Assembly (NCBI RefSeq): GCF_028807635.1
Contig: NZ_JARBAX010000001.1
Location: 186,001 to 250,000, forward strand
Origin: Streptomyces spiramyceticus
GTDB lineage: Bacteria > Actinomycetota > Actinomycetes > Streptomycetales > Streptomycetaceae
Direction of reading: 5' to 3'
DNA length: 64,000 nucleotides
Part shown: positions 1 through 64,000 of the stretch, in pieces
How the letters are laid out: each line of letters starts with the position of its first letter
How positions within the stretch are numbered: the first letter of the stretch is position 1
Position numbers and translations under genes: made by a program
Notes under the pieces: generated by a model
The model's input: only the letters and a program-made list of their open reading frames with translations
Databases searched by the model: none
Told to the model about the DNA's origin: nothing

Positions 1-1306
1 CCGTCTCGTCCCGGTATCTCGACGCCCTGACCCGGTCCTCGGACGTCACTTCCCGTACGTCGAACCAGCCGTCCCGCAACAGGCTGCGGCGGTGCCACGC
101 CGGTTCGCCGTCGATGTCGACGACCGCGACGCCGGGTAGCTCCCGCCGGACGAGCTCGCGTTCGAAGGCGCTGTCGTCGACGAAGACGAAACTGTCGACG
201 GACAGGCCGAGGGTCTCGGCGAGGACGTTCAGGTTGTCGTGCTTGGGCTGCCAGTTCGCGATGATCCGCACGAAGTCCTGATCGCGCAGCGCCATGCGCG
301 GGTGCTCGCGCAGCGCCCGGGTCACCAGCTCGGGTTCGTTCTTGCTGACGGCGGCGACGAGGACGCCCTGCGAACCGAGCTGCCGGACGACCTGCTGGAA
401 CGCCAGGAACGCCTCGCCCCGGTAGCCGTCGCCGACCTCGATGCCTTCCACTCCGTCGTCGCCGAGTACGCCGCCCCACAGGGTGTTGTCGAGGTCGAGC
501 ACGAGGCACTTCTTCGACCGCCCGGTCAACTGCCGGGCTAGGTGCCCGATCTCGGCGGCGTACGCGAAGAGCAGGTCGTCGGTCAAGTGGGCCTTGGCGT
601 AGATGCTGAGGCGTTCGTCGCTGACCGGCACGCCCTGGGCGACGATCGGGTCCAGATCCAGTACGACGACCGACGGATTGTCCTCGGCCAGCCTGAGCAG
701 CCGGGTGTTGGCCTCCCGCCAGACCGCGCCCAGCCGGGCCCGGGAGCGGTGGTCCACGAGCTGGCCGGTGTGCCCGCGCAGCAGCGGCATTGTGTTCAGC
801 ACCAGGGTGCCCGGGGTCTCGGCGAACCGCGCGGCGAGCCGTTCGAGCAGACCGATCTTGTCGGCCGCGGCCCGTTCCACGTCCTCGGGGCGCCAGGGAA
901 CCGGCACTTCGTCGAACACGATCATCGGGTCCAGTACGCACAGGACGAGGTCCGGGCGTGCCGCGTTCAGTTTGCCGGCCGGGTCGAGCAGGTCGAACAC
1001 GTAGTTGTCGAAGTCGGCCAGTACGGGGCGTGCCACCAGGCCGTGCCGGGCCAGCTGGGCGGTCAGGGCCGGGGCCAGTGCCCCGAGGGTGCCGTGCCCG
1101 GTGACGCCGATCGTGACGAGCGGCGTTCCGGGGTGGGCCCTGGAGATCTCCTCCGTGTCGAGCCGGGCGAGAAGCCGCCCGGCTCGCAGCAGTTCCGCGC
1201 CCGAGAGCCGGGCCACCAGCTCGCCCGCCCTCGGGTACTCCGCTACGAGACGACCCGCGTCGGCCAGGTCGCGCAGCTCGGCCGCGGCCGAAGCGTCAGC
1301 GGACAC
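1..1306 (-). CDS. FkbH-like HAD-superfamily protein, 3' end cut by window edge
   Basis: The reading frame runs open from a GTG at 1306 through the left edge, so at least 435 codons are present. The start is chosen because a GGAGG lies 7 bases upstream and the preceding ABC gene stops at 1309. About residue 270 it carries DLDNTLWGG, the phosphatase-like DxD motif typical of FkbH proteins, followed by VSKNEP and a VFVDDSAFER segment. The N-terminal 260 residues read as an SGNH-like region. FkbH-family proteins load a glyceryl unit from 1,3-bisphosphoglycerate onto an acyl carrier protein for polyketide or hybrid lines. Such a step is not expected in a plain Hpg/Dpg peptide cluster. The family call is firm; the role here is inferred. 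Confidence 0.85.
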   Translation of the reverse strand, partial: MSADASAAAELRDLADAGRLVAEYPRAGELVARLSGAELLRAGRLLARLDTEEISRAHPGTPLVTIGVTGHGTLGALAPALTAQLARHGLVARPVLADFDNYVFDLLDPAGKLNAARPDLVLCVLDPMIVFDEVPVPWRPEDVERAAADKIGLLERLAARFAETPGTLVLNTMPLLRGHTGQLVDHRSRARLGAVWREANTRLLRLAEDNPSVVVLDLDPIVAQGVPVSDERLSIYAKAHLTDDLLFAYAAEIGHLARQLTGRSKKCLVLDLDNTLWGGVLGDDGVEGIEVGDGYRGEAFLAFQQVVRQLGSQGVLVAAVSKNEPELVTRALREHPRMALRDQDFVRIIANWQPKHDNLNVLAETLGLSVDSFVFVDDSAFERELVRRELPGVAVVDIDGEPAWHRRSLLRDGWFDVREVTSEDRVRASRYRDET

Positions 1307-1308
1307 GT

Positions 1309-3393
1309 TCACCTCCTCTGCGGTTGCGCGCCCGGCGGGGGCGGTGGCGGGGCGCCGCCACCACCCAGGACCTGCAGCGGGGGCGGGCCGTCGGGGCCGC
1401 CGAAGGAGCCGTCCGGGGGCGGCGGCAGCATCTGGCCCATGCCGCCGGGCGGGGGGCCGCCGAAGTGCTGCGGTCCACCGGCGAACTGGGGGGCGGGTTC
1501 CTCGCGTGCGGGGGGCGGCGCCGCGAACTGGGTGCGGTAGAGCTCCGCGTAGAGCCCGCCGGCCAGCAGAAGATCCTCGTGGATGCCCTGCTCCCGGATT
1601 TCGCCGTCCTCGACGACCAGGATCTGGTCGGCCTCGCGGATGGTGGACAGCCGGTGGGCGATCACCAGGGACGTCCGGCCTGCGAGTGCGGTCTTGAGCG
1701 CCCGCTGGACGGCCGCTTCGGACTCCGAGTCCAGGTGCGCAGTGGCCTCGTCGAGCACGACGACGGAGGGGGCCTTGAGGAGCAGCCGTGCCAGGGCGAT
1801 CCGCTGCTTCTCGCCACCGGACAGCCGGTAGCCGCGGTCACCGACGATCGTGTCCAGGCCGTCGGGCAGGGACGAGATCAGGTCCCAGATCTGCGCCGAC
1901 TTGCATGCCTCGGTCAGTTCGTCCTCGCTCGCCTCCGGCCGGGCGTACATCAGGTTGGTCCGGAGGGTGTCGTGGAACAGGTGCGCGTCCTGGGTGACCA
2001 TGCCGATGGTGTCGCGCAGGGACTCCATGGTGAGGTCGCGGGCGTCGACGCCGTCGATCCGCACGGTGCCCGACGTGGGGTCGTACAGGCGGGGCACCAG
2101 GTGGGTGATGGTCGTCTTGCCGGCGCCGGAGGGTCCGACCAGCGCCGTGAGCTTGCCCGCGGGCACCTTGAAGGTCAGGTCCTTCAGGGTCAGGGCGTTG
2201 TCCTTGCGGACCTGTGAGGGGAGCGCGATCGACTCCAGAGAGGCGAGCGAGACGTCGGCGGCGGCCGGGTAGCGGAAGCTCACGCCCTCGAACTCGATCT
2301 CCGGGGCGGCCGAGCCGCGGCCAGGGAGCGCCTCGGCGTCGGGCTTCTCCGCGATCAGCGGCTTGAGGTCGAGCAGTTCGAAGAGCCGGTCGAAGCTGAC
2401 GAGTGCGGTCATCACGTTGGCCTGCACGCTGGACAGCTGGTTGATCGGCCCGAAGAGCCGGGTGAGCAGCGCGGCCAGGGCGACCAGGGTGCCGATCTCG
2501 AAGGCTCCGTGGATGACGAGCGTGCCGCCGACTCCGTACACGACGGCGGTGGCGAGGGTCGCCAGGAGGGTGACCGAGACCAGGAGCATGCGGCCGTAGA
2601 CGAAGTTGAGTACGCCGATGTCCCGGACGCGGGCGGCCCGGCCGCGGAACAGCTTCGTCTCCTGGTCGGGCCGGCCGTACAGCTTGGCCAGCAGGGCGCC
2701 CGCCACGTTGAACCGCTCGTGCATGAGCGTGCCCATCTCGGCGTTCTGCTCCATCGATTCCCGCATGAGCCGCTGCATTCTGCGGCCGATGATCTTGCCG
2801 GGGAGGACGAAGAACGGCAGAACCACGAGGGCGACGAGGGTGATCACCCAGGAGAGGTAGAACATCGCGCCGAGCACGAGGAGCAGTGCCAGCGCGCCGG
2901 AGACGACGGTCGACAGCAGGGTGGTGAGGGCCTGTTGTGCCCCGACCACGTCGGTGTTCAACCTGCTGACCAGGGCTCCGGTCTGCGCGCGGGTGAAGAA
3001 CGCGAGCGGCTGGCGCTGCACGTGCTCGAACACCTCTGTCCGAAGGTCGTAGACCAGCCCCTCGCTGATGCGGGCGGAGTACAGGCTCTGGGTGAACGCC
3101 GCCGCCGTTTCCAGCAGCGCGAGGCCGACGACCGCGAAGGTCACCGCGAGGACGACCCCGGTGTCGCGGGGGACGATTCCGTTGTCGATGAGCACCTTGA
3201 AGAGAAAGGGAGTCGCGACTGTGATCACCGCTTCGAGCGTGGTGATGAACAGGAGGAATCCCACGGTCCGGCGGTAGGGCTTGATGTACGGGAGGATCCG
3301 CGGCACGGTGCCGGGTTTTATCTTCTGGCGGGTGAGCCCGGAATCCGAGCCGAACCCGTGCATCACCATTGTTGGCCCCGGGCCTCCAATCAT
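1309..3393 (-). CDS. ABC exporter, fused membrane and ATPase domains, with proline/glycine-rich tail
   Basis: This is a 694-residue half-transporter. An ABC_membrane domain with six likely helices covers about residues 30-330. The ATPase has Walker A GPSGAGKTT near 420, signature LSGGEKQRIALARLL near 525 and Walker B VVVLDEATA near 543. It probably exports the peptide product, as ABC genes in glycopeptide-type clusters do. The ATG at 3393 has AAGGAGG 10 bases upstream. Two oddities stand out: a roughly 20-residue insertion ahead of Walker A, and a C-terminal tail of about 65 residues built almost only of Pro, Gly, Ala and Gln, ending in PPPPPPGAQPQRR. It is immediately followed by the FkbH-like gene, suggesting cotranscription. 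Confidence 0.9.
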   Translation of the reverse strand: MIGGPGPTMVMHGFGSDSGLTRQKIKPGTVPRILPYIKPYRRTVGFLLFITTLEAVITVATPFLFKVLIDNGIVPRDTGVVLAVTFAVVGLALLETAAAFTQSLYSARISEGLVYDLRTEVFEHVQRQPLAFFTRAQTGALVSRLNTDVVGAQQALTTLLSTVVSGALALLLVLGAMFYLSWVITLVALVVLPFFVLPGKIIGRRMQRLMRESMEQNAEMGTLMHERFNVAGALLAKLYGRPDQETKLFRGRAARVRDIGVLNFVYGRMLLVSVTLLATLATAVVYGVGGTLVIHGAFEIGTLVALAALLTRLFGPINQLSSVQANVMTALVSFDRLFELLDLKPLIAEKPDAEALPGRGSAAPEIEFEGVSFRYPAAADVSLASLESIALPSQVRKDNALTLKDLTFKVPAGKLTALVGPSGAGKTTITHLVPRLYDPTSGTVRIDGVDARDLTMESLRDTIGMVTQDAHLFHDTLRTNLMYARPEASEDELTEACKSAQIWDLISSLPDGLDTIVGDRGYRLSGGEKQRIALARLLLKAPSVVVLDEATAHLDSESEAAVQRALKTALAGRTSLVIAHRLSTIREADQILVVEDGEIREQGIHEDLLLAGGLYAELYRTQFAAPPPAREEPAPQFAGGPQHFGGPPPGGMGQMLPPPPDGSFGGPDGPPPLQVLGGGGAPPPPPPGAQPQRR

Positions 3394-3446
3394 GGCTCCG
3401 AAACCTCCTTATCCGTTTGAGTAATCGGACACGCCTTTTTTATTCG

Positions 3447-3504
3447 GGCTCTTCGAAGCCGACCGGGGTAACGCTCAAGGCTCCCCGGTCGACTTCGAAG
3501 AGCC
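3447..3504. terminator. Long hairpin between mbtH and the ABC exporter gene
   Basis: Arms 3447-3468 and 3483-3504 are complementary over about 21 bases (GGCTCTTCGAAG...CTTCGAAGAGCC) with a 14-base loop. It sits directly after the mbtH stop codon. There is no T-tract on the mbtH strand, so it may be a Streptomyces-type terminator or an mRNA processing or attenuation point that sets mbtH apart from the exporter. Confidence 0.65.
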
Positions 3505-3505
3505 G

Positions 3506-3730
3506 TTATTCGGCGCGCTCGTACTGCTTCATTTCCTCGATGAGGCTCTTCGGGCGCATGTCCGTCCAGTTCTCCTCGATGTAGTCGAGGCACGCCTGTC
3601 GGGCGTTCTCACCGAAGGCGATTTCCCAGCCCGGCGGGACATCGGCGAAGGTCGGCCAGAGAGAGTACTGACCCTCGTCGTTGATGAGCGCGTAAAAGGT
3701 CCCGTCTTCGTTGTCGAATGGATTCGCCAT
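3506..3730 (-). CDS. mbtH: MbtH-like protein
   Basis: This 74-residue protein has the family hallmarks in order: NPFD near the N-terminus, the SLWP segment, the VPPGW block and a C-terminal WTDMRP. MbtH proteins bind adenylation domains of peptide synthetases and are often needed for their folding or activity. No adenylation domain is in the window, so the partner synthetase should lie to the left. The ATG at 3730 has GGGAGG 8 bases upstream. Upstream lie two StrR-type boxes, so the gene is probably under the pathway StrR regulator. Confidence 0.95.
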
Positions 3731-3843
3731 GTTCACCCTCCCGTGGAGCCAAGCCGACTCGATAAACGCGCGGAATTTGGCACTGTGCCACTGCGGAGCG
3801 ATCGTAGTTGCCGCAATCTGGCCGGACAAGGAGCGGTGCAGCC

Positions 3844-3872
3844 GTCCAACCAGCCGATTCCGGCACTTGGAC
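3844..3872. promoter_or_regulatory. StrR/Bbr-type operator 1
   Basis: GTCCAA, 17 bases, TTGGAC: a perfect match to the inverted-repeat box I recall for Bbr, the StrR-family regulator of balhimycin synthesis. It lies 114 bases upstream of mbtH in the mbtH / response-regulator divergent region. The bases next to each half (C inside both arms) are shared with operators 2 and 3. Confidence 0.8.
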
Positions 3873-3892
3873 GCGTGCGTTCCGGAAATGCT

Positions 3893-3921
3893 GTCCAACT
3901 GACCGGCACAGCCACTTGGAC
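3893..3921. promoter_or_regulatory. StrR/Bbr-type operator 2
   Basis: A second perfect GTCCAA-N17-TTGGAC copy lies 21 bases beyond operator 1. Both copies are followed by a similar CGCG...GTTC...GGAA stretch, so the whole module looks duplicated. It lies 195 bases upstream of the response regulator start. The 386-base intergenic region 3731-4115 otherwise holds no gene. Confidence 0.8.
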
Positions 3922-4115
3922 GCGAGTTCGGAATCGGTACGATTTCTTTTGATTCCCTATTCGGCCGGCTCGGCGGACGCGCGGGCTCACAGACTCTCCG
4001 ACTCCCGGACTCGCAGGATCCTGGACGAAACCCTGCTGAAACCGGGTAGGGAGCATCCTGGACCAGCTTTTCAAGATGATCTTGCCGGGAGCGCAAGGCG
4101 GAGAGAGGACGACAG

Positions 4116-4769
4116 GTGCGGGTTCTCGTGGTGGAGGACGACGAGGAGATGGCGCAGACAGTGGCCGTCGGTCTGCGCCGGGCGCGGATGGCCGTCGATG
4201 TGGCGTTCGACGGCCAGGAGGGCCTCGACCGCGCGCTGTTCAGCGACTACGACGTGATCGTGCTCGACCGGGACCTGCCCGGGATGCATGGCGACGACGT
4301 CTGCGCCGAGTTGATCGCGTCGGGGTGCCGGAGCCGGGTGCTGATGCTGACCGCCGCGGCGACGGCGGAGGCCCTGGTCGACGGGCTCAGCCTGGGCGCC
4401 GACGACTACCTCGCCAAGCCGTTCGACTTCCCGGTCCTGGTCGCGCGGATCGGTGCGCTGGCCCGCCGCAGTCATCCGCTCATGCCACCGGTGATCCGCC
4501 ACGGTGACCTCGAGGTCGACACGGCCCGGCGCAAGGCCAGCCGGGGCGGCCGCCAACTGGACCTCGCCCCCAAGGAGTTCGGGGTCCTGGAGTTACTCGC
4601 GAGCTCCAAGGGCCGGGCCGTATCCGCCGAGGAACTCCTGGAACGGGTATGGGACGAGGCCGCCGACCCGTTCACCAGCGCCGTGAAGATCACTGTCAGC
4701 CGGCTGCGGGCCAAGCTCGGGAACCCCCCGGTCATCGAGACCGTGGCCAAGAGCGGGTACCGGATCTGA
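4116..4769 (+). CDS. Orphan OmpR/PhoB-type response regulator
   Basis: The protein has 217 residues. Residues 1-115 form a receiver domain (acidic VVEDDEE at the start, phosphoacceptor Asp in VLDRDLPG near residue 51, Lys in LAKPF near 100). A winged-helix DNA-binding domain of about residues 128-217 ends in VAKSGYRI. It resembles VanR-type regulators of glycopeptide clusters in architecture. No sensor kinase is next to it; the following gene points the other way. Codon 160 is a TTA (4593-4595), so translation should need the bldA tRNA. The GTG start at 4116 is the first residue of the conserved RVLVVEDD strand. Confidence 0.88.
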
Positions 4770-4785
4770 GGGAGCCGGTCGGCCC

Positions 4786-5601
4786 TCAGGCGTTTTGTCC
4801 GTGGGTGGCGAAGAAGTCGATGATCGCGGCATTCACGGCGTCGGGCCTCTCCAGGTAGCCGTAGTGACCGCAGTCGGCGATCTCGGTGTACGTGGCGCCC
4901 GGGATGCTCTCCGCGACCTCGCGCGGCAGATGCGGGCGGACGATCAGGTCGTCCCGGAATCCGATGACGAGACACGGGCAGCTGATCTGCCGGTAGTGCG
5001 GGAGCCGGTTCGGGATCACATCAAGAGCCAGCTGCCCCCGGAATCCGGACGGGTCGATCATCGACATCTCGAAGACGCTGAGCCAGTCCCTGAGTTGCTC
5101 CTCGTCGTTGAGCGTCCGCGGTGACAGGTTCTGGAGGGCATGTACGTACGCCGCGTAGCGGGACGGAACCTTGACCTCGCTGTCGCTCAGTTCCAGGTCG
5201 GCGGCCGACATGGCGGTGATCAGCGCGTCGGCCCTCCCGCTGCTCGCCATCAGTACGGCCTGCCGGACGAGTCCGGGCCTCGCCACGAGGAGTTCCTGGA
5301 CGATGATCCCGCCCAGCGAGTAGCCCACCACTCGGCACGGCCCCGTCCCCAGGTACTCGATGAGGCCGGCGACGTCCGACACCATGTCGTCGAGAGTGAA
5401 CCCTTCCGGGCACTGGTCGGTCGGCGGGATCCCCCTGTTGTCGAGTGTGATCACCCGGTAACCCGCCGCCTTCAGGGCGGGAACCTGGTGTGCCCGCCAG
5501 ACCCGCCCCGGGGCCCCGGTGCCCGTGACCATCACGACCGGCTCGCCGGAGCCGTAATCGTCAAAGCTGAGATTGATCCCGTTGATACGCACAACCGGCA
5601 T
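4786..5601 (-). CDS. Alpha/beta-hydrolase
   Basis: This 271-residue hydrolase has nucleophile elbow GYSLGG near residue 93, an acid in the FRDD segment near 213 and a catalytic His in DCGHYGYLERP near 240. An oxyanion-strand GTGAPGRVW lies near 30. The substrate is not evident; candidates are a thioester editing or peptide tailoring step of the cluster. The frame is open further upstream, but ATG 5601 has GGAGGGAG just before it. A strong terminator separates it from dpgD, so it may have its own promoter. Confidence 0.85.
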   Translation of the reverse strand: MPVVRINGINLSFDDYGSGEPVVMVTGTGAPGRVWRAHQVPALKAAGYRVITLDNRGIPPTDQCPEGFTLDDMVSDVAGLIEYLGTGPCRVVGYSLGGIIVQELLVARPGLVRQAVLMASSGRADALITAMSAADLELSDSEVKVPSRYAAYVHALQNLSPRTLNDEEQLRDWLSVFEMSMIDPSGFRGQLALDVIPNRLPHYRQISCPCLVIGFRDDLIVRPHLPREVAESIPGATYTEIADCGHYGYLERPDAVNAAIIDFFATHGQNA

Positions 5602-5662
5602 GCGCTGCTCCCTCCACGTACCGAAACTTCCCACGGCCGGGGCACCAGGTACCGGCCGGGCC

Positions 5663-5704
5663 GGGCCCGTCGGTGGGCCGGATCGAGCACCCACCGACGG
5701 GCCC
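5663..5704. terminator. Terminator hairpin after dpgD
   Basis: A perfect 15-base stem (GGGCCCGTCGGTGGG and its complement, arms 5663-5677 and 5690-5704) with a 12-base loop begins 10 bases past the dpgD stop. It should end the hpgT-dpgABCD transcript. Confidence 0.75.
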
Positions 5705-5714
5705 AACAATGCGC

Positions 5715-8519
<2,805 letters not shown>

Positions 8520-8523
<4 letters not shown>

Positions 8524-9692
8524 CACTGGACCAGCGCCGTCTCGAGTGTGGATCCCGGCCCCATGGTCATGAGGACGCCGTAGTCACCGGGTTGGGCGAC
8601 CTTTTCGTCGAGGAGCCTCTCGTACGAGAAGAGGAAGGAACCGCTCGACACATTTCCGTAGTCACGCAGCACCTCGACGGTGTGCCGCAACGCGTGGCGC
8701 GTCAGGCCGAGGTTGACGATCACGGCGTCGATCACCTTCTTGCCGCCGGAGTGGACCAGCCAGTGCCCGATGTCGCTCCTGCGCAGTCCCGTCCCCTGGA
8801 GCAGTCGGTCGACGACGAGTTCGGCGTGCGCGCCCACGACGTAGGGGATCTGCGGATCGAGGAAGAAGCTGAACCGGCTCTGCGTCGCGTCCCAGTCGTA
8901 GCGCATGGCGCCCACTGCTTCCGGGATGATGCAGCTGGCGAATTTGAGGATGCTCGGGCCCTCGGGGGTTCCCGAAGCGGCGTCCTGCGTGCCCGAGACG
9001 AGGGCTATGGCACCGGCGCCGTCGCCGAACAGGCTGTTCACGACCGCAGTCCGCATGGTCGAGTCCATCGCGTACGCGGCGGAGCAGGCCTCCGCACAGA
9101 GCACGACGGCGAGTTCGCCGGGGTGTGCGCTGGACCAGCCGGACACCACGTTGAGGGCGTTGAGGCCGGCGTTGCAGCCCATGCCGACGATGTCGGAGCG
9201 GCTGCAGTGCCGGTCGATGCCCAGCTCGCGGATCATCAGGGCGCTGAGGCCGGGGGTGAGGAATCCGGTGGAGGTCACACAGCACAGGTGACGCAGGTCG
9301 GAGAGATCGGCGCCCGCCCTCTTCAGGCAGGCGCGCAGGGCCTCGGTGCCCATTTCGATCGCCAGGGCCTTGTGCTTGGCGAGGAGTTCCCCCTGCGGCT
9401 CCGAAACACGCTCGCCGTCCGCGTTCTGCGGAGGGAGGGTGAGGTGGCGTTGTTCGATCGCACTGTTGAGGAAGACCGAGCGGATTCGGGGGTCGCTGAT
9501 GTCGAAGGCGTCGAGGACCTCCTGCTGCGAGAGCGAGGTACCGGTCGAGGCTGTGCCCACTCCTACGATGCGCGGCGCGAGAGGTGTCTGCATACCTTGA
9601 GCGCCCCATATCGACGGGTCGGTGTCCGTAATCTCCGCGCCCGAAAGTACCGGACGGTCAATGTTGATGGTCAACGGAAAGTCCACCCCCAC
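8520..9692 (-). CDS. dpgA: DpgA, type III polyketide synthase making the Dpg skeleton
   Basis: This 390-residue chalcone-synthase-like enzyme has the active-site Cys in IVGMGCNAGLNAL near residue 190, a His in the FFLDPQIPYVVGAHAE region near 300 and an Asn/Gly-rich VHSGGKKVIDAV segment. It condenses four malonyl-CoA units. The C-terminal GDYGVLMTMGPGSTLE is family-typical. Start at GTG 9692 is kept because the N-terminal MGVD resembles what I recall of DpgA proteins. The first 33 codons have weaker GC bias, and ATG 9593 is an alternative. It follows hpgT by 84 bases. Confidence 0.93.
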
Positions 9693-9776
9693 GTACGCGG
9701 CTTGCTCCGCGGTGTTTGCGTGATCCTGCTTCCGGCCACTCTCTTCGCCTTTCTCGGGACAGGTTTCCGGGTGGTT

Positions 9777-12116
9777 CTACGACTCCGCGCATTCCGCCTC
9801 GATGAAGCGGGCGAGCCGTGCGGTGCCCTCTTCGATCTCCGCAGGAGTCAGGTAACTGGTGGACAGCCGGATTCCGTGGTGTCCACCGCCCTGCGGGTAG
9901 AAGTAGCTCATCGGCGTCCAGATGACACCGAATTCCTCGGCGGATCGGGTCAACGCCTCGTTGTCGGCGCGGAAAGGGACGCGCACCGTGAGAAAGAAGC
10001 CGCCGGTCGGCTCGTTCCACCGCACTCCCAGGGCCGCCCGGCGGTCGGCGGGCAGATTCCGGTCAAGGCACCGCAAGGTGGCTTGCATGGCGTTGCCGTA
10101 ATAGGCGGCGGCCTCTTTGTTCATCTCCGAGATCCGTCCGTCGGACGCGAGGAGTGCGCCGGCCACGGCGGCCTGGCTCAGCGACGACGTATTGACCGTC
10201 ACCATGCTCTTGATCTTGGCGAGTTCGTCGGCGAGGAGACCGGTCCGGCCGGAATCGTCCACAACGTGCTGGTCGGCGACGGCGAAGCCCACTCGGGCGC
10301 CGGGGAACACCGTCTTGGCGTACGAGCCGATGTGGACGACGGAGCGTGCGCGGTCGAGGGATTTGAGCGTCGGCTGCGGCGTGCCGGGGCTCACCATCCG
10401 GTACGGGCTGTCCTCGATGATGAGGATGTCGTGACGGCTCGCGAGCTTCAGGAGCGAGGCACGGGTGGCCGGACTCATGGTGGTGCCGGACGGGTTGGAG
10501 TGATCGGGGACCACATAGAAGGCGCGGGGCCGCCGCCCGCGCGCCCGCTCGTGCCGGATCGCCGCATCGAGGTCGTCGCAGGAGAAGCCGTCTTCGCGCT
10601 CCTCGACAGCGGTCACCGCGATGTCGAGCAGCCTGGCCGCGCCGGTGATGCCCACGTAGCAGGGGCTGGCGACCAGGAGGACGTCGTCCGGGCCGGTGAT
10701 GAGGGCGCGCAGCACCAGCAGCATGGCTTCCTGGGCGCCCACGGTCACCACGATGGACTCGTGCGGTACGTCGATGTTCTCGTCGACGCGGAGCGAGTCC
10801 GCGATGATTTCGCGGATCTGGCCGGCCGTCGGGCCGTACTGATACATGGCGGTACGGATCGCCTGCGGCGAACTGCCCTGCTCCGTCAGGTGATCCAGGT
10901 ACCGGCGGATGTCGGTGATGATCTGCTCGGTGTCGAAGAGCCCGTCGTACGGACGGCCTGGCGCGAAGGAGATCGCGTCGGGGTAGCGATGTGTGACCTC
11001 GTTGAGGAAGGTCATCGTGCCCAGGACCGGATCGGAGACGCTGGCGTGCAGGTCGCTCTTGCGCAGCGCCGGAGCGGGTCCGGACGTCGACGCACTGACC
11101 GGGTAGCCGGTGCGGAGCACTTCGGCACCGACTTCCGCGACCGACCCGGTCCCGGTGAACGCCAGCGCCGCCCGCAGCTCTTCGACGAGGTCGTCCAGCA
11201 CCTCGGTGACGCCCTCGCGGGCGGCGACCAGGAGCCCGTCCAAGACCGGTCGGTCGACCATGACGGCGTCGGCGCCGCAGGCGAGCGATGCCAGGACGTC
11301 GGCTCCGCGACGGTTGCCTCCGCCCAGCAGTACGGGGACGCGGCCGTCGACGGCCGCGGCGATCGCCGGGAGGGTTTCCAGTACCTCGGCGACGATCCCG
11401 TCGGCGCCGCTTTCGAGTGCGCGCACCGCGCCGGCGGCGCTTCGAACGCCCGCGACCAGCACCGGAAGCGAGGTGACCGAGCGCAGCCACTCGACGTCGG
11501 ACCAGTCGGCGAAGGCGTCGAGCAGGGCCCGGAGGTCTGCGTAGGGGCCGTATCCGCCGAGGTCGGCGAGCGGTCCCACGCCGTAGGGGCGGCGGATCGG
11601 GTTTTCCTCCGCGAGGTTGACCGGAACTGCGCCCGGTCCGAACCGGACATGGCGCTGGGGGCCCAGCGCGAGCATCAGCGCCTCGCATCCGGCGTCGGCC
11701 GCGCTCGCGACGAGGCGCCGGGCCATGGAGCGGTCCCGGAAGGGGTGGGTCCGCAGCCACAGCGGGCCTTCGGCGGCCGAGCAGAGCTCCGCGAGATTGC
11801 GCCCGGTGAACGCGCTCACGACGGCGGGGAGTCCGGCCGCGCCGGCCGCCCGTACGACGGCCAGTTCGCCGTCGGGCCGGACAAGACCCGCGAGCGGCCC
11901 GACGAGCAGCGGCGCCGACCAGACGCTGTCCAGGATCTTGGTCGCGGTCTCCGGCGGTCCGGGGTGTCCGGAGCTGCCCTGCCACAGCCCTACCCGGTCG
12001 AACGCCTCCCGGTTACCGGCCCAGGTGCGTTCTTCGTCCTCCAGGAATTCAGAAAGTACGGAATGCAGACCTTCCCGCGCCAGGCGCGCATATTCGTCCA
12101 GGCCCCGTGCCGCCAT
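9777..12116 (-). CDS. hpgT: HpgT aminotransferase fused to a degenerate Hmo-like domain
   Basis: The protein has 779 residues. Residues about 370-779 are a fold-type I PLP aminotransferase (DHSNPSGTT, PLP lysine in SYAKTVFPG, substrate Arg in GIRLSTSY near the end) that makes Hpg and Dpg from the arylglyoxylates. Residues 1-360 align along their length with the FMN-dependent hydroxymandelate oxidase encoded at 17,828. The catalytic His motif SNHGGRQLD is gone (the frame reads DGIVAEVLETL there), and the FMN-binding LVLKG has become VLVAG. The oxidase half is therefore probably inactive and may be a scaffold or dimerisation domain. ATG 12116 has a GGGGGG ribosome site. It heads the hpgT-dpgABCD operon below a StrR box. 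Confidence 0.9.
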   Translation of the reverse strand: MAARGLDEYARLAREGLHSVLSEFLEDEERTWAGNREAFDRVGLWQGSSGHPGPPETATKILDSVWSAPLLVGPLAGLVRPDGELAVVRAAGAAGLPAVVSAFTGRNLAELCSAAEGPLWLRTHPFRDRSMARRLVASAADAGCEALMLALGPQRHVRFGPGAVPVNLAEENPIRRPYGVGPLADLGGYGPYADLRALLDAFADWSDVEWLRSVTSLPVLVAGVRSAAGAVRALESGADGIVAEVLETLPAIAAAVDGRVPVLLGGGNRRGADVLASLACGADAVMVDRPVLDGLLVAAREGVTEVLDDLVEELRAALAFTGTGSVAEVGAEVLRTGYPVSASTSGPAPALRKSDLHASVSDPVLGTMTFLNEVTHRYPDAISFAPGRPYDGLFDTEQIITDIRRYLDHLTEQGSSPQAIRTAMYQYGPTAGQIREIIADSLRVDENIDVPHESIVVTVGAQEAMLLVLRALITGPDDVLLVASPCYVGITGAARLLDIAVTAVEEREDGFSCDDLDAAIRHERARGRRPRAFYVVPDHSNPSGTTMSPATRASLLKLASRHDILIIEDSPYRMVSPGTPQPTLKSLDRARSVVHIGSYAKTVFPGARVGFAVADQHVVDDSGRTGLLADELAKIKSMVTVNTSSLSQAAVAGALLASDGRISEMNKEAAAYYGNAMQATLRCLDRNLPADRRAALGVRWNEPTGGFFLTVRVPFRADNEALTRSAEEFGVIWTPMSYFYPQGGGHHGIRLSTSYLTPAEIEEGTARLARFIEAECAES

Positions 12117-12202
12117 GAATTCCCCCCGTGCAGCATCAGCTATTGCGGAGTATCAACTCTGGCCGTCAGGATCACATGGCGGCAGGTGCTCCGACAAACG
12201 TC

Positions 12203-12231
12203 GTCCAACCGACCGGACCGGTCACTTGGAC
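12203..12231. promoter_or_regulatory. StrR/Bbr-type operator 3, upstream of hpgT-dpgABCD
   Basis: GTCCAA-N17-TTGGAC again, and here the spacer is also palindromic (GACCGG.CCGGTC), giving an almost perfect 29-base inverted repeat. It lies 87 bases upstream of the hpgT start, within the 136-base gap after the LAL regulator gene. Confidence 0.8.
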
Positions 12232-12252
12232 GTGCCATCAACACCGTTCTCT

Positions 12253-15144
12253 TTATTGCCCGTTCGGGAAGCATGGGATATCAGTGAAGGCCAGGAGTTC
12301 CGTTGGCAGACCGGAACGACTCCTGACCTTCAACTTGCGATAAATTTTGGTCAGATGCTGCTCGACCGTACTTACCGTGATGAAGAGCTTGTCGGCGATC
12401 TCACGATTGGTACAGCCGGCTGTGGCGAGCGCCCCGACCCTGAGTTCGGCGTCGGTGAGCCGGCTCAGTACTGGGCTTCTTCCGCCGTCCTCGGCGGCAA
12501 CCTCCCTGACGTGTTCGTCGTGGTGCGACGCCCTGGGGTCCGAGGGACCGGTTCGCTCGTGCTCATCTCCCGGGGCACTGCCGAGGGAGGGGACAACGTC
12601 CCTCCGGTTGGGCGACGGGATCTTCCGGGCGAGCGGCGGGACCGTCCGGCCGTGCGGCGGGCCGGGACGGTCCTGGGTGTCCAGCGCGGCCTCCATGTCG
12701 ATCTGCGCACGCCTGCACTCCACCTGGTCGCCGCACGCCGCGAGAATCTGTATCGCCTCGTTGAGCAGCGACAACCGGTCGCGCCCCGTACTGATCGCCG
12801 CGAGCCGGCGCAGCGCGATTCCCCTGGCCCGGCAGCGCTCGTCGCTCAGGAGGGAGAGCTGTTGCTCGATCAGTGCTCTCGCCTGGCGGACCCACCCCAT
12901 GGCGGTGAGTGCCGCGGCCGCGTCGTTGCGCCAGTCGGACAGTTCCGGGGAGTCGAGCTGCCATTTGGTCAGCATGTCGCCGCACGACTGGAAGTGCGTC
13001 AGGGCGGTGTGCGGACGTCCCATGGCCAGGTGGTAGCGGCCCAGCGCCTGAAGGTAGGGCAACGCGAACGGCGTGCCGAACATGACCGGTGGGACAGCAA
13101 TGTTGAGATAGCGCATCACCGTTTCGAAGTCGCCCAGTTCGGTCGCGGCGCGCACGGCCAGCGCAAGTGGAAGGCCGACCACCATTCCCCAGGCCGACGG
13201 CGCGACAAGTTCCAGCGCCATACGTGCGGACTCCGCTGCCGCAGCGAAGTCGCCCCGGCGCAGGGCAGCCGCCGACCTGACCGTCTCCAGCAGCGCGCGC
13301 CGCAGGGGAACACGCCGGATCCACGGCTCTTTCAGCAGCCGCTCGGACCAGAGAATCGCTTCGTCCTGCCGGCAGGACTCGATCAGGCAGAGGAGTGCGA
13401 AGAGGGTGGGGGCCAGTGGGCTGCCGGCGTGGGTGCTGTGCAGCACCTGGTCGGCCCCCTGGGGCGCGTCCGCGTCACCGGACAGGCTCGTCGAAAGGTT
13501 GAGGAGGGTGAGTGCGAGCGTCGAATGAGGCCCGGTCAAGGGGGTGTGAGGGTGGTGGTTTTCGCCGTACGTGTCCTTGGCGGCCGGGCCGGCCGCCGAC
13601 TCCGGGCGGCATAAGGACAGCCACAGACGGGCGAAGTTGATGTTGACCGGTGCGGTTCCCCACGCCGGGACGGCCGGGGTTCTGTCCCCTCCGCTCTCGA
13701 TGGTGCTCAGCAGTGAGTCCGCCTGCGCGATGTCACCGCGCCACAGCAGGTGCTTGACGGGGACCATGGCGTCGTCGCCGGTGAGCAGGCCGACGCGCAC
13801 CAGGTGGCTGAGATGAGGCAGGTGCCGGGTCGCCTTGGCGGGGTCGATGAGCCACTGGGCTTCTGCGAGTGCCGCGAAGATGTGTGCTTCCTGCGCCGAG
13901 TCGGCGCAGATCCCGGACGCGTGCCGAAGGTAGCCGACGCATTCTGCGATGTCGCCCGATTCCACTGCCTCGCGGGCGGCGTCGCGGAGTATGTAGACCC
14001 GCCACGGGGCCTTCATCAGGTCGCGGGTGGCCATGAGTTGATCGGCGACCACACGCGCGGATGCCCCGCTTTTGTGGAGCAGTTCGGCCGCGCGGCCGTG
14101 CATGGTGAGGAGGTCTTCCGGTGAGATGTCGGCGAGCACGGCGTGACGTGCCCGTTCGTGCCGGAATCGCATGTCCGCGAGCAGGCCTGCTGCGTTCAGA
14201 TCGGCGAGGCTGCGGCGTACCGACGTGGCATCACCTCCGACGAAATCACCGATCAGTGAGGGCGAGGCGGACTCTCCCAGCACCGCCAGGGTGCGGGCGG
14301 CGGCGAGCATCGACGGTTCGCACCGGTGAACGCACCGCAGGAAGGCGTGCCGGAAGGATTCGCCCGGCTCCGGCCGCCCCGGCGCCGTCGTCCGCGTCGA
14401 GCCGCCTTCGGCGGGGTGCTTCTTGATCAGGAAGTCCTCGACCAGGGCGTGCAGCAGCAGAGGATTGCCTCCGGTCACTTCCGCCCAGGATTCGACGGTG
14501 TCCTTCGGCATCGCACCCAGCCGGCGGGTCAGCTGGTCGGCGACACCGATGCCGGCCAGTGGCGCCAGCCTGATCAGGTGGCAGTAGGGCAGATGCAGGG
14601 TTTCGGCGTGCAGCGTCGCCATTTCCCGCTCGTGGCAGGAGCTCTCGTTCAGCACGATGAGGACGGCCGACGTATCGATTCGTCGAATCAGGTAGCGCAG
14701 GCACTGGAGTGACGATTCGTCCGCCACGTGCACGTCGTCGATTCCGAGGACGAGTGGTCTCTCCTCGGCGAGTTCACAGATGCTCCGGCTGATGCGTTGC
14801 AGCACCCGGAGCGGCACCGGCGGAGTCCCCCGGCGATCTCCGGCCGATACCGTGACCCCTACGTCCTCGGCGGCGAACGGGTCCGCGTCCATCCCGGCCG
14901 CACGTAACGCGCGCACCAACTGGTCGATCAGACCGAACTGATGCAGCCGCTCACTGGCCGACGCCGTGACCGACGAGAACAGGCCCCCCTTCTCCGCGAC
15001 ACGCTTGGCGAACACCTGAAGCAGGGCCGTCTTTCCGCAGCCGACGGGCCCACTGGCCAGGACGACGGCCCCCTTGCCCCGAACGCACCCGGCGTACAGC
15101 CGGTCGAGCAGCAGCAGTTCCCGATCTCTTTCGCTGACCTTCAC
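12253..15144 (-). CDS. LAL-family LuxR-type pathway regulator
   Basis: This 963-residue protein has Walker A GPVGCGKTALL near residue 35, Walker B VLGIDDVH near 130, a long helical TPR-like middle and a C-terminal LuxR helix-turn-helix (TNREIADKLFITVSTVEQHL, about 910-930). LAL proteins are ATP-dependent activators; glycopeptide clusters such as those for A40926 and teicoplanin pair one with a StrR-type regulator, as here. Codon 511 is TTA (13,612-13,614), so bldA dependence is predicted. The GTG start at 15144 has a GGGGGA site. It probably controls the Hpg genes and/or strR, which lack or precede StrR boxes (inference). Confidence 0.92.
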   Translation of the reverse strand: MKVSERDRELLLLDRLYAGCVRGKGAVVLASGPVGCGKTALLQVFAKRVAEKGGLFSSVTASASERLHQFGLIDQLVRALRAAGMDADPFAAEDVGVTVSAGDRRGTPPVPLRVLQRISRSICELAEERPLVLGIDDVHVADESSLQCLRYLIRRIDTSAVLIVLNESSCHEREMATLHAETLHLPYCHLIRLAPLAGIGVADQLTRRLGAMPKDTVESWAEVTGGNPLLLHALVEDFLIKKHPAEGGSTRTTAPGRPEPGESFRHAFLRCVHRCEPSMLAAARTLAVLGESASPSLIGDFVGGDATSVRRSLADLNAAGLLADMRFRHERARHAVLADISPEDLLTMHGRAAELLHKSGASARVVADQLMATRDLMKAPWRVYILRDAAREAVESGDIAECVGYLRHASGICADSAQEAHIFAALAEAQWLIDPAKATRHLPHLSHLVRVGLLTGDDAMVPVKHLLWRGDIAQADSLLSTIESGGDRTPAVPAWGTAPVNINFARLWLSLCRPESAAGPAAKDTYGENHHPHTPLTGPHSTLALTLLNLSTSLSGDADAPQGADQVLHSTHAGSPLAPTLFALLCLIESCRQDEAILWSERLLKEPWIRRVPLRRALLETVRSAAALRRGDFAAAAESARMALELVAPSAWGMVVGLPLALAVRAATELGDFETVMRYLNIAVPPVMFGTPFALPYLQALGRYHLAMGRPHTALTHFQSCGDMLTKWQLDSPELSDWRNDAAAALTAMGWVRQARALIEQQLSLLSDERCRARGIALRRLAAISTGRDRLSLLNEAIQILAACGDQVECRRAQIDMEAALDTQDRPGPPHGRTVPPLARKIPSPNRRDVVPSLGSAPGDEHERTGPSDPRASHHDEHVREVAAEDGGRSPVLSRLTDAELRVGALATAGCTNREIADKLFITVSTVEQHLTKIYRKLKVRSRSGLPTELLAFTDIPCFPNGQ

Positions 15145-15277
15145 AGATTCCCCCGTGCCTTCTGTGCATATTGTTCAGCGCCTAAATAACTCAGCTCCGC
15201 ACTTCCTGCCGCGCAGGCTGTCCAATAAGTGAGATGGAATAAAAAGTAGCTTTGACCTGCAACGACCGGCCTTGTGG

Positions 15278-15291
15278 GGGGTCTATACCTG
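15278..15291. promoter_or_regulatory. Candidate LAL-regulator motif upstream of the LAL gene
   Basis: GGGGT-N4-ACC(T) lies in the 274-base region between the LAL gene and pdh. A fuller palindromic version (GGGGT-N4-ACCCC) occurs upstream of strR at 20,391-20,404. It is proposed only because it recurs at two regulator promoters of one cluster. Confidence 0.3.
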
Positions 15292-15418
15292 TACGTTGCG
15301 GTAAAGCAACACAACCCCGAAAGCATACCGATTCGTTCTGACAGATGGAGAACATTTTCGGCCACCGAAAGCAGAACGCCTCAATGACAAGTGGGCAACC
15401 GGCCGCTGGAGTCCCAGC

Positions 15419-16585
15419 TCAGGTACGGATGGCCGGAAATGCCGGACCTTCTTCCCGCCAGTCGGCCTGTGCACCCTTCTGCCGCACCGCGTCCCACCCC
15501 TGGGCCACCAGTTCGGCCACCATGCGGTCCGCGAGGTCCGTGACGTACGGAGTGGCGCCGAACCGCACGGTGAGCCCGTCCCCCCACGGGGCCGCGGCAT
15601 CCTCGACGGTGGCGTCCTCCGCGGTGACTCCGAAGCCGGCGACGGCGTCGAGCAGTCGGGAGAGCTCGCCGGGGCGGTTCGTGACGGCCACGCGCACCTG
15701 AAGGCCGTCGGCCGATGCGTCGAGGCGGACCGGCGGCAGCTCGGCGAGGCCTGCGATGCCCCGGTCGAGCAGGTCCACCAAGGTCCGCATGGCGGGGGTC
15801 CGTTCACCGGCGTCCGGTTCGGCGAGGACGTCCAGGGCCGACACCAGCCGGGACAGATCGGCGTGCAGGTCCTTCATGACGCCCACGACCGAGGCGGCAT
15901 TGGCCTGGAGAATGTCGCCCCACAGCCCGGAAGCACCGCCCGCGATCCGGGTGACGTCCCGCAGGCCCTGGCCGGCGAAGCGCGACATCCCGTCCGGGCC
16001 CTCCTGAAGCCGTGCCGCCATCAGACTGGCGACCAGATGCGGTACGTGCGAGGTCAGCGCGACGGCTTCGTCGTGGGCCCGGCTTTGCGTCACCACGGGA
16101 TTCGCGCCGCACAGAGCAACCAGTTCCCGGGCCCGGTCCAGCGCCGCGCTCGACGTCACGGGGGACGGGGTGAGCACCCAGGAGCGGCCCTGGAACAGGT
16201 CGGCGCGGGCGGCAAGCGGACCTCTCCGCTCGCGCCCGGCCAGCGGATGGCCGCCGACGTACCGGGACGGATGGGGCGCATGCCGTAACGCCTCCGTTTC
16301 GGGCCCGGACTTCACACTCGCCGCATCCGTGTAGCTGTGGGCGAATTCACGCCCCTGGAGCTCGGCGAGAACGGTGCCCACATCGCTGGGCGGCACCGCG
16401 AGCACCGCGAGGTCCACCGGCCCGGCCGGGGGCCCGGCCCGTCCCGCCCCGAGGGCCGCGGCGGTTCTGGCGGCCATCGGGTCCTGATCGGACAGGAACA
16501 CGGTCACACCCCGCCGGCTCGCTGCCAGCGCTATCGATGTGCCGATCAAACCCGTGCCGACGACGGCAATGGTACGGATCGCCAT
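15419..16585 (-). CDS. pdh: Prephenate dehydrogenase (TyrA family) supplying 4-hydroxyphenylpyruvate
   Basis: This 388-residue enzyme has an N-terminal Rossmann nucleotide-binding motif VVGTGLIGTS (residues 8-17), a GGHPLAGRE substrate loop near 112 and a C-terminal ACT-like domain from about 300. It makes 4-hydroxyphenylpyruvate for the Hpg branch, as Pdh does in vancomycin-family clusters. Codon 100 is TTA (16,286-16,288). It is divergent from hmaS with 158 bases between them. Confidence 0.92.
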   Translation of the reverse strand: MAIRTIAVVGTGLIGTSIALAASRRGVTVFLSDQDPMAARTAAALGAGRAGPPAGPVDLAVLAVPPSDVGTVLAELQGREFAHSYTDAASVKSGPETEALRHAPHPSRYVGGHPLAGRERRGPLAARADLFQGRSWVLTPSPVTSSAALDRARELVALCGANPVVTQSRAHDEAVALTSHVPHLVASLMAARLQEGPDGMSRFAGQGLRDVTRIAGGASGLWGDILQANAASVVGVMKDLHADLSRLVSALDVLAEPDAGERTPAMRTLVDLLDRGIAGLAELPPVRLDASADGLQVRVAVTNRPGELSRLLDAVAGFGVTAEDATVEDAAAPWGDGLTVRFGATPYVTDLADRMVAELVAQGWDAVRQKGAQADWREEGPAFPAIRT

Positions 16586-16680
16586 TCTTCACCCCGTCCG
16601 GAAAGACATCGACCATATGCAGAAAAGCGCGCTCAGTCTATGTATTGGGGTTGTCCAGCCACCAGGTCCGACGTTTATAG

Positions 16681-18949
<2,269 letters not shown>

Positions 18950-18986
18950 TCGTCCGAGACGGCCGCGCGGATGTCCTGCGCGACAG

Positions 18987-19026
18987 CACTTCGCCCCGCC
19001 GGATGAAAACCCGGCGGGGCGAAGTG
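18987..19026. terminator. Bidirectional terminator between hmo and strR
   Basis: A perfect 16-base stem (CACTTCGCCCCGCCGG and complement, arms 18,987-19,002 and 19,011-19,026) with an 8-base loop lies between two convergent genes. Confidence 0.8.
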
Positions 19027-19050
19027 GTGTGGCCGTTCGTTCCTCAGGTC

Positions 19051-19079
19051 GTCCAACCGTGCGTTCTGCGCGCTCGGAC
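19051..19079. promoter_or_regulatory. StrR-type box (one mismatch) in a convergent 3' region
   Basis: GTCCAA-N17-TCGGAC, five of six bases right in the second arm, with the same inner C at the first arm as the other boxes. It lies downstream of both hmo and strR, not at a promoter. It could serve as an autoregulatory roadblock or be chance. Confidence 0.45.
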
Positions 19080-19095
19080 ACCACGGCCGGAAGAC

Positions 19096-20142
19096 TCAAC
19101 CAGTCTGTGGAACATCATCCTGAATACGCGCGGCAAATTCCGACCAGAGCGCGGCGAACTGCTGAGCCAGGTCGGCAACGATGTCACTGCAGTGCGGCGG
19201 GATGTTGTTGATGATCGCTTCCCACTCCTCCTTCTGGAGCGTATGCACAGCCATCAGGCGCAGCAGATTGCGTCCCGTGTCGCTGAAACGCAGAGCCGGG
19301 TCCGCCTTCAGCCGTGTGACGAGCGCGGCGTGGTCGGCGGCCCGTTCGCCCTGAGGCCGACCTGGTCGGCGGACCCGCGCCTGACCGCCGAACTCCCTGC
19401 CGCCGGCGAATTCCCTGCCGCGGCCCGGAGAGCCGCTTCGTCCCGTGACCGCCACCGTGCCGGCGGTCGCCGCGACCGCGCCCGCGACGGCTGAAGTCTT
19501 TCTCCTGCGCGGCTCCGGAAGGAGGCTGTCGCCGTTGCAGAGACGGTTGCGTACGTCCCGTGCTGTCTCGGGAGAGATACCGGCCGCCCGGCCGACCTGA
19601 CGCAGGGACAGGTTCGGATTCGCGGTGAGCAGCTCCCCCGCGAGCATGCGCCCGACGCTGCTGTCGAGGGGCCGAAGCCTGCCGTCCTGACCGATTCGCC
19701 TGTCGTGCGTCTCCGATTCACAGACGGTCCACTTGCGGATGTCCGCCACCGTGCCCGGAGAGATGCCGGTGACCGATGCCACCCTCCGGTCGGACCACTG
19801 CGGGTGCGACGCGATGATGCGCTCGGCGGCGCGTTTACGGTCCGCCAGAGCCAGCGGCAGACCGTGCGTGACGTTGAGCCTGACCGCGAGCACGAATGCT
19901 TCGGCCTCGTCACCGTCGAAGAACTGGACCGCTATTTTGTCGTCACCGCGCAGCCTGGCCGCCCTGAGCCGGTGAAAACCGTCGATGACCGTCATCGTCG
20001 CCCGATGCACGACGATGGGCGGAAGCGCATTTTGCGCCGCCGCCAATAACTGCACATGCTCCGGCCTCTCGCCGGAGAGCCGCGGCGAGCCGGCCAGGCT
20101 CAGTGAACTCAGTTCCACTTCCACCACGGGCTGCTCGTCCAT
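19096..20142 (-). CDS. StrR/Bbr-type (ParB-like) pathway-specific activator
   Basis: This 348-residue protein has an N-terminal ParB/Srx-like domain (VIDGFHRLRAARLRGDDKI near 70-90) and two helix-turn-helix segments (ISPGTVADIRKW and LRQVGRAAGISPETARDVRN). This is the StrR family layout; members activate antibiotic operons through GTCCAA-N17-TTGGAC-like boxes, of which three or four are in this window. ATG 20142 is preferred over ATG 20178, which lacks a ribosome site. Codon 32 is TTA (20,047-20,049). A Gly/Arg-rich stretch near 255-280 is unusual. It is convergent with hmo. Confidence 0.92.
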   Translation of the reverse strand: MDEQPVVEVELSSLSLAGSPRLSGERPEHVQLLAAAQNALPPIVVHRATMTVIDGFHRLRAARLRGDDKIAVQFFDGDEAEAFVLAVRLNVTHGLPLALADRKRAAERIIASHPQWSDRRVASVTGISPGTVADIRKWTVCESETHDRRIGQDGRLRPLDSSVGRMLAGELLTANPNLSLRQVGRAAGISPETARDVRNRLCNGDSLLPEPRRRKTSAVAGAVAATAGTVAVTGRSGSPGRGREFAGGREFGGQARVRRPGRPQGERAADHAALVTRLKADPALRFSDTGRNLLRLMAVHTLQKEEWEAIINNIPPHCSDIVADLAQQFAALWSEFAARIQDDVPQTG

Positions 20143-20389
20143 CTCCGCTTCCCCGTGCGCCACCCCCCGGCTCCTCATGAACCCGAATTCATGAGGTCGG
20201 CGCCGATGCGGACCAGGAGCTCCTCTTGATCGCCTCGGTCAGCCTTGATGCATCTCTGGAAATGCGGATCGAATTGCAGAATCCAGCCTTTGAGCAATGT
20301 CCTCGAACCCCCTGGACGATGCGAAAAGAACATCCGATCGACCGAACATGTGTCCACCGGATCGGAGCAAAAATTAACATTCGCCCTTT

Positions 20390-20404
20390 GGGGGTCGTAA
20401 CCCC
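20390..20404. promoter_or_regulatory. GGGGT-N4-ACCCC palindrome in the strR promoter region
   Basis: The 15-base stretch contains GGGGTCGTAACCCC about 250 bases upstream of strR, in the gene-free stretch 20,143-20,718. A related sequence sits ahead of the LAL gene. It is a candidate site for the LAL regulator, inferred from recurrence only. Confidence 0.3.
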
Positions 20405-20544
20405 TGCCTTAAGCTCCCCCTGTCTACCCCTACGACGCCCCTACTCGCCGCTGGACGCCCAGGGCCTCACCCCCGCACCCCTTATGCCGGGCCGCCCACG
20501 GGCCGCCCCACGCTCAGCAGGGGAAGCCCGGTCCAGCGAGCCCA

Positions 20545-20592
20545 ACCCAGGAAGCTCAGCTGCACCTGGCGGTCGACGTTGTCCGGTTTGTC
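20545..20592 (-). pseudogene. Possible remnant of a yjbQ 3' end
   Basis: Reading the minus strand gives DKPDNVDRQVQLSFLG, close to the C-terminus of the intact YjbQ at 24,883 (DNPSRQIRLSFLG). The match stops at the C-terminal Gly, after which the frame continues without a stop codon. The segment is short and diverged, so homology is not certain. If real, it marks a former yjbQ end on the cluster side. I see no other gene between 20,143 and 20,718. Confidence 0.35.
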
Positions 20593-20718
20593 GCGAAACC
20601 CCGTTAGGGCAACCTCAAGAGTAAGCGTCCCTCGAGGACGCACTTCGAACGGCCGGCCCATCCTTTGCGTGGCCCGTCCGAGCCCGGTCGCCCACACCGT
20701 TCGAAGACGCATGAGGAG

Positions 20719-23700
20719 TCAAGAGTGAGACTTACGAGCGGCCCCCGGATCACGCGGCATTGCGGCAGACCGGCCGCGCCAAATCTGTTCGATACCGTTC
20801 AGTGCGTCGAGAAGTGCGGTGTCGTGCACAGCTCCCCTCACTGAGTCGACGTCACTGGGCCGCAGTCGCTTCAGCGCACCGGGTCCCAGCGACAACAGCA
20901 TCGGCTCGGCGTGCTCGGCGAGCCAGCCCTCCTGACCGAGTTCGCGGGCCAGCCGGAGCAGACCGATCACGGCCTCCGGTGAGCGCTCGGAGGCAGGAGC
21001 TGCCGCGAGGAGCGACAGCCCCTCGTCAAGTACTGCCCTGCCTGGGCCGTGCTCCGTCACCTGCCAGACGTGGGTGGAGTCGGCCACCCGAAGGATGTGC
21101 AGCAAGCGGTCCTGCGGGCTGGGGGCATCCTGAAAGAGCCCCGCATACCTGTGCAGATGGTCGACAAGCACGTTGAGGTGTCTTTCGAATTGCTTCCCCG
21201 AGAGATCTGTTCGCTCCATCTGCTTCTGTACATACGCATACAAAACAGGCCATACCTGTATCGGCGGCGGACCCGGATCGGTAGGCCATAGGCGGATCAG
21301 TTGCTGAAGTAGGGGTAGGACTACGTCTTCTGGAAGCAAGGCGGCGTCATGGGCAAGGTGCCGGGTGAGCACGTCCGCGACCAGCGAGCGGTCCTCGTCG
21401 GGCAGATTCTGCAGCACCGACAGGACATCGACATAGCGTCTGATCACGTCTTCCGGATTCCCCGTGTCCCGGCAGACCAGCGCCACCAGCGCATGCGCGG
21501 CTGAGAGTCCGTGCTGGTTCTCGTCAATGCAGTAGGTCCGCAGGGTGCTGGGGAGTTTCCGCAGGAGGGGGAACAGTGCGTGCAACAACTGCTGCACATC
21601 GGTGTCGCAGAGGAAGGAAAGGCGCCGCATCAGATCAGAGGCGTCCACGCCCTTTGAATCGTGATATGCAGTGGGCCCCAGCGAGTTCAGACGCAGGGTC
21701 CAGTACAGACCGTCTGCGGACGAAGAGGTACCGCGCATACTGATCCGCAGATCCCACACTCCGTCAAGGGCCGGGCCGATGGCCTGGTGCTCCAACGACA
21801 GTGTCCGGGTGAACGTCTCCCAGGAGGCTTCCCCGAACTGCGAACGCCACAGCTGCGCAGAGCGCCACCAGCGGTCGACCGGTGTGTCTGTGGCCAAGAA
21901 CTCCGAGGCGCATACGCCTTCTTCTGCAAGCACCGCGAGCAGCAGAAGATTCGCACTGTAGGTGGCGTCCGACTCGATCCGGTTCCGTTCGACGGGGCGG
22001 TACGACAACGGTGCGCGTTGCTTGCCGCCCTGGTAGGTTCGCTGGAACAGGTTGCGCAGCAGTGCAGACAGAGTTGCGCGCTGGCTTGCCGGGCTAAGAC
22101 CAGGCAGCTCTCCCACATTGCGTAGGACTTCGGCGCGGTCAGTCAGAGGGACAAAGGACAGCAGGGCGTACAGACATCCGTCGTCGACCTGCCCCAGTCC
22201 TTTCTGTTCCCCATCGGCGACGGCACGCCGCAGTTCGTTGCCGATCACCCGGGCCACCAGATACTCGCCGAAAGTAGCGTGCAGGAATTCGTACGACCTG
22301 ATCTCCTCGGCCGCGACCACAGCCTGAGCTTCGTGCACGAAGAAGAACCGGCCGAACAGCAGCGTGGAGCTGTCCTCGCCGAGCAGCGCCGCGAGGTCTG
22401 TGTCCGCCTCGGACGCCGTGATGCTCTGCCTGCGGCGGTTGAACATGCCGATCGCGATCACACCAAGGCGTCCGAGTTCCCTTTCGATGGCTTCCGCCTC
22501 GGCCGTCGGAGGCAGCAAGCCTTGGTGCTTGACGACTTGGCGGCGTACGAACTCCACGAGAAGCCGCTCATACAGGTCAACGCGATGGATGCCCTGTCTG
22601 CCAAGGCGCCGCAGCGGATTGTCGACGGCGTCGTACAGCGCCAGCATCAACAGCAACAGAGGTTGACTCGCCAGGTCGCGGTGCGGGCGAACCACGTCCC
22701 AGCTCAGCGGTTCGAGGCCGTGAGAGGCGAAGTAGCGCCGATTCGTAGCCTCCCAGACCTCCAGCCAGCAGGCGATCCGTGTATCGTCAAACGGCTCCAG
22801 GCGAATCACGGTGCTGGCTGTCGGGGTGAGGGCTTGGTCGGCGACCACCGTACGGCTCGTCACTACGAAGACGACAGGGCGCCCCAACTCGCTTTCCCGT
22901 TGCTGAAGTTGTTCCACATTTTTGAGGTATCGCCACTGTTGGCTCATGTCGAGCTGGCCCGCGCCCGCCTGAAGTAGTTCGTCAAATCCGTCCAGCAATA
23001 CGACCCGGACGGCATCAGACGACGATCCCGCAGTGTCCGGCCATGTCGTGCGGCGTCCGGTCGAGCGGAACAGCGCCTCCTCGAGTTGCTCCTGAAGCTC
23101 CAGGTCTGCCGGGATGTGACGCAGTTCGACATGGAGACAGAAGAAGTCGGCCTCCGGCAGTCGGGCGGCGATCAACCTGGTGAGCAGAGACTTTCCAGAG
23201 CCGGGGTGGCCGAGCACTAGAAGAGGCGCCTGCGTGGCCTGGTGAGTGAGCAAATGTGCGGCGAGAAACCCCGCAATGTCCTCCCTGAGGGGCTGACGCT
23301 GCCACCAGTCGTCGGCGGCTAGCCGCCAGCCGACCGGGTGCTCGGCCACTCGGAAGGCCGGGTTCACATAACCCGCATGGAGGGAGGGGATAGCAGGGCC
23401 TGAACCCTCGGCGGAGGCGATCGGCGTCCGCATTCGCTCACGCTGCTGTGCGCTGGCCGGACCTGCATCCGCGAACTCTCCTAATAACAGGCCGAGTTCC
23501 ACGAGACCGACTCGGTCGGGGGTGATCTGCTGCCGACGGTCCTCCTGGTCCGGATCGTACGTCTCACACGTGAGGCGCAGCTCTGGACAGTCCCAGGTGA
23601 TCGGGGCGAGCAAACGTTCGTAGCGCCGCTGTGCCAGCTGTGCGAGTTGCTCCGGCGGATACCCGAAGGAGTTGCCAAGACTGTGTACGGTCTCGGCCAC

Positions 23701-24444
23701 GGACGCGTAGGCGGCGGATATCTCCTCACGGAGTTCCACGGTGTCCCGGACCCGGACCGAACCGAGCACGACGCGCCCGAGTTCTTCGAGGACCTGCGTG
23801 GTGATGTCGCCGGTCCCGTCCCCGACTTCGGGACCTCGTACGGTTCCGGACCGTGCAACGGCGTCGCAGAAGGCAGTAACCAGGAGGACTACGTCCGCCG
23901 CGCACAGTAGGGCTGTCCTCGTGGTACCTCGGACGGCACGGACCCGAGCCCCGAACCCGTCGAACAGCCCCCGCAGGTCGACGGCCGCTCCACCGATGAG
24001 CTTCAGTGGTTTGAGCAGCTCCTCGGCGAGATCATCGAAGCCGTGCCGACCGCCGACGAGGGTATCAACTGCGTCTGCGAAATCGAAGGTGATGCTCTCC
24101 ACCCGAGGCTGCAGCGGTGCTGCCACCCTTTTGGTCCGCCGCGCCTGACGCTGCCCCTCCGCAGTGCCTTCAAGCTCGGCGAGGCGGGCGCGCCACCACG
24201 CCGGATCCAAGGACAGGCCCGGCGGCGGATGCGCGCCCACGCGGGTCCGGCACTGATCCACGATCAGCAGGATGTCGTCCAGCGGCGGCGGTGTAGAACG
24301 CCGCCCGTTGAGGAGTTCGGAGACCGCCGCGTCACTGCGGTGAAGCGCCCGGGCGAGTTCGGTCTGCGGGACGCCACAACCGCGTACGAGGCGGCGGACC
24401 ACAGCACAGAAGTCCGCCACGGCACCCGACGATTCCCCTGCCAA
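20719..24444 (-). CDS. STAND/NACHT (NLR-like) ATPase with N-terminal helix-turn-helix
   Basis: The protein has about 1241 residues. A Cro-type helix-turn-helix lies near 27-47 (TELARALHRSDAAVSELLNG). A helical domain follows, then a NACHT-type NTPase: Walker A GHPGSGKSLL near 411, Walker B VVLLDGFDELL near 483 and sensor FVVTSR near 520. A long helical repeat region fills residues 700-1230. Such proteins are sensors in signalling or phage defence; the ligand is unknown. TTG 24444 is preferred because AGGGGGG precedes it; the frame is open to GTG 24507. Codons 320-321 are both TTA (23,482-23,487). Codon choice looks less GC-rich than in the flanking genes, which suggests transfer. Confidence 0.85.
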   Translation of the reverse strand: MAGESSGAVADFCAVVRRLVRGCGVPQTELARALHRSDAAVSELLNGRRSTPPPLDDILLIVDQCRTRVGAHPPPGLSLDPAWWRARLAELEGTAEGQRQARRTKRVAAPLQPRVESITFDFADAVDTLVGGRHGFDDLAEELLKPLKLIGGAAVDLRGLFDGFGARVRAVRGTTRTALLCAADVVLLVTAFCDAVARSGTVRGPEVGDGTGDITTQVLEELGRVVLGSVRVRDTVELREEISAAYASVAETVHSLGNSFGYPPEQLAQLAQRRYERLLAPITWDCPELRLTCETYDPDQEDRRQQITPDRVGLVELGLLLGEFADAGPASAQQRERMRTPIASAEGSGPAIPSLHAGYVNPAFRVAEHPVGWRLAADDWWQRQPLREDIAGFLAAHLLTHQATQAPLLVLGHPGSGKSLLTRLIAARLPEADFFCLHVELRHIPADLELQEQLEEALFRSTGRRTTWPDTAGSSSDAVRVVLLDGFDELLQAGAGQLDMSQQWRYLKNVEQLQQRESELGRPVVFVVTSRTVVADQALTPTASTVIRLEPFDDTRIACWLEVWEATNRRYFASHGLEPLSWDVVRPHRDLASQPLLLLMLALYDAVDNPLRRLGRQGIHRVDLYERLLVEFVRRQVVKHQGLLPPTAEAEAIERELGRLGVIAIGMFNRRRQSITASEADTDLAALLGEDSSTLLFGRFFFVHEAQAVVAAEEIRSYEFLHATFGEYLVARVIGNELRRAVADGEQKGLGQVDDGCLYALLSFVPLTDRAEVLRNVGELPGLSPASQRATLSALLRNLFQRTYQGGKQRAPLSYRPVERNRIESDATYSANLLLLAVLAEEGVCASEFLATDTPVDRWWRSAQLWRSQFGEASWETFTRTLSLEHQAIGPALDGVWDLRISMRGTSSSADGLYWTLRLNSLGPTAYHDSKGVDASDLMRRLSFLCDTDVQQLLHALFPLLRKLPSTLRTYCIDENQHGLSAAHALVALVCRDTGNPEDVIRRYVDVLSVLQNLPDEDRSLVADVLTRHLAHDAALLPEDVVLPLLQQLIRLWPTDPGPPPIQVWPVLYAYVQKQMERTDLSGKQFERHLNVLVDHLHRYAGLFQDAPSPQDRLLHILRVADSTHVWQVTEHGPGRAVLDEGLSLLAAAPASERSPEAVIGLLRLARELGQEGWLAEHAEPMLLSLGPGALKRLRPSDVDSVRGAVHDTALLDALNGIEQIWRGRSAAMPRDPGAARKSHS

Positions 24445-24616
24445 GGATCCCCCCTGGTTTCGCTCAGTTTCGGACCTACGCCCAGCAGCGTACGGCGCGA
24501 CCTGCACCGGTGGCCGTGAACTTCAGTCTTCTTCTGCAGTACGCCGCCTGGGATTGCCTGTACCGCAGACTCAAGCCACCGGCCGCCCCAGCGACCGCTC
24601 GACGAAGGGGGAATCG

Positions 24617-24781
24617 ATGTCCTGGCTGACGACCGACCCAGTAGCCCTGTGGCTCGCACTGATGTTCTTCGCGTTCTTCGCAGGGGTGATACTCCCCGCA
24701 GTCTGGTCCTCGCGCCCGACTCGTCGGCAGGCGGCGGCAGCGGTCCTCGCCCAGCTCCTGACGGTTCTGCGGCGTCGCTGA
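24617..24781 (+). CDS. Small single-span membrane protein
   Basis: This 54-residue protein has one strong membrane helix (residues about 8-30, rich in Leu, Ala and Phe) and a basic C-terminal end. ATG 24617 follows GAAGGGGG. It is divergent from the NACHT gene with about 170 bases between starts. Function unknown; a role as partner or membrane effector of the NACHT protein is only a guess from position. Confidence 0.6.
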   Translation: MSWLTTDPVALWLALMFFAFFAGVILPAVWSSRPTRRQAAAAVLAQLLTVLRRR

Positions 24782-24821
24782 CGACAACGGAGCGGACCCA
24801 CCTCACGCGTGGTTTCGTACA

Positions 24822-24845
24822 CACCAGGGGCCTTCGACCCTGGTG
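24822..24845. terminator. Hairpin between the small membrane gene and yjbQ
   Basis: An eight-base stem CACCAGGG / CCCTGGTG with an 8-base loop lies 40 bases after the small membrane gene and 37 bases past the end of convergent yjbQ. Confidence 0.5.
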
Positions 24846-24882
24846 CGGTCCTGCTCTATTGGAGGTGCAGGGTCCCAGCAAA

Positions 24883-25305
24883 CTAGCCGAGAAAGCTCAG
24901 GCGGATCTGACGGCTGGGGTTATCCCTATTGGTGTCGACGAGGCAGACGGACTGCCATGTGCCCAGTTCCAGCCGGCCGCCGACCACCGGCAGCGTCGCG
25001 TGCGGTGGTACGAGCGCGGGCAGTACGTGGTCCCTGCCGTGGCCGGGGCTGCCGTGGCGGTGTTGCCAGCGGTCGTCGGCGGGCAGCAGGGTGTGGAGCG
25101 TCGCCAGCAGGTCGTTGTCGCTGCCCGCCCCGGTTTCCAGGACCGCGATACCGGCCGTCGCGTGCGGTACGAAGACGTTGAGCAGGCCGTCCCTGCCCCG
25201 CGCCGCCTGCTGAAGGAATTCCTCGCAGTCCCGCGTCAGGTCGGTCACGGTCTCCTTCGAGCCGGTCACGACGCGCAGGATGCGGGTGGTGAAGACATCG
25301 GACAT
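24883..25305 (-). CDS. yjbQ: YjbQ-family (UPF0047) protein
   Basis: This 140-residue protein has the family core: FVPHATAGIAVLE near 46-58 with the conserved His and Thr, the HGSPGHGRDHVLPAL block near 84-98 and a GTWQSVCLVD strand near the end. Members have weak thiamine-phosphate-synthase-like activity; the true role is unsettled. The frame is open well upstream, but ATG 25305 gives the standard family length. Confidence 0.9.
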   Translation of the reverse strand: MSDVFTTRILRVVTGSKETVTDLTRDCEEFLQQAARGRDGLLNVFVPHATAGIAVLETGAGSDNDLLATLHTLLPADDRWQHRHGSPGHGRDHVLPALVPPHATLPVVGGRLELGTWQSVCLVDTNRDNPSRQIRLSFLG

Positions 25306-25425
25306 GCTCCCCATCCTGACGCATCCGCGCCCGGTGGGCGCTGTCGATGGACGCTGCTGATGGGCGCTGTCGATGTGCGCTGTCGGTACGGGAAGATCCA
25401 CGACCTCCGCCCTGTTAGTAGAAAT

Positions 25426-26574
25426 GTGAACAACATCGAGGTGCGGGACGTGGACGTTGTCGTCATCGGCGCTGGGCAGGCGGGGCTGTCGAGCGCCTAC
25501 CATCTGCGGCGCGCGGGCCTGGAGCCCGGCCGGGACTTCGTGGTGCTCGATCATGCGCCGCACGCGGGTGGCGCATGGCAGTTCCGGTGGCCCACGCTGA
25601 CGTACGGCAAGGTCCACGGGATGCACGCCCTGCCTGGCATGGAGCTGACCGGCGCCGACTCCGGCCGCCCTTCGGCCGAGGTCATCGGGGAGTACTTCGA
25701 GACGTACGAGCGGACCTTCGGGCTGCGCGTTCACCGGCCGGTGGATGTGTGGGCGGTACGCGAGGCAGAGAGCGACGACCGCGAGGGCGACGGCGACGGC
25801 GGACGGCTGCGTGTCGAGACGTCGGAGGGTGTGTGGTCCGCCCGCGCTCTGATCAACGCGACAGGCACCTGGGACCGGCCCTTCTGGCCCCGCTACCCGG
25901 GCCAGGACACCTTCCACGGGCGGCAGTTGCACACGGCGGATTACCCCGGGCCGCAGGAATTCACCGGTCAGCGGGTGGTCGTCGTGGGCGGCGGGACCTC
26001 CGGCGTACAGCATCTAATGGAAATAGCCGAAGTCGCCGCGGAGACCACATGGGTGACGCGGCGGCCGCCGGTCTTCCGCGAGGGGCCGTTCGGCGAGGAC
26101 CAGGGGCGAGCGGCGGTCGCCATGGTCGACGAGCGGGTACGGCGCGGGCTGCCGCCGCAGAGCGTGGTGTCGGTGACCGGGCTTCCGTTGACCGAGGCGG
26201 TCGCGCGGGCGCGTGAGGACGGGGTGCTGGACCGGCTGCCGATGTTCGACCGGATTACGCCGGACGGTGTGGCCTGGGACGACGGCCGGACGGTCGAGGC
26301 CGATGTCATCCTGTGGGCGACCGGCTTCCGTGCCGTGATCGGCCACCTGGCACCGCTCAGGCTGCGCGAGCCGGGCGGCGGTATCCGCGTCGAGGGCACG
26401 CGCGCGGCGCGGGACGAGCGGGTGCATCTGGTGGGTTACGGGCCTTCGGCCAGCACCATCGGGGCCAACCGGGCGGGGCGGGCGGCGGTGCGCGGGATCA
26501 TGCGGCTGCTGGAGCGCCGGCCGGAACCGGTGAAGGCGATGGCGGGAGCCAGGGCGGACGCGTCCCGCGTCTGA
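25426..26574 (+). CDS. Flavin-containing monooxygenase-like oxidoreductase
   Basis: This protein of about 382 residues has an FAD motif VVIGAGQAGLSSAYHL at the N-terminus, a second Rossmann motif VVVGGGTSG near 185 for NADPH, and an ATGF motif (LWATGFRAV) near 300, the layout of YUCCA/FMO-like and Baeyer-Villiger-related enzymes. The substrate cannot be told. GTG 25426 is used; GTG 25441 is an alternative. A long in-frame extension upstream is non-coding, since it runs through yjbQ. Confidence 0.88.
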   Translation: MNNIEVRDVDVVVIGAGQAGLSSAYHLRRAGLEPGRDFVVLDHAPHAGGAWQFRWPTLTYGKVHGMHALPGMELTGADSGRPSAEVIGEYFETYERTFGLRVHRPVDVWAVREAESDDREGDGDGGRLRVETSEGVWSARALINATGTWDRPFWPRYPGQDTFHGRQLHTADYPGPQEFTGQRVVVVGGGTSGVQHLMEIAEVAAETTWVTRRPPVFREGPFGEDQGRAAVAMVDERVRRGLPPQSVVSVTGLPLTEAVARAREDGVLDRLPMFDRITPDGVAWDDGRTVEADVILWATGFRAVIGHLAPLRLREPGGGIRVEGTRAARDERVHLVGYGPSASTIGANRAGRAAVRGIMRLLERRPEPVKAMAGARADASRV

Positions 26575-26580
26575 GGCAGG

Positions 26581-26982
26581 TCAACCGCCGCTCTTGCTCG
26601 CACTCCTGCGATTCGCGTTGAATTCCTTTACGTTCTTCTGCTGTTCGGCGTAGCTGGCGGTGAAGCGGGTGTCCCCCGGCGCGACAGTGACGAAGTAGAG
26701 CCAGTTCCCCGGGGGCGGGTTGAGCGTCGCCTCCATCGCCTGCCGGCCGGGGTTGCCGATCGGGGTGGGCGGCAGGCCGGTCTCCTTGTAGGTGTTGTAC
26801 GGGTTTTTGATCTTTGTGTCCGCGTGGGTGGTGTCGAGGGTCGAGCGGTTCAGCGCGTAGTTGAGCGTCGAGTCCATTTGCAGCGGCATGCCCCGCGCCA
26901 GCCGGTTGCTTATGACGCGCGCGACCTTCCCCATGTCCTCGGGGGTGTCGGCCTCGGCCTGCACGATGCTCGCGATGGTCAC
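26581..26982 (-). pseudogene. C-terminal piece of an MltG (YceG-like) lytic transglycosylase
   Basis: The 133 codons begin abruptly at IASIVQAEA, the strand holding the catalytic Glu of MltG, and continue with VISNRLARGMPLQMDSTLNY and the GLPPTPIGNPG block. Full MltG proteins have a membrane anchor and about 150-250 further residues upstream. Here they are absent and the gene abuts the ABC exporter stop after 13 bases. It looks like a truncated remnant, though a stand-alone catalytic fragment cannot be ruled out. Confidence 0.65.
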
Positions 26983-26995
26983 CGGGGATCCGGGG

Positions 26996-28807
26996 TCAGG
27001 TCGCGGCGGGCGCCAGCCGTGCGTCTCTGCGCACCAGTGCGGCGTACCGCCCGCCCTGCTCCAGGAGCTGCTCGTGCGTGCCCCGCTCGGCGGTCGTCCC
27101 GCTGTCGAGGACGACGATCTGGTCGGCGTCCCTGACGGTGGAGAGGCGGTGCGCGATGGTGATGGTCGTGCGTCCCTCGGAGAGCGCGTCGATGGCCTGC
27201 TGCACGGCGTGTTCCGTACGGGTGTCGAGGGCGCTCGTCGCCTCGTCGAGGATGAGGACGGGCGGGTCGCGCAGGATGGTGCGGGCGATCGCGAGGCGCT
27301 GCTTCTCGCCGCCGGAGAAGCGGTAGCCGCGCTCGCCGACCAGGGTTTCGTACCCGTCGGGCAGTGAGGCGATGTGGTCGTGGATCTGCGCCGCCTCGGC
27401 CGCCGCCCGGAGCTCGTCGTCGGTCGCGTCCGGCTTGGCGAAGCGCAGGTTTTCGGCGACGGAGGCGTGGAAGAGGTACGTCTCCTGGGAAACCACGCCG
27501 ACGGCGCGGGCCAGGGTGCCGAAGTCCAGGTCGCGCACGTCGACGCCGTCGATGGTGACGCCGCCGCCCGTCACGTCGTACAGCCTGGGCACCAGGTAGC
27601 TGAGCGTGCTCTTGCCGGACCCGGTGGGTCCGACGACGGCCAGGCTGCCGCCCGCGGGGACCGTGACGTCGATGCCGCTGAGCGTGGGCCCGCTCTTCTC
27701 GTCGTACGCGAAGTGGACGTTGTCGAAGCGCACTTCGCCTCGGATCTTCTCCAGCCGGACGGGCTTCTCGGGCTCCGTGATGTCCACCGGCAGATCGAGG
27801 TACTCGAAGATCCGGTGGAAGAGGGCGAGGGAGGTCTGCATCTGCACGCCGGTCGACAGGAGGCTCACGGCGGGCCGGAAGAGGCCCTGCTGGAGCGATA
27901 CGAAGGCGACGAGCGTGCCGAGGGAGACAGCGGCGCCGCCGGTCTGCATGGCCAGGCCCGCGGCCCAGTAGATGACGGCGGGCATCGCGGCCATGACGAT
28001 GCCGATGGTGGACATCCGCCACCGCCCCGCCATGTTGGAGCGCACTTCGAGGTCGACGAGCCGCTCGGACTCGTCGGCGAAGGACTTGGTGAGCGAGTCG
28101 GCGCGGCCCATCGTGCGGCCGAGCAGGATGCCGCTGACGGACAGGGATTCGGTGACGGTGGCGGCCATCGACGCCATCTGTTTCTGCCGCTGCGTGGTGA
28201 TCTTCTTGCGCTCGCGGCCGACGCGGCGGCTGATCCAGACGAAGACCGGCAGCAGGAGCAGCGAGACGACGGTCAGCCGCCAGTCGAGCGCCAGCATGGC
28301 GACGACCGTGGCCACGACCGAGGTCAGGTTGGAGACCAGCGAGGTCGCGGTGGACGTCACCGTCGCCTGCATGCCGCCGATGTCATTGGCGATGCGGGAC
28401 TGGACCTCGCCGGTGCGGGTCTTGGTGAAGAAGGCGAGCGGCATGCGCTGGAGCTGGGCGTAGACGGCGGTGCGCAGGTCGTGCATGACGCGCTGGCCGA
28501 CCGTCGTGGAGATCAGGGTCTGGAGTACGCCGAAGACACTCGTCACCACGGCGGTGAGGATCATGCCGAGGGCGAGCAGGCTCAGCAGCCCGGTGCGGCC
28601 CTGCGGGATCGCGGTGTCCAGGATCTCGCGGAGCAGGAACGGTGAGGCCACGGAGACGAGGGACGAGGCCGCGACAAGCAGGCCGACGAGGGCCAAGCGG
28701 CCCCGGTACGGCCGGAAGAGCCGGAGGATGCGACGCACCTGCGCGGGCTCCTCGGGCTGTGCGGAGTCACGCGGTGGGGGCGTCCAGGAAGATCGATCGG
28801 GATGCAT
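26996..28807 (-). CDS. ABC multidrug-type exporter, single-chain half-transporter
   Basis: This 603-residue protein has a six-helix membrane domain (about 40-330), then Walker A GPTGSGKSTLSYL near 398, signature FSGGEKQRLAIARTIL near 500 and Walker B VLILDEATSALD near 523. ATG 28807 has GAAGGAG upstream. It is divergent from a marR gene over a palindrome, so it is probably repressed by that MarR protein and induced by its ligand. Confidence 0.92.
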   Translation of the reverse strand: MHPDRSSWTPPPRDSAQPEEPAQVRRILRLFRPYRGRLALVGLLVAASSLVSVASPFLLREILDTAIPQGRTGLLSLLALGMILTAVVTSVFGVLQTLISTTVGQRVMHDLRTAVYAQLQRMPLAFFTKTRTGEVQSRIANDIGGMQATVTSTATSLVSNLTSVVATVVAMLALDWRLTVVSLLLLPVFVWISRRVGRERKKITTQRQKQMASMAATVTESLSVSGILLGRTMGRADSLTKSFADESERLVDLEVRSNMAGRWRMSTIGIVMAAMPAVIYWAAGLAMQTGGAAVSLGTLVAFVSLQQGLFRPAVSLLSTGVQMQTSLALFHRIFEYLDLPVDITEPEKPVRLEKIRGEVRFDNVHFAYDEKSGPTLSGIDVTVPAGGSLAVVGPTGSGKSTLSYLVPRLYDVTGGGVTIDGVDVRDLDFGTLARAVGVVSQETYLFHASVAENLRFAKPDATDDELRAAAEAAQIHDHIASLPDGYETLVGERGYRFSGGEKQRLAIARTILRDPPVLILDEATSALDTRTEHAVQQAIDALSEGRTTITIAHRLSTVRDADQIVVLDSGTTAERGTHEQLLEQGGRYAALVRRDARLAPAAT

Positions 28808-28872
28808 GGGCTCCTTCGCCGGGGATGAGTTCGCCAGAGGTGAGATAACGCGGACATTTTGAGAGCGTAGCT

Positions 28873-28895
28873 CATTGTTACCTATACTCACAATG
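28873..28895. promoter_or_regulatory. Candidate MarR operator overlapping a promoter
   Basis: CATTGT-N11-ACAATG inverted repeat in the 114-base divergent region between the ABC gene and marR, enclosing a TATACT that could be a -10 element. It is a typical place for MarR autoregulation. Confidence 0.6.
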
Positions 28896-28921
28896 CACAA
28901 AGTCCTGTTATCGTTCCCGGT

Positions 28922-29377
28922 ATGAGCAACTCCGACGCCGACGGCCTGCTGGCCGAGCAGCTGCTGCGACTGACGCGCAGACTCCACCGGATCCAGCGGC
29001 AGCAGATGGAGCCGATCGGCATCACCCCGGCGCAGTCCCGACTGCTGCGCACGGTCTCGCACTTCTGCCAGAACCACGAGCAGCCGCCGCGCATGGCCGA
29101 TCTGGCCCAGCGCCTCGACGTGGTCCCGCGCGCCGTGACCACGCTCGTCGACGGTCTGGAAGCGAGCGACCGGGTGCGCCGCGTGCCCGATCCCACCAAC
29201 CGCCGGGTGATCAGGATCGAGCTCACCGACACCGGCCGCGCCACTCTGAGGTCGCTGCGCAACGCTCGCCGGGACGCCGCGGAGGACATCCTGGCTCCCC
29301 TGACCGCCGAGCAGCGCGAGGTGCTCGGCGGCCTGCTGTCCGCTCTCGTCGACGGGATGCCGGAGCGCCGCTGCTGA
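28922..29377 (+). CDS. MarR-family regulator
   Basis: This 151-residue protein has a winged helix-turn-helix (PRMADLAQRLDVVPRAVTTLV near 56-76), the wing segment DPTNRRVIRIELTDTGR near 92 and C-terminal dimerisation helices. It is probably the repressor of the divergent ABC exporter and of itself. Confidence 0.92.
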   Translation: MSNSDADGLLAEQLLRLTRRLHRIQRQQMEPIGITPAQSRLLRTVSHFCQNHEQPPRMADLAQRLDVVPRAVTTLVDGLEASDRVRRVPDPTNRRVIRIELTDTGRATLRSLRNARRDAAEDILAPLTAEQREVLGGLLSALVDGMPERRC

Positions 29378-29503
29378 GGACGGCGGCGCGGGCGCAGAAG
29401 AGTCCATGGGCCCGAAACAAGAGTCCAAGCGGCCCTCTTGCGCATCATCAGTCTCAAATACCAAGGTCCATGCGGAAGTTCATACGCTCTCTCTGGAGGC
29501 TCG

Positions 29504-30931
29504 ATGAACGACAGCAGGGACGAAAATCCGGTGAGCCGACGCTCGGTCCTGTGGACCGCCGGTGCGGCCGGCGCCGGGATCGGGCTCGGCGCAGTGGGCA
29601 CAGGCAGCGCCGCAGCCGCAGCCGCACCGGAATCAGCGGCAGAGGACGCGACTTCGGCCGGGCAGGACGCCCCGAAACGCCAGGGCCGCACGATGGCCGG
29701 GGTCCCCTTCGAGCGGCGCAGCCCCGTCCGGGTCGGCATCGTCGGCCTCGGCAACCGCGGCGACAGCATGATCGACCTCTTCCTCGCACTGCCGGCCGTC
29801 AAGGTCGTCGCGATCTGCGACCCGGTCAAGGAAAAGACCGAGAAAGCCTCCGCCAAGGTCATAGCGGCCGGGCAGCCCGCGCCCGCCGTCTACACCAAGG
29901 GCGAGGACGACTACAAAAATCTCTGCAAACGCACCGATATCGATTTCGTGTACGTCGCGACGCCCTGGGACTCCCACTTCGACATGGCCAAGACCGCCAT
30001 GCTGGACGGCAAACACGTCGGAGTGGAGTGTCCGATCGCGCTCCAGCTGGACCAGCTCTGGGAACTCGTCGACCTCTCCGAGCGCACCCGACGTCACTGC
30101 ATGCAGCTGGAGAACTGCTGCTACGGCAAAAACGAGATGCGCGTACTGCGCATGGCACACGCGGGCAAGTTCGGCGACCTGCTGCACGGTGCGGGCGCGT
30201 ACAACCACGACCTGCGCGGCCTGATGTTCTCCCCCACCTATTACGAGGGCCCCTGGCGCCGCCTGTGGCACACCCGCCTGCGCGGCGATCTCTACCCCAA
30301 CCACGGCTTCGGCCCGGTCGCCAACTACATGGATCTCAACCGGGGCGACCGCGCCGTGAGCATCACCAGTGTCGGCTCCCCCGCCCTCGGCCTCGCCGAG
30401 TACCGCGCCGAACACATGCCGCCCGGCGACCCGAGCTGGAAGGAGTCGTACATCGAGAGCGACCGTACGATCAGCCTCGTCCAGACGGCCAAGGGCCGCG
30501 TGATCCGCCTGGAGCACGACGTCTCGACCCCGCACCCGTACAACAGGATCAACAGCCTCGGCGGCACGCGCGGCGTCTTCGAGGACTACCCGTCGCGGAT
30601 CTACATCGAGCCGGACCACACGAACCACCAGTGGGGCGACTTCTCCAAGTACGCCGCCGAGTTCGACCACTGGCTGTGGAAGGAGCACGCCAATCCGCCC
30701 GGCGGCCACGGTGGCATGGACTACATGCTGGTCTTCCGGCTGATGCAGTGCATGCAGCTCGGCCTTGTCCCGGACTTCGACGTGTACGACGCCGCGACCT
30801 GGACCTCTCCTGTGCCGCTCAGCCACTTGTCGATCAAGGCGAAGGGGATGCCGCAGCAGATCCCGGACTTCACCCGGGGTGAGTGGAAGAAGTCCCGCCC
30901 CGGCATGGACTCCGAGAAGCCGAAGCCGTAG
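29504..30931 (+). CDS. Tat-exported Gfo/Idh/MocA-family glycosidase, GH109-like
   Basis: This 475-residue protein has a twin-arginine signal (SRRSVLW then an alanine-rich h-region, residues 10-45). A Rossmann NAD-binding motif [12 protein letters not shown] lies near 83, then the [22 protein letters not shown] block and [14 protein letters not shown]. These match GH109, whose members remove alpha-N-acetylgalactosamine by an NAD-dependent redox mechanism. GGAGG precedes ATG 29504. The neighbouring PNGase A gene suggests a shared task in glycoprotein glycan breakdown (inference). Confidence 0.85.
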
Positions 30932-30946
30932 TCAGGCAGCAAAGCC

Positions 30947-30972
30947 GGGCCCGGCCCTGTGGGGCCGGGCCC
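30947..30972. terminator. Terminator between GH109-like and PNGase A-like genes
   Basis: An 11-base GC-only stem (GGGCCCGGCCC and complement) with a TGTG loop is followed by GTCTTTC on the plus strand. It lies between two convergent genes. Confidence 0.75.
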
Positions 30973-30978
30973 CGTCTT

Positions 30979-32604
30979 TCAGCAGTGCAGCCGGTCCTCC
31001 GTCACCGTCCCCTGGACCGTCCTCAGGCTCCGGTCGTAGCACCCGGCCGATCCCTGGAGCCGGTAGCGCTCGCTCGTCGCGGCGACCGCGTGCCGCTGGT
31101 CGCGCGGGACGTTCGCCGTGTACGTCGCGTCGCCCTCGTACGCGTCGTCGAACCGCGACCACGACACCCGCTTGCCACCCCGCAGGACGCCGGTGTCGGC
31201 CCGGTCCCCGAGCGCCAGCACCGTCCGCAGCCGGTCGCCCGCGCCCAGCGTCGTCGTACCGTCCATCGTGTACGTACGGTGGGCGCGCACAGCACGGGCG
31301 GGCCCGCGCCCGTCGGTGGTGACCGTCTCGTCGTCCGTCCACTTCCCCTTGAGCGCGTCGAGGTTCTCGCCCTCGGTCCAGCGGTGGAGGGACGTGTTGG
31401 CGAGCGTGCGGTCGACGGTGGTCCGGATGCGCCCGTGCGAGGTGTTCACGTATCCGGAGACGGTGAACCGGTGACCGCCCGTGGTGTCGAGCCGGTGTTC
31501 AGAACCGGCCGTGTACGTCGTGGAGTTGACCGGCACGCCGTTCTGGTGCCCGGTCAGCGCGCCCGTGACGACCTCGCGGCCCTCGTCCTGCCAGACCAGC
31601 ACATTGACGGGCGTGCTCCAGCCGGTCTGCCCCTCGGGAACACCGACGACGGACACCTCGACGCGGTGCGGGCGGCCGTCGTTGAGCCTGCCCGCGAAGG
31701 GCGTCAGGTCGTACTGAATCGGTTTGATGTCGAAGGCGCGCGGGCCCGGGATCACGTACCAGAGGAAGGGGTTGGACCAGCCGCCCGTCCAGACCGTCGG
31801 GAACGGCGCGGCGATTCCCGCGAGTTGTCCGTCGACCTTGATCTGGACCTCGCGGTAGGGGCCGCCCGGCGTCTTGCAGGAGTACGGCGCCTCTTCGGGT
31901 ACGGACAGGTACCAGTACTCCTCGCAGCCGCCGCCCGAGCCCGTCGCGTACACCTCGGCGAGTATGCGCTCGGAGTTGCGCGGGGTGGTGAGCGAGTCGC
32001 CGTCGAGGGTGAGGACGCGGTCCGGGGGCGCGGCGGGTTTGGTGCGGCCCTCGGTGGCGTAAAAGGTCAGTTTCGCCTTGACGTCGATGACCCCGGTGTA
32101 CGTCTCGTTGACGACATTGCCGATGAGCATCTCGACGGGCTGCTCGCGGCGCAGTGTGTCGCTGTAGCGCGTGACGTCCTTCTCGACCGACCAGGTGATG
32201 CCGTCGGGCGAGGGCTGCGGAGTGGACGTGCGGAGCACCTCGACACCGCCGATGTGGAGGTAGCCGAGGCGGTCGTACTGCCGCCCGGCGACCTTGCCCT
32301 CCAGGCGGAGCACGACCTTGCTCCACCGGTCGCCGCATCCCTTCGGGGGTGCGTAGCCGCCCTTGAACGGCGTGAAATCGCGGAACTGCACCTCTGCGAC
32401 CGTCACTTGGCAGGAGCGCGTGTCCGGGACCTCGACGGGCGGTGCGGCGGTGACGGGATCGTGCCAGTCCCTGCCGAACTCGGCGGGCGGCTCGTCACCG
32501 GCGGCCGCAGTCACGGTTGCCGCGCCCGCCTGGCCTGCGCCGAACACCGATCCCGCGGCCAGGGCCAGGCCCGCGAGCATGCTCATGACTCTTCGTCGTC
32601 TCAT
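30979..32604 (-). CDS. Secreted peptide-N-glycosidase A-like protein (PNGase A family)
   Basis: This 541-residue protein has a Sec signal peptide (residues 1-30, ending AGAA). The body matches the plant-type PNGase A family: CQVTVAEVQFRDFTPFKGGY near 65-85, the RLGYLHIGGVEVLRTSTPQP segment, and GGWSNPFLWYVIPGPRAFD near 290. These enzymes cut the bond between N-glycans and asparagine. It is convergent with the GH109-like gene, and both products are exported. Exact substrate unproven. Confidence 0.82.
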   Translation of the reverse strand: MRRRRVMSMLAGLALAAGSVFGAGQAGAATVTAAAGDEPPAEFGRDWHDPVTAAPPVEVPDTRSCQVTVAEVQFRDFTPFKGGYAPPKGCGDRWSKVVLRLEGKVAGRQYDRLGYLHIGGVEVLRTSTPQPSPDGITWSVEKDVTRYSDTLRREQPVEMLIGNVVNETYTGVIDVKAKLTFYATEGRTKPAAPPDRVLTLDGDSLTTPRNSERILAEVYATGSGGGCEEYWYLSVPEEAPYSCKTPGGPYREVQIKVDGQLAGIAAPFPTVWTGGWSNPFLWYVIPGPRAFDIKPIQYDLTPFAGRLNDGRPHRVEVSVVGVPEGQTGWSTPVNVLVWQDEGREVVTGALTGHQNGVPVNSTTYTAGSEHRLDTTGGHRFTVSGYVNTSHGRIRTTVDRTLANTSLHRWTEGENLDALKGKWTDDETVTTDGRGPARAVRAHRTYTMDGTTTLGAGDRLRTVLALGDRADTGVLRGGKRVSWSRFDDAYEGDATYTANVPRDQRHAVAATSERYRLQGSAGCYDRSLRTVQGTVTEDRLHC

Positions 32605-32761
32605 GCGTCAGGAGTGAAGCGTGGGACCGCCGTGAGCGCCAGAGCGAGTTGATGGATCTTGGCGCGTTCTGTGTCCTGGCGCCCATAAATCGATTGTGTT
32701 GTGCAGTGGAAAAAGGTGAGCCTTGCACGGTTTCAGCCAACACACCGAGCCGTGGGACGTC

Positions 32762-34633
32762 ATGCAGATTCGCGATCTTCCGTATCCCGATCCGGGCGTC
32801 CCCGACGTACGGTCCGGACCCCGATTCCTGCTGTGGATCGGGCGCAACCAGCTCGGCGGGCAGCTCAAGTCGATGTCCTGGGGACTGCTGCACCAGTGCG
32901 GCGTCGCCGGTCTCCCGCTGGGCGTGGGCCTCGCCGTACAGGCCGTGGTGGACGGATCCGGCAGAGGCCTCGCGCTCGCCGCCGGGCTGATCGCCCTGCT
33001 GGGCGTGGCCGTCGTCGTCGGCGACACCATGCTGCACAGGACCGCCGTCACCAACTGGATCACCGCTGCGGCGCGCGTGCAGCAGCTGCTGGCCCGCAAG
33101 ACCGCGGAGCTGGGCTCGGCCCTGACCCGCAGAGTCGCTGCGGGCGAGGTCGTCGCTGTCTCCACCGGCGACGTCGAGAAGATCGGCTGGTTCGTCGAGG
33201 CGCTCTCACGCTTCGCCGCCGCAGCCGTCGCGCTCGTCGTCGTCTGCACGGGTCTGTTGATCTACCAGCCCGCGCTCGGCATCGTCGTGGCGATCGGTGT
33301 GCCCGTACTGGCGCTGGCCGTGCTGCCGTTGCTGCCGGCGGCGACCCGGCGGGCCGACACCCAGCGCGAGCTGGCGGGCAAGGCCACCGAGCTGGCCTCC
33401 GACACCGTCGCCGGACTGCGCGTACTGCGCGGCATCGGCGGCGAGGAGCTGTTCCTCGGCCGTTACCGCCGCGCCTCGCAGGAAGTACGCAAGGCGGCCG
33501 TGCGCAGCGCCCGCATGTGGTCGCTGATCTCCGCGATCCAGGTGCTGCTGCCCGGTCTGCTGCTGATCACGGTCGTCCTGTACGGCGCGAAGCTCACGCT
33601 CGACGGGAAGGTCACGGTGGGGGAACTGGTCACCGTGTACAGCGCGGTGACGCTGTTGCTCTACCCGTTGGGGCACTTCGAGGAGATCGCCATGGCGTAC
33701 TCCTTCTCGCGTCCTTCGGCGAAGCGGGCCGCGCGGGTGCTGTCGCTGGAACGCACGGCGTCCGCGACGGGCGGCGAGGCCGGGGCGGAGTCCGGCGTCG
33801 TGGCTCCGAGCGGTGACCTGTACGACCCGGCCTCCGGGCTGCTCGCACCCGCGGGCCGCTTCACCGCCGTGGTGTGCGGCGACCCCGACGTGGCGGGCCG
33901 GCTCGCGGAGCGGCTCGGTGGGCACCCCACGACGGACACCACGGCCGACACCACGGCAGAAATCACGGCGGACACCGGCGAGAAGTCGCCCTCGGTGCTG
34001 CTCGGCGGAGTGGCGCTCGACGAGCTGCCGCTGAGCGCCGCGCGGACCGCCGTCCTTGTCCAGGACAAAGACCCGGTGCTGCTGTCCGGCACCCTCAGCG
34101 ACCTGTTCGACGTGCCCGCTTCGGGCAAGGTCGCCGCCTCGAACGCGCTGGACGCGGCCCAGTGCGACGACGTACTGGCCGCGCTCGCCCAGGCGTCGGC
34201 CGACGACGGTGACGGCGACCCGATGCGTACCCGGATCACCGAGCGCGGGCGCTCGCTGTCCGGCGGGCAGCGGCAGCGCCTCGCCCTGGCCCGTTCGCTG
34301 GTGACCGACCCGCAGGTCCTCGTCCTGGACGAGCCGACCTCCGCCGTCGATTCGCACACCGAAGCGCGGGTCGCCGCAGGGGTGAAGAAGCTGCGGAGTG
34401 GACGTACGACGGTTGTCTTCGCGTCGTCGCCGTTGCTGCTCGACCAGGCCGACCGGGTGGTGCTCGTCCACGAGGGCGAGGTCGCAGCGGTGGGCGTGCA
34501 CCGCGAGCTGCTGCACAGCGAACCGCGTTACCGGGCGGTCGTCACCCGCGAGACCGAGGAAGAAATCGCGCGGGCACTGGCGCTCCGGGAGCAACTTCAC
34601 GAGGAACTTCAAGAAATCGAGGAATCGGCATGA
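32762..34633 (+). CDS. ABC exporter subunit A with degenerate ATP site
   Basis: This 623-residue protein (636 if TTG 32723, which has AAGGTGAG upstream, is used) has a six-helix membrane domain to about residue 310. The ATPase keeps LSGGQRQRLALARSL and Walker B VLVLDEPTSAVD. Where Walker A should be, it reads CGDPDVAGRLAERLGG with no GKS, followed by a Thr/Ala/Asp repeat, and the H-loop His is replaced (FASSP). It must pair with subunit B, whose defects are complementary. The stop overlaps the start of subunit B (ATGA). Confidence 0.88.
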   Translation: MQIRDLPYPDPGVPDVRSGPRFLLWIGRNQLGGQLKSMSWGLLHQCGVAGLPLGVGLAVQAVVDGSGRGLALAAGLIALLGVAVVVGDTMLHRTAVTNWITAAARVQQLLARKTAELGSALTRRVAAGEVVAVSTGDVEKIGWFVEALSRFAAAAVALVVVCTGLLIYQPALGIVVAIGVPVLALAVLPLLPAATRRADTQRELAGKATELASDTVAGLRVLRGIGGEELFLGRYRRASQEVRKAAVRSARMWSLISAIQVLLPGLLLITVVLYGAKLTLDGKVTVGELVTVYSAVTLLLYPLGHFEEIAMAYSFSRPSAKRAARVLSLERTASATGGEAGAESGVVAPSGDLYDPASGLLAPAGRFTAVVCGDPDVAGRLAERLGGHPTTDTTADTTAEITADTGEKSPSVLLGGVALDELPLSAARTAVLVQDKDPVLLSGTLSDLFDVPASGKVAASNALDAAQCDDVLAALAQASADDGDGDPMRTRITERGRSLSGGQRQRLALARSLVTDPQVLVLDEPTSAVDSHTEARVAAGVKKLRSGRTTVVFASSPLLLDQADRVVLVHEGEVAAVGVHRELLHSEPRYRAVVTRETEEEIARALALREQLHEELQEIEESA

Positions 34634-36411
34634 TCGGCGTGGCGCCACCGTCCTACGACCCGGCCGCACCGGAGTCGGCGACGACCCTGCCCGTCGGCAG
34701 TCCCGCGACCGTGCGGACCTATGTGCGCGAGCTGATGAGACGTCACCGCAAGGCTTTCGCGGTGCTCGTGTCGTTCAACGCGATCGCGGTCGTCGCCTCG
34801 ATGGCAGGCCCGTACCTGTTGGGCTCGCTCGTCGAGGACCTGGCGACCGGGGCGCGCGAGCTCCATCTGGAGCGCCTTGTGGCCGTGTTCACGATCGCCC
34901 TCGTCGTCCAGACCGTCTTCACCCGGCAGATGCGGCTGCGCGCCGCGATGCTCGGCGAGGAGATGCTGGCAGACCTGCGTGAGGACTTCCTCGTACGCTC
35001 CGTCGGTCTGCCGCCGGGTGTACTGGAGCGGGCCGGCACCGGCGATCTGCTGTCGCGCATCACCACCGACATCGACCGGCTGGCGAACGCGATGCGCGAG
35101 GCCGTGCCGCAGCTCGCCATCGGTGTGGTGTGGGCCGGGCTGCTGATCGGCGGCCTCGTCGTCACCGCGCCGCCGCTGGCCCTGGCCGTCCTGGTTGCCG
35201 TTCCCGTCCTCGTCATCGGCTGCCGCTGGTACTTCAGGCGGGCCCCTTCGGCGTACCGCTCCGAGGCGGCGGGCTATGCGGCGGTCGCGGCGATGCTCGC
35301 CGAGACGGTCGACGCGGGCCGGACGATCGAGGCGCACCGCCTCGGCGGCCGCCGGGTGGCGCTGTCCGAGCAGCGGGTCAGGGAGTGGACGACATGGGAG
35401 CGGTACACGCTGTGGCTGCGGTCCGTGCTCTTCCCCGTCATCAACGTCACGCACATCACGATCCTGTGCTCCGTGGTGCTGATCGGCGGCGTCTTCGTCC
35501 TGGAGGGCTGGATCAATGTCGGCCAGCTGACGACGGGCGCCCTGCTGGCGCAGATGCTGGTGGACCCCGTCAACCTCATCCTGCGCTGGTACGACGAGCT
35601 CCAGGTGGCCCAGGTTTCGCTGGCCCGCCTCGTCGGCGTACGGGAGATCGAGCCGGACGCCGGTGATACGCGGGTCGCGCCCGACGGGCGTACGGTGCGG
35701 GCCGACGCGGTGCACTTCGGGTACCGGGCGGACGTCGACGTACTGCACAGGGTGACGCTGGACGTCGCACCCGGAACGCGGCTCGCCCTGGTCGGCCCTT
35801 CCGGCGCGGGCAAGTCGACGCTGGGGCGGCTGCTGGCCGGGATCTACGCGCCGCGCACGGGTGAAGTGACGCTGGGCGGGGCGGAGTTGTCGCAGATGCC
35901 TGCCGAGCGGGTGCGCGAGCACGTGGCGCTGGTCAACCAGGAGCACCACGTCTTCGTGGGCTCCCTGCGCGACAACGTGCTGCTGGCCCGCACGGGCGCG
36001 GACGACGCGGAGTTGTGGGCGGCGCTGGGCGCGGTGGACGCGGACGGCTGGGCACGGGCGCTGGACGACGGCCTCGACACCGAGGTCGGCTCGGGCGGCC
36101 ATGCGCTCACCCCGGCACAGGCGCAGCAGATCGCGCTGGCCCGGCTCGTGCTGGCCGACCCGCACACGCTGGTGCTGGACGAGGCGACGTCGCTGCTCGA
36201 CCCGCGGGCCGCGCGCCATCTGGAGCGGTCGCTGGCGCGGGTGCTCGACGGCCGTACGGTCGTGGCGATCGCGCACCGGCTGCACACCGCGCACGACGCG
36301 GATGTGATCGCGGTGGTCGAGGGCGGCCGGATCAGCGAGCTGGGGAGCCACGACGACCTGGTGGCGGCGGAGGGGGCGTACGCGGCGCTCTGGCGGTCCT
36401 GGCACGGATAG
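34630..36411 (+). CDS. ABC exporter subunit B with canonical Walker A and altered signature
   Basis: This 593-residue half-transporter has Walker A GPSGAGKSTLGRLL near 388, Walker B TLVLDEATSLLD near 520 and H-loop IAHRLHT. The signature motif is LTPAQAQQIALARLV instead of LSGGQ. With subunit A's intact LSGGQ and lost Walker A, the heterodimer would have one working site (B Walker A with A signature) and one dead site. The substrate is unknown. It is cotranscribed with A. Confidence 0.9.
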   Translation: MIGVAPPSYDPAAPESATTLPVGSPATVRTYVRELMRRHRKAFAVLVSFNAIAVVASMAGPYLLGSLVEDLATGARELHLERLVAVFTIALVVQTVFTRQMRLRAAMLGEEMLADLREDFLVRSVGLPPGVLERAGTGDLLSRITTDIDRLANAMREAVPQLAIGVVWAGLLIGGLVVTAPPLALAVLVAVPVLVIGCRWYFRRAPSAYRSEAAGYAAVAAMLAETVDAGRTIEAHRLGGRRVALSEQRVREWTTWERYTLWLRSVLFPVINVTHITILCSVVLIGGVFVLEGWINVGQLTTGALLAQMLVDPVNLILRWYDELQVAQVSLARLVGVREIEPDAGDTRVAPDGRTVRADAVHFGYRADVDVLHRVTLDVAPGTRLALVGPSGAGKSTLGRLLAGIYAPRTGEVTLGGAELSQMPAERVREHVALVNQEHHVFVGSLRDNVLLARTGADDAELWAALGAVDADGWARALDDGLDTEVGSGGHALTPAQAQQIALARLVLADPHTLVLDEATSLLDPRAARHLERSLARVLDGRTVVAIAHRLHTAHDADVIAVVEGGRISELGSHDDLVAAEGAYAALWRSWHG

Positions 36412-36513
36412 CGACTACCGGGCGGGCGGCGCGTCACCCCGTAACCGAGAGAGATCGACCATTTCTCTCAGTTATTGCGATGGCCATCGTCGCCCACCCC
36501 GTCGCCGAAGTGA

Positions 36514-36741
36514 ACGTACACCGAGACCCTCCGGCTCCTGGAAAAAGCGTGGAGGGACGGAGATGAGACGGCATTCGGCGAGTCGTTCCTGACCATGAAG
36601 GCCATGAGGGAGATCGCCGTGCAGCTGATGCAGATCAAGCGTCCGGACGGCGAGGACATTGCCACGTACGGGCCCGAGTTCCTCGGCCACGTAACGGGCC
36701 AGAGTTCCTCGTCGTCTGATTCACCGCCCCACTCTCCGTGA
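36514..36741 (+). pseudogene. Possible decayed small gene
   Basis: The frame after an in-frame stop at 36,511 reads a plausible soluble peptide (TLRLLEKAWRDGDETAFGES, then IAVQLMQIKRPDGEDIATYG) to a stop at 36,739-36,741. The only ATG (36595) is 27 codons in, so the 5' part seems lost or shifted. No homology recognised. It accounts for most of the 365-base gap between the ABC pair and the next gene. Confidence 0.35.
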
Positions 36742-36776
36742 GGACGCGGCGCCGAGCCCGAGGGCCCGGCGCCGGA

Positions 36777-37568
36777 TCAGATGAAGTTCAGCGCCGCAGC
36801 GCCGCCCACCCCCCCGAGCAGCATGAACGCCGGCATCAGCACCTTCAGCTCCACCCAGCTGCCGGCGCGGAAGCGGATCGCCTTCGGCGGGCCGATCGGG
36901 TACCAGCGCTTGCGGCCCACCGGGATCGGCCACAGGATCGGGCAGCCCGAGACGGTGAGCGCGTCGCCGATGTCGTGCACCAGGGCGCCGAGGACGATCG
37001 GCAGGCCGAGCCACAGGTACTCCTGGCCGTCACCCGTGAACAGCCAGTCGGCGCCGTTGCCCGGTTTGTCCAGTACGCCCGCCAGGATCCATGCGCTGGT
37101 CGCGCCGAGCAGCCACACCAGGACGTCGCTGGACACCCGGGCGGCCCGCCACAGCAAGCCCTCCACCGCCAGGACGAGGTGGATGAAGAGGAGCACCAGG
37201 ACGGCCCAGCGCCCGCCGGTGTACGCCACGGCCGATGCGCCGGCGCCGATCATGACCGCCCACAGCCAGGTGTGGGTGAGCGTGCGGTGGCCGCCGGTCC
37301 TGCGGGCGTCGCCGGGCTTTTTGGTCGCCTTGTAGACGGCGTACGACAGCTTGTCGACGATCTCGCACAGGCCCTTCGATACGGGGCCGAAGGCACGCGA
37401 GATGGTCGCGGACTTGTGGTCGAGGTCGGGTGCGAGCGCCGCGCCCGCACAGATCAGCGCTCCGACGACGAGTACGGGCCAGGGCATCGGATGGCCCGCG
37501 GCGGCCGCCGCCGCCCCCACCCCCAGCCAGGCCGCTGCTCCTGACAGTGAGTGTGCCGGTCCCATCAT
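36777..37568 (-). CDS. Membrane-bound metal-dependent hydrolase (YdjM/DUF457-like)
   Basis: This 263-residue polytopic protein has metal-ligand motifs typical of the family: HSLSG at the start, APDLDHKS near 47-54, GGHRTLTHTWLW near 91-102 and HDIGDALT near 199. There are about five membrane helices. Homologues include LexA-regulated YdjM; the substrate is unknown, possibly a lipid. Confidence 0.82.
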   Translation of the reverse strand: MMGPAHSLSGAAAWLGVGAAAAAAGHPMPWPVLVVGALICAGAALAPDLDHKSATISRAFGPVSKGLCEIVDKLSYAVYKATKKPGDARRTGGHRTLTHTWLWAVMIGAGASAVAYTGGRWAVLVLLFIHLVLAVEGLLWRAARVSSDVLVWLLGATSAWILAGVLDKPGNGADWLFTGDGQEYLWLGLPIVLGALVHDIGDALTVSGCPILWPIPVGRKRWYPIGPPKAIRFRAGSWVELKVLMPAFMLLGGVGGAAALNFI

Positions 37569-37689
37569 GATTGTTCCCGCCCCATTTGCTCTTGTGCTGT
37601 GGCCCAGTTGACACGGCAGCGTATCGCCCGTGATCTTCGTACGGCCGTCCGGTTCCCTCTTGAAGGGGGAAGCCAGGCAAGATGGGGGT

Positions 37690-40203
37690 GTGACCCTTAT
37701 CGATCAGCTGCCTCCGTCCGCCGACCCCGATGCCCTCTTCGAGGCTTTCTCCGCATGGGCCGAGGGCCAGGGCATCAGCCTCTACCCCGCCCAGGAGGAG
37801 GCACTGATCGAGGTGGTCTCGGGTGCGAATGTGATCTTGTCCACCCCCACGGGCTCCGGAAAGAGCCTGGTCGCGGCGGGTGCGCACTTCACCGCGCTGG
37901 CTCAGGACAAGGTCACCTTCTACACCGCGCCGATCAAGGCCCTGGTCTCGGAGAAGTTCTTCGACCTGTGCAAGCTCTTCGGTACGGAGAACGTCGGGAT
38001 GCTGACGGGCGACGCCTCCGTCAACGCCGACGCCCCGGTCATCTGCTGCACCGCCGAAGTGCTGGCGTCCATCGCGCTGCGCGACGGAAAGCACGCCGAC
38101 ATCGGCCAGGTCGTGATGGACGAGTTCCACTTCTATGCGGAGCAGGACCGCGGCTGGGCCTGGCAGATTCCGCTGCTGGAGCTTCCGCAGGCGCAGTTCG
38201 TCCTGATGTCGGCGACACTCGGCGATGTCTCGATGTTCGAGAAGGATCTGACCCGGCGTACGGGCCGCCCGACCTCGGTCGTGCGCTCCGCGACCCGGCC
38301 GGTCCCGCTGTCGTACGAGTACCGCCTCACGCCCATCACGGAGACGCTGACCGAGCTCCTGGAGACCAAGCAGGCTCCGGTCTACATCGTGCACTTCACG
38401 CAGGCGGCGGCCGTCGAGCGGGCGCAGTCGCTGATGAGCATCAACATGTGCTCGCGCGAGGAGAAGGACCAGATCGCCGACCTGATCGGCAGCTTCCGCT
38501 TCACCACGAAATTCGGCAAGAACCTCTCGCGGTACGTCCGCCACGGGATCGGTGTGCACCACGCGGGCATGCTTCCCAAGTACCGCCGCCTGGTGGAAAA
38601 GCTCGCGCAGGCCGGTCTGCTGAAGGTCATCTGCGGTACGGACACGCTGGGTGTCGGCGTCAATGTGCCCATCCGCACGGTCCTGTTCACCGCGCTGACG
38701 AAGTACGACGGCACGCGGGTACGTACGCTCCGCGCCCGGGAGTTCCACCAGATCGCGGGCCGCGCGGGCCGGGCCGGGTTCGACACGGCGGGCTTCGTCG
38801 TCGCGCAGGCGCCCGAGCACGTCGTCGAGAACGAGAAGGCGCTCGCGAAGGCGGGCGACGACCCGAAGAAGCGCCGCAAGGTGGTCCGCAAGAAGGCACC
38901 GGAGGGCTTCGTCGCCTGGTCGGACACCACCTTCGAGAAGCTCATCAAGTCCGACCCCGAGCCGCTGACTTCGCGCTTCCGGGTCACGCACACCATGCTG
39001 CTCTCGGTCATCGCCCGCCCCGGCAATGCCTTCGAGGCGATGCGCCGCCTCCTGGAGGACAACCACGAGCCGCGCAAGGCGCAGCTGCGGCACATCCGCC
39101 GGGCCATCGCCATCTACCGCTCGCTGCTCGACGGCGGTGTCGTGGAGCAGCTGAAGACGCCGGACGCCGAGGGCCGGATCGTACGGCTGACGGTCGATCT
39201 GCAGCAGGACTTCGCGCTCAACCAGCCGCTGTCGACGTTCGCACTGGCCGCGTTCGATCTGCTGGACCCGGATTCTCCGTCGTACGCCCTGGACATGGTG
39301 TCCGTGGTCGAGTCCACGCTCGACGACCCGCGCCAGATCCTCGCCGCCCAGCAGAACAAGGCGCGCGGCGAGGCGGTCGGCCAGATGAAGGCGGACGGCG
39401 TCGAGTACGAGGAGCGGATGGAGCGGCTCCAGGACGTGATGTATCCGAAGCCGCTGGACGAGCTGCTGTGGCACGCGTACAACGTGTACCGCAAGAGCCA
39501 CCCGTGGGTCGGTGACCATCCGGTGTCGCCGAAGTCCGTGATCCGCGACATGTACGAGCGGGCCATGACCTTCGCCGAGTTCACCTCGCACTACGAACTC
39601 GCCCGCACCGAGGGCATTGTGCTGCGCTACCTCGCGGGCGCGTACAAGGCTCTTGAGCACACCATTCCCGACGATCTCAAGTCGGAGGACCTCGAAGACC
39701 TCATCGCGTGGCTCGGCGAGCTGGTCCGCCAGGTCGACTCCAGCCTCCTCGACGAGTGGGAGCAGCTCGCGAACCCCGAGGTGGAGACGGCCGAGCAGGC
39801 GCAGGAGCGCGCCGACCAGGTCAAGCCGGTCACGGCCAACTCGCGGGCCTTCCGGGTGCTCGTACGCAATGCCATGTTCCGCCGGGTCGAGCTGGCGGCA
39901 CTGGACCACGTCCGCGAGCTGGGCGAGATGGACGGCGAGTCCGGCTGGGACGAGGACGCGTGGGGCGAGGCCATGGACGCGTACTGGGACGAGTACGAGG
40001 ACCTGGGCACCGGGCCGGACGCGCGCGGGCCCAAGCTGCTGATGATCGAGGAGGACGGCGAGCACGGCCTGTGGCGCGTCCGCCAGACGTTCGCCGACCC
40101 GAACAGCGACCATGACTGGGGTATCAGTGCCGAGGTCGATCTCGTGGCCTCCGACGAGGAGGGGCGGGCGGTCGTCCGCGTCACCTCTGTCGGTCAGCTC
40201 TAG
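37690..40203 (+). CDS. DEAD/DEAH-box helicase with DUF3516-type C-terminus
   Basis: This 837-residue superfamily 2 helicase shows motif I STPTGSGKSLVAAG near 45, motif II MDEFHFY near 140, motif III MSATLGD, a HHAGMLPKYRR segment and motif VI HQIAGRAGRAGFD near 355. The long C-terminal part matches the Ski2-like actinobacterial proteins with DUF3516. A role in RNA metabolism is likely. GTG 37690 (GGGGGT just upstream) is chosen over an upstream in-frame ATG at 37630 that would extend into the promoter region. Confidence 0.9.
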   Translation: MTLIDQLPPSADPDALFEAFSAWAEGQGISLYPAQEEALIEVVSGANVILSTPTGSGKSLVAAGAHFTALAQDKVTFYTAPIKALVSEKFFDLCKLFGTENVGMLTGDASVNADAPVICCTAEVLASIALRDGKHADIGQVVMDEFHFYAEQDRGWAWQIPLLELPQAQFVLMSATLGDVSMFEKDLTRRTGRPTSVVRSATRPVPLSYEYRLTPITETLTELLETKQAPVYIVHFTQAAAVERAQSLMSINMCSREEKDQIADLIGSFRFTTKFGKNLSRYVRHGIGVHHAGMLPKYRRLVEKLAQAGLLKVICGTDTLGVGVNVPIRTVLFTALTKYDGTRVRTLRAREFHQIAGRAGRAGFDTAGFVVAQAPEHVVENEKALAKAGDDPKKRRKVVRKKAPEGFVAWSDTTFEKLIKSDPEPLTSRFRVTHTMLLSVIARPGNAFEAMRRLLEDNHEPRKAQLRHIRRAIAIYRSLLDGGVVEQLKTPDAEGRIVRLTVDLQQDFALNQPLSTFALAAFDLLDPDSPSYALDMVSVVESTLDDPRQILAAQQNKARGEAVGQMKADGVEYEERMERLQDVMYPKPLDELLWHAYNVYRKSHPWVGDHPVSPKSVIRDMYERAMTFAEFTSHYELARTEGIVLRYLAGAYKALEHTIPDDLKSEDLEDLIAWLGELVRQVDSSLLDEWEQLANPEVETAEQAQERADQVKPVTANSRAFRVLVRNAMFRRVELAALDHVRELGEMDGESGWDEDAWGEAMDAYWDEYEDLGTGPDARGPKLLMIEEDGEHGLWRVRQTFADPNSDHDWGISAEVDLVASDEEGRAVVRVTSVGQL

Positions 40204-40270
40204 AAGCGCAGGCTCTGGAAGCGCCGACTCTGGAAGCGCCGACTCTGGAAACATCGGCTCTGGAAACATC
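40196..40270. repeat. Tandem 15-base repeats overlapping the helicase stop codon
   Basis: Five units of a 15-base motif resembling GGCTCTGGAAGCGCC run in a row. The first unit contains the helicase TAG stop (40,201-40,203); the last two change AGCGCC to AACATC. In the plus frame ending at 41188 the array would encode a Gly/Ser/Ala repeat, but tesB starts later, so the array is probably untranslated. Confidence 0.8.
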
Positions 40271-40312
40271 AGCAGTAACAGCGTCTGCGGTAGAACCAAG
40301 GAGAAGCTCCCG

Positions 40313-41188
40313 GTGACGACGAATCCCGCCGAACGGCTCGTTGATCTGCTCGACCTGGAGCAGATCGAGGTCAACATCTTCCGCGGCCGCAGCCCGCAGG
40401 AGTCCCTGCAACGGGTCTTCGGCGGGCAGGTCGCCGGCCAGGCCCTGGTCGCGGCCGGCCGTACGACCGAGGGCGAACGGCCCGTGCACTCGCTGCACGC
40501 CTACTTCCTGCGGCCGGGCCACCCCGGTGTGCCGATCGTCTACCAGGTGGAGCGGGTGCGGGACGGGCGTTCCTTCACGACCCGCCGGGTCACGGCCGTC
40601 CAGCAGGGCCGCACGATCTTCAACCTCACCGCCTCCTTCCACCAGCCGGAGGAGGCCGCCTTCGAGCACCAGCTGCCGCCGCGTCTGGAGTTCCCGGAGC
40701 CGGATTCGCTGCCGAAGGTCGTCGACGAGATCCGTGAGCACCTCGGGACGCTGCCCGAGTCTCTGGAGCGGATGGCGCGGCGCCAGCCGTTCGACATCCG
40801 GTACGTCGACCGGCTGCGCTGGACGACCGAGCAGGTCAAGGAAGCGGATCCGCGCAGCGCCGTGTGGATGCGGGCGGTCGGACCGCTGGGCGACGACCAG
40901 CTCGTGCATACGTGCGCGCTGGCGTACGCGAGCGACATGACGCTGCTCGACGCGGTCCGTATCCCGATCGAGCCGCTGTGGGGGCCGCGCAATTTCGACA
41001 TCGCGTCGCTGGACCACGCGATGTGGTTCCACCGGCCTTTCCGGGCGGACGAGTGGTTCCTGTACGACCAGGAGTCTCCCATCGCGACCGGCGCCCGGGG
41101 ACTGGCGCGCGGCCGCATCTACGACCGTGCGGGCAATCTGCTCGTCTCCGTGGTGCAGGAAGGCCTGTTCCGCCGACTGCCGGCGTGA
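40313..41188 (+). CDS. tesB: Acyl-CoA thioesterase II
   Basis: This 291-residue protein is a double hotdog fold: N-terminal FGGQVAGQALVAAGRT (about 35-50), HSLHAYFLRPG near 60, and the C-terminal LDHAMWFHRPFRADEWFLYD block with the catalytic Asp region. It hydrolyses acyl-CoA to free acid. AAGGAGAA precedes GTG 40313. An upstream in-frame extension runs through the tandem repeat and is not taken. Confidence 0.92.
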   Translation: MTTNPAERLVDLLDLEQIEVNIFRGRSPQESLQRVFGGQVAGQALVAAGRTTEGERPVHSLHAYFLRPGHPGVPIVYQVERVRDGRSFTTRRVTAVQQGRTIFNLTASFHQPEEAAFEHQLPPRLEFPEPDSLPKVVDEIREHLGTLPESLERMARRQPFDIRYVDRLRWTTEQVKEADPRSAVWMRAVGPLGDDQLVHTCALAYASDMTLLDAVRIPIEPLWGPRNFDIASLDHAMWFHRPFRADEWFLYDQESPIATGARGLARGRIYDRAGNLLVSVVQEGLFRRLPA

Positions 41189-41194
41189 GTGCGC

Positions 41195-41280
41195 TCACTG
41201 CCAGACGCGGATCCAGTCGACGTACATCGTCGAGCGGTGATTGAGCGGCGCCTTCGTCACATCGCCCTCGGTTCGCCCTG
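41195..41280 (-). pseudogene. C-terminal remnant of a GH16-family glycosidase
   Basis: The minus strand ends in STMYVDWIRVWQ followed by a stop, the usual last strand of GH16 beta-glucanase-type enzymes. About 28 codons are recognisable; the rest is missing, replaced by LacI-derived sequence on the other strand. Part of a decayed sugar-use locus. Confidence 0.6.
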
Positions 41281-41304
41281 GGCCGCCCTCCGCGCGTACC
41301 CGAC

Positions 41305-42053
41305 CGGCGCAGGATCATCGGCGTACTCGTGCCGGACACCGCGCTGTACCACCCTCGCGTCCTCCAGGGCATCCAGGAGGTGCTGGCCGAGGCGGGTGCC
41401 CAGTTCGTGCTGGCTGCTCGTACTACGACCCGAAGGCGGAGGACGCGGCGATCGCCGAACTGCTCGCGGCCGGGGTGCACGGGCTGCTGCTGGTGCCCGG
41501 CCTGCACGCCTCCGACGACCCGGCGCGGCGTACGGACGAACTCCTGCATCTGCCCGTTCCCGCGGTGCTGGTGGAGCGGCGGCTGACGGCCGCGGGCCCG
41601 GGCGATCCGACGGAGCACGTCTGCACGGACCATGAGGGCGGCGCGTACGACGCCGTACGGCACCTGCTGTCCCTTGGCCATCAGCGCCTCGCGCTGGTCA
41701 CGCGTGTCGACGCGCCGACCGCCGCGCCCGTCCGGACCGGATTCGCCCGGGCCGTCGCCGACTTCGCCCTGCCGGAGCCGGTGTACGACAGTGCGCCGAT
41801 GGACGCGTGGAGCCCGGAGCGGGCCGACGCGACGGTGGCGAAGTTCGTGGCGGCGGGCGTCACGGGCGCCCTGTGCTTCGGCGACCGGGAGGCCGCGCTG
41901 GTGCAGTCGGCGGCGCGGCGGGCCGGGCTGGGCGTGCCTGAGGATCTCGCGATGGTGAGTTACGACAACGAGTTCGCGGACGTGGCGGAGATCCCGCCGC
42001 CTGAGCAAGGACCGTGCGGGTGCCTGCGGCGCTTTTTCCCGGGTGCGGAATGA
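41305..42053 (+). pseudogene. LacI-family regulator, 5'-truncated and frameshifted
   Basis: The periplasmic-binding-like sensor domain is clear (IIGVLVPDTALYHPRVLQGI, later GVHGLLLVPG, HLLSLGHQRLALVT and ISYDNE-like VSYDNEFADVAEIP). The N-terminal helix-turn-helix is missing. Near 41,419 the frame shifts by one base: before it one frame reads QFVLA, after it another reads YYDPKAEDAAI. The C-terminal end also breaks off after AEIPPPEQ. The protein can no longer bind DNA. Confidence 0.8.
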
Positions 42054-42081
42054 AGCCCACCGCAGGCGACCCGCACCGTCC
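42009..42081. terminator. Long imperfect hairpin at the end of the hydroxyacid dehydrogenase gene
   Basis: Arms 42,009-42,031 and 42,058-42,081 pair over about 23 bases (GGACCGTGCGGGT...ACCCGCACCGTCC) around a 26-base loop. It lies 7 bases past the dehydrogenase stop and overlaps the decayed LacI tail. Confidence 0.6.
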
Positions 42082-42087
42082 CCGCGG

Positions 42088-43098
42088 TCAAGCGATGCGC
42101 GGCAAGTCCTCCGCCCGTACCTCCCCCACCAGCGCATCGCCCGCCGCGAATCGCTCCACCTCCGCGACCGCGAACGCGCCCAGCAGCCGCACCTCCGTAC
42201 CCATCGCCCCCGCGACATGCGGCGTGACCAGCACATTCGGCAGGGTCAGCAACACGTGCCCCGGCGGCAGCGGTTCCGGGTCGGTGACGTCGAGTACCGC
42301 GTCGATGCGGCCGGCCGCGCAGTGCTCCGCCAGCGCCTCGGTGTCCACGAGCCCGCCGCGCGCCGTATTGATGAGCACCGCACCGTCCCGCAGCAGCCCG
42401 AGCGCCCGCGCGTCGATGAGATGCCGGGTCCCGGGCAGCAGCGGCGCGTGCAGCGACACGATGTCCGAGGCCGTCAACAGCGCGTCCAGGCCGACCAGTT
42501 CAGCGCCGAGCGCATCCGCCTCCGCCGCCCCCAGATACGGGTCGTGCACCAGCAACCGGACCCCCGCCCCGGCCAGCCGCCCCAGCACCAGCCGCCCGAT
42601 CTTCGAGGCCCCGATGACTCCGACCGTACGGTCGAGGAGGCCGGTCGTCGGGGACACCGTCAAGTCCTGGGGCCGGCCCGCCCGGTACTCCCCCGCCGCA
42701 CGGAACACCCGTTTGGCGGACAGGTGGATCGCGGCGACCGTGTACGCGGCGACCGGAGCCGCGTTGGCGGGCGCGGCGGACGAGACGGTGATGCCGCGCT
42801 CCCAGACCGCGGGGGCAAGCACCTGCTTGACCGAGCCCGCCGCGTGCATGACGGCCCTCAGCCGCGGTGCGTCGGCGAGCACGCCCGCGTCGACCACCGG
42901 GCAGCCCCACCCCGAGATCAGCACATCCGCACGGGCCAGCGCCTTGCGCGCCTCCGGCCGCCCGAAATCGTCGACCACAAGGTCCGGTACGTCGCAGACC
43001 GCGGCCAGCCGCGCCCGTACGCCGTCGGGGAGAGCCAGCGCGGCCACGTCCTGGCGCATGGCGATGAGAGCCGTAAGTCGAGGTGACACAGTCGACAC
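42088..43098 (-). CDS. D-2-hydroxyacid dehydrogenase family protein
   Basis: This 336-residue protein has an NAD-binding motif GVIGASKIGRLVLGRL near 160 (third Gly region altered), LINTARGGLVD near 250, a catalytic Glu in DVTDPEPLP near 280 and His in TPHVAGAMG near 305. The substrate is unknown; it was probably part of the sugar locus whose other genes are decayed. GTG 43098 has GGAAAGG upstream. The frame also runs without a stop into the remnant lipoprotein signal at 43,308, which is not taken as the start. Confidence 0.87.
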   Translation of the reverse strand: MSTVSPRLTALIAMRQDVAALALPDGVRARLAAVCDVPDLVVDDFGRPEARKALARADVLISGWGCPVVDAGVLADAPRLRAVMHAAGSVKQVLAPAVWERGITVSSAAPANAAPVAAYTVAAIHLSAKRVFRAAGEYRAGRPQDLTVSPTTGLLDRTVGVIGASKIGRLVLGRLAGAGVRLLVHDPYLGAAEADALGAELVGLDALLTASDIVSLHAPLLPGTRHLIDARALGLLRDGAVLINTARGGLVDTEALAEHCAAGRIDAVLDVTDPEPLPPGHVLLTLPNVLVTPHVAGAMGTEVRLLGAFAVAEVERFAAGDALVGEVRAEDLPRIA

Positions 43099-43124
43099 AG
43101 TGCGGTTTGCCTTTCCATTGCCGG

Positions 43125-43220
43125 CTACTTGCCGGATCTGAGCGTCATGCCCTCGATGATGCGGCCGCCGAGCCAGACGTACAGCGTGACAAGCGGCAGG
43201 ACGACCACCGCGATGCCCGC
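43125..43220 (-). pseudogene. C-terminal remnant of a sugar ABC-transporter permease
   Basis: The minus frame reads AGIAVVVLPLVTLYVW (last membrane helix) and GRIIEGMTLRSGK then a stop, the usual end of CUT1-type permeases. The rest of the gene is missing. It sits 27 bases upstream of the dehydrogenase start. Confidence 0.6.
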
Positions 43221-43242
43221 GAAGAGACGTGCTCCCCGCCAC

Positions 43243-43308
43243 ACCACCGCATCCGGTCGGCCCGAGAGCGAGCGCGCCGGCCGCGCTCATGGCCGCGGTC
43301 CGGCGCAT
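43243..43308 (-). pseudogene. Lipoprotein signal remnant of a sugar-binding protein
   Basis: ATG 43308 opens a short lipoprotein-like signal: MRRTAAMSAAG, then a hydrophobic stretch ending GPTGCGG. Directly beyond, in another frame, lies the end of a permease. An internal deletion from binding protein to permease would explain both pieces. Confidence 0.5.
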
Positions 43309-43381
43309 CCAACCGTCTGTTCATCGCCCTGCTCCTCAACACCGTCGTTGGCTGTTGAGCGGCAGGTTTACAGACACTTCG

Positions 43382-43404
43382 AGAGTGCAATCAATAAGCA
43401 CTCT
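43382..43404. promoter_or_regulatory. Inverted repeat near the old sugar-locus promoter
   Basis: AGAGTGC-N9-GCACTCT, perfect 7-base arms, 74 bases ahead of the lipoprotein signal remnant and 32 bases past the next gene's stop. It could be the operator once used by the LacI protein, or a terminator for the neighbouring gene. Confidence 0.4.
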
Positions 43405-43435
43405 GCGAATTGATGCCGAAACTCTCCCCGATTGC

Positions 43436-44047
43436 TTACTTCGCGGAAGGGTTCTCCGGCAGGACGTGCTCGACCTTGAAGTTGCCGCTCTCGACCGTCT
43501 CGTACGGCGCCGCGCTCAGGCACTTCGGCACGTTCATCGTGTCGATGCTGCCCACGGCCCAGCTGTAGCCGACGCGGTCGCGCTTGCCGCTGTCCAGGAC
43601 GGTGAAGCCGACGCGCTTGCCGACGATTCCGGCGGGGTGGTCGGAGCGCGTGATGATGCCTGTGGCGGTGGCGACCGGGCCGCCGGTCAGCAGGCAGTCG
43701 ATGCGCCCTTCGGCGTACGCGCCCTGCTTGCCGTCGGCGGTGTAGTGGCTGAAGCGGAAGGTGCCGCGCGAGGTGCCTGCGGGGGCGTCCGGCTCGTCGG
43801 GCTCGGCGGGAGCGAAGCCGTGGGCGTCGAAGGAGAAGTTCACGCGCTGGCCGTCCTTGCGGTACATCTTGGCGGAGCCGGTGAGGCTGGACTCCTTCGG
43901 CGCTTTCTTCGCCTGGGTCTGCGCTTGCGGATTGGCGTGGGCTTCGCCCGACGCCGAAGCATTGGCGGAGGCTGCGAGGCCACCGATGGCGGCCAGTGCG
44001 GCGAGGCTTGCGACGGCCGTACGGATCGCGGTGCTGCTGCGCAACAT
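43436..44047 (-). CDS. Secreted protein of unknown function
   Basis: This 203-residue protein has a clear Sec signal (residues 1-31, cut near ASANASA). The mature part has SAKMYRKDGQRVNFSFDAHG and DCLLTGGPVATATGIITRSD strands and two Cys (GRIDCLLTG and PKCLSAA) that could pair. No family recognised. GGGAG lies 7 bases before ATG 44047. Confidence 0.8.
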   Translation of the reverse strand: MLRSSTAIRTAVASLAALAAIGGLAASANASASGEAHANPQAQTQAKKAPKESSLTGSAKMYRKDGQRVNFSFDAHGFAPAEPDEPDAPAGTSRGTFRFSHYTADGKQGAYAEGRIDCLLTGGPVATATGIITRSDHPAGIVGKRVGFTVLDSGKRDRVGYSWAVGSIDTMNVPKCLSAAPYETVESGNFKVEHVLPENPSAK

Positions 44048-44222
44048 GATGAACTCCCGTTTCTCTGCGGCAGGTTGAGCCGCTGTTCGGTGTGGCATCA
44101 GCTTCCGCCGCCGGGGCCGGACGCGACCATCGGCCGATCGGGAGATCCACAACGCGGCCCGGCCGGCCTCTATGCCGTTCGGCAGAGGCGGCCGGACCGG
44201 CCCGGACCATAGGGTCGTAGAC

Positions 44223-45425
44223 GTGAAGATCATGGGCATGGCACGCAGGGACCGTGTCGTCATAGGCCTCGTGACCGCCGCCTGGTGCGTCGCGGCCCTC
44301 GCTCTGGGCGCCGGGCCCGCACCGGCGCTCGCAGCCGTCGGTATCGCGCTCGGCGCGGCCGGATGTTGGCCGCGCTCACGCCGGTGGGCCGGGGTTGCCG
44401 CGGGCGCTGCCGGAGCCCTGCTCCTCGTAGCCACGTTCGTCTGGCAGGGACACGGCACACGTACGGGCTCGGTGTGGCAACTCGTCGCAGCAGCAGCGGC
44501 GTTGATGCTGCTGACAGCCGCCGCACGCTGGGCGCCGCGCCCGCAGCTCCTCGTCGGCGGCGGCCTCGCCGCCACGGCAGTCGCCCTGTGGACGCTTCCG
44601 CTCGTGCCGTCCGCGTCCTTCTTCGAGTACGTCGGCCTGGCGGCCTTCTGGACGGTGCCCGTGATCGGTGCGCTCGTGGTCGGCGGCTACCCGCGCTCGA
44701 TGGAACGCCGCAGGCACCTGGCCGTTGTCGCCGCCCGCCGCGCCCAGCAGCTCGAACTCGCCCACGACCTCCACGACTTCGTCGCCCACGACGTCAGCGG
44801 CATCGTCGTCCAGGCCCAGGCGGCCCGTTTCGTGGCGCAGAACGACCCGGCGGCGGCCACCCTGGCACTGGAGCGGATCGAGCGGGCGGGGCTCGCGGCC
44901 CTGGCATCGATCGACCGTACGGTACGCATGCTGCACACGGCGGAGGAATCCGGCGAAGACATACCGCCGGCCGGCGCCCGTACAGCACTCCCCGGAACGG
45001 ACCAACTCGCCATCCTCATAGACCGGTTCAGCGATACGGGTCGCACCCGCGCCCGCCTCGACATCGCACCCGGCGCAGCCGAGGCGCTCTCCCGCGAGGG
45101 CGCCGCGACCGTCCACCGGATCGTGGTGGAGGCGCTGACCAACGTCCGCCGGCACGCACCAGGAGCGGCCGAGGTGGAGGTCGCGCTCACCACGGACCGT
45201 ACGAGCGTCGAGGTGAAGGTCATCAACGACGGCGGCCGCACCCGCCTCTCATCTCTGCCTCCCCTCCCCCGCTTCGAACACGGAGGCAGCGGAGGCACCG
45301 GCCTGCCGGCCCTGGCCGAGCGCGTCCGAGCGTCAGGAGGCACGTTCAACTGGGGTCCGCACCAAGGGGGTTGGCGGGTCAGGGCGACCCTCCCCGCCAC
45401 CGAAACGGAGGCCACGGCATCATGA
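44223..45425 (+). CDS. Sensor histidine kinase, NarL/HisKA_3 type
   Basis: This kinase of about 400 residues has five or six membrane helices (residues 10-170), a dimerisation helix with the phosphoacceptor in DLHDFVAHDVSGIV near 195, an N-box EALTNVRRHAPGAAEVEVAL near 310-330 and a G-box GGSGGTGLPALAERV near 370. It has no extracellular sensor domain, so it may sense membrane state. It is followed by its response regulator after 4 bases. The start is uncertain (GTG 44223, ATG 44232 or 44238). Confidence 0.88.
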   Translation: MKIMGMARRDRVVIGLVTAAWCVAALALGAGPAPALAAVGIALGAAGCWPRSRRWAGVAAGAAGALLLVATFVWQGHGTRTGSVWQLVAAAAALMLLTAAARWAPRPQLLVGGGLAATAVALWTLPLVPSASFFEYVGLAAFWTVPVIGALVVGGYPRSMERRRHLAVVAARRAQQLELAHDLHDFVAHDVSGIVVQAQAARFVAQNDPAAATLALERIERAGLAALASIDRTVRMLHTAEESGEDIPPAGARTALPGTDQLAILIDRFSDTGRTRARLDIAPGAAEALSREGAATVHRIVVEALTNVRRHAPGAAEVEVALTTDRTSVEVKVINDGGRTRLSSLPPLPRFEHGGSGGTGLPALAERVRASGGTFNWGPHQGGWRVRATLPATETEATAS

Positions 45426-45429
45426 TCCT

Positions 45430-46146
45430 GTGACCACCCGCATCCTGATAGCCGACGACCAGGAAGACGTACGCAGCGGCTTCCGGCTCATCCTCGACTC
45501 GCAGCCCGACATGACCGTCGTCGGGGAAGCCGCCGACGGCGCGGCCGCCGTCGAGCTGGCCCGCGCGCTGCGCCCGGACGTCGTCCTGGCCGACATCCGG
45601 ATGCCGCGCCTCGACGGCCTGGAGGTCACCCGGCTGCTGGCAGGCTCAGGAACCGAACACCCCATCCACGTCATCGTCGTGACGACCTTCGACGTCGACG
45701 ACTACGTACACACCGCGCTGCGCAACGGAGCCTGCGGTTTCCTGCTGAAGCGCTCGGGCCCCAATCTGCTGATCGAAGGCATACGGGCGGCGATGGCCGG
45801 GGACACGCTCATCAGCCCGCAGCTCACCGTCAGGCTGCTGCGCCAACTGTCCGCGGCGGAGCCGACACCGACCCGCACCTCCCCCACCGCTCCCGCCGCT
45901 CCCGCCGCTCCCGACCCGCTCACCGCCCGGGAGCGGGAGATCGCCCTGCTCGTCGCGCGCGGCCTGACCAACGCGGAGGTCGGCGCGGAGTTGTTCATCT
46001 CGCCGGGCACCGCCAAGACCCACATCGCCAACATCCAGGCGAAGCTCCGCGCCCGTAACCGCGTCGGCATCGCCGCGTGGGCCTGGGAGACCGGCCTCGC
46101 CGGTGGCGGGCCGGATTCCGTACTACCGAGAGGAAATCAGCGATGA
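45430..46146 (+). CDS. NarL/LuxR-type response regulator
   Basis: This 238-residue protein has a receiver domain with Asp in VVLADIRMPRLDG near 56 and Lys in FLLKRSGP near 108. A Ser/Thr/Pro/Ala-rich linker (about 145-160) precedes a LuxR helix-turn-helix (TNAEVGAELFISPGTAKTHI near 183-202). It forms a two-component system with the kinase just upstream. The stop overlaps the next start (ATGA), so the third gene belongs to the same operon. Confidence 0.92.
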   Translation: MTTRILIADDQEDVRSGFRLILDSQPDMTVVGEAADGAAAVELARALRPDVVLADIRMPRLDGLEVTRLLAGSGTEHPIHVIVVTTFDVDDYVHTALRNGACGFLLKRSGPNLLIEGIRAAMAGDTLISPQLTVRLLRQLSAAEPTPTRTSPTAPAAPAAPDPLTAREREIALLVARGLTNAEVGAELFISPGTAKTHIANIQAKLRARNRVGIAAWAWETGLAGGGPDSVLPRGNQR

Positions 46147-46814
46147 GCGCCGTCCTGCGGCTGTGGTCCGAGCCCCGGACCGACCCGCACGAGGTGAAAC
46201 ACCAGGTGAAGTACGCGGCGACGGGGACCGAGTCCCCGCACGTGGTCGCCCACGCCGAACGCGAACTGCCGCCCGGAGGCGTCCCCGCGTATCTCGCGGC
46301 GCGCAAGGACGGCATACGTTCCTTCGTCCTGTGGGCCGACCCTTACCGCCAACGCCGGATCGCCACCGTCGTGACCAAGTCGGCGTCCGACGGTGTCGCC
46401 ACGTACCAAGTGCTGGGCGAGCAGGGCGAAATCGTCGGCACCCTCACCCGAGAGAAGGCCCTGTCGGGCAACGGCCTGCGCACCCGCTGGACCGTCGCGC
46501 AGACCGGCGCACCGGAAGCCGTCGGCTTCAAGGGCCGGATCTTCTGGTGGTACGTGTGGTGGCTGCTCTTCCCCGTCCAGGCCGCGATCGCTGTAGGAAG
46601 CATTTTCGCGGGCAGCGGCGATGTCGCGCGCGGCCCGCGCCGGATCATCTGGCGCACCCGGGGCAAGGACGCCGCGCTGGAGTTCCGGTCGAACGACGAC
46701 GAAGTGCAGGTCCACGCGGAGTGGGTCGACTGGCGGCTCGCCGCCGCACAGCTGCTGCTGATCCGCAGCTTCGACAGCTGGCTGGGCTCCTCCTGGGACG
46801 ACAACAAAGCGTGA
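46143..46814 (+). CDS. Uncharacterised protein with one membrane segment
   Basis: This 223-residue protein has a hydrophobic Trp-rich stretch (FWWYVWWLLFPVQAAIAVG near 142-162) within beta-rich soluble parts. No domain recognised. It is translationally coupled to the response regulator, so it may act in or be a target of that signalling system. Confidence 0.75.
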   Translation: MSAVLRLWSEPRTDPHEVKHQVKYAATGTESPHVVAHAERELPPGGVPAYLAARKDGIRSFVLWADPYRQRRIATVVTKSASDGVATYQVLGEQGEIVGTLTREKALSGNGLRTRWTVAQTGAPEAVGFKGRIFWWYVWWLLFPVQAAIAVGSIFAGSGDVARGPRRIIWRTRGKDAALEFRSNDDEVQVHAEWVDWRLAAAQLLLIRSFDSWLGSSWDDNKA

Positions 46815-46823
46815 GAGCGGGGG

Positions 46824-48365
46824 CTAGGGGGTGCCGAGTTCGCCGCTGAGGCTGCCGTGGCGTTCGGCGCTGTCCCGGTTCAGGCCGACGATCTCCACGG
46901 TCTTGCCGCGGCCCTCGTACTTGGTGGTGACGGCGTCGAGCGCCGCCACCGACGAGGCGTCCCAGATGTGGGCGGCGGAGAGGTCGATGACGACGTTCTC
47001 CGGGTCGTCCTTGTAGTTGAACTGGGTCACCAGGTCGTTGCTGGAGGCGAAGAACAGCTCGCCGGTCACGGTGTAGACCGTCCGCCGCCCGTCGGGGTCG
47101 GTGACCGGGCTGACCTCGACGAGGTGGGCGACGCGCTTGGCGAAGATGACCATGGCGGTGATCGAGCCGACCACCACACCGACGGCCAGGTTGTGGGTCG
47201 CCACCACGCAGGCGACGGTGATCACCATGACCGTGATCTCGCCCGTCGGCATCCTCCGGAGCGTCGCGGGCACGATCGAATGCCAGTCGAAGGTGCCGAC
47301 GCAGACCAGGATCATGACGGCGACCAGGGCGGCCATCGGGATGTCGGAGACGACCGGCCCGAAGACGATGCACAGGATCATCAGGAAGACGCCTGCGAGG
47401 AAGGTCGAGAGGCGGGTCCGTGCGCCGGACGTCTTCACGTTGATCATGGTCTGGCCGATCATGGCGCAGCCGCCCATGCCGCCGAAGAATCCCGTCACCA
47501 TGTTGGCGACGCCCTGGCCGATCGACTCGCGGGTCTTGTTCGAGTGGGTGTCGGTGATCTCGTCGACCAGCTTGGCCGTCATCAGCGACTCCATCAGCCC
47601 CACCAGCGCCATCGCGAAGGCGTACGGCGCGATCGTCGTCAGCGTGTCCAGCGTGAACGGCACGTCGGGCAGGCCGGGCACCGGCAGCGAGGACGGCAGT
47701 TCGCCCTTGTCCCCCACTGTGGGTACGGCGATGCCCGCGGCCAAGGTGATGACCGTGAGGATCACGATGGAGACCAGCGGCGCCGGTACGGCCCGGGTGA
47801 TCCTCGGGAAGAGGACCATCAGCACCAGCCCGCCCGCGACCAGCGGATAGACGCCCCAGGGGACGTCCGTCAGCTCCGGCACCTGTGCCATGAAGATCAG
47901 AATCGCGAGGGCGTTGACGAAGCCCACCATCACCGAGCGCGGTACGAACCGCATCAGCCGGGCCACTCCCAGCGCCCCCAGGACCACCTGGAAGATGCCG
48001 CCCAGGATGACGGCCGCGACAAGGTAGCCGAAGCCGTGCTCGCGGTTGAGCGGGGCGATGACCAGGGCGACGGCGCCGGTCGCCGCCGAGATCATGGCGG
48101 GTCGGCCGCCGACGATCGCGATGGTGACGGCCATCGTGAACGACGCGAACAGACCGACGCTGGGGTCCACTCCGGCGATGATCGAGAACGAGATCGCCTC
48201 GGGGATCAGCGCGAGCGCGACGACCAGGCCGGCCAGCACCTCGGTGCGCAGAATCTTCGGGGACAGCCAGGACGGGCGGGCAGGCAGGAGCAGCGTCTGC
48301 AAGGCGGAGGGAACCTGTCGTACGGAGGGAAGAGCGGAGGCCGGAGGCCGGGCCGGCGACACCAT
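46824..48365 (-). CDS. SulP-family anion transporter with STAS domain
   Basis: This 513-residue protein has about 11 membrane helices with [20 protein letters not shown] near 50-70 and a [17 protein letters not shown] block near 285. A C-terminal STAS domain follows ([19 protein letters not shown] near 455). Substrate may be sulfate or bicarbonate. It is convergent with the preceding gene and divergent from gpx over a 119-base region. Confidence 0.9.
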
Positions 48366-48484
48366 CGGCCCCAGCTAGCTCGGGCAACGATAACCCGGAA
48401 CCGGAAGACAGGGCCGTCGGCGGCGGTCCCCCGGGCCTCTGGAACAGTACGGGTCAGAGACCAGCAAGCTATGAGGAGACGGCG

Positions 48485-48973
48485 ATGAGCCTGTACGACA
48501 TCCCCCTGCGCACCCTGACCGGCGAGCCGGTGACCCTTGAGGCTTACCGGGGCAAGGCGGTACTGGTGGTGAACGTCGCGTCGAAGTGCGGCCTGACGCC
48601 GCAGTACGCGGGCCTTGAGCGGCTCCAGCAGACGTACGCGGACCGGGGCTTCACCGTGCTCGGCGTGCCGTGCAACCAGTTCGCGGGCCAGGAGCCGGGC
48701 AGCTCGGACGAGATCCAGGCCTTCTGCTCGGCGAGCTACGGCGTGACGTTCCCGCTGCTGGAGAAGATCGAGGTGAACGGCGACCACCGCCACCCGCTGT
48801 ACGCCGAGCTGACGCAGGTCAACGACGCCGACGGCGAGGCCGGCGACATCCAGTGGAACTTCGAGAAGTTCGTGATCTCCGGCGAGGGTGAGGTCGTCGG
48901 CCGCTTCCGTCCGCGCACCGAGCCGGAGGCGGCGGAGATCGTGGCCGCCATCGAGGCGCACCTGCCCGCCTGA
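48485..48973 (+). CDS. Glutathione peroxidase family protein (Cys type)
   Basis: This 162-residue peroxidase has the peroxidatic residue as Cys in NVASKCGLTPQY near 36, Gln in PCNQFAGQEPG near 70 and the catalytic Trp/Asn pair in IQWNFEKF near 126. Actinomycetes lack glutathione, so thioredoxin or mycothiol-linked reductants are likely. GAGGAG lies before ATG 48485. Confidence 0.93.
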   Translation: MSLYDIPLRTLTGEPVTLEAYRGKAVLVVNVASKCGLTPQYAGLERLQQTYADRGFTVLGVPCNQFAGQEPGSSDEIQAFCSASYGVTFPLLEKIEVNGDHRHPLYAELTQVNDADGEAGDIQWNFEKFVISGEGEVVGRFRPRTEPEAAEIVAAIEAHLPA

Positions 48974-49005
48974 TTGCGCCACGCATCACGGCGCGTGAAG
49001 GCGCA

Positions 49006-49048
49006 CGAGGGCGCCGTCCCCGCCCCCACGGCGGAGACGGCGCCCTCG
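49006..49048. terminator. Bidirectional terminator between gpx and acyl-CoA dehydrogenase
   Basis: A perfect 13-base stem CGAGGGCGCCGTC and complement (49,006-49,018 and 49,036-49,048) with a 17-base loop, between convergent genes. Confidence 0.8.
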
Positions 49049-49074
49049 TCCGTCAGCGGTCCTCAGCGGGGTCG

Positions 49075-50328
49075 TCAGCGGATCGGCATGCCCGACAGCG
49101 TGCGGGCGATCACCAGGCGCTGGATCTCGCTAGTGCCTTCGAAGATCGTGTAGATCGCCGCGTCACGGTGCATGCGCTCCACCGGGTACTCCCGCGTGAA
49201 GCCGTTGCCGCCGAGGATCTGGACCGCCTGCGCCGTGACCTTCTTGGCCGTCTCGCTGGCGTACAGCTTCGACATGGACCCCTCGGCCGAGGTGAACGGC
49301 TTTCCCGTGGTGGCCATCCAGGAGGCCCGCCACACCAGCAGCCGCGCCGCGTCGATCTGGGTGCGCATGTCGGCGAGCTGGAAGGCGATGCCCTGGTTGT
49401 CGATGATCGGGCGGCCGAACTGCTCGCGGGTCTTGGCATAGTCGAGTGCGACCTCGTACGCGGCGCGTGCGGTGCCTACCGCCATTGCTCCGACCGCGGG
49501 GCGGGACGCCTCGAAGGTGGCCATCGCAGCGTTCTTGACGCTCCCCCAGCCTCCGGCCGGGGGGACCCCCACGCCGCCCTTCTGGGCACGCTCCCTGGCG
49601 CGGGCGAGGCGCTCGTCGAGCTTTTCCTTTCCGCCGAGCAGGCAGTGGCCGGGGACGCGTACGTCCTCCAGTACGACCTCGGCGGTGTGCGAGGCGCGGA
49701 TGCCGTGCTTCTTGAACTTCTGCCCCTGGGACAGGCCGGGCGTACCGGGCGGAATGATGAAGGAGGCGTGGCCCTTGGAACCGAGCTCGGGGTCGACGAG
49801 GGCGACGACGACGTGGACGTTGGCGATGCCGCCGTTGGTCGCCCAGGTCTTGGTGCCGTTCAGCACCCACTCGTCCTTGGCGCCGTCGTACACCGCCCGG
49901 GTGCGCATCGCCGAGACGTCGGATCCTGCGTCCGGCTCGGAGGAGCAGAAGGCGGCGACCTTGACGTCGGACGCGTCGCCGTACATCTGGGGGATCCAGG
50001 TGCCGATCTGCTCCTCGGTGCCGTTCGCGAGGACGCCCACGGCGGCCAGGCCCGTACCGACGATGGAGAGCCCGATGCCGGCGTCGCCCCAGAACAGCTC
50101 CTCCATCGCCATCGGGATGCCGAGACCCGTCGGGTCGAAGAACTGCTGCGCGTAGAAGTCCAGGGAGTAGATGCCGACCTTGGCGGCTTCCTGGATCACG
50201 GGCCAGGGAGTCTCCTCACGCTCGTCCCACTCGGCGGCGGCCGGGCGCATCACATCGGCGGCGAACCCGTGAATCCAGTCGCGGACCTGCTTCTGGTCAT
50301 CGTTGAGTTCGAGCGTGAACTCGGCCAT
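49075..50328 (-). CDS. Acyl-CoA dehydrogenase
   Basis: This 417-residue flavoenzyme has the FAD/substrate motif FCSSEPDAGSDVSAMRTRA near 128, KTWATNGG near 158 and C-terminal QILGGNGFTREYPVERMHRDA near 370 with catalytic Glu in IFEGTSEIQRLVIAR. Residues near 250-268 (GGVGVPPAGGWGSVK) break the usual KLDERLARARE...AAMATFE run and come from an inserted palindromic repeat. A palindrome upstream and a divergent tetR gene suggest TetR control. Confidence 0.93.
   Translation of the reverse strand: MAEFTLELNDDQKQVRDWIHGFAADVMRPAAAEWDEREETPWPVIQEAAKVGIYSLDFYAQQFFDPTGLGIPMAMEELFWGDAGIGLSIVGTGLAAVGVLANGTEEQIGTWIPQMYGDASDVKVAAFCSSEPDAGSDVSAMRTRAVYDGAKDEWVLNGTKTWATNGGIANVHVVVALVDPELGSKGHASFIIPPGTPGLSQGQKFKKHGIRASHTAEVVLEDVRVPGHCLLGGKEKLDERLARARERAQKGGVGVPPAGGWGSVKNAAMATFEASRPAVGAMAVGTARAAYEVALDYAKTREQFGRPIIDNQGIAFQLADMRTQIDAARLLVWRASWMATTGKPFTSAEGSMSKLYASETAKKVTAQAVQILGGNGFTREYPVERMHRDAAIYTIFEGTSEIQRLVIARTLSGMPIR
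49540..49572. repeat. Streptomyces-type GC palindrome inserted in a coding region
   Basis: Reading GCTCCCCCAGCC...GGGGGGACCCCC, this short element resembles a hairpin repeat I recall as widespread in Streptomyces genomes between and within genes. Here it adds residues in frame to the acyl-CoA dehydrogenase at a surface loop between conserved blocks. Confidence 0.6.
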
Positions 50329-50358
50329 GTCCCCTCCAGCACTGCTTGAACTTCATGC

Positions 50359-50373
50359 GTTACCTGCGGTAAC
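50359..50373. promoter_or_regulatory. Candidate TetR operator between acyl-CoA dehydrogenase and tetR
   Basis: GTTACC-TGC-GGTAAC is a perfect palindrome, followed 8 bases on by a third half-site TGTTACC. It lies 31 bases upstream of the dehydrogenase start and 123 bases upstream of tetR. Confidence 0.7.
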
Positions 50374-50495
50374 CGGAGTCTGTTACCAGCAAGTAGGCGA
50401 TGTCAACCGCAGCACTCCGGACCGGCGGCCACCGCCGCCATGGTGTTACGTTTCGCAGGCGTCACGGAATCGCAGTTTGGGCGGGGAGACACACC

Positions 50496-51143
50496 ATGGA
50501 CACCACACAGCAGGACGAGCAGCAGCGCTCGGCGGCCGCACGGCGGCGGCGGGAACTGCTCGAAGCCGCGGATCGTGTGGTGCTCAGGGACGGTCCGCAG
50601 GCCTCCATGAACGCCATAGCCGCCGAGGCGGGCATCACCAAGCCCATCCTCTACCGGCACTTCGGCGACAAGGGCGGCCTCTACCGGGCACTCGCGAAGC
50701 GCCACACCGACGCCCTGCTCGACGCCCTTCGGGCCGCGCTCGACGCGCCCGCCGACCGGCGCGAGCGGGTCGAGGCGACCCTCGACACCTACCTCGCCGC
50801 GATCGAGGCGCTGCCCGAGGTGTACCGCTTCCTGATGCACCCCGCCGAGGACACGCACCAGCCCGAGCAGGGCTTCGACGTCGGCCGCCACTCGGCGCCG
50901 CTGCTGCGCCGGCTCGGCGAGGAACTGGCGAAGGTGATCGCCGAACGCGTGGAGCTCGGGCCCGAGAGCGAACTGCTGGCCCGGGTATGGGGCCACGGCA
51001 TTGTCGGCATGATGCACGCGGCCGGCGACTGGTGGCTGGGTGAACGCCCTTGCTCCCGCAAGGTGTTGGTGTCGAGCCTCGCCGACCTGCTGTGGGGCCG
51101 GCTGGCCACGGCAAGCGACCGCGTGGGCGCCCCCGGCTTCTGA
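50496..51143 (+). CDS. TetR-family regulator
   Basis: This 215-residue protein has a helix-turn-helix ASMNAIAAEAGITKPILYRHF near 36-56 followed by GDKGGLY, then a ligand domain with GHGIVGMMHAAGDWWL near 170. It probably represses the divergent acyl-CoA dehydrogenase and responds to an acyl-CoA (inference). GGGGAG precedes ATG 50496. Confidence 0.9.
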   Translation: MDTTQQDEQQRSAAARRRRELLEAADRVVLRDGPQASMNAIAAEAGITKPILYRHFGDKGGLYRALAKRHTDALLDALRAALDAPADRRERVEATLDTYLAAIEALPEVYRFLMHPAEDTHQPEQGFDVGRHSAPLLRRLGEELAKVIAERVELGPESELLARVWGHGIVGMMHAAGDWWLGERPCSRKVLVSSLADLLWGRLATASDRVGAPGF

Positions 51144-51156
51144 CGGCGTCGGCGGC

Positions 51157-51690
51157 CTACCAGCCCGCCCGGCGGGCGGCGCGCAGTGCGCGCGCCCGCC
51201 GCCACCCCGTGAGCCGGTCCGTATAGACCTGGCCGTCCAGGTGGTCGCACTCGTGCTGGAGGCAGCGGGCGAAGAACCCGGTGCCTTCTATGCGGACGGG
51301 ATCGCCCGTGACCGAGACGCCCTCCACCAGCGCCCGGTCGAACCGCTCCGTGCCCGCTTCGAGGCCCGGGAGCGACAGGCAGCCCTCCGGACCGCGTACG
51401 GTGATGCCGTCGGCCTCGACCAGTCGTGGGTTGACGATGTGCCCCACGTGCCGGACGTCCTCGTCGTCCGGGCAGTCGTAGACGAAGACGCGCAGCGGTA
51501 CGCCGACCTGATTGGCCGCGAGGCCGACTCCCTGGGCCGCGTACATCGTCGCGTACATGTCCTCGACGAGCCGGGCCAGCGAGGGGCCGAACTCGGTCAC
51601 GGTCTCGCAGGAGGCGTGCAGCACCTCGGCGCCGAACAGTGTCATGGGTCGAACGAGCCCGGAACTGCCGGGAATCGGGCGGTGTCGCAT
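51157..51690 (-). CDS. def: Peptide deformylase
   Basis: This 177-residue enzyme has the three motifs GVGLAANQVG near 54, EGCLSLPG near 102 and QHECDHLDG near 145 that hold the metal and active site. It removes the N-formyl group from new proteins. ATG 51690 is chosen; GTG 51711 would add seven residues. It is convergent with tetR and divergent from murT. Confidence 0.93.
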   Translation of the reverse strand: MRHRPIPGSSGLVRPMTLFGAEVLHASCETVTEFGPSLARLVEDMYATMYAAQGVGLAANQVGVPLRVFVYDCPDDEDVRHVGHIVNPRLVEADGITVRGPEGCLSLPGLEAGTERFDRALVEGVSVTGDPVRIEGTGFFARCLQHECDHLDGQVYTDRLTGWRRARALRAARRAGW

Positions 51691-51839
51691 GGCGGCAAGC
51701 GTACGTTCCACCGGAGCCGACGGCGTCCCCGGTGGTGCCGGGGTTCGGGGCCCAGGCGGTATCTCGATAGGCTGAGCCCCGACGTTGACCGGTGGACCTG
51801 GGGCAAGTGCGGCGCCGGATGCAAGGAGGATCAGTGACG

Positions 51840-53078
51840 ATGGCAGGCAACACGGAGCCGTTGTCGCCGCGGGCCAAGCTGGCCGTGACGGCAGGCAAGG
51901 CCGCGGCGGCGGTGTCCCGCGCCGCGGGGCGCGGCAGTGGATCCGTGATCGGCGGCAAGGTGGCGCTCAAGCTCGACCCCGATCTGCTCGGGCGGCTCGC
52001 CCAGCATCTCGACGTCGTGCTTGTCTCCGCGACGAACGGCAAGACGACCACGACCCGCCTCATCGCCGAGGCGCTGCGGGCCAGCGGCCCCGTCGTCTCC
52101 AACGCGCTGGGCGCCAACATGCCGGCGGGCATCACCTCCGCCCTGGCCGGTGGCTCGGACGCGAAGTACGGCGTGATCGAGGTCGACGAGAAGTACCTCG
52201 CCGGAGTCGCGCGCGATGTGACGCCGAAGGCGATCGCACTGCTCAACCTCTCCCGCGACCAGCTCGACCGCGCCGCCGAGACGCGGATGCTCGCCGAGAG
52301 GTGGCGCGAGGGCCTGTCCGGTACGAAGGCCGTGGTCATCGCGAACGCCGACGACCCGCTGATCGTCTGGGCCGCTTCCTCCTCCCCCAATGTGGTGTGG
52401 GTCGCGGCGGGCCAGGAGTGGAAGGACGACGCCTGGTCCTGCCCGTCCTGCGGCGGTGTGATGCAGCGCCCCGGCGACGACTGGTTCTGCGGTGAGTGCG
52501 GCTTCCGCCGCCCGTCCCCGAGCTGGGTGCTGAGCGGCGACCACGTCCTGGACCCGCACGGTTCGGCGTGGCCGATCCACCTTCAGCTGCCCGGCCGCGC
52601 CAACAAGGCGAACGCCGCCACCTCCGCCGCGGTCGCCGCGGCCTTCGGTGTGCCGCCGCAGGTGGCGCTGGAGCGGATGTACCAGGTGCAGGCGGTCGCC
52701 GGACGGTACGACGTGGTGCAGTTCCAGGACCGCGAACTGCGGCTGCTGCTCGCGAAGAACCCGGCAGGCTGGCTCGAAACGTTTTCCCTCATCAACCCGC
52801 CGCCGACGCCGGTGATCCTGGCCGTCAACGCGCGCGGCGCGGACGGCACGGACACCTCCTGGCTGTGGGACGTCGACTACACCCGTCTCGCCGGCCACCC
52901 GATCTTCGTGCTCGGCGACCGCAAGCTGGACCTGGCCGTGCGCCTGGAGGTCGCGAACCTGGACTTCCGGGTCTGCGAGAGCCTCGACGAGGCCGTGCAG
53001 CTGGCGCCGCCCGGGCTGATCGAGACGATCGCCAACTACACCGCGTTCCAGGACCTGCGCCGCCGCGTCGGCAACTAG
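51840..53078 (+). CDS. murT: MurT, lipid II isoglutaminyl synthase Mur-ligase subunit
   Basis: This 412-residue Mur-ligase-like protein has ATP loop SATNGKTTTTRL near 63, the VDEKYL segment, and a Cys4 zinc ribbon (CPSC...CGEC near 200-220), followed by the DUF1727 C-terminal domain. With GatD it amidates the glutamate of lipid II. AAGGAGG lies upstream; GTG 51834 is an alternative start two codons earlier. It is followed by gatD after 30 bases. Confidence 0.93.
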   Translation: MAGNTEPLSPRAKLAVTAGKAAAAVSRAAGRGSGSVIGGKVALKLDPDLLGRLAQHLDVVLVSATNGKTTTTRLIAEALRASGPVVSNALGANMPAGITSALAGGSDAKYGVIEVDEKYLAGVARDVTPKAIALLNLSRDQLDRAAETRMLAERWREGLSGTKAVVIANADDPLIVWAASSSPNVVWVAAGQEWKDDAWSCPSCGGVMQRPGDDWFCGECGFRRPSPSWVLSGDHVLDPHGSAWPIHLQLPGRANKANAATSAAVAAAFGVPPQVALERMYQVQAVAGRYDVVQFQDRELRLLLAKNPAGWLETFSLINPPPTPVILAVNARGADGTDTSWLWDVDYTRLAGHPIFVLGDRKLDLAVRLEVANLDFRVCESLDEAVQLAPPGLIETIANYTAFQDLRRRVGN

Positions 53079-53108
53079 TCCGCGTACACCGGAAAAGGAC
53101 AAGCAAGC

Positions 53109-53837
53109 ATGAGCGACAACAGCCTGCGCCTGGTGTGGATCTACCCGGACCTGCTGAGCACGTACGGCGACCAGGGCAACGCCCTCGTCGTGGAGCGCCG
53201 GGCCCGTCAGCGCGGCCTCGACGTGCACCGTGTGGACGTACGCAGCGACCAGGCGATCCCCACTTCGGGCGACATCTACCTGATCGGCGGCGGTGAGGAC
53301 CGGCCGCAGCGGCTCGCGTCCGAGCGGCTCCGCCGTGACGGCGGGCTCAACCGTGCGGTGGCCAACGGAGCGATCGTCTTCTCGGTCTGCGCCGGCTACC
53401 AGATCCTCGGCCACGAGTTCATCAACGACCTCGGCGAGCGCGAGCAGGGCCTCGGCCTGCTCGACGTCGTCAGCACGCGCGGCGAGGGCGAGCGGTGCGT
53501 CGGCGACGTCCTCGGCGACATCGACGAGCGCCTCGGCCTGCCGCCGCTGACCGGCTTCGAGAACCACCAGGGCATCACGCATCTCGGCCCGACGGCACGG
53601 CCGTTCGCCCGGGTGCGCATCGGCAAGGGCAACGGAACCGGCGACGGCACGGAGGGCGCGTACAACGACACCGTCTTCGGTACCTACATGCACGGCCCCG
53701 TGCTGGCCCGCAACCCGCTCATCGCGGACCTGCTGCTCAAGCTGGCCCTCGATGTCAACGCGCTGCCGCCCACCGACGACCGGTGGTACGACGCGCTGCG
53801 CGCCGAGCGCATCGGCGCGGCGCAGCAGCCCGCCTGA
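53109..53837 (+). CDS. gatD: GatD, glutamine amidotransferase subunit of lipid II isoglutaminyl synthase
   Basis: This 242-residue class I amidotransferase has the nucleophile Cys in FSVCAGYQILG near 97, the GFENHQGITHLG segment near 155, and His in GTYMHGPVLARNP near 196. It releases ammonia from glutamine for MurT. It forms an operon with murT; AAAGGA precedes the ATG. Confidence 0.93.
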   Translation: MSDNSLRLVWIYPDLLSTYGDQGNALVVERRARQRGLDVHRVDVRSDQAIPTSGDIYLIGGGEDRPQRLASERLRRDGGLNRAVANGAIVFSVCAGYQILGHEFINDLGEREQGLGLLDVVSTRGEGERCVGDVLGDIDERLGLPPLTGFENHQGITHLGPTARPFARVRIGKGNGTGDGTEGAYNDTVFGTYMHGPVLARNPLIADLLLKLALDVNALPPTDDRWYDALRAERIGAAQQPA

Positions 53838-53981
53838 CGGATTGTTCGTTTCGTACGCGTTTATGGTGTCCAGCAGGCGGACGCCCGGTTCGGCCCCGTC
53901 ACCCCGCGCGAGTAGGGTGACGGGGATACAACCGGACGACGTGGTCCGGTCCTTGGCCCACGTTGCAAAGGTATTCCGGGC

Positions 53982-55007
53982 ATGCGCATTGGTGTACTCA
54001 CTTCCGGCGGCGACTGCCCCGGCCTGAACGCCGTCATCCGTTCCGTCGTGCACCGCGCCGTCGTCGACCACGGCGACGAGGTCATCGGGTTCCACGACGG
54101 GTGGAAGGGCCTCCTGGAAGGCGACTACCGCAAGCTCGATCTTGACGCGGTCGGCGGCATTCTCGCCCGTGGCGGCACGATTCTCGGCTCTTCGCGGGTG
54201 CAGCCCGCGCATCTGCGCGGCGGCGTCGAGACCGCCCGCGGCCACGTCGCCGAGCTGGGGCTCGACGCGATCATCCCCATCGGCGGCGAGGGCACGCTGA
54301 AGGCGGCGAATCTGCTGTCCGAGGCGGGGCTGCCGATCGTCGGCGTACCGAAGACCATCGACAACGACATCGCGTCGACCGACGTCACGTTCGGGTTCGA
54401 CACGGCGGTCGGTGTGGCCACCGAGGCCCTCGACCGGCTCAAGACCACCGCCGAATCGCACCAGCGGGTGCTGATCGTCGAGGTGATGGGCCGGCACACC
54501 GGCTGGATCGCGCTCCACTCCGGCATGGCCGCCGGTGCGCACGCCATCGTGGTGCCCGAGCGCCCCTTCGACATCGGTGAGCTGACCGAGCTGGTCGGCA
54601 AGCGCTTCTCGGCGGGCAAGCGGTTCGCGATCGTCGTGGTCGCCGAGGGCGCCAAGCCGCGCGAGGGCTCCATGGAGTTCGACGTCGGCGGCAAGGACAT
54701 GTACGGCCACGAGCGCTTCGCGGGCGTCGCCAGGCAGCTCTCCATCGAGCTGGAGGAGCGGCTCGGCAAGGAGGCCCGCCCGGTCATCCTCGGCCACGTC
54801 CAGCGCGGCGGCACCCCGACGGCGTACGACCGCGTCCTCGCGACGCGCTTCGGCTGGCACGCGGTGGAGGCGGCGCACCGCGGCGAGTTCGGGATGATGA
54901 CGGCCCTGCGCGGCACGGACATCATGATGGTCCCGCTGGCCGAGGCCGTCGAGACCCTCAAGACCGTGCCCACCGAGCGGTACGCCGAGGCCGAGTGCGT
55001 GCTCTGA
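53982..55007 (+). CDS. pfkA: 6-Phosphofructokinase
   Basis: This 341-residue enzyme has TSGGDCPGLN at the start, PIGGEGTLKAA (residues 99-109), PKTIDNDI (123-130) with catalytic Asp, and VEVMGRHTGW near 167. Residue 104 is Gly (ATP-type) while 124 is Lys (a feature of PPi-dependent enzymes), the mixed signature known in actinomycete PFKs; ATP use is more likely. It stands alone between gatD and ctaG. Confidence 0.93.
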   Translation: MRIGVLTSGGDCPGLNAVIRSVVHRAVVDHGDEVIGFHDGWKGLLEGDYRKLDLDAVGGILARGGTILGSSRVQPAHLRGGVETARGHVAELGLDAIIPIGGEGTLKAANLLSEAGLPIVGVPKTIDNDIASTDVTFGFDTAVGVATEALDRLKTTAESHQRVLIVEVMGRHTGWIALHSGMAAGAHAIVVPERPFDIGELTELVGKRFSAGKRFAIVVVAEGAKPREGSMEFDVGGKDMYGHERFAGVARQLSIELEERLGKEARPVILGHVQRGGTPTAYDRVLATRFGWHAVEAAHRGEFGMMTALRGTDIMMVPLAEAVETLKTVPTERYAEAECVL

Positions 55008-55039
55008 ATCTGTTGTCTGTCTGATGTCTGTCTGAACCG

Positions 55040-55073
55040 ACCGCCCCCGGCCGCAAGCGCGGCAGGGGGCGGT
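55040..55073. terminator. Terminator after pfkA
   Basis: A nine-base stem ACCGCCCCC / GGGGGCGGT followed by TTCTACTCT on the plus strand, 33 bases past the pfkA stop. Confidence 0.7.
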
Positions 55074-55128
55074 TCTACTCTGTAGCGGACAACCGGCACG
55101 AATGGGTAGCCCCCACGGGAGTACACAG

Positions 55129-56088
55129 ATGGATCACAGCGGGCACGGCAGCGGCATGAACATGGATTTGCCGCCGTTCACGCTGGGACGGGGGCTGGAG
55201 TTCTCCCCCGACCCCTTCTTCCTGGTCGGCTGCCTGCTGGCGATCGCTCTGTACGGATGGGGCGTGGTGCGGCTGCGCCGGCGCGGTGACGCCTGGCCGG
55301 TCGCCCGGACCGTTCTCTTCGTCGTCGGCGTGCTGAGCGTGGCGCTGGTGATGTGCACCAAGCTGAACGACTACGGCATGGTCATGTTCAGCGTGCACAT
55401 GGTTCAGCACATGGTGATCAGCATGCTCTCGCCGATCCTGCTGCTGCTCGGCGCTCCGGTGACGCTGGCGCTGCGTGCCCTGCCGGTGGCGGGGCGCGGG
55501 AACCGCAAGGGACCGCGCGAGCTGCTGCTCATGCTGCTACACAGCCGCTACATGAAGATCGTCACGCATCCGGCGTTCACGATCCCGCTGTTCATCGCGA
55601 GCCTGTACGCGCTCTACTTCACGCCCGTCTTCGACTTCCTGATGTCGAGCAAGCCGGGGCACCTGGGCATGATGGTGCACTTCCTCGCCGTCGGCCTGGT
55701 CTTCTTCTGGCCCATCATGGGCGTCGACCCGGGGCCGCACCGCCCCGGCTATGTGATGCGGATGCTGGAGCTGTTCGCCGGAATGCCGTTCCACGCCTTC
55801 TTCGGCATCGCGCTGATGATGGCGACCCAGCCCATGATCGGTACGTACAAGAACCCTCCGGCGTCGCTCGGCATCGACGCGCTGACCGACCAAAACGCGG
55901 CGGGCGGCATCGCCTGGGCGTTCAGCGAGATCCCGTCGGTGCTGGTGCTGATCGCGCTGGTGTTCCAGTGGTACCGGTCCGAGCAGCGGGTGGCGCGGCG
56001 CGCGGACCGGGCGGCCGACCGGGACGGCGACAAGGAGCTGGCGGCGTACAACGCCTACCTCGCCTCGCTCCAGGCACGCGGGCGCTAG
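55129..56088 (+). CDS. CtaG-like cytochrome c oxidase assembly membrane protein
   Basis: This 319-residue protein has about seven membrane helices; conserved VHMVQHMVISMLSPILLLLG near 80-100 and GLVFFWPIMGVDP near 195 match the caa3_CtaG family linked to copper delivery to cytochrome oxidase. The N-terminal MDHSGHGSGMNMD is His/Met-rich and could bind copper. GGGAG precedes ATG 55129. Confidence 0.9.
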   Translation: MDHSGHGSGMNMDLPPFTLGRGLEFSPDPFFLVGCLLAIALYGWGVVRLRRRGDAWPVARTVLFVVGVLSVALVMCTKLNDYGMVMFSVHMVQHMVISMLSPILLLLGAPVTLALRALPVAGRGNRKGPRELLLMLLHSRYMKIVTHPAFTIPLFIASLYALYFTPVFDFLMSSKPGHLGMMVHFLAVGLVFFWPIMGVDPGPHRPGYVMRMLELFAGMPFHAFFGIALMMATQPMIGTYKNPPASLGIDALTDQNAAGGIAWAFSEIPSVLVLIALVFQWYRSEQRVARRADRAADRDGDKELAAYNAYLASLQARGR

Positions 56089-56136
56089 GGGGTGTCCGCT
56101 CCTTCTCCCACGGAGATCGACCGGACACCCCCCTAG
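56085..56136. terminator. Terminator after the ctaG-like gene
   Basis: Arms CTAGGGGGTGTCCG (56,085-56,098) and CGGACACCCCCCTAG (56,122-56,136) pair around a 23-base loop; the first arm contains the gene's TAG stop. Confidence 0.7.
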
Positions 56137-56215
56137 GACGCCGGTAACGTCGGCACAGTAGCGCGGGAGCCCGTCAGGGGTGACGATGGCCCTCCAGCCG
56201 AAGGAGGGGGCTCAC

Positions 56216-56374
56216 ATGCCCGGTTCTACGAAGGCCATGGGGGTGCTCACCCTCGGGTCGCTGGTGGTGATCTCGGCGTACACGGCGGCGCTCGGCAGCA
56301 ACGGCTGGCTGTGGTTCGGCTGGGTCGTGCTGGGCCTCGTCACGATCGGGATGGCGGCGTCGCGCAGCCGCTGA
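56216..56374 (+). CDS. Small two-helix membrane protein
   Basis: 52 residues with two hydrophobic stretches (VLTLGSLVVISAYTAAL and WLWFGWVVLGLVTIGMAA). GAAGGAGGGGG lies 7 bases before ATG 56216. No function recognised. Confidence 0.7.
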   Translation: MPGSTKAMGVLTLGSLVVISAYTAALGSNGWLWFGWVVLGLVTIGMAASRSR

Positions 56375-56406
56375 AACGACACTGCGCGACGCGGGGCCAA
56401 TGCCGA

Positions 56407-56844
56407 TCAGAAGCGGAAGACGGAGCCGGTCGCGACGTCGAGCTCGCACGAGTTGGAGTACGTCTTGTTCCATGCCGTCGGGCGGCCCCGCCACGTGCCC
56501 GTGGCGCTGACGGTCACCGGGTCGAACCTCTTCGTGCACGCGTGGCTGTCCACCGGCAGCGAGTCGAGGTCGCCGTTCGCCTTGTCGAGCGCCGCGCAGG
56601 CCGCGGTGGCCTCCGGGTGGTGCTCCGAAGGCTTGGGCGGGCAGTGCAGCATGACGCCCCGGATCCAGGTGTTCTCCGATCCCGAGACGGTCAGGAACAA
56701 CCCGCGCGTCGACTTCGGACCGGGGTCGACGTCGTCCGCCTGAGCGGGAGGGACCGCGCCCGTGAAGGCGAGCACCGCGGCGGCGGTGACGCTGACGGTG
56801 ACGGTGATGACAGTGCTGATGGTGACGGTGAGGAGGGAGCGCAT
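56407..56844 (-). CDS. Subtilisin inhibitor-like protein (SSI family)
   Basis: This 145-residue protein has a Sec signal (residues 1-37, ending AQA). The mature part has the four Cys of SSI proteins (LHCPP, TAACAAL, HACTKR, SNSCEL) and the GTWRGRP...KTYSNSCE block. The reactive loop reads CTKRFDP, so P1 is Lys, predicting inhibition of trypsin-like as well as subtilisin-like proteases. GGAGGGAG precedes ATG 56844. Secreted inhibitors of this family tune extracellular proteolysis during development. Confidence 0.92.
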   Translation of the reverse strand: MRSLLTVTISTVITVTVSVTAAAVLAFTGAVPPAQADDVDPGPKSTRGLFLTVSGSENTWIRGVMLHCPPKPSEHHPEATAACAALDKANGDLDSLPVDSHACTKRFDPVTVSATGTWRGRPTAWNKTYSNSCELDVATGSVFRF

Positions 56845-56959
56845 CCGGATCTCCTGGGACTCGGCGTCGGGGACGCCAGGCCACCTTCCGTCGAGGCCCG
56901 CCGCAAGCAGCCGCGCCGCACAGTCACCCGCACAGCCGCGTCCGTCCGCGCGGCGGCCT

Positions 56960-57925
56960 TCAGAGTTCGCGCAGCGCGGGCAGCAGGGACTTTTCGGCCC
57001 AGTCGAGGAACGGTTGCTGATGGCCGCCACCGACCTGGACCAGGGCGATCTCCGTGAAGCCCGCCTCGGCGAAGGGCCGTACCGCCTCGACGAAGGTGTC
57101 GATGTCATCGCCGCACGGGATGCTCCTCCTGACGTCCTCCGGGCGTACGAACTCGGTGGCATCGGTGAATCCGGCCGGTCCTGGCAGCTCGGAGTTGACC
57201 TTCCAGTCGCCGAGGGCCCAGCGGAACTGCTCGTGCGCCCGGGCGACGGCGGCGTCCCGGTCGGTGTCGTAGCAGACGGGCACCTGGCCGACGCGCGGCT
57301 TGCCCGTACCGCCGTACCGGTCGAACGCGTCGAGAAGCTCGCGCTTGGGATCGGTGGCGATGACGAGGTCGCCCAGCCTGCCCGCGACCTGGCAGGACCG
57401 GTCCCCGGACACCGCGATCCCGATCGGCGGCGGCTTGTCGGGCAGGTCCCAGAGTTTGGCGTTCTCGACGTCGAAGTGGGTGCCGTGATGGCTCACCGTG
57501 CTGCCGTCGAAGAGCGCGCGGATCACTTCGACCGCCTCTTCCAGCATCTCCAGGCGGACGTGGGCGGCGGGCCAGCCGACGCCCACCACGTGCTCGTTGA
57601 GGTGCTCACCGGATCCGAGGCCGAGCCGGAAGCGTCCTTCGGAGAGCAGCTGCATCGTCGCGGCCTTCTGGGCGACCACCGCCGGGTGGTAGCGCACGGT
57701 CGGGCACGTCACGTACGTCATGAGCGGGATCCGCGACGTGGCCTGCGCGGCGGCGCCGAGCACGCTCCAGGCGTACGGCGAGTGGCCCTGGGAGTCGAGC
57801 CACGGGAAGTAGTGGTCGGACGTCACGGAGAAGTCGAAGCCTGCCCGCTCCGCTCCCACCACGTGCTCGACGAGCTCACGCGGGCCTGCCTGCTCGGTCA
57901 TCATCGTGTAGCCGATTTGCACCAT
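56960..57925 (-). CDS. F420-dependent LLM-class oxidoreductase (TIGR03557-like)
   Basis: This 321-residue TIM-barrel has FDFSVTSDHYFPWLDSQGHS near 32-50, the RFRLGLGSGEHLNEHVVG block near 98 and GIAVSGDRSCQVAGRLGD near 171. These are typical for actinobacterial F420 glucose-6-phosphate dehydrogenase-like proteins. The substrate is unknown. ATG 57925 gives standard length; the frame extends upstream without support. Confidence 0.88.
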   Translation of the reverse strand: MVQIGYTMMTEQAGPRELVEHVVGAERAGFDFSVTSDHYFPWLDSQGHSPYAWSVLGAAAQATSRIPLMTYVTCPTVRYHPAVVAQKAATMQLLSEGRFRLGLGSGEHLNEHVVGVGWPAAHVRLEMLEEAVEVIRALFDGSTVSHHGTHFDVENAKLWDLPDKPPPIGIAVSGDRSCQVAGRLGDLVIATDPKRELLDAFDRYGGTGKPRVGQVPVCYDTDRDAAVARAHEQFRWALGDWKVNSELPGPAGFTDATEFVRPEDVRRSIPCGDDIDTFVEAVRPFAEAGFTEIALVQVGGGHQQPFLDWAEKSLLPALREL

Positions 57926-57993
57926 GTGACACGCTTTGCCGAACTTTGCGCCCCGAAAACATGAGCCGTCCCGCTCCGGGGTACCCGGGTTGC

Positions 57994-58362
57994 ATGAACG
58001 TGTCCAGCGCAATGGAGAGCACCACGGTCACGGGGCTCGCGGCCGACAACCACTACGTGATCGGCATCGTGCCGTTCATCGTGGGCCTGGTAGTGGTGGC
58101 CATGCTGATCGGTGCCGTCTGGTGGGGCCTGGTCCGCCGACGGCGGGAGCCACCTCCGCCGCGCCCGGAGGAGCAGCCGAAGCCCCCGGATCACCGCACT
58201 CACATCGACGAGTACGGTCCGCACTCCTCCACGGATTTCCCCAAGGACGGGAGGCGGCTCATGCCGTACGAGCTGAAGGACCACGGCAATGAGGTCCTTC
58301 GCCCACTGGCCCCGCCGCCGCCGGACGAGGAGCAGCACCCCGCTGAAGGGTCGCGCGACTGA
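57994..58362 (+). CDS. Single-span membrane protein, DUF6479-like
   Basis: This 122-residue protein has one membrane helix (IVPFIVGLVVVAMLIGAVWW near 23-42) followed by an Arg patch, a Pro/Glu-rich stretch and the PEEQPKPPDHRTHIDEYG segment that I recall in Streptomyces DUF6479 proteins. Starts at 57961 and 58012 are also possible. Function unknown. Confidence 0.72.
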   Translation: MNVSSAMESTTVTGLAADNHYVIGIVPFIVGLVVVAMLIGAVWWGLVRRRREPPPPRPEEQPKPPDHRTHIDEYGPHSSTDFPKDGRRLMPYELKDHGNEVLRPLAPPPPDEEQHPAEGSRD

Positions 58363-58400
58363 CCGAAGCGCGACTGACCGAAGAAAGATGATCGCAAGCG

Positions 58401-58438
58401 GGCGGCCGCACCCGGGACGAAGCCCGGATGCGGCCGCC
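58401..58438. terminator. Hairpin between DUF6479-like and csbD genes
   Basis: A 16-base stem with one mismatch (GGCGGCCGCACCCGGG against CCCGGATGCGGCCGCC) and a 6-base loop, between convergent genes. Confidence 0.75.
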
Positions 58439-58505
58439 TGGGTGCATGGCGCCCTGTGTGCTCTGTGTGCCTTACGGCGCATGTGCCATGCGCGGCGAAC
58501 TGCCG

Positions 58506-58679
58506 CTATTTCCCGGTCTTCTTGACCCGGCCGGTCGTCTTCTCGGCGACCTCTTGAGCCTTGCCCGCCAGTTCTTCGCCGCGGCCCTCGGCCTGCATGC
58601 TCTTGTCACCCATGGCCTTGCCGGCGGCTTCCTTGATCTTGCCCTTGGCCTGCTTGGCCTTCGCCTTCGCCTTGCTCAT
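58506..58679 (-). CDS. CsbD-family small stress protein
   Basis: This 57-residue Lys/Ala/Glu-rich helical protein has the AKGKIKEAAGKAMGDKSMQA core and EGRGEELAGKAQEV second half typical of CsbD proteins, which are general-stress proteins of unknown action. It is convergent with the DUF6479-like gene. Confidence 0.88.
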   Translation of the reverse strand: MSKAKAKAKQAKGKIKEAAGKAMGDKSMQAEGRGEELAGKAQEVAEKTTGRVKKTGK

Positions 58680-58762
58680 GACGATTTCCGTCCTTCTTGG
58701 GGGGTGGACTGGATATCCACAGTGCGCCGACCACAGAGGGTCCGCAAACGGTGACCCTCCGT

Positions 58763-58921
58763 TCAGTCGGGAGGCTCCGGGACCGGCCGCGTGACGGGAC
58801 CCCGGTCCGGAGGCGGTTCCGCGTCGGGCCCCGGCCCGGGGGGCGGCTGCGGGTCGCGCGGCACGGGCTCCGGCTCGGCCGGTACGGGCCCCGGGCCCTC
58901 GGGGGGCGGTTCTGTAGTCAT
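58763..58921 (-). CDS. Small proline-rich protein
   Basis: 52 residues, about 40 percent Pro with Glu, Gly, Asp and Arg; begins MTTEPPPEGPGP and ends VPEPPD. CAAGGGTGAG lies 6 bases before ATG 58921, supporting translation. A similar protein ending PEPPDSHV is encoded at 63,170-63,343. Probably disordered; function unknown. Confidence 0.6.
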   Translation of the reverse strand: MTTEPPPEGPGPVPAEPEPVPRDPQPPPGPGPDAEPPPDRGPVTRPVPEPPD

Positions 58922-59107
58922 CACTCTCACCCTTGCGTGGTGCTCGCGTCGTCCCTGGCGTCCTTTTGTCGCGCGCCGGACAACAGGCGCGTACCCAGCT
59001 TCCGGACCGGAACTCGGACCGGTTTGAGAATATTGCCCTGTTTGCGCGTCGGCGATCGGGGTACAGATTGCTGAACCGCATGGGCGTCAGCGATGGAGGC
59101 GTCAGCG

Positions 59108-59455
59108 ATGGACGGAGCTGGGCTTTCGGATCACGAGCAGCGGATCCTTGCCGAAATCGAAGGCAAACTGCAGGGCGACGACCAGACCCTGGACCGCCGG
59201 TTGCGGACCATGCGCAGCCGACATCTTCCGCACATACCGCCAGTGCGAATCAGGGCGCGTGGCCTGGCCATTTGCCTCATGGGAGCAATATCAGCGGCGC
59301 TGCTGATCGCAGCGTCGACCACCGTGAAACCGGCCTTCCTCTGGGCCTTCGCAGCCGCATGGATCATCACTTTCGTCAGCGCGGTGCCCGTATTCGGCCG
59401 CTGGTGCCTACGCTGGAGGAAGAAACCGCCTCGGGGCGGCGGCGAACGTAGCTGA
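59108..59455 (+). CDS. DUF3040 family membrane protein
   Basis: This 115-residue protein starts with LSDHEQRILAEIEGKL, the DUF3040 hallmark, then has two membrane helices (GLAICLMGAISAALLIAAST and FLWAFAAAWIITFVSAVPVF) and a basic tail. ATG 59108 is preferred over ATG 59093 because GGAGG lies 7 bases upstream. Confidence 0.85.
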   Translation: MDGAGLSDHEQRILAEIEGKLQGDDQTLDRRLRTMRSRHLPHIPPVRIRARGLAICLMGAISAALLIAASTTVKPAFLWAFAAAWIITFVSAVPVFGRWCLRWRKKPPRGGGERS

Positions 59456-59483
59456 CGCTCTTTGCCGAAAGCTGGCTCGTACG

Positions 59484-59906
59484 ATGAAGACTTCTTTCGC
59501 AGATCCGGATCATGGCACGCTCGCGTTCGAGCTTCTCGGCATGACGCTGCAGGTCGAAGGCAACGGCGAGCAAGTTGTCCCCTTGCCCTCGCCCGGTATT
59601 CCAGTCGAGCTGAAGGAGGGGGCGGAAATCCGCATCGGGCTGACTTTCCGCCTCGGCAGAGCGGTCGAAGGACTCAAATTCGTCGATGTGCGCAAACGCC
59701 ACGGAGTCGTGGTGAGCATGTCCGAGACGATGCTGGGCTGTTACCGGCCGGGCGGCCCGTACGACGTGATCGTCCCGCCCGAGCGGCTGCCGACCGGCCA
59801 TCTCGCCCGCGACACGTACGAAGTGACGGGCACCTTCATCGACGCCGACGGCAACATCCTGGGAGACGAGACCCACTCCTTCAGGATCACGAAGGAGTGG
59901 GCCTGA
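59484..59906 (+). CDS. RhoGDI-fold protein (Rho GDP-dissociation inhibitor-like)
   Basis: The 140 residues match the immunoglobulin-like domain of eukaryotic RhoGDI along their length: LKEGAEIRIGLTFRLGR (43-59; human RhoGDI1 has LKEGVEYRIKISFRVNR), then GLKFVDVRKRHG (63-74), the METxxG-like MSETMLGCYRP (79-89), VPPERLPTGHLARDTY (97-112; human has TPVEEAPKGMLARGSY) and FRITKEW at the end. The N-terminal regulatory arm that grips the GTPase is absent. In eukaryotes this domain holds the isoprenyl tail of Rho GTPases; the partner here is unknown. It follows the DUF3040 gene by 28 bases. Confidence 0.8.
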   Translation: MKTSFADPDHGTLAFELLGMTLQVEGNGEQVVPLPSPGIPVELKEGAEIRIGLTFRLGRAVEGLKFVDVRKRHGVVVSMSETMLGCYRPGGPYDVIVPPERLPTGHLARDTYEVTGTFIDADGNILGDETHSFRITKEWA

Positions 59907-59949
59907 GCGATCCGGCCTGAGCAAGCCCCTGGGTGAGCCGGGGCGAGAG

Positions 59950-60303
59950 TCACATGTGCCTGTTCGCGTAGTACTGCTCGATCAGATGCATGAACGGCAG
60001 GTCCTCTTCCGCGTACTTGCCGCTCTCAAGGTCGGGTGAGGCCTTGATCTCGGCCTTCGTGGCCGACAGGTGAACCGTCTCGTTCTCGACATCTATCCGC
60101 GACACCAGACCCGCCGGCAGCAGTACACGCCTGCCGAAAATCCACGGACCTGTGTCGACGACGATGTACGAGCGGCCGACGTCCTCGGAGTGCTTGTCGA
60201 TCTTCCCGATGTGCCCGTCCGATGCTTCGGCCTTGAACCCGACCAGCTCCGCTCCCGGCACGTGTCCCGATGTGTCTCCGTACTCCCAGATGGGGGCGCC
60301 CAT
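59950..60303 (-). CDS. PRC-barrel domain protein
   Basis: This 117-residue protein has a PRC-barrel-like core: ELVGFKAEASDGHIGKIDKH near 19-38, then GRSYIVVDTGPWIFGRRVLLPAG near 43-65 and a final strand VENETVHLSATKAEI. Such domains often occur in small stress-related actinobacterial proteins. Function unknown. It is convergent with the RhoGDI-like gene. Confidence 0.82.
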   Translation of the reverse strand: MGAPIWEYGDTSGHVPGAELVGFKAEASDGHIGKIDKHSEDVGRSYIVVDTGPWIFGRRVLLPAGLVSRIDVENETVHLSATKAEIKASPDLESGKYAEEDLPFMHLIEQYYANRHM

Positions 60304-60330
60304 GGCGACCTCCTTCGACGGCCCGTCTGT

Positions 60331-60501
60331 CTACCAGCGGTACCAGCGTGTCCTTCGGCCACCGATGGCCGGACCGCGCAGCAGGAAGCCCAGCAGCCAG
60401 ACGATCAGAACCGCGAGCGCGAGGTACCAGAGGAATTCTGCGGCGAATCCGATCCCGAAGAGGATCAGGACCAGCAGGAGCACCAGCAAGAGCGGGACCA
60501 T
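60331..60501 (-). CDS. Small hydrophobic membrane protein
   Basis: 56 residues, nearly all hydrophobic up to residue 42 (two membrane passes), with a basic Trp/Arg tail RRTRWYRW. GAGGAG lies 8 bases before ATG 60501. It is 27 bases upstream of the PRC-barrel gene, so probably in the same operon. Confidence 0.72.
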   Translation of the reverse strand: MVPLLLVLLLVLILFGIGFAAEFLWYLALAVLIVWLLGFLLRGPAIGGRRTRWYRW

Positions 60502-60709
60502 GTCGATCATCTCCTCGACCCTGTGCCCATGTCCCAGCTTTGCGGATGCCCAAAATTGCGTAATTTACGCATGGTCCGGCCGTACCTCCCCCGGCGGATC
60601 GCGGGGACGCCATCCGGGCGACTGACCGCTGCGTCAGCGCAGCAGGACGCGACGGAAGGCAGGCGGATGTGGATGCTGGGGCAACCGCCCCCGAGGAAAG
60701 GTCTCCGGC

Positions 60710-60985
60710 ATGCTGGAACGCAGCCGTCGCAAGCAGCGCACCAAGATTACGTTCGTCATTCCGGCGGACCAACCCTGCGGCCAGGTCAGCGTCGTGGGCG
60801 ATTTCAACGACTGGCAGCCCGGCACCCATCCGTTCGTCTCGCGCCCGGACGGCACCCGGAGCGTGAGCGTGACACTTCCGTCCGAACAGCGGTACGGCTT
60901 CCGCTACCTCGCCCACGGCGACTACTGGTTCGACGAAGAGCATGCCGATGACCGCGACGGCCAGAACAGCATCCTGCACACCTGA
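60710..60985 (+). CDS. Stand-alone CBM48 (isoamylase N-terminal/AMPK-beta-like) domain protein
   Basis: The 91 residues consist of one carbohydrate-binding module: VSVVGDFNDWQPGTHPF near 27-43 and YGFRYLAHGDYWFDEEHA near 61-78, the glycogen-binding pattern. There is no catalytic part. GAGGAAAGG precedes the ATG. It could guide partners to glycogen. Confidence 0.88.
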   Translation: MLERSRRKQRTKITFVIPADQPCGQVSVVGDFNDWQPGTHPFVSRPDGTRSVSVTLPSEQRYGFRYLAHGDYWFDEEHADDRDGQNSILHT

Positions 60986-61001
60986 GCCGCCGTACGGCAC
61001 C

Positions 61002-61045
61002 CAGTGGCCCCGGCCGGTCCCCGCGCGGACCGGCCGGGGCCACTG
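61002..61045. terminator. Terminator after the CBM48 gene
   Basis: A perfect 19-base stem (CAGTGGCCCCGGCCGGTCC and complement) with a 6-base loop, 17 bases past the stop codon. Confidence 0.85.
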
Positions 61046-61134
61046 CGTTGCTCAGCACCACCGCCCTTGCCCGGGATGCGACGGGCCGCTGTCCGGGGTG
61101 CCATGGAAGGAAGCAGGAGGAGGTGGCAGCGGCC

Positions 61135-62142
61135 ATGGCCCGTCCAGTGTGGAGCGGTGCGCTGACGTTCGGTTTGGTGACCTTGCCCGTGCAGATGTTC
61201 ACGGCGACGGAGAGCCACACCGTCCACTTCCACCAGTTGCAGCGCGGAACGTCGGACCGGGTACGCAACAAGCGGGTGAATGAACGCACTGGCGACGAAG
61301 TCCCGTTGGACGAGATCGTCAAGGGCTTCGACGCGGGCGACGAGTACGTCGTCGTCGAGCCGGGCGAGCTGGAGGACATCGCACCGGGGCGCTCCAAGGC
61401 ACTGGAGATCACCGGATTCGTCGACCTGGAGCAGGTCGAGCCGATCTTCTTCGACAAGACGTACTACCTCGGCCCCAAGGGCAAGGAGTACGCCAAGGTC
61501 TATGCCCTGATGGAGAAGGCGATGGCCCACACGGGAAAGGCCGGAATCGCCACGTTCGTCATGCGCAACCACCAGTACCTCGTGGCCGTGAAGGCGGAGG
61601 CCGGACTACTGACGCTGCACACCCTGCACTGGGCCGACGAGATCCGCGACCCGCGCAAGGAGATCGGCGACCTGCCGGCAGAGGCCGCCGTCACCGACCG
61701 CGAGCTGAAGATGGCCGAGCAGCTGGTCGAGACGCTCAGCATCGACTGGAAGCCGGAAGAGTTCCACGACACGTTCCAGGAGCAGGTGGCCAAGCTCATC
61801 GAGGCCAAGCGCACCGGCGAGACGGTCGAGAAGGCAGAACCGCCGGCCGCGTCCACGAATGTGGTCGACCTGATGGAGGCCCTGCGGGCCAGCGTCGACC
61901 GGGCCAAGAGTCCCAAGGACCGCCGCGGGCAGAAGGCCGGCGGCGCGGCGAAGACCGCTGCAAGGAGCACGGCGAGGTCCAAGAGGCCGAGCAAGGCCTC
62001 GTCCTTCGATTCCCTGACCAAGGCGGAGCTCTACGAGCGCGCCACAGAGGCCGGGATTCCCGGCCGGTCCTCCATGAGCCGGGAGGACCTCATCGAGGCC
62101 CTGCGCGGCGCACGGGGGCGACGCAGGGCCGACGCGTCCTGA
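61135..62142 (+). CDS. ku: Ku protein for non-homologous end joining
   Basis: This 335-residue protein has the Ku core, starting with RPVWSGALTFGLVTLPVQM; YLGPKGKEYAKVYALMEKAM near 110-130 and IATFVMRNHQYLVAVKAEAG near 140 are typical. A Lys/Arg/Ala-rich linker (about 260-295) leads to a C-terminal SAP/HeH-like helix pair (SLTKAELYERATEAGIPGRS). It binds DNA ends and recruits LigD; no ligD is in the window. AGGAGGAGG lies upstream; ATG 61135 is chosen. Confidence 0.93.
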   Translation: MARPVWSGALTFGLVTLPVQMFTATESHTVHFHQLQRGTSDRVRNKRVNERTGDEVPLDEIVKGFDAGDEYVVVEPGELEDIAPGRSKALEITGFVDLEQVEPIFFDKTYYLGPKGKEYAKVYALMEKAMAHTGKAGIATFVMRNHQYLVAVKAEAGLLTLHTLHWADEIRDPRKEIGDLPAEAAVTDRELKMAEQLVETLSIDWKPEEFHDTFQEQVAKLIEAKRTGETVEKAEPPAASTNVVDLMEALRASVDRAKSPKDRRGQKAGGAAKTAARSTARSKRPSKASSFDSLTKAELYERATEAGIPGRSSMSREDLIEALRGARGRRRADAS

Positions 62143-62260
62143 AGCTGCCCGGGCATGAGCAGGCAGTCATCGGGTACTGGCTGCACCGTCCGCAATCTGT
62201 ACGGCAGGGCATCCGCCCAGCCGTAGTCACCGAAAGAGGAACCGAGAGAGAGGCGCGCTC

Positions 62261-62719
62261 ATGAGCACGGTGAAGGAGTCAGTGGAGGTCGAGGTTCCCG
62301 TCCACACCGCCTACAACCAGTGGACGCAGTTCGAGGAGTTCCCGAACTTCATGGAGGGAGTCGAGGAGGTCAGGCAGCTCGACGACGTCCACAACCACTG
62401 GACCACCAAAATCGGTGGCGTACGGCGGGAGTTCGACACCGAGATCATCGATCAGCTTCCCGACGAGCGGATCGCCTGGCGCACCACCAGCGGCGACACC
62501 AAGCAGAAGGGGCTGGTCAGCTTCCAGCGCCTGGACGACACGCACACGCGGGTGGAGCTCGTGATGGACGTCGAGTCCGGCGGGGTCGCGGAGAAGACCG
62601 CCGACATGACGGGAATGATCGATCGTCGCGTCAAGGGCGACATGCGGCGCTTCAAGGAGTACATCGAGCACCGCGGCGGCGAATCCGGAGCCTGGCGGGG
62701 CCGCATCAAGCCCGGCTGA
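62261..62719 (+). CDS. SRPBCC-family (polyketide cyclase-like) protein
   Basis: This 152-residue START-like fold protein has VEVEVPVHTAYNQWTQFEEF at the start, FPNFMEGVEEVRQ near 27, an HNHWTTKIGG strand and a long C-terminal helix RVKGDMRRFKEYIEHRGG. Ligand unknown; many Streptomyces carry such proteins outside biosynthetic clusters. Confidence 0.88.
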   Translation: MSTVKESVEVEVPVHTAYNQWTQFEEFPNFMEGVEEVRQLDDVHNHWTTKIGGVRREFDTEIIDQLPDERIAWRTTSGDTKQKGLVSFQRLDDTHTRVELVMDVESGGVAEKTADMTGMIDRRVKGDMRRFKEYIEHRGGESGAWRGRIKPG

Positions 62720-62818
62720 CCTGCGGTAACGGTCAGCGGATGTCATGGCGGGCGGCCAGTGCGAAGATGGATGGGCAGTTTTCAGCCCCTCAGTCCTGCG
62801 AGCTGAAGGAGACCAGTC

Positions 62819-63043
62819 GTGCTGATGGCCCATCCCGAAGTACTGCGGAAGCTCGTCGGGCAGTACGAGACGCTCAAGAAGCTGTACGCCGAGACGGGCA
62901 GTGCCGGGGCCCGGCAGCGTATGGACGATGTCGCCTACACGTTGTGCGTCTCCACCGGCACACGCGATGTCGGCACCGCTCTCGTCACCGCACGCCGCCA
63001 GCTTTCCGGTTCCCGCCGGACCAGAAGCCTGATCACCCCCTGA
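62819..63043 (+). CDS. DUF5133 protein
   Basis: This 74-residue protein has the pattern I recall for Streptomyces DUF5133: LMAHPEVLRKLVGQYETL at the N-terminus and ARQRMDDVAYTLCVSTGTRD in the middle. GAAGGAG precedes GTG 62819. Function unknown. Confidence 0.8.
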   Translation: MLMAHPEVLRKLVGQYETLKKLYAETGSAGARQRMDDVAYTLCVSTGTRDVGTALVTARRQLSGSRRTRSLITP

Positions 63044-63095
63044 CCTGATCACCCCGACTGACTTGATCACCCCGACGTGATCAACCCGATGTGAC

Positions 63096-63136
63096 CTTGA
63101 ACCGCCGATGCCCTGATCAGGGATCGGCGGTTCAAG
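63096..63136. terminator. Terminator after the DUF5133 gene
   Basis: A 14-base stem CTTGAACCGCCGAT and complement (63,096-63,109 and 63,123-63,136) with a 13-base loop. It follows three direct copies of a TGATCA[A/C]CCC motif between 63,029 and 63,090. Confidence 0.75.
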
Positions 63137-63169
63137 CGGTCCGGGCGTGCGCGTCTCGTCCAAGCGGGT

Positions 63170-63343
63170 CTAAACGTGCGAATCCGGGGGTTCCGGTACG
63201 CGGTCCGGGCGCGGGACAGGGGCGGGCCGCCGTGGCGGAGCAGGTACCGGGTCCGGCGGCAAGGGGGGCACGGGGTCGGGCTCCGGTGGAACAGACATCT
63301 CGTTCTCCAGCAGGACGCCTTCGAGTGACCCTTCAACTGACAT
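63170..63343 (-). CDS. Small proline-rich protein, second copy type
   Basis: The 57 residues comprise a short ordered start (MSVEGSLEGVLLENE) and then Pro/Val/Asp/Arg repeats ending VPEPPDSHV. AAGGAGGAG lies 8 bases before ATG 63343. It overlaps the end of the preceding gene by 11 bases, so the two are coupled. It resembles the protein at 58,763 in composition and in the PEPPD end. Confidence 0.65.
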   Translation of the reverse strand: MSVEGSLEGVLLENEMSVPPEPDPVPPLPPDPVPAPPRRPAPVPRPDRVPEPPDSHV

Positions 63344-63704
63344 CGCCGCGCTCCTCCTTGCTCGGCCCCTTGCTCGGCCCCTTGCCCGTCTCCGTACTCC
63401 CGGGACGGAGCACCGCGTAGCCGACGCCGATGCCGATGGCCACCGGCCAGTCGATGATGTCCGCGGCGCCCAGCGCTCCGAGACCGAGATAGAGCGGCAG
63501 ACCGCCCTTGGCGGGGAGCACCCGGCGGGCGACGGCGAACGGCAGCAGCACCGCGTTCGCCGCGCCGCTCGCGACACGGCCGGCGGACGGCAAGGGGAAC
63601 GACGGGACGGTGATGGTGATCGTGCGCTTCTGCCCGTTCTTCGGCAGCGCCGTGGCGCCTGCTTCGAGGGGCGATGTGGAGGTGGCCACGAATCTCACAT
63701 CCAC
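63333..63704 (-). CDS. Small membrane protein of unknown function
   Basis: This 123-residue protein has a weakly hydrophobic middle and one clear hydrophobic segment (LYLGLGALGAADIIDWPVAI near 72-91) and a charged GKGPSKGPSKEERG tail. The first 30 residues are not conserved-looking and the GTG at 63704 lacks a ribosome site, so the true start may be later. Confidence 0.6.
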   Translation of the reverse strand: MDVRFVATSTSPLEAGATALPKNGQKRTITITVPSFPLPSAGRVASGAANAVLLPFAVARRVLPAKGGLPLYLGLGALGAADIIDWPVAIGIGVGYAVLRPGSTETGKGPSKGPSKEERGDVS

Positions 63705-63861
63705 AGGTGCGGTATGGGGGGAATTGCCTCTATCTCAGGGTAGTGGACGTCGTAACGGCGTGCCGTGTGCTGCGGCGTGGCCGTTCCCCGACGGTTGGCT
63801 GAGACTGGAGGGGCTACTCGGGCTGAGTTCACGTCGCGACGACGGACCGGAGGCCTAACCC

Positions 63862-64000
63862 ATGTCATTGCTCCCAGGACTGCGCCTGTCGGCGCCGCCG
63901 CTGCTCGGACCGATCGCGTCCGGTGTGACGTACGGCGTCGCGGCCGGTGTGCGAGGTGCCGCCGAGGTGACCGCGCAGCTCATGGGACTGCCGCGACGCG
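63862..64000 (+). CDS. N-terminus of an unidentified protein, cut by window edge
   Basis: 46 codons from ATG 63862: MSLLPGLRLSAPPLLGPIAS, then alternating small residues (VAAGVRGAAEVTAQLMGLPRR). The Ala/Gly/Val-rich start is like the leader of some Streptomyces P-type ATPases, but nothing diagnostic is inside the window. Confidence 0.5.
   Translation, partial: MSLLPGLRLSAPPLLGPIASGVTYGVAAGVRGAAEVTAQLMGLPRR

Follow-up and report, generated by a model that had tools for sequence, protein, structure and literature searches.

The gene at the center of this analysis (59484..59906, plus strand) lies in a window of 64,000 nucleotides, by which we mean the whole stretch of Streptomyces spiramyceticus DNA that was analyzed. 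It encodes a RhoGDI-domain protein of 140 amino acids (Pfam PF02115) without an N-terminal arm, belonging to a sequence lineage that we denote lineage B. Its start lies 28 bp behind the end of a DUF3040 gene on the same strand (59093..59455; 120 amino acids; PF11239, 39.6 bits, cut-off 24.7), and the two genes probably share one transcript. The assignment of the DUF3040 gene rests on its Pfam profile match; the simple GC-position gene caller overlooks it. Upstream of this putative transcription unit, a sigma-B-type promoter-like site, GTTTGC-N13-GGGTAC (59040..59064, plus strand), was found as a sequence match ending 28 bp before the DUF3040 start. Its score was 13.86 with a matrix built from 24 mapped promoters of S. 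coelicolor SigB homologues, taken from the promoter table of PMC8346170; the median of these known promoters is 12.9, and one of 269 control genes scored equally high.

The gene company at this locus comprises CsbD, PRC-like, SRPBCC and DUF6479 genes in addition to DUF3040. A DUF6479 gene (57946..58362, plus strand; 100 bits) and a gene for a CsbD-like stress protein of 57 amino acids (58506..58679, minus strand; PF05532, 58.6 bits, cut-off 40) are located on the upstream side. Convergent with the RhoGDI gene is a gene for a PRC-barrel-like protein of 117 amino acids (59950..60303, minus strand), with a PF05239 match of 16.2 bits that stays under the cut-off of 21.2. It is followed by a gene for a small hydrophobic protein of 59 amino acids without Pfam match (60331..60510, minus strand) and, further on, by an SRPBCC/polyketide-cyclase family gene (62261..62719, plus strand); the cluster of each of these two occurs at 8 of 32 RhoGDI loci. 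Two more plus-strand genes lie in between: positions 60710-60985 encode a stand-alone early-set-type domain of 91 amino acids (CBM_48/AMPK1_CBM-like, under both Pfam cut-offs), and positions 61147-62142 read by eye as a Ku-type end-joining gene with cluster members at three loci, including L053.

The initial annotation had recognized a RhoGDI-type immunoglobulin-like domain in a bacterium, and this observation is real. The PF02115 (Rho_GDI) profile matched the window protein with 68.2 bits against a cut-off of 26.5, its fold is the RhoGDI immunoglobulin-like beta-sandwich, and the nearest structural relatives in a fold comparison were RhoGDI, PDE6D and UNC119. By family and fold it is thus a RhoGDI-domain protein. 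P0030, a family member under the Pfam cut-off, likewise models as RhoGDI. Lineage B is one of three bacterial RhoGDI lineages found here; lineage A is fungal-like, and lineage C has a full-length, arm-bearing member. The absence of the GTPase-clamping N-terminal arm, also claimed in the initial annotation, was borne out throughout lineage B: the arm motif was detected in 0/45 lineage B and 0/5 lineage A proteins, compared with 96 of 98 fungal-type proteins. Of the features expected of a functional RhoGDI, both this arm and the patch that contacts the GTPase tail are absent from the window protein, and so we do not call it a GDI. Public records already label some members of these lineages “rho GDP-dissociation inhibitor”. 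Among the literature matches listed, none had a bacterial RhoGDI as the topic of its title or abstract.

To describe the contacts, human numbering was anchored on K113 of PDB mutant entries. In human RhoGDI, according to PMC8253491, Tyr110, Gln130, Asp140 and Tyr144 hydrogen-bond Arg186 of Cdc42 and Glu164 meets Arg187; the same source places Gln130 in the lining of the lipid pocket and proposes that isoprenyl binding is weakened where a polar residue replaces Ile177. The window protein has I, D, S, T and R at positions 110, 130, 140, 144 and 164, i.e., the polar tail patch is absent. Among the 45 lineage B proteins, position 110 holds V, I, F, L or C and never Y, no Asp occurs at position 140 among the residues seen in 44 of the 45 sequences, position 164 is R in 39/45, and G150 is replaced by R in all of them (45/45). 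Around the pocket, Q130 has become D (30/45) or E (8/45), T132 is R in 44/45 (V in 98/98 fungal-type proteins), W192 is E in 35/45 and W194 is H in 38/45; both pocket tryptophans are exchanged in this way, for Glu and His, in the window protein. Position 177 stays V, A, L or C, and the core remains hydrophobic at the positions of I112, I114, F116, L196 and I198. Strand alternation and the literature suggest that the side chains of 130 and 132, and those of 192 and 194, point into the pocket. In lineage B, a conserved charged mouth has apparently taken the place of the prenyl-lined one, around a core that stayed hydrophobic.

These replacements weigh on the earlier suggestion that the protein binds an isoprenoid or acyl chain directly. 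Such a protein would still be a lipid chaperone, solubilizing a bacterial isoprenoid (polyprenyl phosphate, carotenoid or hopanoid precursor) or an acyl chain under stress. The unchanged fold, the prenyl and acyl binding of its nearest structural relatives and the hydrophobic core fit this idea, as does the pocket of the other two lineages, which is better preserved than that of lineage B: position 194 is W in 5/5 lineage A and Y in 2/2 lineage C proteins. However, at each of positions 130, 132, 192 and 194, between 35 and 44 of the 45 lineage B sequences carry a charged residue or His, a poor fit to a prenyl chain, and the tail patch is lost in the window protein as well. We regard a persisting lipid chaperone as unlikely, though it deserves serious consideration.

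The normal clients of RhoGDI are prenylated Rho GTPases. A prenyltransferase-alpha (PPTA) profile found no match in six carrier genomes (0/6), in a search whose 14 controls included no eukaryote and whose sensitivity is thus unproven. The Ras profile gave one match per genome in six carrier genomes, and the match of the window genome reads as IF-2. The initial annotation had named a Ras-like conservon GTPase as possible partner, and roadblock genes were taken as the conservon marker. All nine carrier genomes searched contained 8-15 roadblock-domain matches, so conservons are probably present in them, as regulation of a CvnD-type GTPase would require. The distances speak against it: roadblock genes were 23-626 kb away from nine RhoGDI loci in eight genomes, none within 20 kb, and the nearest one in the window genome was at 154 kb, i.e., the window RhoGDI gene is not encoded together with CvnA-D. 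At a tenth RhoGDI locus (G573), no roadblock gene was found on the contig. Furthermore, arm and tail patch are missing, and 366 of 392 sampled Streptomyces genomes gave no RhoGDI match, while conservons are, to our knowledge, general in the genus. A role as conservon regulator is consequently very improbable.

Lineage B is a Streptomyces-centered family. When about 5.8 billion proteins were searched with its profile and the 7,995 candidates sharing most words were scored, at least 45 members were obtained; all 35 with an organism name came from Streptomyces, and 10 carried no name. Pfam searches were run on genome samples from Actinomycetota, Streptomycetaceae and Streptomyces, and the wider genome scan reaches close relatives only. 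RhoGDI carriers made up 26 of the 392 Streptomyces genomes, 20 of them over the cut-off, and 9 of 249 Streptomycetaceae genomes (in 2 of 17 genera; this sample overlaps the Streptomyces one), and the single carrier among 396 Actinomycetota genomes was the window's own genome. Six of 28 lineage B loci (L023-L028, identical to L050-L055) were under the Pfam cut-off. Two RhoGDI copies per genome were seen in G670 (L031 and L033) and G903 (L063 and L064); these are diverged lineage B pairs, and only L063 adjoins partner-switching genes. L059 (G886), with one in-frame stop, was excluded from the neighborhood and tree work. Neither plasmids, searched with the window protein and those of lineages A and C, nor phages, searched with the lineage A protein, yielded a match, and a scan of viral contigs returned 19 pattern matches with zero relatives. 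A candidate from Oscillospiraceae (L003) proved to be a chance hit within what, read by eye, is an MnmA gene, and was discarded.

Searching with the G573 protein, which is identical to P0046 from Streptomyces albipurpureus, we obtained 103 proteins: the five of lineage A (P0046, P0047, P0050, P0095 and P0107, four of them named Streptomyces) and 98 others, some without name; the named ones are all fungi, for the most part Basidiomycota. P0046 shares 41-59% identity with these 98 fungal-type proteins, and its best non-bacterial match (55%) is a basidiomycete RhoGDI. A one-residue insertion, AR-x-GSY, is present in 5/5 lineage A proteins, in 82/98 fungal-type proteins by the strict pattern, and in 0/45 of lineage B. 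The S. albipurpureus gene (L030:9211-9672, minus strand) adjoins an APH-fold gene recognized by Pfam and an apparent ABC transporter pair read by eye. Lineage C, which emerged from the Streptomycetaceae search, is represented by a full-length gene with N-terminal arm (L056/L061 in G973; L061:9225-9779, plus strand), which covers PF02115 profile positions 12-192 of 193 with 150.9 bits and lies on an 8.08 Mb contig, a Streptomyces chromosome, at 43 kb from its end; it is the most canonical bacterial RhoGDI copy that we saw. Its neighbors include DJ-1, DUF6131 and DUF6479 genes, and the latter (64.9 bits), about 6 kb away, belongs to a family also present in the window. The other lineage C gene (L057/L062 in G811, from another genus) lacks the arm, and its assembly is 7% contaminated.

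The patchy distribution could also be that of a neutral passenger of recent transfer, or of an assembly contaminant. Against this stand the megabase contigs carrying the genes (5.15 Mb for C1 of the window genome, 7.18 Mb in G764, 8.08 Mb in G973), GC3 values of 0.73-0.97 and dN/dS ratios of 0.13-0.49 in 12 lineage B pairs, which show lineage B to be under purifying selection; the lineage C pair reached 0.78, a value from two very divergent sequences, one of them in the contaminated assembly. We consider a passenger or contaminant hardly credible, the least probable of all explanations weighed here.

Trees were built on part of the rows (63, 60 and 36 sequences), with human as the only non-fungal eukaryote and two fungal rows (P0049, P0051) without organism name. 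All three joined lineage A with Basidiomycota in one clade (support 100/99-100), and lineage B did not group with the basidiomycete RhoGDIs. In topology tests, for which the clades were chosen after the trees had been seen, a single clade of A, B and C was rejected (p-AU 0.019), as was a clade of A and C (p-AU 0.033; 0.057 without B in the tree). Neither a clade of A and B (p = 0.245) nor a position of B inside the basidiomycete clade (p = 0.439) was rejected; B and C together (support 77/70) were neither shown nor rejected, and keeping all fungi together without A cost 22.3 log units, a borderline result (p-AU 0.062). These data point with good support to a fungus close to Basidiomycota as the source of lineage A, and with good support also to a different source for lineages B and C, for which a single common origin is weakly supported. 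A descent of lineage B from A by loss of the insertion was weighed, too; the tests did not reject it for A and B alone (p = 0.245) and rejected it for all three lineages (0.019). RhoGDI genes have likely entered Streptomyces from eukaryotes at least twice; the direction from eukaryote to bacterium is suggested for lineage A by its grouping with fungi, and for lineages B and C by their patchy bacterial spread.

Another possibility is that bacterial RhoGDIs, in particular those of the fungal-like lineage A and the arm-bearing protein of lineage C, are released or delivered and act on Rho GTPases of eukaryotic neighbors such as amoebae or fungi. Lineage A keeps Y110, D140, E164 and W194 in 5/5 proteins, L061 retains the arm, and the tested carrier genomes show no obvious client of their own. 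Yet no secretion signal was seen by eye, and there was no secretion-system gene among the five L030 and L061 neighbors scanned with Pfam, the others being read by eye. Moreover, lineage B, to which the window protein belongs, no longer has the GTPase contacts and is often found in the company of stress genes. Such a role is improbable.

Genes around 32 RhoGDI loci were called with the simple GC-position caller, and neighbor families were assigned via Pfam on examples. Recurrent neighbors were STAS, HATPase_c_2 (RsbW-like), SpoIIE phosphatase, sigma-70 regions 2-4 and a HAMP-HisKA-receiver hybrid kinase, followed by CsbD, SRPBCC, CBS, DJ-1/PfpI and cNMP-binding proteins. Compared with 16 arbitrary, position-unmatched stretches from carrier genomes, RsbW was found at 16/32 loci vs 2/16 controls, SpoIIE at 15/32 vs 0/16, STAS at 13/32 vs 1/16 and a sigma factor at 8/32 vs 1/16; the HAMP kinase (14/32 vs 5/16) is common in controls, too. 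For lineage B we considered 28 loci, leaving out L002 (near-identical to the window) and L030, L061 and L062 (lineages A and C). At 17 of these, at least two of the five partner-switching gene types lay within seven genes (controls 1/16), and 24 had at least one other stress gene type (controls 0/16); these contrasts overstate significance, because the gene types were picked from these same loci, many of which are orthologous to one another, and because the controls are unmatched; the counts serve as description, not as p-value. Most of the arrangement is displayed by three lineage B groups (L034, L035, L037-L040; L032, L036, L041, L063; L049, L051, L053). Neither gene set was found at L043, L046 and L064 (3/28), and the partner-switching set is missing at the window locus as well as at the lineage A and C loci.

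Across the family, the promoter signal is faint. The shift in matrix score was small for all 31 RhoGDI genes (p = 0.026), and for the 28 of lineage B alone p was 0.054, with 4/28 above the control 95% level; two of these four sites end at most 9 bp from the start codon, too close for a plausible promoter. Sigma-B-type sites were not in excess among 531 neighbor genes at RhoGDI loci (p = 0.94; 4.5% above the 95% level). Within 600 bp upstream of 28 RhoGDI genes, the strict sigma-B pattern occurred only in the window, L002 and L048, and we do not claim a family-wide sigma-B promoter; in the window and L002 it lies 419-420 bp upstream of RhoGDI, i.e., before DUF3040. Among other genes, 14/469 have the strict pattern within 200 bp. 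Because the signal elsewhere is weak, the assignment to a stress regulon is based on the window operon and the gene company, not on a family-wide promoter. Additionally, a block close to GCGGCGAAAGCTGGCGCA precedes the ATG just upstream of the RhoGDI start in L034, L035 and L038-L040; it is partly common to the window (GCCGAAAGCTGGC) and is perhaps a common translation or leader signal.

Our preferred explanation, to which we give an even chance, is that a eukaryote-derived RhoGDI domain was domesticated for stress physiology and took on a new ligand or partner. From operon and gene company we infer, with moderate support, that lineage B was drawn into a general-stress (sigma-B-type) program. 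In the window, the RhoGDI and DUF3040 genes would form one transcript driven by the sigma-B-type promoter, and at many other lineage B loci the RhoGDI gene lies near STAS, RsbW-like kinase, SpoIIE phosphatase, HAMP hybrid kinase or sigma-factor genes. The product may be a beta-sandwich protein of the cytosol, produced in response to osmotic or similar stress, that no longer clamps a prenylated GTPase; instead, the former mouth of the prenyl pocket, with its conserved Arg, His and acidic residues, might bind a polar ligand or a segment of a stress-machinery protein, which would thereby be sequestered or solubilized. The fuller account, with two to three eukaryotic RhoGDI acquisitions (one with arm) and one line wired into sigma-B partner switching, its pocket rebuilt as a charged one for the new ligand or partner, we rate at somewhat less than even. 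If true, a eukaryotic GTPase regulator has turned into a bacterial stress component. The carriers offer a testable case of a bacterium with a regulator whose usual clients, prenylated Rho GTPases, are apparently missing: Rho binding can be assayed directly with proteins of the arm-bearing lineage C and the fungal-like lineage A, and in lineage B the fold has apparently been re-used beside stress-signaling genes.

Compared with eukaryotic RhoGDI (human ARHGDIA/ARHGDIB), the window protein is alike in family, beta-sandwich and the core motifs, LKEG to G-x-Y and AR-x-x-Y. It differs in having no N-terminal clamp, in the replacement of all five contacts described in PMC8253491 and in Glu and His in place of pocket Trp 192 and 194. 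PDE6D and UNC119, its structural kin, are prenyl- and myristoyl-binding proteins. Basidiomycete RhoGDIs (Meripilus lineatus, Pisolithus spp.) are the nearest eukaryotic relatives found, and they are those of lineage A; lineage B groups apart and is devoid of the one-residue insertion. The histidine kinase OsaA, treated with OsaB, OsaC and sigma-B in osmotic stress in PMC10117811, resembles the hybrid kinase at RhoGDI loci in having a receiver domain. A precedent for a gene acquired from a fungus in osmotic stress is glxA of S. coelicolor, which according to PMC3543389 encodes a galactose-oxidase-like protein of probably fungal origin and is required for osmotic adaptation; its protein is unrelated to RhoGDI and its role independent of SigB. 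Finally, a table in PMC4917890 lists accessory proteins of the GDI type as unidentified in bacteria, and against this entry stand the RhoGDIs of Streptomyces, in three sequence lineages and apparently from repeated eukaryotic transfer.
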